A DNA stretch of 31,628 bases. It comes from a virus. The number at the start of each line of letters is the position of its first letter. Within the stretch, counting starts at the first letter, position 1. The position numbers were made by a program, and so were the translations under genes. Where the stretch lies: IMG/VR virus record IMGVR_UViG_3300037041_000681, positions 1 through 31,628 of that record; one strand, written 5' to 3'. Below, one piece after another: positions 1-31,628 of the stretch. The notes below the pieces were generated by a model. That model was not told the DNA's origin. It was given only the letters and a program-made list of their open reading frames with translations, and searched no databases.

Positions 1-127
1 GGAGCAACAGGTCCTCAAGGTATTCAAGGTCCGACAGGCTCGAATGGAGCAACAGGTCCTAAAGGAGCAACAGGTCCAACAACTACTCTATATCCATCAA
101 CTACTGTTCAAAGTTTTATTCAAAACT
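1..127. repeat. Direct repeat of contig ends (left copy)
   Basis: Bases 1-127 match 31502-31628 base for base. The repeat lies inside one collagen-like open frame that reads through without a break when the ends are joined. The simplest reading is a circular assembly with an overlap of 127 nt, a common assembler word size, rather than a physical terminal repeat. That origin is inference; the identity is seen. Confidence 0.95.
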
Positions 128-621
128 ATACGAATAATATAATAAATGGAGTGGTGGCGAATAATACAATAAGAGGATATTATATTACGATTGAAAAAGA
201 TGTTACAATCAACCAAATACTCATGAGGACTACTACTACTAACGCAACAGCGAGGATAACTTGGGCGATATACAGTATTCTAGCGAGTGGATATCCTAAC
301 TCTAAACTTTTTAACTCAGTTGAATTTACAGCAGCGGTGAATACGATGCAAACTCAGAATATAACTTTAACATTGAGTGCTGGAACATACTTCGTGGCTC
401 ACAACTCTAATAGTAATACACCGGCTTACAATGGACATAATAGATTAAACTTATACAATACAGTAATTGGTACATTGGATATAGGTGTTTCTGGTAATTT
501 CTTACCAACTGGATTACAAATAGCTAATGTTTATTCAACAACATTACCCATCACATTCCCTGCGGGTGCTGTCACAACAGGTACAGTTAATTTACCAGGC
601 TTATTTTTTAGAATACAATAA
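1..621 (+). CDS. Collagen-like tail fibre, 3' part (joins 30596-31628)
   Basis: This is the C-terminal part of a 508-residue protein that starts at 30596 and crosses the junction. The frame is open from base 1, so the GTG at 151 is an internal codon and not a start. The part begins within the second Gly-X-Y stretch (residues about 303-329 of the joined protein) and ends in a globular beta-rich domain of about 170 residues. That domain resembles the C-terminus of the protein at 28781-30145: both carry VTI(N/D)QI, a (Y)PNxLLF-like stretch, an AGxYxVAxNS motif and a final FFRI/VFRI. Trimeric collagen stalks tipped by such heads are typical of phage receptor-binding fibres. The role is inferred from this architecture and from the neighbouring tail genes; the receptor cannot be read from the sequence. 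Confidence 0.85.
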   Translation, partial: GATGPQGIQGPTGSNGATGPKGATGPTTTLYPSTTVQSFIQNYTNNIINGVVANNTIRGYYITIEKDVTINQILMRTTTTNATARITWAIYSILASGYPNSKLFNSVEFTAAVNTMQTQNITLTLSAGTYFVAHNSNSNTPAYNGHNRLNLYNTVIGTLDIGVSGNFLPTGLQIANVYSTTLPITFPAGAVTTGTVNLPGLFFRIQ

Positions 622-638
622 AAATTATATCAAAACAA

Positions 639-1100
639 GTGAATAATAATCTAAAAAACGCTCTTGAACAGGTTGGTATTGATTTGGTTAAGGAATTGAC
701 TAAACAACTTCTGAACGCAGACAAAAAAGCGAGTGGTAATTTAATAAAAAGTTTAGACTACAAGGTTGTTGAAGCAGTTGATGGTTTTTTTCTTAATCTT
801 CTCGCAGCAGACTACCTAAATATAGTAGACCAAGGCAGGAAACCAGGCAAGATGCCTCCACCTTCTAAACTTGATAAATGGATTGTGGTTCGTGGGATAG
901 CTCCTCGTGATAAAAAGGGTAAGTTTATATCAAGAAAGTCAATACAGTTTTTAATAGCTCGTTCAATAGGAAAAAATGGAATAAAACCTACGAATGTAAT
1001 TAGAAAAAGTATAGATAGTATATATTCTAATAAAATAAAATTACTTGAACAAGCCGCTGTAAAAGATATAGTCGAGTTAATAGAAAAAATCAAAATATAA
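639..1100 (+). CDS. Putative neck / head-tail joining protein (HK97 gp10-like)
   Basis: A 153-residue basic protein starting at GTG 639; no in-frame ATG lies between the previous stop and this codon. The N-terminal half is helical. The centre contains DQGRKPGKMPPPSKLDKWIV, a type of segment seen in gp10-like neck or tail-completion proteins of Bacteroidetes phages, where a loop with GRxPGxxPP precedes a helix. It is followed one base later by the Dit-like gene, so the two are probably co-translated. In siphophages, proteins of this class join the completed head and tail. The match is from remembered family pattern, so the exact role (head-tail connector versus tail completion) is uncertain. 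Confidence 0.5.
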   Translation: MNNNLKNALEQVGIDLVKELTKQLLNADKKASGNLIKSLDYKVVEAVDGFFLNLLAADYLNIVDQGRKPGKMPPPSKLDKWIVVRGIAPRDKKGKFISRKSIQFLIARSIGKNGIKPTNVIRKSIDSIYSNKIKLLEQAAVKDIVELIEKIKI

Positions 1101-1101
1101 A

Positions 1102-2799
1102 ATGAGTGCAACAGTTTCAATCACAACTACTCCATATAATCTAAGTCCACTTTTGAACTCACCTTCTTGGTTTGTTCTAAATACGACTTCATCAACCGCT
1201 TCTAACTTTAAGTACATAGTCACTCTTTTCAAAGAGCCTGAACCTTTCATAAATGTATTTGATGAATTACAAACTTACAAACTACCACCAAGACCTTTTG
1301 GTGAGTGTGAGTATTCACCTTCTAAAATGTTAGAAAGTTTCTTTGGATATAAACCAACACCTTACATAGCTGGTTGGACACAGAGTGAGAACGCTTTAAT
1401 CAGATATAAAATACAATATGGATATGAGTTTAATCCTAATGTAGCTTTTCAATCAACTTCAAGTCTTTTTGGTGATTTAGTACTTCAAACACTCGCAACA
1501 TTCACTTTCTCAGTCGGTGATATAATTAGAATTGACAAAGATAACAAACAGGTTAATCCTGGCTACGATGGACTAGCAACAGTCACAGCTTACTCAGGTG
1601 GAGCGATTAGAACAAATCTATCTTTTGGTATTACTCAATCAAACGAGAGTGGTAGGATTACTTCTATACAAAAAATAGGTGGTACTTCTTCTGCTTATGA
1701 TGGTTTCTATGGAACAAGACAATATAATAATCCAACAGAGGATTATAGTATAAGATATATTCTGGCGACTGGTTCACAGAATAAGTTCTTAACAGACTGG
1801 AATGTACTGATACAAAAACCTGTTCTAATAAGTGATTGGGAAACTCTATCTTTAATTTTAGATGAAACAACTGGATACTCTTTGAATGTAGAAGCTTACA
1901 CATCAACAGGAGTTACTGTAAGTACATACAAAGAAATAATTGGAACTTCATCTAACCATCTTAGAAATGATGTAGGTGTAGGTCCTGCGAATGTAATAGC
2001 GGCTAGTGGTAACACATCATTTTTCAATACAACTTCTTACTATGACGCTTGGATTGAATATGAATATGCTTTGATATTGAAATACGCTTCACCTTCAGCT
2101 TCTGTTTCAACAACGACTTACTATCCAAATGGATTTTATTTAGGATATCCTTACTGGACTTGGAACGATGGTTTTGATACAATCTTTTTGTGGCACTCAA
2201 CAGCAAACTCCAACTGGGAGTTTAGTTCAGCTCTCGGTGGTGGTAATCAATGGTCAACTTCTACAAATGATGGACTTGTACCTCCTGATGGTGTCTATCT
2301 TGGTGAATACCTGCCTGGACAAGACGCTCCATTCTTTTCTGATTTAGAATTAGAAATGGGTGAGTTAGTTTCAGAGAAGAGAAGATATAGATTAGACCCA
2401 GATTGTAATGTAAGTGAAAATATAAGACTTGTTTGGTTGAATAGTTTTGGTGGTTGGGATTACTTTAACTTCAAGGTGGGTGGTAAGCAGAGTATAAATG
2501 TTGAAAGACAGACATACAAAAAACTCTTAGCTCGTGACTACTCAATCGGTGATAGAGGTGATACTACATACGCTCAAAAAGCAGAGGAAACTTGGTCTAT
2601 ACAATCTAACTGGATTACACAAGCGGAGAGTGAGTGGTTGGTTAATCTTATTCAAAGTCGTGAGGTGTATGAGTTGAAAAATGGTGATATATATCCAATA
2701 CAGATTTTAGATACTTCATATCAAGTTAAACAATCAATAAGAGATATGATTTTCAATCTCTCAATACAGTTCAAGTACGCTTTCAATAGAGTAATCTAA
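1102..2799 (+). CDS. Distal-tail (Dit)-like structural protein
   Basis: A 565-residue protein starting one base after the preceding stop. The C-terminal third carries a pattern I associate with Bacteroidetes phage tail proteins: YRLDPDCNVSENIRLVWLN, then GGWDYFNF, then an ER-Y-KKL segment and a final WITQAESEWLVNLIQS-VYEL stretch. Proteins with this pattern sit between the tube and the baseplate hub and are usually annotated as Dit-like or minor tail proteins. The N-terminal 350 residues are Ser/Thr/Tyr-rich and probably beta-structured, larger than a minimal Dit, so they may hold an extra carbohydrate-binding module; that is inference. The next gene is the large hub protein. The stop codon overlaps a conserved intergenic box. 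Confidence 0.6.
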   Translation: MSATVSITTTPYNLSPLLNSPSWFVLNTTSSTASNFKYIVTLFKEPEPFINVFDELQTYKLPPRPFGECEYSPSKMLESFFGYKPTPYIAGWTQSENALIRYKIQYGYEFNPNVAFQSTSSLFGDLVLQTLATFTFSVGDIIRIDKDNKQVNPGYDGLATVTAYSGGAIRTNLSFGITQSNESGRITSIQKIGGTSSAYDGFYGTRQYNNPTEDYSIRYILATGSQNKFLTDWNVLIQKPVLISDWETLSLILDETTGYSLNVEAYTSTGVTVSTYKEIIGTSSNHLRNDVGVGPANVIAASGNTSFFNTTSYYDAWIEYEYALILKYASPSASVSTTTYYPNGFYLGYPYWTWNDGFDTIFLWHSTANSNWEFSSALGGGNQWSTSTNDGLVPPDGVYLGEYLPGQDAPFFSDLELEMGELVSEKRRYRLDPDCNVSENIRLVWLNSFGGWDYFNFKVGGKQSINVERQTYKKLLARDYSIGDRGDTTYAQKAEETWSIQSNWITQAESEWLVNLIQSREVYELKNGDIYPIQILDTSYQVKQSIRDMIFNLSIQFKYAFNRVI

Positions 2800-2822
2800 A
2801 AAGTGAGGAACAATAATAGTGA
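2798..2822 (+). promoter_or_regulatory. Conserved GTGAGGAACAATAATA box (copy 1)
   Basis: An A-run followed by GTGAGGAACAATAATA overlaps the stop codon of the Dit-like gene. Nearly the same sequence follows the connector gene (15622) and the first methyltransferase gene (25460). In all three, an AT-rich tract with TATATAGA lies 26-38 nt further on. The function is unknown; promoter, operator or RNA-processing signal are all possible. Confidence 0.5.
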
Positions 2823-2848
2823 TATGATATAAAATATAATTATATAGA

Positions 2849-5800
2849 ATGACCCGATTTGAAATCTTAATAGAGTTAAATAATTTTAGATATAATCTAG
2901 ACATCTTCCAAGAGGAAAGTATAGAAATTAACTATAACATTGCAGATATAAACGATATATCTTCAAGGAACTCTTCATATACAAAAACAGTTAGAATACC
3001 AGAAACTGCTTTAAATAGACAAATCTTTGGCGACATTGCTGACCTTAGTGTGTCCTCAACTTTCAATCCAAATTTAAAAACTAAATGTTGGGTTTTAGTT
3101 GATACGATAGTCGTACTTGAAGGATACTTACAACTTAGAAATGTACAGGATGATATAGATTTAGGTGGAAGGGTTTATGAGATAGTAATATTCGCAGAGA
3201 ATGATAACTTCGTAAAGGAACTACAAGAGTTTGAATTAACAGACTTAGACTTTAGTGAACTATCACATACATATTCAGCAACGAATATAATTACATCATG
3301 GACGCAGAGTTGGAATTGGGGATACTACTATCCTTTGATTGACTATGGATATGATTGGGATTACGCAGATATAAATGGAATTAGACTTAGTAGAAATGAT
3401 GTTGAAATAGATGATATGTATCCTGCTACAAATGTAAAGTATATACTAGATAAGATTTTTAGAGACGCAGGTTATTCATATCAATCAAACTTTTTGAACT
3501 CAAATATATTTAAGGATTTATATATCCCATTCAATCGTACAGATTTGAAAAAAGACATTACTGGCTTAGACGATAAGTTTAGTATCGGTATGATTACACC
3601 ACAAACTTTCACAAACAGTTTAATACCACTAGTATCAACATTCAATCTTGAACTACCGATTTTTTTAGGTATATTTAGAATACCTTTTAATAATGAAACT
3701 CAACCTTATGGAGACCCTGATGGTTTATATAATACAACAACATATGAGTATGTAGCTCCGAGTAATTTCCAAAGTGGTAGATTTGTTTGTAACTTTGATA
3801 TATCACTTTACTACTTAGGTGAAGGTGATTTAGATTATATCTTTGTTGATGGAATTAGAGCAAATGGTATATGTTTCAAAAGAAGTAAAAATCCACTAAC
3901 AGGTAATGATGTAGTTGGTGGTACAATAATCCCTGTTAATGGTTCAACAGAAAGAGTTAGACTTACAGCGGATGAAATTGAAGGAATACAAATACTTGGT
4001 TCAGCTTCAACTTCAGCTGGTACTTTCGCTTCTGCTAGTAGGATTATAGGACAAATCTCGAGTGATATACTCGATGGTACTACGATAGAAAGAACCCCTC
4101 TATATCCAGGCGAAAAAGTTTGGGTTGAATACAGATATAGTTGTAGTGGTTTAGAGTTAATAAACTTGACTACACTTGGAAATGATATAATTACATTTAA
4201 TCAAAGAAACGAGTTTTTCAATATACTTGACGATAATATAATTGAGGGTGATTTTATTGACTATAACTTTACAGTTGTACCTAAAAATATTAAACAGATA
4301 GACTTCTTTACTTCTTTGATAAAAATGTTTAACTTATATGTTGAACCAAGTAAGGATGATGAAAGAACGCTTTTGATTGAACCAAGAGAACAATTTTATG
4401 AGACAGGTGAAATTAAAGACTGGACATACAAACTTGATATAAATACTCCACTTGATATACAAATCTTAGGTGAAACACAGAATAAGAAGACAATATTCAC
4501 TTACAAAGAGGATAAGGATTACTATAACTCAGACTATAAAGATTTTAGAGCTGGTAGAATATATGGAGAATATGAATATGATATAGACAATGATTTTGTT
4601 AGTGGTGAAAAAAAGGTTGAATTAATTTTTAGTCCAACTCCAATAGTTCAAGTACCAAACTCAAACAACTTAGTAATACCTAAAATTGGTAAGTTGAATA
4701 ATAATGTATTCTCACCAACAGACCACAACATTCGTATATTAACAAAGTATAGAAGTTCAACCACTACACCTTTTAACTTTACAAATGTAACTCAGTATTC
4801 TTCAAGTGATATATGGAATGGATATAGTTTAATTACAGGTACACATGGTTTATCTGAGGGTGATTGTATATCATTACCTTTCTCAAATGTAAATGATACA
4901 AAACCAATATTCAAGGTGGTTAAGGTTGTTAACTCAACAAGTTTTGTAATTAATCTCTTATTCACAGATTTTAGTGGTTCAACTACTGGTGTATGTAATC
5001 CACTTGAAGGATTACTACCAACAGATAATGGATTAGAGCTTTGGGCTTTTAATTTAGATAGATATAGAGCTTATCCATACTTAGGTCACTTCAATAATCC
5101 ATTCAAACCTAACTATGACTTGAATTATGGACAAACAGTTGGTTTATACTATCCAGAAACATCCGTAACGAATGATAATCTGTTCAGTGTTTACTGGCAA
5201 AACCAAATGACTGAGATTTCAGACAAGGATAGTCGTATAATTAGTGGTGATTTTTATTTAACACCTGACGATATTGCTTCTTTTAGGTTCAATCAAAAGA
5301 TTTTCATAATTAATCAGTACTATAAGGTTAATAAAATTAGTTATGACCCTGTTGAAAGAGGTTTAAGTAAGGTTGAGTTGATAAAATCTTTGGTAATTAC
5401 TATACCAAGAGAGTTTTCACAGACAAATCCTTCAATACCTAACTCAGCTACCTTCTCAAATGATAGTGTTTCACCGATTAAAGACCCAAGAACTACTGGC
5501 GGTTTGATAAATGGATATAATAATACAGTTAAAAAGAATAGGAACTTGATTGTTGGTACAGATAACCAGTCTTACGGACAAAATGTAATGTTAATGGGTA
5601 GTGGTAATATAGTTTCTTCAAATGATAACTATGTTTTTGGTGATGATAATAAGGTTTCGACTGGTTCAGATGGTAATATGATACTTGGTAATCAAAACTC
5701 AGTGGTAAGTGGAGTTAATGATAGTTTTGTGTTCGGTGATAGTGTCGCTGCTGAACTTAGTAACTCTTTTTATGTACTTGGAAGGTTTGTTAATCTAGCA

Positions 5801-5953
5801 AACTATGTAAATGGTAGTAGGAACGAGGTACAGAACGCTTTCTCAGATGTACAGATTGATTATACGAATGCTTCGAGGGATTTAGTAAAGGAGTTAGGTG
5901 GTGATAGTATAATTAATTATATAAATGGTGGAAGAATTGTAATTTTAGGTTAG
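2849..5953 (+). CDS. Baseplate hub / large tail protein
   Basis: At 1034 residues this is the largest protein in the window. The N-terminus (EILIELNNFRYNLD ... SSYTKTVRIPETALNRQIFGD ... VLVDTIVVLEGYLQL) matches the usual opening of large baseplate or hub proteins of Bacteroidetes phages, in which a bundled tail-hub core is followed by peripheral domains. The last 150 residues change character. They form short Gly/Asn/Val repeats (GSGNIVSSNDNYVFGDDN, then GNQNSVVSGVNDSFVFGD), resembling the left-handed beta-roll head repeats of trimeric adhesins, followed by a V/I-rich end. This suggests a trimeric needle or tip. The ATG at 2849 follows an AT-rich leader with no Shine-Dalgarno. The stop codon is shared with the TTAG of the next promoter. 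Confidence 0.65.
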   Translation: MTRFEILIELNNFRYNLDIFQEESIEINYNIADINDISSRNSSYTKTVRIPETALNRQIFGDIADLSVSSTFNPNLKTKCWVLVDTIVVLEGYLQLRNVQDDIDLGGRVYEIVIFAENDNFVKELQEFELTDLDFSELSHTYSATNIITSWTQSWNWGYYYPLIDYGYDWDYADINGIRLSRNDVEIDDMYPATNVKYILDKIFRDAGYSYQSNFLNSNIFKDLYIPFNRTDLKKDITGLDDKFSIGMITPQTFTNSLIPLVSTFNLELPIFLGIFRIPFNNETQPYGDPDGLYNTTTYEYVAPSNFQSGRFVCNFDISLYYLGEGDLDYIFVDGIRANGICFKRSKNPLTGNDVVGGTIIPVNGSTERVRLTADEIEGIQILGSASTSAGTFASASRIIGQISSDILDGTTIERTPLYPGEKVWVEYRYSCSGLELINLTTLGNDIITFNQRNEFFNILDDNIIEGDFIDYNFTVVPKNIKQIDFFTSLIKMFNLYVEPSKDDERTLLIEPREQFYETGEIKDWTYKLDINTPLDIQILGETQNKKTIFTYKEDKDYYNSDYKDFRAGRIYGEYEYDIDNDFVSGEKKVELIFSPTPIVQVPNSNNLVIPKIGKLNNNVFSPTDHNIRILTKYRSSTTTPFNFTNVTQYSSSDIWNGYSLITGTHGLSEGDCISLPFSNVNDTKPIFKVVKVVNSTSFVINLLFTDFSGSTTGVCNPLEGLLPTDNGLELWAFNLDRYRAYPYLGHFNNPFKPNYDLNYGQTVGLYYPETSVTNDNLFSVYWQNQMTEISDKDSRIISGDFYLTPDDIASFRFNQKIFIINQYYKVNKISYDPVERGLSKVELIKSLVITIPREFSQTNPSIPNSATFSNDSVSPIKDPRTTGGLINGYNNTVKKNRNLIVGTDNQSYGQNVMLMGSGNIVSSNDNYVFGDDNKVSTGSDGNMILGNQNSVVSGVNDSFVFGDSVAAELSNSFYVLGRFVNLANYVNGSRNEVQNAFSDVQIDYTNASRDLVKELGGDSIINYINGGRIVILG

Positions 5954-5981
5954 AAAAAAAGACCTTAGAATATATTATATA
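5950..5981 (+). promoter_or_regulatory. Phage promoter motif (TTAGAAAAA / TATATTATA), copy 1
   Basis: TTAGAAAAA begins at 5950 and TATATTATA at 5971, a 21-nt step, ending 18 nt before the ATG at 6000. The TAG of the upstream hub gene is part of the TTAG. Five other intergenic copies have the same two blocks with a 21-22 nt step. Confidence 0.7.
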
Positions 5982-5999
5982 AAAAAGAAAAGATTTTAG

Positions 6000-7664
6000 A
6001 TGGCAAAGATTACACAATACAGCCGTATTTCACACCATACAATAGCTGGTTCAGCGTCAGCAGGTTTAACATTCTCTGTTCCGGCTCAGGAAGACTTTAC
6101 AGATGGTACATGGACGCCTTATGACTTAGCTTTAAGTGAGATAGGTGTTAATGAACAGGATGAAAGAGTATTCATAAGGATAGACGATGAAATTAAGGAG
6201 TTCGCTTTCATAGGAGCGAGTGGTGTTGGCTTCACTGGTGGTCCTGGCAACTGTATAACTGACTTATACCTTACTAATATGTATGGGTGTTCACCAATTA
6301 CTATACACGATGACTTTATTCAAAAAGATGGTACTTCTGTGAATAGTGAGGATGGTAAATTACAGATTACTTTTGATGATACTGGTGAGGGTATGATGAT
6401 AATAAGCAAGACTGGGGGTGCTTTTACTGATTTAGATAGATTAACTGTGGGGAATGCTGGTATTCAAATGCAAACCAGTAATTTAACTGATGGAACCTCC
6501 GCTACTGTTTTAGTTGAAAGTATTAATGGGCCTGGTAATGATTTGGGCATTGTATTAACAAATATTAATAGTATAAATAATAACTCTTCCCAAATATCTA
6601 TTGCTAGTAGTACTGTAGTAGAGTTGTTAACAAACAAGAATAATGGAACAACACACCAGATACTTTTGGATAGTAATCCTATCTTGACGCCAAACATTGA
6701 TAAAATTATTATTAAAACACGAGCTGATAGTGGGGAACTAGCCTCAATAGATTTATCTTATGATAGTTTAAGTAATGAAACATCAATTGAACTTAAAACA
6801 GAAGATAGTACCTCTACAGAAGCCAGTTCAATTACGATGACAAAAGATAATATACAAACAAGATTAGGTAATATAGGAGTTTTAGATGTTACACAAATTA
6901 ACTTATCTTTGACTTCTTCATACTGGGAACAATCTGATGGTACTTTTTATAGAAACGCGATTGACTTCAATACAACGGATATGTTGTTTAAGGCTGAGGA
7001 TATATCTAACATTAAATATGGTGAATTACAACTTACACACAATGTAACTTACTTCTCTCACTATAATAATGGTCTTTTATCTTATATTCAAGCTCAAGAT
7101 GATACAATAGATATACAAACACAGGATGGTAATGTATTAAACCAAATAAGTATGAATAGTAATCCACTTGTACCTTTTATATTACGCTCAAGTCAGGGTG
7201 GTACTACTTCACAGATTACAATCGCATCTGATTATGTTACAATAGATGGTGGTGGTGAACTACAAATAGAAATTAATAAATCTAATACAACAATTGATTT
7301 TTGTAGAGGAAATAATAAATATAAACATGATTTAAGTCTGATTGGTACAACAGGTTTAACTCCAACAATCATAAGTAGGATAGATTTTAGTGGTGTGTTT
7401 GATAAAGTGATTACTATAAATGCAAATGTTACGGCTGTAGGTAGTATTGCTAATTTAGGATATGGAGCAAAATTATTCGCTGTATTTAAGAATATTGGTG
7501 GTACAATCACTCAACTTTCAACAACAGATAAAAGTGAGAAGACAGACTTTACAACTGCAACATCAGATATAATCATATCAGGTACGGATATAGTAATACA
7601 AGTTACAGGTGAAGCCGCAACAAACATAAATTGGAAAAGTAATTTTTCTTATCATATATCTTAA
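6000..7664 (+). CDS. Baseplate / tail fibre protein
   Basis: A 554-residue protein headed by a strong copy of the phage promoter motif. The N-terminus (residues 30-75, with TPYDLALSEIGVNEQDERVFIR) is a pattern I know from upper-baseplate and fibre proteins of Bacteroidetes phages. The long middle (about 100-440) is a repetitive Ser/Thr/Asn/Ile-rich region with short beta-strands, as in beta-helical fibre shafts. The last 130 residues hold GYGAKLFAVFKNIGG and end in a Ser/Tyr/His cap, plausible as a globular tip. The overall plan resembles the shorter fibre at 16490-17329. Its place between the hub and the tape measure suggests a tail-tip component. Confidence is good for structural, moderate for baseplate. 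Confidence 0.55.
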   Translation: MAKITQYSRISHHTIAGSASAGLTFSVPAQEDFTDGTWTPYDLALSEIGVNEQDERVFIRIDDEIKEFAFIGASGVGFTGGPGNCITDLYLTNMYGCSPITIHDDFIQKDGTSVNSEDGKLQITFDDTGEGMMIISKTGGAFTDLDRLTVGNAGIQMQTSNLTDGTSATVLVESINGPGNDLGIVLTNINSINNNSSQISIASSTVVELLTNKNNGTTHQILLDSNPILTPNIDKIIIKTRADSGELASIDLSYDSLSNETSIELKTEDSTSTEASSITMTKDNIQTRLGNIGVLDVTQINLSLTSSYWEQSDGTFYRNAIDFNTTDMLFKAEDISNIKYGELQLTHNVTYFSHYNNGLLSYIQAQDDTIDIQTQDGNVLNQISMNSNPLVPFILRSSQGGTTSQITIASDYVTIDGGGELQIEINKSNTTIDFCRGNNKYKHDLSLIGTTGLTPTIISRIDFSGVFDKVITINANVTAVGSIANLGYGAKLFAVFKNIGGTITQLSTTDKSEKTDFTTATSDIIISGTDIVIQVTGEAATNINWKSNFSYHIS

Positions 7665-7687
7665 TAAAAAAACTTTCAATATAAAAA

Positions 7688-9904
7688 ATGGCTGAGAATA
7701 TAAATATAAAAATAACAGTTGATACTGGTGGAGCTAAAAACTCAATAGGTGAACTTAAAAATAATTTAGAAGGTGTAAATAACGCCCAAAAAAATGTTGT
7801 TAATAGTGGTACTCAGTTAAATACAAACCTAAAAAACACTAGTACAAACATTAAAGCATTACCACTAGCTAACGCTGTTCGTGGTGTGGATAGACTTAGT
7901 AATAGTTTCGGTAATATGAAACTTGGTGGGATTGCTAGTGGGTTTGGTACATTGGCGAGAGCGGTTTCGGCAACGCCTTGGGGTGCTGCTGCTGTTGCTG
8001 TTGGAGCAATTGCTTACAAAATGGGACTTTTTGATGGTGCAATCAAAGCTGTGACGAAGGAGTACAACAAGTTCATGAAACAGTTTGAGGACTATAGTGA
8101 GCTTCAAGATAAGGCAATAGCTGGATATGGTAAAGAAAAAGTTGGTTTAGATGAATTGTTCAACTCACTATCGGATGTTACTGTACAGGGTGAGCAAAGA
8201 AGTATGTTGATAGATGAAATTAATAAAAAGTATGGAGACTATCTACCAAATCTTTTGACTGAACAAAGTACAAATGAGGACATAGCTGCTGCTTATGATT
8301 TAGTGAACGAAGCTTTAATTAAAAAGGCTGTAACACAAGCCAAAGCAAATGCTTTAGAAGTCGCTACTACACAATTGTTAAAAGATAGAATTGAGGCTCA
8401 AAAAGCTTTGTCTAAAGCAGAGAGAGAAGCAGCAAAAGGTATATCTTCAACTGAACAGTTAAATAGAGTTAATAAAGCAGTTGCTGACGCAAAGCAAGAA
8501 ATAGCTGACTTAGACGCAGCGTATCAAGAAGAAGTTAAAAAAATTAATAAGGTTTCTCAGGACTTAGAAGCCTCACTTTTCACCGCAACAACTAATGGTA
8601 TTAAAGATAGAAATAAAGCAAGAGTAGTAGGTGGTAATAACGCCAGGAGACAAACACAGTCACAAAATAAAAACACAAAAAATGATGCACAAAAAGCTGA
8701 GGATGAACAATTAAAGATAATACAAGATAGATATGTAAAAGAGGTAGATTTAATTAATGATAATAATTTAGAAAGTCTTAATTTACTAAAAAAGAAATTA
8801 ACAGATGGTGAACTTAAACAAGAGGAGTATGATAATGAGATATTAAAATTAAATATACAAACAAATAGTAAATTACTTGAACAAAATGCTAAGTTCATAC
8901 TTACTGATGAAGAAAAGAAAAAGATGGGTGCTGAGAATGAAAAACAATTCTTAGAAATACTTAGTGATGATAAACTAAAAGTTAATAGTGCATATTATGA
9001 TAGTTTAATAGCTCTTGCTAAAAGTAATGATGAAAAAATAAAACTTCAAAAAGAAAAAGAAGCAGAAGAGGAGAAACTTAGAAAGGAAGCAGAGCTAGCC
9101 GAGGAGAAAAGAATATATGAACAAAGGCTTAATTCTTTTGAAGGTGAGTTTATATTAAAGAAAAGAGAAATACAATTAAATGATGATTTAACAGAGGAAG
9201 AAAGAAAGACTAAATTAGAAGAAGCTGAACTTGAATTTTTCAGAAATAAATTATCAATTACTGAACTTGGTAGTGAGGAATATTTTAAGTTAATACAAGA
9301 GATAACTGATAAAGAAGTCGCGTTGAATAAAGATAAGAATAAAAAAATCAGTGATGATAATAGAGAAACACAAAAACTGAGTTTAGAGTTTGCTGTTGCT
9401 TCTTTAAGTGCAATATCAACATTCACTGACATTGCTTTTGAAGAGAAAAGAAGAAAGGCAAAAGAAGGTTCAAAAGAAGAAGAAGCGCTAGCAAGAAGAC
9501 AATTTCAAATAAACAAATCTTTACAACTTGGTACAGCAGTAATAAATGGTATTCAATCTATCTTAGCAATCACTTCTGTTCCAGACTTTACTTTTGGTGT
9601 ACAGTCAGCTCTTAGAATAGGTGCTCAGGTTGTATTGAACGCAGCGTCAATAGCTAAGATAGCCGCTCAAAGATTTCAACCAAACGCTTCATCAGCTTCA
9701 ATGCCATCAACACCAACTCCAGCAGCAGGTGTAGGTGGAGGTGAAGCTCCAACATTCACACCAACATCCTTCTTTGGTTTAGGACAAACTACACAGTTTA
9801 ATCCACAGGAACAAGGACCAACGAGAGTATATGTAACAGAGGGTGATATATCGAACACACAAAACAGAGTTAGAGTTGTTGAGAATAGAGCCAGATTTGG
9901 ATAA
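7688..9904 (+). CDS. Tail tape measure protein
   Basis: A 738-residue protein with the classic plan. It has an N-terminal Asn/Gly/Ser/Lys-rich segment, a hydrophobic Ala/Gly stretch at about 95-112 (WGAAAVAVGAIAYKMGLF), and a long charged coiled coil rich in Lys, Glu and Gln (about 210-560). A second hydrophobic region at about 605-665 follows, then a Pro/Ser/Ala-rich end. Tape measures set tail length at roughly 0.15 nm per residue, which predicts a tail near 110 nm. It lies between baseplate genes and the prohead protease. Here the tape measure precedes all the head genes and is far from the chaperone pair at 28016-28788, which is an unusual order. Confidence 0.85.
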   Translation: MAENINIKITVDTGGAKNSIGELKNNLEGVNNAQKNVVNSGTQLNTNLKNTSTNIKALPLANAVRGVDRLSNSFGNMKLGGIASGFGTLARAVSATPWGAAAVAVGAIAYKMGLFDGAIKAVTKEYNKFMKQFEDYSELQDKAIAGYGKEKVGLDELFNSLSDVTVQGEQRSMLIDEINKKYGDYLPNLLTEQSTNEDIAAAYDLVNEALIKKAVTQAKANALEVATTQLLKDRIEAQKALSKAEREAAKGISSTEQLNRVNKAVADAKQEIADLDAAYQEEVKKINKVSQDLEASLFTATTNGIKDRNKARVVGGNNARRQTQSQNKNTKNDAQKAEDEQLKIIQDRYVKEVDLINDNNLESLNLLKKKLTDGELKQEEYDNEILKLNIQTNSKLLEQNAKFILTDEEKKKMGAENEKQFLEILSDDKLKVNSAYYDSLIALAKSNDEKIKLQKEKEAEEEKLRKEAELAEEKRIYEQRLNSFEGEFILKKREIQLNDDLTEEERKTKLEEAELEFFRNKLSITELGSEEYFKLIQEITDKEVALNKDKNKKISDDNRETQKLSLEFAVASLSAISTFTDIAFEEKRRKAKEGSKEEEALARRQFQINKSLQLGTAVINGIQSILAITSVPDFTFGVQSALRIGAQVVLNAASIAKIAAQRFQPNASSASMPSTPTPAAGVGGGEAPTFTPTSFFGLGQTTQFNPQEQGPTRVYVTEGDISNTQNRVRVVENRARFG

Positions 9905-9922
9905 AAAATAAATATAAATAAA

Positions 9923-11158
9923 ATGAGTATCAAAGGAAAACTTAAAAAGATAAACGAAGAAGCTTTACCACTATATGAAATCTTCATCAACGAAGACGAC
10001 GAAACTGGTATGAACCTTATATCTGTTGTTGAAAAACCAGCGATTGAAATTAAAGGATACGCCTTCTCCGATATAGTTGAGTTAGAGTTCAAACAAGAGG
10101 AAGATAAACAAATCATTGTAGGTCCTGCTCTTATCCCAAATAAAAAGATTAGAAGACAGGATGAGGATGGTAATATGTACTATGTATTTTTCTCAAAAGA
10201 AACGATTGAAAAAATGGTTGAAAAGTTCAACCGCTTCGGCTCAAACAGAAAGATAAATGTTGAACATACAGATAGAATGATTGACGCGTTTATTATGGAA
10301 GACTGGATTGTTGAAGACCAGTACTATGATAAGTCTAAAAAGTATGGATTTGAAGTACCTGTTGGAACATACATGATTAAAGTGAAAGTTGAGGATAAAA
10401 ACTTTTGGATGGAAGAAGTAAAAGGTAATGGTAAGTTTGGTTTTTCAATCGAAGGTCTTTTAGGACAACAACTCGTGACTATGAATGAAGTTAAACAACA
10501 AAACTTTCAATCATATACTGACTATCCTAAGGCTGCTTCTGAAAACGCAAAAATCGCTTTGAGATGGGCTGAGGAAAACGGTTGGGGAAGTTGTGGTACA
10601 CCAGTTGGTAAGGCGAGAGCAAATCAACTAGCAAATGGTGAAGCAATCTCAGAGGAAACTATATCAAGAATGGCTGCTTTTGAAAGACATAGACAGAATA
10701 GTCAAAGAGAGTTAGGTGATGGATGTGGTCGTCTTATGTGGTTAGCTTGGGGTGGTGATGAAGGTGTTGAGTGGGCTAGTAGAAAACTCAAACAGATTAG
10801 AGAAGAAAAAATGAACCTTATAGATGAATTGGATTTAGAAGATTTGAAAGATATACACGATTTTTTAGAACAAGAGTTTAGTATCATTCGTTCAAAACCG
10901 CTTCAATCATCAAATGTTAAAGCGTATAGATATAATACAGAAACTTACGAGTTAGAAATTACATTCAACGATGGCTCAAAGTACAGATATTTTGAAGTTG
11001 ACTACGACACATTTGAGAATATATCTTATGGTGATGCGACTTGTATTACGACAGGTCAAAATGAGTATGGTAGTTGGTTCGAAGGAAAAAGTCCGAGTTA
11101 CGGAGCTGCTATTTGGGAATTTCTAATCAATAATGATGTTCAATATGAACAAATATAA
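9923..11158 (+). CDS. Prohead protease, XkdF-like (peptidase S78_2) with C-terminal KTSC domain
   Basis: A 411-residue protein with three parts. Residues 1-190 fit the XkdF-type phage serine protease: SVVEKPAIEI near the start, VGPALIPNKKIRR, then YYVFFSKETIEKMVEKF, NVEHT and GFSIEG. Residues about 195-290 form the module often attached to these proteases (YPKAASENAKIALRWAEE, GTPVGKARANQLA, ISRMAAFERHR, MWLAWGGDEGVEWA). Residues about 330-411 match a KTSC domain (SSNVKAYRYNTETYELEITF, then KYRYFEVDYDTFENI). The protease is expected to mature the prohead by cleaving scaffold and capsid. The scaffold and capsid genes follow directly, which supports the call. The middle and KTSC modules have no settled function. 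Confidence 0.8.
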   Translation: MSIKGKLKKINEEALPLYEIFINEDDETGMNLISVVEKPAIEIKGYAFSDIVELEFKQEEDKQIIVGPALIPNKKIRRQDEDGNMYYVFFSKETIEKMVEKFNRFGSNRKINVEHTDRMIDAFIMEDWIVEDQYYDKSKKYGFEVPVGTYMIKVKVEDKNFWMEEVKGNGKFGFSIEGLLGQQLVTMNEVKQQNFQSYTDYPKAASENAKIALRWAEENGWGSCGTPVGKARANQLANGEAISEETISRMAAFERHRQNSQRELGDGCGRLMWLAWGGDEGVEWASRKLKQIREEKMNLIDELDLEDLKDIHDFLEQEFSIIRSKPLQSSNVKAYRYNTETYELEITFNDGSKYRYFEVDYDTFENISYGDATCITTGQNEYGSWFEGKSPSYGAAIWEFLINNDVQYEQI

Positions 11159-11175
11159 TTTTTTTTAATCAAAAG

Positions 11176-11210
11176 TTAGAAAAAAATGAGGTGTATTTAT
11201 ATTATATAAT
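11176..11210 (+). promoter_or_regulatory. Phage promoter motif (TTAGAAAAA / TATATTATA), copy 2
   Basis: TTAG starts at 11176 and TATATTATATAAT at 11198, a 22-nt step. It lies 27 nt before the ATG of the scaffold gene and would drive the scaffold and major capsid genes, the most heavily needed products. Confidence 0.7.
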
Positions 11211-11236
11211 ATAAAATAAAAATTAAAAAAGCAAAA

Positions 11237-11809
11237 ATGAGAAAAGACTTAGTTGAAAAGATTAAGAAACAATTAAAATCACTTTTCACTCAAAAGTTCG
11301 CTGAAATTAAAGCTGGTGATATGATGATTTCAACACCAGATGAAGTATTAGTAGTCGGTTCAGAAGTTTTTATGATTGATGAACAAGGATTGAATGTACC
11401 TTTAATGGATGGTGAGTACCTTTTGGATAGTGGTGAGAAGATTGAGGTTGTCTCTGGTAAAGTAACTGAAATCTCTGTTGAAACGGAGGAAGCTCCTGAA
11501 GCGGAAGAGGTAGTTGTTGAGGCTGGTGATAAGAAAATGGAAGAAAAAATGGAATACGAATGTCCATTGACTGAAAAAGTTGAGAAGATGGAGAAGGAAA
11601 TGGAAATGATGAAAAAGATGTTTGAAGAAATGATGGCTGAGAAGCAGGTAATGAAAGAGGAGTTTTCTAAACTCGCTGGTTCACCTTCTGTAAAGTCAAT
11701 CGAGGTTAAACCATCTGAATTCAAATCTGTTGAAACTAAAAAGACTTCTGCGTCAAACATTGACTTAGGTTCAATCTTAGAAAAAGCAAAAAAGAAGGTT
11801 AGGGGCTAA
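11237..11809 (+). CDS. Capsid scaffold / assembly protein
   Basis: A 190-residue highly charged protein. Residues 1-80 hold a compact domain (IKAGDMMISTPDEVLVVGSE ... MDGEYLLDSGEKIEVVSGKV) that commonly precedes the scaffold region in Bacteroidetes phages. Residues about 82-150 are Glu/Lys/Met-rich and predicted to form a coiled coil (repeated KMEKEMEMMKK-type heptads), as expected of a scaffold. The last 20 residues are basic (LEKAKKKVRG), suited to binding the capsid interior. It lies between protease and major capsid genes and is led by the conserved promoter. It is probably cleaved by the XkdF-like protease during maturation; that is inference from family practice. Confidence 0.7.
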   Translation: MRKDLVEKIKKQLKSLFTQKFAEIKAGDMMISTPDEVLVVGSEVFMIDEQGLNVPLMDGEYLLDSGEKIEVVSGKVTEISVETEEAPEAEEVVVEAGDKKMEEKMEYECPLTEKVEKMEKEMEMMKKMFEEMMAEKQVMKEEFSKLAGSPSVKSIEVKPSEFKSVETKKTSASNIDLGSILEKAKKKVRG

Positions 11810-11857
11810 CCAAAAAATCAGGTTTAGAAAAACCAAAAAAATAAAAATTAAAATAAA

Positions 11858-12814
11858 ATGGCTAACACATTAGATTTATCAAACTTGACCAAGTATACAG
11901 ACGAATTGTCTGGTATTCTCCTTAGAGAAGCGGTCCTTAGCGGTAACACTTTTGATTTTATCTCAGTTCAAACTGGTATCAAATACAAAGACGCTATCAA
12001 TTACTTAGAAACTAACCTTAATCCATCTGCTGGTGGTTGTGGTACAATCTCTCCAACAGGTTCTGTTGTATTGAAACAAAGAGACATCGAAGTTTGTCCT
12101 ATCAAAGTAGAAGAAAACATCTGTATTGATGAATTCGAACAATACTGGATTGGTAAACTCGCTCGTGAAGGTTCTTATAACGAAAGTGCTCCTGCGGCTT
12201 TCAATGAACTTTATCTAGCTGACAAAGTAGCAAAAATCGGTCAATTTGTAGAAGACTTATTCTGGAAAGGTGATACTGGTGGAGCTTACGGCGGAGGTGG
12301 ACTTACACTTTGTACTGGTCTATTGGATATCCTTGAAAATACTTCAGCTACAAACTCTGTAATTTCAAGTACTTTCTCAGGTGCTCTTACAACTACTAAC
12401 GCTTTGACTGTGGTTGACGATATGATTAGACTTATCCCTAATGACCTTTTAGGTGAAAGTGACCTAATCCTATTTATGTCACACGCAAACTTCAGAGTAT
12501 TGATGAACGCGTTGAGAAACAACAACTACTTCTTCGGATATGATGGAACAGCTCAACATACTTGGGTTCTTGAAAACTACACTAACACAAATGTTAAAAT
12601 CGTAGCAACAAGAGGTCTTAACGGAAGAAACGAAATGGTACTTACAAAAGGTTCTAACTTATTCTTCGGTACAGATAGCTTCGGTGAAGCAAGAAACGGT
12701 GATGGCTTCCAGTTCTGGTATGACATCAGAGACAACCAAGTTTACTTCAGAGCTAAATTCAAAGTTGGTGCTCAGGTAGCTTACCCTCAATATGTAGTTA
12801 TCAAAAACTCTTAG
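11858..12814 (+). CDS. Major capsid protein
   Basis: A 318-residue protein placed right after scaffold and protease genes, with the size and composition of an HK97-fold capsid protein. The start MANTLDLSNLTKYTDELSGILLREAVLSGNTF, read in two halves, gives a helical N-arm and a segment typical of Bacteroidetes phage capsids. GCGTISPTGSVVLKQRDIEV and a Cys-containing VCPIKVEENICIDEF stretch then follow. The C-terminal half has LILFMSHANFRVLMNALR and a final beta-rich YFRAKFKVGAQVAYPQYVV typical of the P and A domains. Codon use shifts toward C-ending codons (AAC, GAC, TTC, ATC) compared with neighbours, as expected for a very highly expressed gene. A stable hairpin follows the stop. Confidence 0.85.
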   Translation: MANTLDLSNLTKYTDELSGILLREAVLSGNTFDFISVQTGIKYKDAINYLETNLNPSAGGCGTISPTGSVVLKQRDIEVCPIKVEENICIDEFEQYWIGKLAREGSYNESAPAAFNELYLADKVAKIGQFVEDLFWKGDTGGAYGGGGLTLCTGLLDILENTSATNSVISSTFSGALTTTNALTVVDDMIRLIPNDLLGESDLILFMSHANFRVLMNALRNNNYFFGYDGTAQHTWVLENYTNTNVKIVATRGLNGRNEMVLTKGSNLFFGTDSFGEARNGDGFQFWYDIRDNQVYFRAKFKVGAQVAYPQYVVIKNS

Positions 12815-12830
12815 TATATACTGAAAATCA

Positions 12831-12856
12831 AAGGGTGGTTCTTAAAAGCCACCCTT
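12831..12856 (+). terminator. Hairpin after the major capsid gene
   Basis: AAGGGTGGTT pairs with AGCCACCCTT around a 6-nt loop, giving a 10-bp stem with one G-U pair. No T-tract follows (ATATAAAAAT), so it may be a weak terminator or a 3'-end stabiliser of capsid mRNA rather than a full stop. Confidence 0.6.
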
Positions 12857-12878
12857 ATATAAAAATAAAATCAAAAAT

Positions 12879-13394
12879 ATGTCTTGTGTTTTAACAGATG
12901 GTTACACATTGGGGTGTAGGGACAATATCGGAGGTATTCAAACAGTATATATTGGAGAATGGAACGGTGATGATTTACAATATGGTTTCACAACCAGTAA
13001 TGTAATCGATAGTTTCAGTGGTGCGACAGTATCATTCTATACTTTTGAACAAGAAATTGAAGTTGGTTCATACACTGAAAACGGTGTATTCTCAACTGAA
13101 AACCTTACAGCGTTCTACGAACAAACCCTAACAATTACACTTCACAAACTTGACGCGGTATTAAGAAATCAAATCTTACTATTAGGTCAAGGTAAATGGA
13201 GAATACTAGTAAAAGACCAGAGAGGTTTGTACTGGTTGATGGGAAAACAAAATCCTGTCCGTGTATCAGCTTCAACGCCTGGTTTAGGAAAGGCTTATGG
13301 TGACTTAAATGGTGCGGTCATCACATTTATGGGCAAGGAGCCTGAGCCAGCACACGAGGTTACATCGACAGCAGCTGCTACAGTAATCATTTAA
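12879..13394 (+). CDS. Major tail tube protein
   Basis: A 171-residue protein. The opening MSCVLTDGYTLGCRDNIGGI followed by QTVYIGEWN is the pattern I know from tail-tube proteins of Bacteroidetes phages, as are FYTFEQEIEVGSYTENGVFSTEN (given here as FYTFEQEIEVG and YTENGVFSTEN), FYEQTLTITLHKLDAVLRNQ, LLGQGKWRILVKDQRG, YWLMGKQNP and the late GKAYGDLNGAVITF. The protein should polymerise into the hollow tube around the tape measure. It follows the capsid gene after a hairpin and is closed by an intrinsic terminator. No sheath gene is present nearby, supporting a non-contractile tail. Confidence 0.75.
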   Translation: MSCVLTDGYTLGCRDNIGGIQTVYIGEWNGDDLQYGFTTSNVIDSFSGATVSFYTFEQEIEVGSYTENGVFSTENLTAFYEQTLTITLHKLDAVLRNQILLLGQGKWRILVKDQRGLYWLMGKQNPVRVSASTPGLGKAYGDLNGAVITFMGKEPEPAHEVTSTAAATVII

Positions 13395-13428
13395 AAAAGT
13401 TTTTATTCATATTCTTTTAACTTTTTTG

Positions 13429-13456
13429 ACCCTAGTGCAATGCTAGGGTTTTTTTA
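13429..13456 (+). terminator. Intrinsic terminator after the tail tube gene
   Basis: ACCCTAG pairs with CTAGGGT around a 7-nt loop and is followed by a run of T. This ends the scaffold-capsid-tube unit, just upstream of the next promoter motif at 13479. Confidence 0.85.
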
Positions 13457-13478
13457 TTAAAATAAATGGAGTTGATTG

Positions 13479-13508
13479 TTAGAAAAATGATTGAATAAAT
13501 ATATTATA
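13479..13508 (+). promoter_or_regulatory. Phage promoter motif (TTAGAAAAA / TATATTATA), copy 3
   Basis: TTAGAAAAA starts at 13479 and TATATTATA at 13500, a 21-nt step, 24 nt before the ATG at 13532. It sits directly after an intrinsic terminator, so it marks a clean transcription-unit boundary. Confidence 0.7.
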
Positions 13509-13531
13509 CAATATAAATACAAACTTAAAGA

Positions 13532-13936
13532 ATGTTAATACTATCTACTACACAATCTAACAAAGTCGTAGTCACATTGAGGGAGAAATCAACTTTAATT
13601 ACACCTTACTATACTTGGGAGATAGTTAATCAAAACTCTTTTGACACAACTATATTCTCACCAGAGAACTTTACAACAAGTCCATACTATGACGCGTTCA
13701 CTATAAGTATCGGTACACCTTCTTCACTTACTTCTTCTGTTACTTTAGACTTAGTGCCTGGTGAATACCACTATACAGTATATGAAATGAATGGACAGTA
13801 TGACTTGAATATACAAAACGCGGTTGATACGGTTGAAATTGGTTTATTCATAGTGGATGGTACTTTCTCACTTAGTGATATAGTCACATTCACACAGTCA
13901 AACGACGACACGATTAGAGTATTTAATAGTCTATAA
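13532..13936 (+). CDS. Conserved beta-rich virion protein, function unknown
   Basis: A 134-residue protein rich in Thr, Ser and aromatic residues with alternating hydrophobic strands: NKVVVTLREKST, YYTWEIVN, DAFTISIG, LDLVPGEYHYTVYE, and VEIGLFIV. I recognise this pattern from small proteins found beside portal or capsid genes in Bacteroidetes phages, where G-Y-x-Y-x-V-Y-E and a VE-x-G-L-x-V ending recur. An immunoglobulin-like beta-sandwich would fit, and a decoration or tail-surface role is plausible. No experimental function is known to me. It is the first gene after a terminator and a phage promoter and lies 17 nt before the portal gene. Confidence 0.45.
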   Translation: MLILSTTQSNKVVVTLREKSTLITPYYTWEIVNQNSFDTTIFSPENFTTSPYYDAFTISIGTPSSLTSSVTLDLVPGEYHYTVYEMNGQYDLNIQNAVDTVEIGLFIVDGTFSLSDIVTFTQSNDDTIRVFNSL

Positions 13937-13953
13937 AAATCAAAAAGATATAA

Positions 13954-15063
13954 ATGGAAAAAAAACAATTTCAGTTCTATGTACAAGAGGTCGGTACTTC
14001 AATGGCGCCTCAATATGTAGAGAGAGTTTCACGCTCAGGTTGGATTACTTATGGAGATGATAACTTATATCCTGACTACTTAGTGAGTTTAATGAATAGA
14101 AGTGCTAAACACAACGCAATCCTTAAAAGAAAAAACGATATGATTAGTGGTGGTGGTTGGATTATGGAAGGTCTTGACGCAATCGCTGTTAATTTTGTCT
14201 ATAATCCGTATAACGAATATAATTTGGATGAAATCGTATCAAGAACTTCTTATGACTTAGAAATATTTGGTGCTTTTTGTCTTGAAATCATATATTCAAA
14301 AGACAAAACTAAAATAGCTGAGGTAAATTACTTACCAGTTAATAAAATACGCCTTAGTGAGTGTGGTAAGTATGTATATTACTGTAACGATTGGAGTAAT
14401 ATCCGTAAGTTCGCTCCGATTAAATACCCAGTCTATAATCCTAAGACACCTTCAACAAACCAAATATTATACTTCAAAGAATATAGACCTGGCGTAGAAT
14501 ACTACGGACAACCAGATTATATTTCGTCTGTAAATTGGATTGAACTTGAGTGGGAGATTTCACAGTACCATTTAGGACAGGTAAAGAATGGTTTTTCGCC
14601 AGGAATGATTATCAACTTCACAAATGGAGTACCAAGTGATGATGAGATGCAGGATATAATTAGACAACTAAGATTTGACTTTGAGGGAGCTAAGAATTCT
14701 GGTAAGACTATGTTTTTGTTTAGTGATGGACAGGATAAAGCGGCTCAGATTACACCAGTAGCTCTTAACGATAGTGACCAAAGGTTTATTGAGTTGAATA
14801 AAGAAATTACACAGGGTATTTTAACAGGACACCAGATTACAAATCCAATAATTATGGGAGTAGCGGTGCCTGGTGAGCTTGGAGCAAAGAATGAAATTAT
14901 GGAAGCGGTAGAGGTTTTTCAATCGATGTATATAAACCCTAAACAGAAGATTGTTGAGGGTGTATATAATAAGCTTTTGAAGGTTAATGGTTCAACCTCT
15001 AAACTTGAACTTAAAAAGTATGAATTAGACATACAAAAAATAGAAGAAGGAACAACAGAATGA
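13954..15063 (+). CDS. Portal protein
   Basis: A 369-residue protein. The N-terminus has WITYGDDNLYPDYLVSLMNR followed by SAKHNAILKRKNDMISGGGW, the signature of HK97-type portals in Bacteroidetes phages. The central part has ENYLPVNKIRLSE-like beta stretches, and the clip/stem area has SPGMIINFTNG. The portal forms the dodecameric ring at the capsid vertex through which DNA is packaged and ejected. The stop overlaps the start of the connector gene by 4 nt (ATGA), so the two are coupled. The gene lies downstream of the capsid gene instead of upstream, unlike most siphophages. Confidence 0.8.
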   Translation: MEKKQFQFYVQEVGTSMAPQYVERVSRSGWITYGDDNLYPDYLVSLMNRSAKHNAILKRKNDMISGGGWIMEGLDAIAVNFVYNPYNEYNLDEIVSRTSYDLEIFGAFCLEIIYSKDKTKIAEVNYLPVNKIRLSECGKYVYYCNDWSNIRKFAPIKYPVYNPKTPSTNQILYFKEYRPGVEYYGQPDYISSVNWIELEWEISQYHLGQVKNGFSPGMIINFTNGVPSDDEMQDIIRQLRFDFEGAKNSGKTMFLFSDGQDKAAQITPVALNDSDQRFIELNKEITQGILTGHQITNPIIMGVAVPGELGAKNEIMEAVEVFQSMYINPKQKIVEGVYNKLLKVNGSTSKLELKKYELDIQKIEEGTTE

Positions 15064-15623
15064 ATGCTCAATTAATAAACACAGACTATATGTTCAAGTA
15101 CACCATTGTTGATGACAATGTAGATGTTAATTTAATTACTAAAATGATTTGGAAGGCTCAAGACTTGAACATTCAATCCACTCTTGGTGAAAACTTATAT
15201 ACAAGAATTATGAATGATTGTCCTAACTTCACTGGAGCTTACTTAACTCTTGTTAAAAGTTATATTCAACCAGCGCTCGCAGAATGGACTGTATATCACC
15301 TCATGCCGTTTATTAATTTTAGATTGACAAATAAAGCGGTAAGTTTAAAAAACTCAGACAATAGTAATCCATCAACAATTGACGACTTAAAGTGGTTGAG
15401 AGACCAAGTAAGGAATAACGCAGAATTTTATAGTGAGCGTATAAGGGATTATATCAAAAATAATCAAGACGCGTTCCCAGAGTATTTTGTAAAGAATAAT
15501 GTTTTTGAAATTACACCGAATAGAACAAACTACTTCTCAGGTATTCACACATCTGGTTTTAGAAGTAGTAGATATCCAGGCCCTGCTTTTGGTAATATCG
15601 ACCCGTGTGACACTTGTGATTAA
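15060..15623 (+). CDS. Head-tail connector / adaptor (DUF6712-like)
   Basis: A 187-residue protein coupled to the portal gene by ATGA. It shows the pattern of the connector family found after portals in Bacteroidetes phages: DDNVDVNLITKMIWKAQDLNIQ split over an alpha-helix, STLGENLYTRI, YIQPALAEWTVYHLMPF, then LTNKAVSLKNSD, AEFYSERIRDYIKNN and FPEYF. Such proteins attach beneath the portal ring. The C-terminal 35 residues (Phe/Gly/Pro/Arg-rich, ending in CDTCD) look flexible, and the paired Cys could bind metal. The stop codon abuts the second GTGAGGAACAATAATA box. Confidence 0.65.
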   Translation: MNAQLINTDYMFKYTIVDDNVDVNLITKMIWKAQDLNIQSTLGENLYTRIMNDCPNFTGAYLTLVKSYIQPALAEWTVYHLMPFINFRLTNKAVSLKNSDNSNPSTIDDLKWLRDQVRNNAEFYSERIRDYIKNNQDAFPEYFVKNNVFEITPNRTNYFSGIHTSGFRSSRYPGPAFGNIDPCDTCD

Positions 15624-15646
15624 AAAGTGAGGAACAATAATAATGA
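15622..15646 (+). promoter_or_regulatory. Conserved GTGAGGAACAATAATA box (copy 2)
   Basis: This overlaps the stop codon of the connector gene and is followed by TATATAGATT 31 nt after the GTGAG. It precedes the small-gene and lysis cluster. It is identical to copy 1 over the whole 16-nt core. Confidence 0.5.
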
Positions 15647-15667
15647 ATAGAATAGAATATATAGATT

Positions 15668-15775
15668 ATGTCTAAAAAGAAGAAGAAATATAGTAGTAAA
15701 AATAAAAGAATACTTAAAGAATGTTTAGCAGAAAAAGTTAAACAAGAAAAATCTAATGTAGAAAAAAATGGATAG
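15668..15775 (+). CDS. Tiny basic protein (35 aa)
   Basis: A 35-residue frame begins ATG TCT AAA AAG and encodes an N-terminal Lys run, then KYSSKNKRILKEC and a Lys/Glu-rich helix. It overlaps the next gene by 8 nt (ATGGATAG), the same overlap length seen at five other junctions here, which argues that it is translated and coupled. No family is recognised. A highly basic peptide in front of a lysis-type cluster could bind nucleic acid or membrane phospholipid, but this is speculation. Confidence 0.5.
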   Translation: MSKKKKKYSSKNKRILKECLAEKVKQEKSNVEKNG

Positions 15776-16031
15776 TCAAATTTTTATTTATATTTTAGGT
15801 CTAGCACTCGCGGTGGTTTCTTACTTTCTAAAAGCAACGATGGATAGACTTAAAGATGTTGAAAAACAATCAAACCTCAACACTCAAAAATGTTCAGTAC
15901 TTGAAGGTGAGTACAACTTAAAGTTTATACACATGACAGAGAAGTTTGATGAGTTACATAACGCAGTAAGAGACCTAACGATAGAAATAAAGACCTTGAC
16001 TAAGGAACTACATACAAAAAAAAACTACTAA
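15768..16031 (+). CDS. Membrane-anchored coiled-coil protein, possible lysis accessory
   Basis: An 87-residue protein. Residues 4-24 (QIFIYILGLALAVVSYFLKA) form one transmembrane helix near the N-terminus. Residues about 26-85 are charged and heptad-like (RLKDVEKQ ... FDELHNAVRDLTIEIKTLTKEL), predicted as a coiled coil. This plan matches XhlA-type or spanin-like lysis accessories, though neither can be assigned by motif. It is followed by a two-helix membrane protein 3 nt later. The pair sits after the head genes and before a fibre gene, a usual place for lysis genes. The start overlaps the preceding small gene by 8 nt. Confidence 0.45.
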   Translation: MDSQIFIYILGLALAVVSYFLKATMDRLKDVEKQSNLNTQKCSVLEGEYNLKFIHMTEKFDELHNAVRDLTIEIKTLTKELHTKKNY

Positions 16032-16034
16032 ATA

Positions 16035-16235
16035 ATGGAAAAGATGTTCGACAGATTGTTTAAGAGTGGTTTGATGACTACTATACTTGGTTTCGTAGTG
16101 ATTATACTTTCAATCGTAATGATATACACTCACAAACACAGTATTACAGAAGTAAGTGGTTGGTTAGGTTTAGGTCTAGCCTTCTTAAGAAGTAAAGATA
16201 CTTTAATTGGAATTAAAGATAAAAATATAAACTAA
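16035..16235 (+). CDS. Small holin-like membrane protein
   Basis: A 66-residue protein with a strong hydrophobic helix at residues 13-31 (MTTILGFVVIILSIVMIYT) and a second, weaker one at about 41-52 (GWLGLGLAFL), then a charged tail (RSKDTLIGIKDKNIN). Short length, two membrane segments and a charged C-terminus are typical of holins or phage membrane proteins of this sort in Bacteroidetes phages. It follows the coiled-coil membrane protein by 3 nt. No endolysin is recognised next to it, so the lysis call rests on topology and position only. Confidence 0.45.
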   Translation: MEKMFDRLFKSGLMTTILGFVVIILSIVMIYTHKHSITEVSGWLGLGLAFLRSKDTLIGIKDKNIN

Positions 16236-16239
16236 AAAA

Positions 16240-16470
16240 ATGGAAAACAACACATTCTCAAATAGAGAAGGATTATTAATCGAATTACCAACTCTATCAG
16301 CAACAGAAACATTCTCAAACAAAGTAGCCTTAGAAGAGGTATTAGGAATTGAAAATGATAGTACTTTTTCTAACCTTATAGTTGTTCAAAAAGCAGTTTT
16401 AAGTAAGAAAAAAGTTGTTGATAAAAAAGATGGTGGTAAAGATGATGGTAAAGGAGCTTTTCAAGCCTAA
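16240..16470 (+). CDS. Small protein with three TFSN repeats, unknown
   Basis: A 76-residue protein starting 4 nt after the holin-like gene. It contains three units headed by TFSN at residues 5, 24 and 42 (spacing 19 and 18), each followed by a hydrophobic/acidic stretch such as LIELPTL, ALEEVLGIE and LIVVQKAVL. The tail is Lys/Asp/Gly-rich (KKDGGKDDGKGAF). No family is recognised. The short repeat period suggests a small solenoid or trimeric fibre-like adaptor. It precedes the fibre gene at 16490 and may be a structural partner of it; that is only a guess from position. Confidence 0.45.
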   Translation: MENNTFSNREGLLIELPTLSATETFSNKVALEEVLGIENDSTFSNLIVVQKAVLSKKKVVDKKDGGKDDGKGAFQA

Positions 16471-16489
16471 AAAATTAAAATAAAATAAA

Positions 16490-17329
16490 ATGTCAGATTT
16501 TCAACAAAACACAATTACAAACAGACAGGCTGTCTTGGACTACATTGACGCAAACTCAGGTGGTGGAGGTGGTGGTAGTCAAACTTTATCAGATGTATTA
16601 ACACAAGGACAAACTACAGGTAATCAAGCAATTTTTTCACCAGATTTATTTACTACTTTATTAGTAGAAGATGGTGGTGGGTCTTTCGTTTGTACCAGTG
16701 GTTCTATTACTTACGGAGTGAACATAACTGGTGTATCAGAACTTTCAGCCTCAGATGGAAATACAAGTGAGCTTTCAAGATTACAAATACAACCAACTCA
16801 AGCACAATTTACTACAAATGACACAACTGGTAATTTATATAGTGAATTATTATTGAGAAGTGATTATACGACATTGACATACTTTGATAATGACACATCT
16901 AAGATTTCACAATTATCATTAGACAATACTCAATCTGTATTAGTATATAATATCTTTGGTGGCGTTAATAATACGGTTGATGTAAATGCAAATCAAGCTA
17001 AATTACAATTTGATGATGTAACTAGTAATGGTATTCAAGGCACTTTTCTAGCCAGTCAGGCTTCAATTACTGCCACATTTAATGATGTTAATGCTAATGT
17101 TCAATCAGGTTTTTTCGCTAACCATACAAAAACAGAGATATACTATACTGAAAGTCCTACGATTGAAAATACTATCAGAGTTGACCAACTTGGTTATTAC
17201 ATAAAAGATGTTCCGGCTCACGATGATAATGCTGCTGCTATAACAGCTGGTCTTACAGCAGGTTATATCTTTAAGACAACAGGTTCAGGTGCTATTACTA
17301 CATCAGGCGTTCTCTGTATAGTACAATAA
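16490..17329 (+). CDS. Tail/head fibre protein with poly-Gly linker
   Basis: A 279-residue protein. The N-terminal anchor (residues 1-22, NTITNRQAVLDYIDAN) is followed by a six-Gly linker and TLSDVLTQGQTTGNQA, a pattern common at the start of Bacteroidetes phage fibres. The shaft (about 60-235) is rich in Thr, Ser, Asn and Gln with short strand periodicity, like a triple beta-helix. The C-terminus (PAHDDNAAAITAGLTAGYIF, then GVLCIVQ) is the trimer-tip motif often written as AAAxAGLxxGxxY. It ends a transcription unit: two hairpins follow its stop. The receptor is unknown. A head fibre is also possible, because it follows head and lysis genes. Confidence 0.6.
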   Translation: MSDFQQNTITNRQAVLDYIDANSGGGGGGSQTLSDVLTQGQTTGNQAIFSPDLFTTLLVEDGGGSFVCTSGSITYGVNITGVSELSASDGNTSELSRLQIQPTQAQFTTNDTTGNLYSELLLRSDYTTLTYFDNDTSKISQLSLDNTQSVLVYNIFGGVNNTVDVNANQAKLQFDDVTSNGIQGTFLASQASITATFNDVNANVQSGFFANHTKTEIYYTESPTIENTIRVDQLGYYIKDVPAHDDNAAAITAGLTAGYIFKTTGSGAITTSGVLCIVQ

Positions 17330-17333
17330 CCAC

Positions 17334-17354
17334 TCTTAGATAAGAAATCTAAGA
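17334..17354 (+). terminator. First of two tandem hairpins after the fibre gene
   Basis: TCTTAGAT pairs perfectly with ATCTAAGA around a 5-nt loop, 5 nt after the fibre stop. There is no T-tract of its own. It stands directly before the second hairpin. Confidence 0.55.
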
Positions 17355-17356
17355 CT

Positions 17357-17389
17357 AACCCACTTCATATTTGGAGTGGGTTTCTGTTT
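17357..17389 (+). terminator. Terminator hairpin after the fibre gene
   Basis: AACCCACT pairs with AGTGGGTT around a 10-nt loop and is followed by TTCTGTTTAT, a broken T-tract. With the preceding hairpin it probably ends the late unit that includes the lysis-type and fibre genes. Confidence 0.7.
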
Positions 17390-17401
17390 ATCCATAAAAA
17401 A

Positions 17402-17449
17402 ACCACCTTTGAAAAAAGTTTAATTTTTTTTACAATATATAGTAGTATA
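17402..17449 (+). promoter_or_regulatory. Possible promoter region before the nuclease gene
   Basis: ACCACCTTTGAA is followed by a T-rich tract and ATATATAGTAGTATAA. A similar pairing (ACCACTTTTGGAA with ATATATAGTATAAT) precedes the gene at 21740, but the distance between the two blocks differs, so a shared promoter class is only tentative. Confidence 0.35.
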
Positions 17450-17465
17450 AAAAAAATTAACAATT

Positions 17466-17975
17466 ATGACAAAACAAGAAAGATGGGATAAGTTTAACAA
17501 AGACCTCAATGAAAAAGGATTACTAGGTGAGAGAACACTAGCTGAATATTTTAGTAAAAATCTTAATTACAAAATACTTGGGTATAATAATGATAAACTT
17601 TGGGATTTCACACTTGGAAAAGGTAATGTAAAATATACATTTGAAGTTAAGACAGATAGGTGGGAATACTTCCATGATAAAAAAACAAATAATATATTCG
17701 TTGAAGTAAGGGATACAGAAAGAAACTGTCCAACTGGTTTATACGCAACGGAAGCAAATATAATGGCATTCTTTTTCCCAGATGATGAAGAGTGCTTTTT
17801 AATTTCCACTACTGAACTTAAAAACTTACTCCGTAATCAACCTAACTTGTTCATTAGAAAGACAAACTGTGGTGATGGAGGTAGTGTTACAGCTTATGTA
17901 ATAAACAGAGTTGAAAATAGACATCTTTTTAAGGTAGTTAATGTTCCAAAAGACGATAGGTGGACAAATAAATAG
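17466..17975 (+). CDS. PD-(D/E)XK superfamily nuclease
   Basis: A 169-residue protein with the fold signature of restriction-endonuclease-like nucleases: GER at 21-23 (the E22 helix), WDF at 46-48 (D47), and FEVKTD at 59-64 giving E60-x-K62. The spacing E...D...ExK is right for the family. A later segment, TGLYATEANIMAFFFPDDE, resembles the part that follows the active site in several phage and host repair nucleases of this fold. It may be a Holliday-junction resolvase, a recombination nuclease or a host-DNA-degrading enzyme; the sequence cannot decide. It stands alone between the fibre unit's terminator and a phage promoter motif, so it may be transcribed separately. Confidence 0.65.
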   Translation: MTKQERWDKFNKDLNEKGLLGERTLAEYFSKNLNYKILGYNNDKLWDFTLGKGNVKYTFEVKTDRWEYFHDKKTNNIFVEVRDTERNCPTGLYATEANIMAFFFPDDEECFLISTTELKNLLRNQPNLFIRKTNCGDGGSVTAYVINRVENRHLFKVVNVPKDDRWTNK

Positions 17976-17980
17976 TTGAG

Positions 17981-18013
17981 TTAGAAAAAAGATAGTCGAT
18001 TTTATATTATATT
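17981..18013 (+). promoter_or_regulatory. Phage promoter motif (TTAGAAAAA / TATATTATA), copy 4
   Basis: TTAGAAAAA starts at 17981 and TATATTATATT at 18003, a 22-nt step, 16 nt before the ATG of the next gene at 18029. It lies 5 nt after the nuclease stop codon. Confidence 0.7.
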
Positions 18014-18028
18014 AAAAGAATATAGAAT

Positions 18029-18706
18029 ATGGCTACTTTAAGAAACAATTGTATTCAAAGTACAAACCCGATTACTTTTGAGTTGTCGGGTGTCTGTACT
18101 TCCATTGAGGAATTAAATGAAATAATACAAGGTACTAAACAAACTGGTATATCAAACACACAGTTAATAGAAGACTTATATGGACAACTCTTAGACTTAA
18201 ATAAACTGGTTGAATTTTTGACTAAGAAAAATGCTTCATACAACCTCTGTATATCACCAAGTTCAAATCAAGTAGTGGCTCTGAAACCAGTAGAGAACTT
18301 AACGAAACCACAAACAGTTAAAAAAATACAAAAAATTACTGAATGTAAGCCCGTATTAGTCACTAAAAGTGAAATGGTATGGAGAAATCCACTTGTAAGT
18401 ATATCAAAAAATGAAGTACCCATTTTAGGTGTAGGGAACTTTCGTAAGGTGGGTGATAGATTGGTTAATCAGAATGGAAAAGACCTCACAGAGTACCTAC
18501 CAGTTCACTTTGGTAAGGAGATAGGTGATGTAGTTTATATGGGAATAGTCGACTATAAATGGATTGGTAATAGAACGACAATCTTTGAGGAGTTTATGTT
18601 AGAGTACCAAATATATGAAAAGAAAACAACAGTTACAAAGGTATTTCCCGCAGGTATTTTTCTTTGGAAGCAGATAGCAGACAATCGTTTATCATTTATT
18701 AATTAA
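18029..18706 (+). CDS. Unknown protein under the phage promoter motif, possibly structural
   Basis: A 225-residue protein of no family I recognise. Residues 20-70 are helical (TSIEELNEIIQGTK ... LIEDLYGQLLDLNKLVEFL) and residues about 105-225 are beta-rich with many aromatic residues (VGDVVYMGIVDYKWIGN-like, FEEFMLEYQIYEKK, FPAGIFLWKQ). A two-part plan of helical N-anchor and beta C-domain is common in virion accessory proteins. Its promoter is the same type that serves baseplate, capsid and chaperone genes, which suggests late expression and a virion or assembly role. It is the last gene before the 209-nt intergenic region. The function is not assigned. Confidence 0.5.
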   Translation: MATLRNNCIQSTNPITFELSGVCTSIEELNEIIQGTKQTGISNTQLIEDLYGQLLDLNKLVEFLTKKNASYNLCISPSSNQVVALKPVENLTKPQTVKKIQKITECKPVLVTKSEMVWRNPLVSISKNEVPILGVGNFRKVGDRLVNQNGKDLTEYLPVHFGKEIGDVVYMGIVDYKWIGNRTTIFEEFMLEYQIYEKKTTVTKVFPAGIFLWKQIADNRLSFIN

Positions 18707-18718
18707 AAAAAGTTAATA

Positions 18719-18743
18719 GGGAGCAATACTTTTTAAATATATA
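18719..18743 (+). promoter_or_regulatory. Early-region promoter motif (GGGA / ATATATA), copy 1
   Basis: GGGA starts at 18719 and ATATATA at 18737, an 18-nt step shared with 18864, 19108 and 21168. This copy lies in the 209-nt gap (18707-18915) upstream of a strong terminator, so any transcript from it would be short unless read-through occurs. Confidence 0.5.
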
Positions 18744-18763
18744 CTTTAATTATTCTATATTTG
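18731..18763 (+). promoter_or_regulatory. Possible host-type (Bacteroidetes) promoter
   Basis: TATATTTG at 18756-18763 fits the Bacteroidetes -7 consensus TAnnTTTG. A TTTT at 18731-18734 lies 21 nt upstream, a weak form of the -33 TTTG. It faces the terminator at 18786, so it may make a very short RNA or an attenuated early leader. Confidence 0.4.
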
Positions 18764-18785
18764 TCCATAATTATTAATTATTTTC

Positions 18786-18823
18786 AATCGGAGTTAGAGA
18801 AATCTAACTTCGATTTTTTATTT
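18786..18823 (+). terminator. Strong intrinsic terminator with GAAA tetraloop
   Basis: A 13-bp stem (18786-18798 with 18803-18815, one G-U pair) closes a GAAA loop and is followed by TTTTTTATTT. This is the strongest terminator in the window. It separates the structural genes on its left from the accessory/early region on its right. Confidence 0.9.
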
Positions 18824-18863
18824 AATAAAAAAAAAATTAAAAAAAAGTTAAAAAAACATAAAA

Positions 18864-18888
18864 GGGACATACAAAATAATAATATATA
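18864..18888 (+). promoter_or_regulatory. Early-region promoter motif (GGGA / ATATATA), copy 2
   Basis: GGGA at 18864 and ATATATA at 18882 are 18 nt apart. The site is 28 nt upstream of the ATG at 18916 and directly after the strong terminator, so it is the likely first promoter of the early block. Confidence 0.6.
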
Positions 18889-18915
18889 CAGTATAAATAA
18901 AAAAAAACAAAAGAT

Positions 18916-19125
18916 ATGAAATGTTGTTATAGAAACTGTGATAATCAAATAGGTGATGATAAAAGAAAAGATGCAAAGTATTGTTGTACTAATTGTAAAA
19001 AAATGGAACAAACTTACAGAAGAAGAAAAAAGATAATGATAGAAAAATATTCAAAAAAAGAAATGGAAGTAGTAAATAATTTAAAAAAATTAATGGAAAT
19101 CATTAAAGGGGATACACATAAATAA
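18916..19125 (+). CDS. Small zinc-binding protein
   Basis: A 69-residue protein with Cys at 3, 4, 8, 23, 24 and 27. The CCYRNC...YCCTNCKK arrangement is a four-Cys zinc knuckle, with two spare Cys, followed by a basic helix (YRRRKKIMIEKY). Small C-x-C/YCC-x-x-C proteins of this kind are common in early regions of Bacteroidetes phages and resemble the treble-clef finger found in integrase or HNH fusions. DNA or RNA binding is likely from the fold and charge, but the target is unknown. It is the first gene after the strong terminator. The N-terminus resembles that of the 143-aa protein at 20722. Confidence 0.6.
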   Translation: MKCCYRNCDNQIGDDKRKDAKYCCTNCKKMEQTYRRRKKIMIEKYSKKEMEVVNNLKKLMEIIKGDTHK

Positions 19126-19132
19126 ATATATA
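19108..19132 (+). promoter_or_regulatory. Early-region promoter motif (GGGGA / ATATATA), copy 3
   Basis: GGGGA starts at 19108 inside the end of the zinc-protein gene and ATATATA at 19126, an 18-nt step. A transcript would begin near 19139, right at the GGAGG that opens the structured leader of the polymerase-like gene. Confidence 0.55.
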
Positions 19133-19137
19133 GTTAT

Positions 19138-19223
19138 GGAGGTTTTCATTCGTTAAAGGGTTGGAGTAGCTACCAACCCTCCTCCAAAAAAAAACGAATG
19201 TAAAAAAATAATTTAAACGAATG
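19138..19223 (+). promoter_or_regulatory. Structured leader with decoy start-stop before the polymerase-like gene
   Basis: GGAGG (19138-19142) pairs with CCTCC (19181-19185), and AGGGTTGG (19157-19164) pairs with CCAACCCT (19173-19180). CATTCGTT (19147-19154) lies in the bulge between them and is complementary to AACGAATG, which occurs twice: at 19193-19200 and at 19216-19223. The second includes the start ATG (19221); the first is ATG followed at once by TAA. Pairing with either copy would make a pseudoknot. An alternative TTGGAG (19161-19166)/CTCCAA (19182-19187) pairing also exists, so the leader could switch. A replication origin is another reading. Confidence 0.6.
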
Positions 19224-20462
19224 AACTCAGTTAAGAGATATATACCAGAGAAGGTATATGAAAAAATCCAAACATTACATTTTAAAAACAAAGAACACCT
19301 TTATGTCATATGTGATATGATATATCGCTCAACTATGTACAAAAAAGAAGATAAAGATTATTCTAACCAATATATCGATGTACCAAGATATTATTTTAGA
19401 GATATATTTGCTGATTATTATGTGTATATAGATTATTTAATTGAAAACTCAATTATACATTGTGATGGTATTTCTTCAAAAGAAGCTGGTAAGGCTTTAG
19501 GATATAAGTTTGATGACAGTTATATTTCTAAGTTAATAACTATTGAAGTTAAAAAACATACTACAGCTAAAAAGATTATTAAAAATAGGAATGACAGAAA
19601 TAATTTTGTCAATCAAGATTTACATATTTATAGAGAACATTTTTTAAATACATTCAAGATAGATTATGATAAAGCTATTGAATATTTAAATAAATGGTTT
19701 GATAAATCTATATCTAATACTAATTTAAACTCTTCTTATGTGGCAGGTTTTTTAGACCAAGAATACATAAAAATCTTGAATAAGTATAACCATATATTTT
19801 TATCTTTAAGTGCAATCAATGATGGAGATTTATTTTTTAGAAAAAATGACACAAATAATAGAATAGACACTAACCTTACTAGCCTTAAAAGTGAATATAA
19901 ACAATTTATAGTTAGTCAAGAAACATTATATCAAATTGACATAATAAACTCTCAACCATTTATTCTATCTCTATTATTAAACTCTTCTTATGTGGCAAGT
20001 TTTTTAGATAAAAAGGAATTAGAGAAATATACTGATTGGACTGGCTCTGGTTTATTTTATGAATTATTTGAAAAGACCTATAAAGAAAATACAGGTAAGA
20101 TTTTAAATAGAAAACAAATTAAAGATATGATGTTTTGTATATTCTATTCTAAGAATATATCATACAAAAAAGAAAAAGAAATATTTAGTAGTATATTCCC
20201 AAGTATAAGTAAATGGATTTCAGAACAAAAAGAAGATAATCATAATCAATTTGCTATAACACTTCAAAAAATAGAAAGTAAGATATGTATAGAAATTATT
20301 TGTAAGGAAATGGATAAAGAAAATATTAAATACTATACTATACATGACGCTTGGTTAGTAAATAAAGAAGACATACAAAAAACACAAAAAATAATTATGA
20401 GTAATTTCTATAAATACTTTAATAGAAGACCAGAAATGAAAATAGAAAAAATTGACTTTTAA
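19221..20462 (+). CDS. Family-A-polymerase-like protein (compact, divergent)
   Basis: A 413-residue protein with spaced motifs of the PolA/T7-RNAP palm. Motif A-like: IDIINSQP around D240, preceded by RIDTNLTSL (214-222), which resembles the template-binding T/R-x-x-x-N-L segment. Motif B-like: R297-x3-K301-x3-F305-x3-Y309, the same spacing as Klenow R754, K758, F762 and Y766. Motif C-like: YTIHDAW with H375-D376, where DNA polymerases have HDE and T7 RNAP has HDS. There is no 3'-5' exonuclease domain, and the N-terminal 190 residues are of unknown type. It is the only replication-type candidate in this genome. It may be a replicative DNA polymerase, an RNA polymerase or an inactive relative. 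Helix-rich flanks and the phenylalanine in motif B favour DNA synthesis; that is inference. Confidence 0.5.
   Translation: MNSVKRYIPEKVYEKIQTLHFKNKEHLYVICDMIYRSTMYKKEDKDYSNQYIDVPRYYFRDIFADYYVYIDYLIENSIIHCDGISSKEAGKALGYKFDDSYISKLITIEVKKHTTAKKIIKNRNDRNNFVNQDLHIYREHFLNTFKIDYDKAIEYLNKWFDKSISNTNLNSSYVAGFLDQEYIKILNKYNHIFLSLSAINDGDLFFRKNDTNNRIDTNLTSLKSEYKQFIVSQETLYQIDIINSQPFILSLLLNSSYVASFLDKKELEKYTDWTGSGLFYELFEKTYKENTGKILNRKQIKDMMFCIFYSKNISYKKEKEIFSSIFPSISKWISEQKEDNHNQFAITLQKIESKICIEIICKEMDKENIKYYTIHDAWLVNKEDIQKTQKIIMSNFYKYFNRRPEMKIEKIDF
19725..19756 (+). repeat. 32-bp direct repeat in the polymerase-like gene (copy 1)
   Basis: This stretch matches 19977-20008 at 31 of 32 bases. Both are in frame and encode LNSSYVA(G/S)FLD at residues 169-179 and 253-263. 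The copies are exactly 252 bp (84 codons) apart and bracket the motif A region. Confidence 0.95.
19977..20008 (+). repeat. 32-bp direct repeat in the polymerase-like gene (copy 2)
   Basis: The second copy of the in-frame repeat; the only difference is CAAG instead of CAGG. Recombination between copies would remove 84 residues including motif A while keeping the frame. Confidence 0.95.
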
Positions 20463-20494
20463 AAGTAAATATATAATAAAAATAATTAAAAAAT

Positions 20495-20701
20495 ATGAAA
20501 CAAGAAAGAGATTTAGAAAAAGAAAAAAACCTATTCCCAGTTTATTATGATGGTAAGTATTGGAATAAATGGGAATGTGGAAGTGTATTTAAAGCATTAT
20601 ATCATCATAAAATAATGTTAAGACCTGATGGAGCTGTTTATGTTGGTGATGGAAGTTGGGTTTTCCCAAATGATACATTCGAACACGATGAAAATAGATA
20701 A
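20495..20701 (+). CDS. Small unknown protein (68 aa)
   Basis: A 68-residue protein with an acidic/basic N-terminus (MKQERDLEKEKN) and an aromatic core (FPVYYDGKYWNKWECGS ... DGAVYVGDGSWVFPND). The Trp/Tyr/Gly pattern suggests a small beta-barrel-like fold. It contains one Cys and no known motif. It lies 32 nt after the polymerase-like gene and 20 nt before the second zinc-finger gene, all in the same direction, so they are likely co-transcribed. No function is assigned. Confidence 0.5.
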   Translation: MKQERDLEKEKNLFPVYYDGKYWNKWECGSVFKALYHHKIMLRPDGAVYVGDGSWVFPNDTFEHDENR

Positions 20702-20721
20702 AAAAAATTAAATAAAAGAAT

Positions 20722-21153
20722 ATGAAAAAATTAATATGTAAAGGTTGTCAAAAAGAGTTTATTAAAGTTGAAATCCACCACCAACTATATTGTACAAAAA
20801 AATGTTGTAAAGAACACCACAAAAAAATGAATAGAGTTGAACACAAAAAAGGTAGATATACACTTGAAAGCGCAGAGAGAAGAAAACCACAGGATATAGA
20901 AAAAGAACTTAAACAAGAAATCTTTAACTTCTTAGATGAAATAAGAATTAGAAAATGTATGTACTTGGACGCAGTAGACAGCTTTAAAATGATACACTAC
21001 TACATTGAACTATATGGTATTTGGTACTTTAATGATGTAAGTATTGAGGAGGAACTATACTTCTGTTACAGAAAATGTTATGAATGGATGGTGGTTGAAA
21101 AAAGAAATATACTTAGAAATCATATCGCAAGTAAAAAGGATTTGTATCCGTAA
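20722..21153 (+). CDS. Zinc-finger protein with helical C-terminus, unknown
   Basis: A 143-residue protein. Residues 6-28 form a C-x2-C...C-x3-C finger (CKGCQKEF ... LYCTKKC) with nearby His (H19, H20), followed by a basic region. The remaining 110 residues are helical and aromatic (ELKQEIFNFLDEIRIRK, then MIHYYIELYGIWYF and CYRKCYEWMV). The N-terminal finger resembles that of the 69-aa protein at 18916, so the two may share ancestry in that part. The start context AAAAGAATATG is the one used by several genes in this genome. A nucleic-acid-binding regulator is plausible but unproven. Confidence 0.5.
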   Translation: MKKLICKGCQKEFIKVEIHHQLYCTKKCCKEHHKKMNRVEHKKGRYTLESAERRKPQDIEKELKQEIFNFLDEIRIRKCMYLDAVDSFKMIHYYIELYGIWYFNDVSIEEELYFCYRKCYEWMVVEKRNILRNHIASKKDLYP

Positions 21154-21167
21154 AAAAATATTAAATA

Positions 21168-21192
21168 GGGAGTGGATTGTTTTTAATATATA
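21168..21192 (+). promoter_or_regulatory. Early-region promoter motif (GGGA / ATATATA), copy 4
   Basis: GGGA at 21168 and ATATATA at 21186 are 18 nt apart, 16 nt upstream of the HNH start codon. The ATATATA lies in the centre of an inverted repeat. Confidence 0.6.
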
Positions 21193-21207
21193 AAAATAAA
21201 ATCCACT
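21171..21207. promoter_or_regulatory. Inverted repeat over the HNH gene promoter (operator candidate)
   Basis: AGTGGATT (21171-21178) is the exact reverse complement of AATCCACT (21200-21207), which abuts the ATG at 21208. Inner arms TTTTTA (21180-21185) and TAAAAA (21191-21196) extend the symmetry, with ATATA at the centre. Because a transcript would start near 21199, this is more likely a DNA operator than an RNA hairpin. Confidence 0.55.
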
Positions 21208-21666
21208 ATGAAAAAATGTAAAGAATGTTTATTTGAAAAAGAATTATCTGATTTTGATAAAATAAGTGTTAATGGATATAGAGGCACTTGTAGAAAATGT
21301 AGAAACAAAAAGAATACAGAAAGTTGGTTATCTAAACCAGAAAATAAAGAAAAAAGAAAAGAATATAATAAAGAGTATTTTAGTAATAAATGGAATAATG
21401 ATGTTGATTATAGAAAATACATGGTTTTATTATCAAGAATTAGAAATTGGATTAAGGCTAACAATTTAAACTTTAAAAAACATATAGAAGAAAACTTTAC
21501 CGATGATATGAATTGGGAAAATTATGGAACATATTGGGAAATCGACCACATTCAACCTGCTTTAAAATTAATTAGAAATGGTATATCGATAGATGAAATA
21601 AATGATTTTGATAATTTAAGACCATTAAAAATTCAAGAAAATAGAGAAAGAAATAAACTGCCGTAA
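21208..21666 (+). CDS. HNH endonuclease
   Basis: A 152-residue protein. The N-terminus is a C4-x2-C7...C28-x2-C31 zinc site (KKCKECLFEKELSDF, YRGTCRKCRN), common in phage HNH enzymes. The C-terminus has the HNH core: YWEIDHIQPALKL with D113-H114, then FDNLRPL with N136, then ENRERNK with N145 and N149. Such enzymes nick or cut double-stranded DNA and are often free-standing homing nucleases. Homing would fit its placement among small accessory genes. A role in DNA packaging is less likely, because the terminase genes lie elsewhere. The promoter is covered by an inverted repeat touching the start codon, suggesting tight control, perhaps by the enzyme itself. Confidence 0.8.
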   Translation: MKKCKECLFEKELSDFDKISVNGYRGTCRKCRNKKNTESWLSKPENKEKRKEYNKEYFSNKWNNDVDYRKYMVLLSRIRNWIKANNLNFKKHIEENFTDDMNWENYGTYWEIDHIQPALKLIRNGISIDEINDFDNLRPLKIQENRERNKLP

Positions 21667-21739
21667 AAAATCCACCCTTACAAAAAACCACTTTTGGAAC
21701 TGAATATATATAGTATAATAAAAATTAAAAGAAAAGAAT

Positions 21740-21952
21740 ATGAAAAACGAATGGAAAATGTGGGTAATCGACTTCATAGATTACATTAGTGAAAAACTCT
21801 ATCACGAGGACTACAAAAAAGAGTTAAACTCTATAAGAAACAAGTATATCTTTAAGGATATATCACACCAAGACTTCATTACGGATATAAAAAGACTTAA
21901 ACAAATCAAAGAGGTTTGTGAATACAAAACGCAGTTTTTCTACGAAAATTAA
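21740..21952 (+). CDS. Small unknown protein (70 aa)
   Basis: A 70-residue charged protein, helical throughout (MWVIDFIDYISEKLYHEDYKKELNSIRNKY ... FITDIKRLKQIKEV, given in parts). No motif is recognised. The start follows AAAAGAATATG. Upstream, ACCACTTTTGGAA and ATATATAGTATAAT form a possible promoter (21687-21718). It is 9 nt before the next small gene, so the two are probably co-transcribed. Hydrophobic and aromatic faces suggest it binds another protein, but this is only inferred from composition. Confidence 0.5.
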   Translation: MKNEWKMWVIDFIDYISEKLYHEDYKKELNSIRNKYIFKDISHQDFITDIKRLKQIKEVCEYKTQFFYEN

Positions 21953-21961
21953 TAACAAAAA

Positions 21962-22336
21962 ATGAAAAGAAAAATGATGACACAAATATACAAGGCAAAA
22001 AACAGAATGCCACATTGGATTGACACGACCCTTAAACTACACTATAAGATTTGGAATGTAATGAGTGATTGTAATAATATAATTGTATATAACTTACTCA
22101 TAGATGAAGTTTTATTGGATGATGAGATTGACGCTGTAATACAACTTTTCGACGCAAACATAAGAAAAGTTTTAGAAATAGGATACGACTTGGAAATAGC
22201 GGTTTATTATGAAGTATTCACTAAGTTTTGTATGGATTTAGTTTTAGAGTGGGAACACTATGAAGCGGCACACAATCTTAATAGAATGATTAACGAGTAC
22301 TTCAATACAAAAAATCAAGGCTTCAATAATGAATAA
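21962..22336 (+). CDS. Unknown protein (124 aa)
   Basis: A 124-residue protein with helix-rich, acidic composition (LLIDEVLLDDEIDAVIQLFD, then KVLEIGYDLEIAVYYEVF). No known motif. The last 8 nt overlap the start of the sigma-like gene (ATGAATAA), so expression of the two is likely coupled. This tight link suggests it may act with the sigma-like factor, for example as a co-factor or inhibitor of it; that idea rests on position alone. Confidence 0.5.
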   Translation: MKRKMMTQIYKAKNRMPHWIDTTLKLHYKIWNVMSDCNNIIVYNLLIDEVLLDDEIDAVIQLFDANIRKVLEIGYDLEIAVYYEVFTKFCMDLVLEWEHYEAAHNLNRMINEYFNTKNQGFNNE

Positions 22337-22823
22337 AAATGAAATACTCGAATATGTACTCAAAAACAAGAACATAGAAGCGTATATCAAATCTTTGACT
22401 TTTGACTACCAAGAATTAAAATCAGACCTTATATATCAACTAATAAAAATAGAAGAAACAAAACTTGTTGGAGTATGGAACGGAAACTACATAGAATATT
22501 TTTGTTTCACAATATGTAAGAGAATAAAATTTGGTAATATAAAAGATAGTGAGTTTTTCTATAAAAAACTAAATATAGACGAACTCACTTACAAAGAAGA
22601 TAAAGAAGATGTCGTTGACTATAATACATCAGACAACTTGGTTAAAGTAGAGGAGGAAGTTAATAGACTACACTGGTATGACAAAACACTTTTCACGATG
22701 TATTACAAACAAGGATATAATTACAGAGAAATTAGTGAATTAACAGGGATAAACATCAAGAGCGTGGCTCACAACATTAGTAAGACTAAAAATCAATTAA
22801 AAAATAAGTTTAAGAATATATGA
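22329..22823 (+). CDS. RNA polymerase sigma-70-like factor
   Basis: A 164-residue protein. Residues 114-164 hold a clear helix-turn-helix like sigma region 4 (DKTLFTMYYKQGYNYREISE followed by LTGINIKSVAHNISKTKNQL). Residues about 1-75 match the small region-2 module of Bacteroidetes phage sigma-like proteins: an N-terminal helix, ELKSDLIYQLIKIEE, then YIEYFCFTICKRIKF. The middle is a charged linker. It should bring host RNA polymerase to phage promoters. The TTAGAAAAA/TATATTATA motif, unlike the Bacteroidetes consensus, is an obvious candidate target. It overlaps its neighbours by 8 nt upstream and 4 nt downstream. The assignment to a promoter class is inference. Confidence 0.7.
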   Translation: MNKNEILEYVLKNKNIEAYIKSLTFDYQELKSDLIYQLIKIEETKLVGVWNGNYIEYFCFTICKRIKFGNIKDSEFFYKKLNIDELTYKEDKEDVVDYNTSDNLVKVEEEVNRLHWYDKTLFTMYYKQGYNYREISELTGINIKSVAHNISKTKNQLKNKFKNI

Positions 22824-23092
22824 ATGAATTAATACTACTACAAATCGGACAGGTCCTAATCCTCTCTTGGTTAATTACAAGGTTCAAACCTGTTGAAATG
22901 ATGTTAGAACTCTTACCAGACAATCTTTTTTTTAATCTGGTACAACTACTACTAAGCTGTTTAATGTGTGTGTCTTTTTGGACTGGTTTAATCCTGACAC
23001 AAGATATATACTTATCCGCACTTATATCATTCATTGGTTTTTGGTACGACAAGGTACTTGGATTTTATGAAAGACGAGTAAGATTGAACTAA
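22820..23092 (+). CDS. Small membrane protein after the sigma-like gene
   Basis: A 90-residue protein with three hydrophobic segments: about 4-22 (ILLQIGQVLILSWLITRF), 38-60 (VQLLLSCLMCVSFWTGLIL) and 63-80 (IYLSALISFIGFWYDKVLG). The LSCLMCVSFWTGL segment is a C-x-x-C-x-S-F-W-x-G-L pattern I have seen in small membrane proteins beside sigma-like genes in Bacteroidetes phages. The function of that family is unknown to me. It starts within the sigma gene's stop (ATGA, 4-nt overlap), so it is coupled to it. Holin or membrane-sensing roles are possible but not supported by motif. Confidence 0.55.
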   Translation: MNELILLQIGQVLILSWLITRFKPVEMMLELLPDNLFFNLVQLLLSCLMCVSFWTGLILTQDIYLSALISFIGFWYDKVLGFYERRVRLN

Positions 23093-23097
23093 AAATT

Positions 23098-23364
23098 ATG
23101 AAAAAACAACCATATAAAAGAAAACTTATGAATAAAATAGAATTAGTGATTAACCCATCGATTGAATTAAAAGAAGAAATTATAGATTTGATGGTAAAGT
23201 TTAAGGTAAAAATACAAGCGTATAAAAAAAATGAAGATGTATTCACAGACTTATATGATTTAATGACTGAGTATTTTTCCGACAAGGTAATAGATGAAGT
23301 ACTAAAATCTTCTTTTGAGTTAGAAGAAATTAGAGACTATAAAATTAAAAAAATAATAGAATAA
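23098..23364 (+). CDS. Small unknown protein (88 aa)
   Basis: An 88-residue charged helical protein (INPSIELKEEIIDLMVKFKV, YKKNEDVFTDLYDLMTEYF). No known motif. An in-frame ATG at 23128 could be an alternative start, which would remove ten Lys-rich residues; I kept the upstream ATG because it follows the preceding stop by 5 nt in the usual A-rich context. It lies 2 nt before the next gene. No function is assigned. Confidence 0.45.
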   Translation: MKKQPYKRKLMNKIELVINPSIELKEEIIDLMVKFKVKIQAYKKNEDVFTDLYDLMTEYFSDKVIDEVLKSSFELEEIRDYKIKKIIE

Positions 23365-23366
23365 AA

Positions 23367-23876
23367 ATGAACAAGGACAAAATTGAAAAAATGCTTTTAG
23401 AGTATGGAGTACACAACTTCACTATAAATGACGATGGAACTGTTGATGTTGATGGTGACTTAGTACTGTGGCCTCACACACTTCCATTCTCAATGGGATT
23501 TGAAGAATACTTTACATTTGGAATGGTTAATGGTGATTTTCATGGTGATAGAAATGGATTATGTACATTAAAAGGACTACCAAACTGGGTAAGTGGTGAT
23601 TACTTTGTTTGTCATAACTACTTAACTTCACTTAAACACTTACCAAAGTATATCGGTGGTGACTTATACATACATCACAATGATTTAAAAGATTTTGACT
23701 TAGAAGATACTTATATCGGTGGTGAAATATACGCGTGGTCTAACCCAAACTTAGACAAATTAAATCAAGAGTGGGCGTATGATGGTAAAAGAGGTATTGA
23801 TAAGATTGGTTCAATCAAAAATTACTATCTACTGATGAGTAGAGAGAGAAAAATAAACAGTATAATAAATGAGTAA
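23367..23876 (+). CDS. Phage leucine-rich-like beta-solenoid protein
   Basis: A 169-residue protein with a short solenoid: INDDGTVDVDGDLVLW, then LCTLKGLPNWVSGDYFVCHN, YLTSLKHLPKYIGGDLYIHHN, DLKDFDLEDTYIGGEIYAWSN, each about 20-23 residues long. The unit V-x-G-D-F/L-x-x-x-x-N-x-L-x-x-L is a repeat common in phage proteins (GDFYCSxNxLTSLxG type), here in a short form with about four copies. Such proteins often bind other proteins; no specific partner is known. The stop overlaps the next start by 8 nt (ATGAGTAA). Confidence 0.6.
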   Translation: MNKDKIEKMLLEYGVHNFTINDDGTVDVDGDLVLWPHTLPFSMGFEEYFTFGMVNGDFHGDRNGLCTLKGLPNWVSGDYFVCHNYLTSLKHLPKYIGGDLYIHHNDLKDFDLEDTYIGGEIYAWSNPNLDKLNQEWAYDGKRGIDKIGSIKNYYLLMSRERKINSIINE

Positions 23877-24129
23877 TAAAAAAGAAAAAGTGGTTGAGTT
23901 AAAACCAGAGGATATGTTTTATCCAGGCGACAGAGTAGAGATACTTAGACTAGCAAAAGTTGCTGTAGCTTCACACGATGATATGGAGAGTATATATCAC
24001 TTGTATAAGAAGTATATTAAGGCAAACGCTCCAAGATATAAAATTAACTGTACTTGTCCAACTTCGATTGGAGCTTACTACCAGAAGCTACTTGACTGGT
24101 ATTCAGAAAATGGAAGTAATTTTCAATAA
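23869..24129 (+). CDS. Conserved small phage protein (86 aa)
   Basis: An 86-residue protein. The C-terminal half, YKKYIKANAPRYKINCTCPT followed by SIGAYYQKLLDWYSEN, is a pattern I recall from small conserved proteins of Bacteroidetes phages (HxLYKKY...C..CP.SI...W..L..WY..N). The function is not known. It overlaps the LRR-like gene by 8 nt and is followed by the first methyltransferase gene after 16 nt. Two Cys (C-x-C) could take part in metal binding or a disulfide, but a zinc site is not complete in this protein alone. Confidence 0.5.
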   Translation: MSNKKEKVVELKPEDMFYPGDRVEILRLAKVAVASHDDMESIYHLYKKYIKANAPRYKINCTCPTSIGAYYQKLLDWYSENGSNFQ

Positions 24130-24145
24130 AAATAAAAAAAAGAAT

Positions 24146-25468
24146 ATGAAAAACAAAACAAAATTAATGTTAGGCGACAATATAGAGAGCCTTAAAAAAC
24201 TACCAGCAAACTCAATCGATAGTGTTGTAACGGATGGACCCTACGGCCTCACATTCATGAATAAAAAGTGGGATTATGATGTACCATCTGTTGAGTTCTG
24301 GAAAGAGGTATATAGAGTTTTGAAGCCAGGCGGTCATGTATTATCTTTCGGTGGAACAAGAACTTATCACAGAATGGTTGTTAATATAGAAGACGCAGGT
24401 TTTGAGATTAGAGACCAGATTATGTGGATTTACGGAAGTGGTTTTCCAAAATCTTTGAATGTTGGTAAGGCTGTTGATAAATTGAATGGAAGTGAGAGAG
24501 AGGTTGTTGGTAAAGATATATGTGGTACAAGAGAAGAACAAATTGGTGAATGGGGTATGAAGCAAGGTGAATATTACATAACAAAAGGCACCTCCGAGTG
24601 GGAAGGTTTTGGAACTGCTCTCAAGCCAGCAAACGAACCTATATGTTTAGCGAGAAAACCTTTATCAGAAAAATCTGTTGCTGAAAATGTTTTGAAATGG
24701 AGAACTGGTGGAATTAATGTTGATGGATGTCGTGTAGGAAGTGAGACCAAAACTAACTCAAATGGTAAAAAAAGTATGTATGGTGGCAATAGTTTATTTG
24801 AAAGTAAGACACATAATTTAGAAACAATATCACATGATTATGGTAGATTTCCAGCCAACATAATTTTTGAATGTATATGTGATGAGGTGATTAAGGGTGA
24901 GAAGGGTGAGATGTATGTTAGACGAAAGGTTAGTGGGTTTAGAGCAGATTTTATCGGTGGCGGTGATGTATTAAATAGTGGGTCATTAATGGGTAATTAT
25001 ACAGACAAAGGCGATATTCACACTAATCCTGATTGTCCTTGTAGATTGTTGGATGAGCAGAGTGGTGGAGCCTCACGATTTTTTTATCAAGCGAAAGTAT
25101 CAAAAGCCGAAAGGAATATGGGTTTAGAAGGGTTTGAGGAAGTTGAAATAAACTTTACTCCTGGCTTTGGTAGTAGAGATGATGATGGTAATATAATTAA
25201 AAGTGATGGTTCGTTAATGAAACCAATTTTGAGAAAAAATACTCATCCTACGGTCAAGCCGATTAATTTAATGACTTATCTATGTCGTTTAATTACACCA
25301 CCTAATGGTATTATATTAGACCCGTTTATGGGTTCTGGCTCAACAGGAGTAGCAGCACAATTAGAAGGTTTTAGATTTGTAGGAATGGAAATGGATAGTG
25401 AATACTTTAAGATTGCTGAGGCAAGAATTGAAAACTTTGAGAAATACACTAAGTTCACTAAAAAGTGA
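24146..25468 (+). CDS. DNA methyltransferase, beta-class, with DGPY motif
   Basis: A 440-residue protein. The frame is open from 23978, but the start is set at ATG 24146, after the context AAAAGAATATG and the previous stop; the extra N-terminus upstream would overlap the 86-aa gene and has no family match. Motif order is IV then I (beta-type): VVTDGPYGL at 27-35 (D30-G31-P32-Y33), then RVLKPGGHVLSF, HRM, and DPFMGSGSTGVAAQLEGF with D392 and F/G/G of motif I, then VGMEMDSEY. About 200 residues between them form a target-recognition region. It methylates adenine-N6 or cytosine-N4 in DNA, probably against host restriction. Motif IV is usually DPPY; the second position here is Gly, which is odd. 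Confidence 0.75.
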   Translation: MKNKTKLMLGDNIESLKKLPANSIDSVVTDGPYGLTFMNKKWDYDVPSVEFWKEVYRVLKPGGHVLSFGGTRTYHRMVVNIEDAGFEIRDQIMWIYGSGFPKSLNVGKAVDKLNGSEREVVGKDICGTREEQIGEWGMKQGEYYITKGTSEWEGFGTALKPANEPICLARKPLSEKSVAENVLKWRTGGINVDGCRVGSETKTNSNGKKSMYGGNSLFESKTHNLETISHDYGRFPANIIFECICDEVIKGEKGEMYVRRKVSGFRADFIGGGDVLNSGSLMGNYTDKGDIHTNPDCPCRLLDEQSGGASRFFYQAKVSKAERNMGLEGFEEVEINFTPGFGSRDDDGNIIKSDGSLMKPILRKNTHPTVKPINLMTYLCRLITPPNGIILDPFMGSGSTGVAAQLEGFRFVGMEMDSEYFKIAEARIENFEKYTKFTKK

Positions 25469-25484
25469 GAAACAATAATAATGA
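25460..25484 (+). promoter_or_regulatory. Conserved GTGAGAAACAATAATA box (copy 3)
   Basis: It overlaps the stop codon of the first methyltransferase gene, as the other copies do at 2798 and 15622, with one difference in the core (GAGAAAC for GAGGAAC). Copy 3 lies 54 nt upstream of a TTAGAAAAA promoter motif. The 132-nt gap to the next gene has no open frame of note. Confidence 0.5.
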
Positions 25485-25518
25485 TATAGATATATAGAAT
25501 ATATTTATTATACTTTGG

Positions 25519-25551
25519 TTAGAAAAATTGACTATATATCTATATTATATT
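25519..25551 (+). promoter_or_regulatory. Phage promoter motif (TTAGAAAAA / TATATTATA), copy 5
   Basis: TTAGAAAAA starts at 25519 and TATATTATATT at 25541, a 22-nt step. It is upstream of the second methyltransferase and terminase genes, with a longer leader (about 50 nt) than the other copies. That leader contains ACCGGCG, a rare GC-rich spot. Confidence 0.7.
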
Positions 25552-25600
25552 GTGTAATACCGGCGTAATCAAGACTAGTAAAAAATTAAAATAAAAGAAT

Positions 25601-26410
25601 ATGAATATTTTACAAGGAGACTGTTTTGAATTAATTAAAAATCAACCAGACAACTCTGTTGATTTAGTAATCACATCACCACCTTATGTTGATATAGTCA
25701 ACTATGGAAAAAAAGTAAGTGTAAAAAGTACTGATACTTATGTAGATTGGATACTACCACTTTTCAAAGAAATACATAGAGTATTGAAACCGAGTGGTTC
25801 ATTTATTCTAAATATAAACGATAAGACTGAAAAAGGTTTGAGGAGTACTTACATATATGATTTGATTAGTCGTAATGATAGAGAAACTAAATTAAAATTA
25901 TATGATACTTATATATGGCACAAGAAAAATGGTATACCAAATGGAGGTACTAAAAGATTTAGAAATAATACTGAGTTTTTATTTCATTTTGTGAAGGATG
26001 TTAAACAATTAAAGTTTTATATGGATAGAGTATTAGAAGATACTAAAAGTAAAGGACATAAGCTTACAAAAGTAGGTTATGAAACAAATAATATGGATGA
26101 AACAAAAAGATATTATTACAAGATTGAAAAAATAGTTAATGATAAAGTAAGACCAGATAATGTTTTTAGATTTTCAACAGCAGGAGCTTCAAGAGATAAT
26201 ACAATTAAACACCCAGCACCTTACCACAAAGAATTACCACTATATTTCATAAATTTACTTACGGATGAAAATGATGTAGTATTAGACCCGTTTAGTGGTA
26301 TTGGAACAACTGGACTTGCTTGTAAAGAACTTAACAGAGATTATATTGGATATGAACTAAACGAAGTATATCATGAGTTTAGTATAAAAAGATTAAATAA
26401 TCATGCCTAA
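25601..26410 (+). CDS. DNA methyltransferase (SPPY motif, beta-class)
   Basis: A 269-residue protein. Motif IV is LVITSPPY at 22-29, motif I is VVLDPFSGIGTTGLA (D229 onward) followed by YIGYELNEVY, and RVLKPSGSF is the conserved X-like segment after motif IV. The order IV...I fits beta-type N4-cytosine or N6-adenine enzymes; an SPPY motif is more common in N4-cytosine enzymes. The enzyme is distinct from the DGPY enzyme just upstream, so the phage has two specificities. It lies directly before TerS (8-nt overlap), so methylation may be timed with packaging. The target sequence cannot be read from the protein. Confidence 0.8.
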   Translation: MNILQGDCFELIKNQPDNSVDLVITSPPYVDIVNYGKKVSVKSTDTYVDWILPLFKEIHRVLKPSGSFILNINDKTEKGLRSTYIYDLISRNDRETKLKLYDTYIWHKKNGIPNGGTKRFRNNTEFLFHFVKDVKQLKFYMDRVLEDTKSKGHKLTKVGYETNNMDETKRYYYKIEKIVNDKVRPDNVFRFSTAGASRDNTIKHPAPYHKELPLYFINLLTDENDVVLDPFSGIGTTGLACKELNRDYIGYELNEVYHEFSIKRLNNHA

Positions 26411-26795
26411 AAATATAAAAACAGAAGAAATAGTTGACGCCATTGTTAAGATGAGGTTAGAGAAAAATGCTTCTAACAAAACTATAATGGATTTTCTAAA
26501 GAACGAACTTGGATATAAACAAGCGTATTCTTATGAATTACTACAATCCGCAAGAAAAAAAATACAAGAAGTATATACACGAAACATAGAGGAACATTTT
26601 GAAGAAGCAAAAGGTCAACTAGAAGAAATGTTAGAAAAAGCAACCAAAAGAGGTGATAGTAGATTGATGTTACAGATTAGACAGGAGTTAAATAAACTAC
26701 TCGGTTTATATTCAGCTGAAAAGATTGACATTACATCTGGTGGTGATAAAATTACAGAAATAAGACTGATACAAGTTAATAAAAAAGATGAGTAG
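26403..26795 (+). CDS. terS: Terminase small subunit
   Basis: A 130-residue protein between a methyltransferase and TerL. The N-terminal 50 residues form a helix-turn-helix-like DNA-binding part (IVDAIVKMRLEKNASNKTIM, then ELGYKQAYSYELLQSARKKI), and the following Lys/Glu-rich helices (HFEEAKGQLEEMLEKATKRG) fit the oligomerisation coiled coil. The small subunit recognises the packaging site and loads TerL. Start and end overlap neighbours by 8 nt each (ATGCCTAA and ATGAGTAG). No motif distinguishes a cos from a pac type. Confidence 0.75.
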   Translation: MPKNIKTEEIVDAIVKMRLEKNASNKTIMDFLKNELGYKQAYSYELLQSARKKIQEVYTRNIEEHFEEAKGQLEEMLEKATKRGDSRLMLQIRQELNKLLGLYSAEKIDITSGGDKITEIRLIQVNKKDE

Positions 26796-27960
26796 TTTAG
26801 AAATCCAACACACAAATGTATTCACAAGAAGTTTTGAAGCCCTACAAAACCCAGATATAAGATTTGTGATTGAACAAGGAGGTTCTAGGTCTTCAAAGAC
26901 TTGGAGCCTCTGTCAAATGTTTATTGTATATTGTCTTACTACACCTAAAAAGACTATATCAATAATTAGAAAGACAATGCCTACACTGCGCTCAACTGTA
27001 ATGAGGGATTTTTTCACAGTAATGAAAGACTTAAACATATATAATGTTAAAAACCACCACAAAACAGAAAACATATACAAGTTTGATAATGGAAGTGAGG
27101 TTGAGTTCTTTGGAGCAGATGATGAACAAAAGCTTAGAGGTAGAAGAAGGGATATACTTTGGATTAATGAAGCGAATGAATTGAATTATGAAGAATATAC
27201 ACAGTTGAATATGAGAACTACGGATAAATTGTTCTTTGACTTTAATCCATCTGACAACTTCCACTGGTTATATGACCTTATATCAAGAAAAGAAAGTATA
27301 TTAATCCATTCAACATACAAAGATAACCCATTTTTATCTGACGCTCAGGTTAAAGAGATTGAATACTTGATAAATGTTGACGAGAGTTACTATAAGATAT
27401 ACGCTTTGGGTGAAAAAGGTACTGGTAAGACTACAATATACACAGGTTGGAAGTACTTTAATGAAAAGATAGACACGAAAGAAACTATATACGGACTGGA
27501 TTTTGGATATAATCACCCTACAGCCTTAATTAAAGCTGAGTTCATAGAGAATAAAGTATATATTTCAGAAGTATTATATGAAAGTAAGTTGACTGTAAGT
27601 GACTTGATAAACAGAATGAAGGAGTTAGGTATTGGTTTTAAGAACGAAATTGTGTGTGATACGGCTAGACCAGAGATTATAGAAGACCTTAGAAGGAGTG
27701 GATATAACGCAAGAGAAGCGATTAAGGCTGTTAAAGCGGGTATTGATAGTGTAAAGTCTAGTGAATTATTCATACACAAAGAGAGTTTGAACTTAGTTAA
27801 AGAAATCAGTTCATATAAGTGGAAAAGTAATGGTGATATAATACTGGATGAACCAGTTAAAGTTTATGATGACGCGATGGACGCAATGAGGTACGCCATT
27901 CACTACTATAAGGAAAGGAATAAGAGAAGTAATCCAAATAGTTTTAAGATTTTTTATTAA
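26788..27960 (+). CDS. terL: Terminase large subunit
   Basis: A 390-residue protein with both domains. ATPase: Walker A-like QGGSRSSKTW at 30-39 (K37), Walker B ILWINEAN at 123-130 (E128). Nuclease: YGLDFGYNHPTALIKAE with D238, CDTARPEIIEDLRR, and DDAMDAMRYAI near the C-terminus, giving the acidic triad of an RNase H-fold. The enzyme drives DNA into the prohead and cuts it. It is coupled to TerS by an 8-nt overlap. It is shorter than many TerL proteins (about 450-550), which fits compact Bacteroidetes phage versions. The gene ends 5 nt before the next promoter motif. Confidence 0.9.
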   Translation: MSSLEIQHTNVFTRSFEALQNPDIRFVIEQGGSRSSKTWSLCQMFIVYCLTTPKKTISIIRKTMPTLRSTVMRDFFTVMKDLNIYNVKNHHKTENIYKFDNGSEVEFFGADDEQKLRGRRRDILWINEANELNYEEYTQLNMRTTDKLFFDFNPSDNFHWLYDLISRKESILIHSTYKDNPFLSDAQVKEIEYLINVDESYYKIYALGEKGTGKTTIYTGWKYFNEKIDTKETIYGLDFGYNHPTALIKAEFIENKVYISEVLYESKLTVSDLINRMKELGIGFKNEIVCDTARPEIIEDLRRSGYNAREAIKAVKAGIDSVKSSELFIHKESLNLVKEISSYKWKSNGDIILDEPVKVYDDAMDAMRYAIHYYKERNKRSNPNSFKIFY

Positions 27961-27965
27961 ATGTG

Positions 27966-27997
27966 TTAGAAAAATCAACTTTAGGATATATTATATA
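27966..27997 (+). promoter_or_regulatory. Phage promoter motif (TTAGAAAAA / TATATTATA), copy 6
   Basis: TTAGAAAAA starts at 27966 and TATATTATA at 27987, a 21-nt step, 18 nt before the ATG at 28016. It heads the tail chaperone and fibre block. Confidence 0.7.
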
Positions 27998-28015
27998 AAA
28001 AGAAAAGAAAAGAAT

Positions 28016-28540
28016 ATGTATAATTTTAAATTTAATGAAAAAGATTATAGTCTTCCGAATACTTGGGAAGATTTAACTGTTGAAGTTTTTATAGAAGTAT
28101 TGAAACTAGAAAAAACAAAAGACTTATATCAATTTGATGAATTGTATGTCGCAAAAATGATTGAAATACTTTTAGGTATAAGTGAAGAGGAGTTGAATGA
28201 CTTTGACCTTGATATATTTTCAACACTGGTACAAGAGGTAGGCTTCTTACAAAATGTACCAACTTATGAAAACAAAAAAGAAATCTTTATTGATGAAGTG
28301 AAGTATGTTACACCAGCTAACTTTAACAAACTTAGTTTAGGTGAGTACGCGTCAATCAAAACTCTTACAAAGGACAAACCTTATGAAGAACAAATGTTGA
28401 CTATACTATCTATAATTGTAAGACCAGAGGGTGAGAAGTTCGAAGCGTCAAAGATAAATGAAAGAAAGGAGAGGTTCAAAAAACTTAGACTAGTGGATGT
28501 AAATGAATGTGTTAATTTTTTTTTAAGTGGGAGCAACTAA
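28016..28540 (+). CDS. Tail-assembly chaperone (gpG-like, upstream frame)
   Basis: A 174-residue protein that opens with YNFKFNEKDYSLPNTWEDLT then VEVFIEVLKLEK, a pattern common in tail-assembly chaperone candidates of Bacteroidetes phages. It ends shortly after a T9 run that holds the slippery heptamer T TTT TTA in its own frame (28519-28525). A -1 slip there joins it to the next frame to give a 257-residue fusion, as lambda gpG and gpGT do. These proteins bind the tape measure and recruit tail-tube subunits. The tape measure lies elsewhere on the circle (7688-9904), which is unusual for the pair. Confidence in the chaperone role comes mainly from the frameshift and paired small frames. Confidence 0.65.
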   Translation: MYNFKFNEKDYSLPNTWEDLTVEVFIEVLKLEKTKDLYQFDELYVAKMIEILLGISEEELNDFDLDIFSTLVQEVGFLQNVPTYENKKEIFIDEVKYVTPANFNKLSLGEYASIKTLTKDKPYEEQMLTILSIIVRPEGEKFEASKINERKERFKKLRLVDVNECVNFFLSGSN

Positions 28541-28550
28541 TGTTCTCCCA
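28519..28550 (+). other. Programmed -1 frameshift signal
   Basis: T TTT TTA at 28519-28525 is in the right phase of the upstream gene for a -1 slip (codons TTT, TTA). It is followed after 2 nt by a hairpin: TGGGAG (28528-28533) pairs with CTCCCA (28545-28550), and inner AAC with GTT around a TAAT loop, with one bulged C. The frame entered is open just downstream of a TAA and continues into the 28540-28788 frame. The spacer is shorter than the usual 5-9 nt. Confidence 0.7.
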
Positions 28551-28788
28551 GTATAAAAATCTTTTTAATAAGGGTACAAAAGCAGAAGACCACAGATTAG
28601 GACAGGTGACAATGAATGAAAAATGGCAGTGGATTTCAATGGTAGATAGACTTTCAAACGGTGACATTACAAAACACACTGAGATATATGAAATGAATTA
28701 TGTATATTGTCTAAACATTTTATCTTACTGGTATGAAAGAGACACTTACAACGAAAACATAAATAATATAAGAAAAAGACATGGCTAA
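28540..28788 (+). CDS. Tail-assembly chaperone extension (gpT-like, downstream frame)
   Basis: The frame from 28525 to 28788 is open; its part from the ATG at 28540 encodes 82 residues. ATG 28540 overlaps the upstream TAA (TAATG), so reinitiation is another possible route, but the slippery site favours expression as a -1 fusion with the 28016 gene. The protein is helical and Trp/Tyr-rich ([18 protein letters not shown], then [15 protein letters not shown]). The stop overlaps the start of the next gene by 8 nt (ATGGCTAA). It probably contacts the tape measure when fused, as gpGT does in lambda. Confidence 0.65.
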
Positions 28789-30145
28789 TAATAGTTTTTC
28801 AGTTAATCAAATCGTTTCAATCTTTAGAGACTTAGCTCTAAGACACGATATGATAAATGATTTTGGATACGGACCTTCTTACAACATTGGAGCTTCAAGA
28901 CCAATGAGGTTTCCCTACTTGTGGATTGAACAAGGACAGGCTCAGGTATTAAAATCTATAAATGGATATAAGGAGAACATATACGCGTTCCAAATATACT
29001 GTATGGATAAGATAAACAAGGGTGATGACAACTACGATGAAATCATATCCGATACGAAGTTTATTTTAGACAGTATAATAAGTGATATGTCACAACACAA
29101 GTACTATGTTGACTTGAACCTTAGTTTGTTTCAAGACATTACTATGGAGGTAGTTGTTGAGGCTACGGATGATAATGTAAATGGATGGATTGCGAATGTA
29201 TCACTCAAAAATCCAGTTAGATATACACCTTGTAATGTACCGATTGAGCCGATAAGTGGATATACTACTACATTGAATGCTTCGATTACAGAGTATAGAT
29301 TGATTGGAGCGACAGGACCACAAGGACCGACAGGACCATCTGGTGCAACAGGACCGCAGGGTATTCAAGGTGAAGTTGGAGCAACGGGCTCACAAGGATT
29401 ACAAGGTATTCAAGGTGTGACTGGTTCACAAGGTGAAGTTGGTGCTACTGGACCACAAGGATTACAAGGAGCAACAGGTTCACAAGGTATTCAAGGAGAA
29501 ATCGGACCGACAGGGCCTGCTGGTGCTACTGGTGCGGCAGGCTCGTCAGGTGCCACAGGACCACAAGGTCTAACAGGTCCATCTGGTGATATGAACTTCA
29601 ATTATTATACTTCATCAACAATAGGTTCATATCATTCATTCCATGTCAATAATGTTTCACTACAAAATCAAGTAATAAATACAAATCAACTTGGTATATA
29701 TCCTATCTATATCAGAAGGAGTGTAACTATCGACCAAATTGGTATATTCATAGGTACTCTATCAGCTGGTAATAGTGTTTTCGGTTTATATGATAACATA
29801 AATGGAGTTCCGAACAATCTTTTATTCGGTAATACAGCAAGTCCTTTCAATAATGGTATAACTTCTGCACAAACTTGGACCTTACCTTCACCGATTTCAC
29901 TACAAGCTGGAGTTTATTATGTAGCTTGGAATAGCAGTTCTGCTGCAAACTTTAGGTCAACTCCTTCTAGTACACCTGTGGCGGTTTTTTCACAAGGTAA
30001 TGCCAACTCAGCTAATGGAAGCGCTTTATTCAAGGGTCTTACTTATTCAGGTAATCTACCCTCGAATTGGAATACACAACCAGGAACGGTAACTGGTGCT
30101 GGTGTGGGAACTATAATACCTCATGTTGTTTTTAGAATAGTATAA
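28781..30145 (+). CDS. Tail-terminator-like domain fused to collagen-like stalk and adhesin-like head
   Basis: A 454-residue protein of three parts. Residues 1-165 resemble tail-terminator/completion proteins of Bacteroidetes phages ([63 protein letters not shown], then [10 protein letters not shown] and a Cys-containing RYTPCNVPI end). Residues 176-268 are 31 Gly-X-Y triplets rich in GPQ, GAT and GPT. Residues about 270-454 form a beta-rich domain related to the C-terminus of the second fibre, sharing [24 protein letters not shown] and a VFRIV end. The first domain should sit near the head-tail junction, so the collagen part may form a neck whisker or side fibre. The domain call is from memory of family patterns and is moderate; the collagen repeat is certain. 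Confidence 0.6.
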
Positions 30146-30168
30146 AAATAAAAAATAAAAATATAAAA

Positions 30169-30585
30169 ATGATTACATATAAAATCTCAAAAGATAGTTG
30201 GGCTACATATCAACTCTTTAACGACATATTAGAAGCTGAACAATGGACTTTAACTAACTTAGGTACAGGATATGCAGTTGAGGTTTCACCAGACGTACAA
30301 ATCACTCCACCAACAGCGGAAGAGAAATTAGAAGCGGACTTAAAATTTGGAGCGATGTTGATTGATATATTTTTAATCGACAATAGGCTTATTACACCTA
30401 ATGTCACACCAACAGAAAGTCTTAGTCTTTTATCTGAATTTGATAATATTGAAAAATTAGCAAGACTTGGTGATATAAAATCGGTTAGTATTCTTTTGAA
30501 TGGAGTACAAACTGACCCAAGACTTTTTACACAAGATAGAAAGGATAAGTATATGTCTATGATTAACGACCACTTACAAAATTAA
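30169..30585 (+). CDS. Conserved small phage protein (138 aa) between two fibre genes
   Basis: A 138-residue protein. It has a short beta-rich start ([18 protein letters not shown]) and an acidic middle, then [30 protein letters not shown] and a C-terminal [18 protein letters not shown] recall proteins with an FG-x-x-L-I-x-x-FLIDNR core and an RK-x-KY ending from Bacteroidetes phages, next to fibre genes. The function is not established. Its place between two collagen-like fibres suggests a fibre-assembly chaperone, which is inference from position. There is no transmembrane segment. Confidence 0.5.
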
Positions 30586-30595
30586 AAGAATAAAA

Positions 30596-31628
30596 ATGTG
30601 TATAGACTTAACAAATACAGAGTATAATAGATTAGACGCAGTTTCTAAAAAATATACTGATTGGAAGATATGTTCACTAACATTCTCAGGTGGTGGTAGT
30701 GGTTCAGTAGGTCCGACAGGTCCGACAGGTCCGACAGGTCCGACAGGTCCGACAGGTCCACAAGGCCCTCAAGGTGTAACTGGTTCAACAGGTCCAACAG
30801 GTTCACAGGGTATTCAAGGTGCGACAGGTCCTCAAGGAACTGGTGCTACTGGTCCTCAAGGAGCAACGGGAGCAACGGGTTCACAAGGTCCTCAAGGCCC
30901 TTCTACTGGTAAGACATACTGGTTCAATCAATCAACGACAGCAAGTGTGGTTGGATATTCTGTCTTAGGAACAATGCCAACAGGAGCCGTACAACAAACA
31001 GTAAGTGGTAATGTATCAGGTTCAAGTACTGGTAATTTAATAACAAGTTATATTACAGAAGAGTTAGGTTTTACAGTAATAAGAGGTGGTGAGCAGATTT
31101 TTCACTTACATTTCATTAAACCAGCTTCTAATGACCAACTCTATACTTATGTTGAATTACAGTTAGCAAACTCACTTGGAGTACCTTACCCTGGCGTATT
31201 CACAACTTCTGTGGAATACATTGGATGGAACTCTGGTAATCCTACTTTGGTACTACCAGAAATTACACTTTTGACTACGAATATATTAGCAACAGATAGA
31301 ATGATTGCTCGTATTTATATAAACAATTCAGACAGTACAAATCATAACTATACATTCTATACAGAAGGTGCTCAATACTACTCTTATGTTTTAACATCTT
31401 TAGAAATACTCGGAACTCCTGGCGCAACAGGAGCAACGGGAGCAACAGGTCCTCAAGGTATTCAAGGTGTTACAGGTCCTGCTGGTGCTACTGGTTCAAT
31501 AGGAGCAACAGGTCCTCAAGGTATTCAAGGTCCGACAGGCTCGAATGGAGCAACAGGTCCTAAAGGAGCAACAGGTCCAACAACTACTCTATATCCATCA
31601 ACTACTGTTCAAAGTTTTATTCAAAACT
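30596..31628 (+). CDS. Collagen-like tail fibre, 5' part (continues at 1-621)
   Basis: The start ATG at 30596 (followed by TGT ATA GAC) gives [20 protein letters not shown], a Gly/Ser linker, and Gly-X-Y repeats. These open with five identical GPT units (30710-30754), run for 14 triplets, break with a single GT, and go on for seven more triplets. A globular domain of about 165 residues follows (about 107-272), then a second run of 19 Gly-X-Y triplets (273-329) that carries across the junction. The full protein has 508 residues. The two-stalk layout, collagen-domain-collagen-domain, is suited to a long trimeric side fibre. The first domain is of no known family. It lies 10 nt after the small conserved gene. 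Confidence 0.85.
30710..30754 (+). repeat. Tandem 9-bp repeat (GGTCCGACA x5)
   Basis: Five exact copies of GGTCCGACA encode five Gly-Pro-Thr units at the beginning of the collagen stalk, before the code diverges to other triplet codons. Perfect tandem copies of 9 bp are prone to gain and loss of whole Gly-X-Y units without a frameshift, so stalk length could vary between isolates. Confidence 0.95.
31502..31628. repeat. Direct repeat of contig ends (right copy)
   Basis: Identical to bases 1-127. It shows that the sequence closes into a circle of 31,501 bp. Confidence 0.95.

Follow-up and report, generated by a model that had tools for sequence, protein, structure and literature searches.

A guide segment with two complementary copies in the leader of a TV-Pol-like polymerase gene: a probable expression switch in phages of Bacteroidota

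The phage genome and its polymerase gene

The window, i.e., the whole stretch of 31,628 nt analysed here, begins and ends with the same 127 bases (1–127 are identical to 31502–31628), and is therefore probably a complete phage genome of 31,501 bases (about 31.5 kb), circular or terminally redundant. Its gene products include a portal protein, a terminase, tail-fibre-like collagen proteins and methyltransferases. Because Nonlabens phages are found among the relatives of the portal protein and Flavobacterium genomes hold relatives of the polymerase gene described below, these affinities place the host probably within the Bacteroidota; the phage is kin of Flavobacterium phages. A polymerase of this kind was not found together with the portal relatives of this phage.

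A structured leader (19137–19225, plus strand) precedes, and at its 3′ end overlaps, a gene for a protein of 413 amino acids (19221–20462, plus strand). The original prediction had taken the ATG at 19221–19223 as the real start, which is supported by the homologues, as their alignments begin at that very residue. Pfam, PHROG, NCBIfam and PADLOC gave no informative match for the 413-aa protein. Its AlphaFold2 model (pLDDT 86.5) resembles, in Foldseek, the Pol I fragments of Bst and Taq (E about 1e-6) and also matches viral proteins, including the replication protein of the Zamilon virophage. R214, D240, R297xxxK301 and H375-D376 are invariant across 17 relatives. The hallmarks of TV-Pol are a beta-hairpin arginine, two palm aspartates and an RxxxK motif in the fingers (PMC2579912); in the window protein, their counterparts are R214, D240 and D376, and R297xxxK301. 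Enzymes of this type were proposed to be primase-polymerases of mobile elements (PMC2579912), and priming has been demonstrated for one TV-Pol branch (PMC10061031). Given the structural matches and the invariant TV-Pol residues, we assign the product, on its predicted fold and its sequence, as a replication enzyme, an A-family (TV-Pol-like) polymerase. With regard to a linked D5-like helicase, Pfam run on a subset of the window proteins gave no helicase. A role of the polymerase family in a defence system was considered and rejected (no match in PADLOC and NCBIfam).

The homologues, whose loci are numbered with the prefix L, were gathered by alignment-based searches of IMG/VR and of Bacteroidota genomes. 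Searches of viral and genome contigs with the single polymerase sequence returned no matches; an alignment including relatives from huge phages retrieved homologues where the single sequence had not. These huge phages of 595–735 kb (L010–L013; LR756511, LR745206, LR756501 and LR756502) carry distant relatives of the polymerase, with about 27–31% identity. In the genome of Rufibacter latericius (G012; L144, L151 and L154–L158), there are 13 matches to the polymerase profile, several of them less than 60 kb apart, which may be due to repeats of a mobile element carrying a TV-Pol.

Architecture of the leader and its occurrence in relatives

All elements of the leader lie on the plus strand. The outer stem is formed by TGGAGG (19137–19142) and CCTCCA (19181–19186), and is kept with other letters in the relatives. 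It encloses a bulge (19143–19156), which contains the guide CATTCGTT (19147–19154), and an inner hairpin (19157–19180) with the 5′ arm AGGGTTGG (19157–19164), the loop AGTAGCTA (19165–19172) and the 3′ arm CCAACCCT (19173–19180). Six A residues (19187–19192) separate the outer stem from copy 1, AACGAATG (19193–19200), which thus begins 6 nt 3′ of the stem. Copy 2 has the same sequence at 19216–19223, where it spans the start codon, and extends as AACGAATGAA to 19225; it makes 10 pairs with TTCATTCGTT in the guide region. On re-reading, all letters named in the original prediction, including the duplicated site, proved to be where it had placed them. AACGAATG occurs six times in the window, against 0.93 expected, and three of these occurrences fall within the leader.

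Three nucleotides 5′ of the outer stem lies a candidate promoter-like box, TATATAG (19127–19133, plus strand). Comparable TATATA boxes precede the element in L019, L021, L024, L194 and L200, and host-type boxes resembling TTGAC(A)..TATANT precede it in L101, L103 and L216. From their letters and position, these boxes, in the window as in the relatives, may act as promoters.

The leaders are so divergent that MAFFT does not align their stems correctly. Instead of a covariance model, we therefore used a descriptor of our own to score the plan as a unit, from the inner hairpin and the outer stem to the bulged guide and its two copies, of which the second is close to a start codon. The window leader scored 79; the maximum among 2000 dinucleotide shuffles was 60.4, only 15% of the shuffles giving any match, and the runner-up among the 454 candidate start codons of the window reached 64.8. 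The plan of the window leader is beyond chance. In a blind run over every ORF of every locus, with a score of 64 or more required, the descriptor picked out 21 of the 174 polymerase homologues as opposed to five of the 1452 other ORFs, the latter looking like chance matches. Scans of whole phage contigs found one convincing element per genome, ahead of the polymerase gene.

Counting the window, 27 leaders share the plan: it stands ahead of the polymerase gene, in unrelated letters, in at least 26 further Bacteroidota phages or prophages. The exact DNA pattern of the window's guide and copies was absent from the viral contigs searched, as expected since these letters change between phages. In the window, L021, L024, L194 and L200, the guide lies on the 5′ side (5′-guide arrangement). 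In the 3′-guide arrangement (L019, L023, L026, L101–L105, L189, L213, L214, L216, L217, L219–L221, L223–L225 and L228), it sits between the inner hairpin and the outer 3′ arm and usually measures exactly 7 nt, while L025 and L119 present the guide in a separate loop of its own. In most relatives, the pairing segment is the entire bulge of exactly 7 nt. L219 carries the element despite appearing to lack it: its ORF merely opens upstream. L030, L204 and L218 were left out of the count, since they offer no more than a guide in a loop, one copy instead of two, or weakly matching copies.

The element is absent in the close homologues L020, L099/L100 and L199; comparison of these loci therefore indicates that it is a dispensable control module and not an essential part of the enzyme. 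A tree of 146 homologues places the labelled leaders that bear the element in one region of 37 rows, together with those close members that lack it; the region has a support of 88 but is drawn open and is not firm. L119 and L228 are not among the labelled rows; the protein of L119 is that of row L037, outside the region, and either the plan arose more than once or this placement is a long-branch artefact. In another branch of the polymerase family (L161–L163, L166, L167 and L169), an ORF that by eye resembles an HTH DNA-binding protein precedes the polymerase in place of the RNA element.

The inner loop of several leaders consists of two bases followed by a six-base palindrome of varying letters: TAGCTA (window, L023 and L200), TAATTA (L019 and L213), TGATCA (L021), TGGCCA (L026) or TCATGA (L194), with TAATTG, palindromic if G.U pairs are tolerated, in L024 and L025. 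Such palindromes are absent from most of L101–L105 and L214–L225. Where present, they could allow loop–loop kissing, i.e., dimerisation, of two leaders.

Covariation, geometry and possible modes of action

That one upstream segment pairs with both copies had been predicted from the window sequence, and the test, fixed beforehand, was covariation in relatives. It came out strongly. When the guides of 26 leaders were scored against the downstream regions, the mean was 32.3 for a leader's own guide and 14.3 for swapped guides, and none of 100,000 permutations equalled the observed sum of own-guide scores. In 17 leaders of the 3′-guide arrangement, 118 of the 119 guide:copy 2 cells are Watson–Crick and none is G.U, and every one of the seven positions is occupied by two to four kinds of pair. 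Permuted partners gave a mean of 46% and at most 71%; the segments were marked out manually, and pairing is thereby favoured somewhat, but the permutation control used the same segments. The guide:copy 1 pairing is looser (94 Watson–Crick, nine G.U and nine mismatched cells). G.U thus accounts for nine of the 18 departures from Watson–Crick, where four would be expected under uniform change and 7.2 under transition-rich change, and these cells argue mildly for pairing as RNA.

Amongst close relatives, it is the guide and the copies that vary while the stems mostly stay. Between L220 and L224, the guide changes from TTTTGCC to TTTCGCC and both copies from GGCAAAA to GGCGAAA; between L102 and L189, the guide changes from TTTCTGT to TTCCTGT and copy 2 from ACAGAAA to ACAGGAA. 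One pair varies between A-T, G-C and T-A in L216, L217 and L221, and guide and copies also change jointly in L101/L103 and L105/L213, with the stems nearly unchanged.

The decoy start-stop of the original prediction did not survive this comparison. Copy 1 reads ATG-TAA in the window alone; in the relatives it has no ATG (e.g., AACAAGTG in L021, AAACAAATAG in L200 and ACAGAAA in L102), which rules out stalling of ribosomes on a single-codon frame as the conserved mechanism.

The gap between outer stem and copy 1 is 5–12 nt in nearly all leaders and A-rich, the link between the two copies ranges from 6 to 37 nt, and copy 2 keeps to −3 to +17 nt relative to the start codon. The hairpin thus sets the position of copy 1, and the start codon that of copy 2, which fits a two-state switch ending at translation initiation. 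If the outer stem is taken as S1 and the guide:copy 1 helix as S2, the layout would be that of a classical H-type pseudoknot; the pseudoknot that had been suggested for the window is thus compatible with the geometry of the relatives. Copy 2 is the stronger partner of the guide in 20 leaders, equal in five and weaker in one (n = 26). Nested folding, a model that leaves out pseudoknots, places the guide on copy 2 with a probability of 0.91–0.98 in the 5′-guide leaders; in the window, the guide pairs with the last 22 nt at 0.93 and the start codon is unpaired at 0.05. The same nested model, likewise without pseudoknots, gave mixed results for the 3′-guide leaders.

From these sequence comparisons, the element is probably a switch on the amount of polymerase, the role for which it had been proposed. 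The mechanism that we favour, and to which we give somewhat better than even credence, is that the structured 5′ leader of the polymerase mRNA gates translation through mutually exclusive pairings of the guide. In the leaders compared, the outer stem and the inner hairpin display a short single-stranded guide, complementary to both copies and able to pair with only one at a time. Paired with copy 1, it would form a compact H-type pseudoknot (the outer stem, the guide helix and an A-rich third loop) that leaves the start site accessible (ON); paired with copy 2, it would mask the start codon or the ribosome landing site just 5′ of it (OFF). In several relatives, copy 2 lies 9–17 nt 5′ of the start codon, so that occlusion of the start would there be only indirect. 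Since pairing with copy 1 would come first on the nascent RNA and copy 2 is usually the stronger partner, expression might be confined to fresh transcripts; alternatively, a factor could favour one state, and this might be the polymerase or another copy of the leader working in trans. Such control would benefit the phage by holding the replication enzyme, and hence phage copy number, low.

The chief alternative is a tentative one: the hairpin and guide might be released as a stable small antisense RNA for immunity or copy control, like the CI RNA of P4 or the C4 RNA of P1 and P7. It would pair with copy 2 on other polymerase transcripts, blocking translation or ending transcription, while copy 1 would bind the guide in cis and leave repression to unbound guide RNA alone, made in proportion to copy number or supplied by a resident prophage; the diversity of guides would then be immunity specificity. 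The plan is in fact one that P4 and P1 share, i.e., the leader of a replication or anti-immunity operon with a stem-loop RNA that is complementary, over a short segment, to two places in its own transcript, and rapid change of guide and copies on nearly constant stems would be expected. Moreover, the best plus-strand complement of the window's guide lies in another gene: a candidate second target, AACGAATGGAAA (21746–21757, plus strand; 12 nt with one G.U), covers codons 3–6 of ORF 21740–21952, 3′ of a TATATATAG box. This hint is, however, confined to the window: a second trans target did not recur in nine other phages; there, the sense strand usually offers the guide no better target than copy 2. 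Furthermore, we identified no terminator or processing signal between hairpin and gene, the Rfam models for C4 and isrK found no match, and P4 has one target upstream of its RNA, whereas both lie downstream here. A broader combination of the two readings appears doubtful. In it, the leaders would be guide RNAs that Bacteroidota phages encode for themselves, a class both widespread and undescribed, with a fast-changing, exact guide of 7 nt or longer acting both in trans and in cis on the polymerase transcript; this would give the phages copy-number control and immunity groups, the latter readable from the guide letters.

The replication proteins of T4 repress their own mRNAs, and the gene downstream of the leader encodes a replication protein; the polymerase or another phage protein might accordingly bind the hairpin, through a loop of the GUAGCU or GUAAUU type, and lock one pairing. 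Certain loop letters do recur (AGTAGCTA in the window, L023 and L200; AGTAATTA in L019 and L213; TAGCT in L102 and L189). Yet L021, L026, L104 and L194 have others, homologues function without the element, and autoregulation alone leaves two exact copies unexplained: as an explanation in its own right, it is unlikely. Such a protein could nevertheless be the effector in either the switch in cis or the antisense mechanism in trans.

It is highly improbable that guide and copies are three repeats (one of them inverted) of a protein-binding site on DNA, e.g., replication iterons, the hairpin being there by accident. In favour, the gene serves replication, and repeats of a single site would likewise be alike within a genome and different between genomes, but iterons would not account for stems that are maintained with different letters, for guide ends that coincide with the stem ends in the 3′-guide leaders (usually at exactly 7 nt), for the G.U by which copy 1 often departs, or for copies whose strand and order are kept, as is their spacing from the hairpin or the start codon. 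Hardly credible is a guide serving as a template or primer segment for a polymerase that starts synthesis at the copies: TV-Pol-type enzymes were proposed or shown to be primases (PMC2579912, PMC10061031) and guide and copy 2 pair free of G.U, but the close homologues L020 and L099/L100 keep intact catalytic residues while lacking the element. The conserved ligand-binding core of a metabolite riboswitch is missing: apart from the loosely recurring loop, the leaders share no conserved letters.

Relation to described leader RNAs

None of the 4227 Rfam models matched the window or the loci of 13 relatives at the gathering score, and at a relaxed E-value there were chance matches only, in line with the original view that no standard element has this plan. 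We found no description of the element in Rfam and the open-access papers searched, a scope that an older subscription paper could escape. The RNA control element is real and apparently undescribed; it would work like known leader switches of phages and plasmids.

Close in plan is P4, whose CI RNA has two partners, seqA and seqC, in its own transcript (PMC4825925). Like it, the element is a structured RNA in the untranslated leader of a replication gene, with one segment complementary to two sites of that transcript. In P4, however, one site lies on either side of the RNA and pairing terminates transcription, whereas both sites are downstream here and the second is at the start codon; the two show no sequence or covariance-model similarity. 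The C4 RNA of P1 and P7 (RF01695) pairs around the ribosome-binding site of the ant mRNA, and heteroimmunity results (PMC12197685). It is also a small structured phage RNA with short pairing segments, but it controls an antirepressor operon in phages of Proteobacteria, and no homology to the C4 or isrK covariance models was detected.

Another comparison is with the rep leader pseudoknots of IncI, IncB and IncL-M plasmids (works cited in PMC10724649). There, as would be the case in the window leader, translation of the replication gene is controlled by the pairing of a hairpin segment with a site before that gene. In the plasmids, the pseudoknot activates translation, an antisense RNA blocks the pseudoknot, and a leader peptide is involved; a duplicated target like the one seen here is not known in them. 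Alternative pairings also govern ribosome access to the start site in the leader of the MS2 maturation gene. In the mRNA of a type I toxin of Helicobacter pylori, metastable sequestering structures control ribosome access during transcription (PMC6733600). These two concern other genes and structures and are not known to have a guide with two copies conserved across families.

The leaders constitute an RNA family with unusually clear covariation, tied to a single replication gene in Bacteroidota phages and prophages; little is known of gene control in the phages of this group. Should they act in trans, they would be the Bacteroidota counterpart of the antisense immunity of P4 and P1, and immunity groups would be predictable from seven letters. 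Bacteroidota mostly initiate translation without Shine–Dalgarno pairing; should the leaders act in cis, they would be a compact two-state translation switch in such hosts. In either case, the element is short and testable, and might serve for tuning expression in Flavobacterium. Close to the start site, four relatives (L023, L101, L103 and L104) carry an out-of-frame ATG just 3′ of copy 2, exactly 7 nt before the start of the gene (ATGxxxxATG or ATGxxxxGTG).
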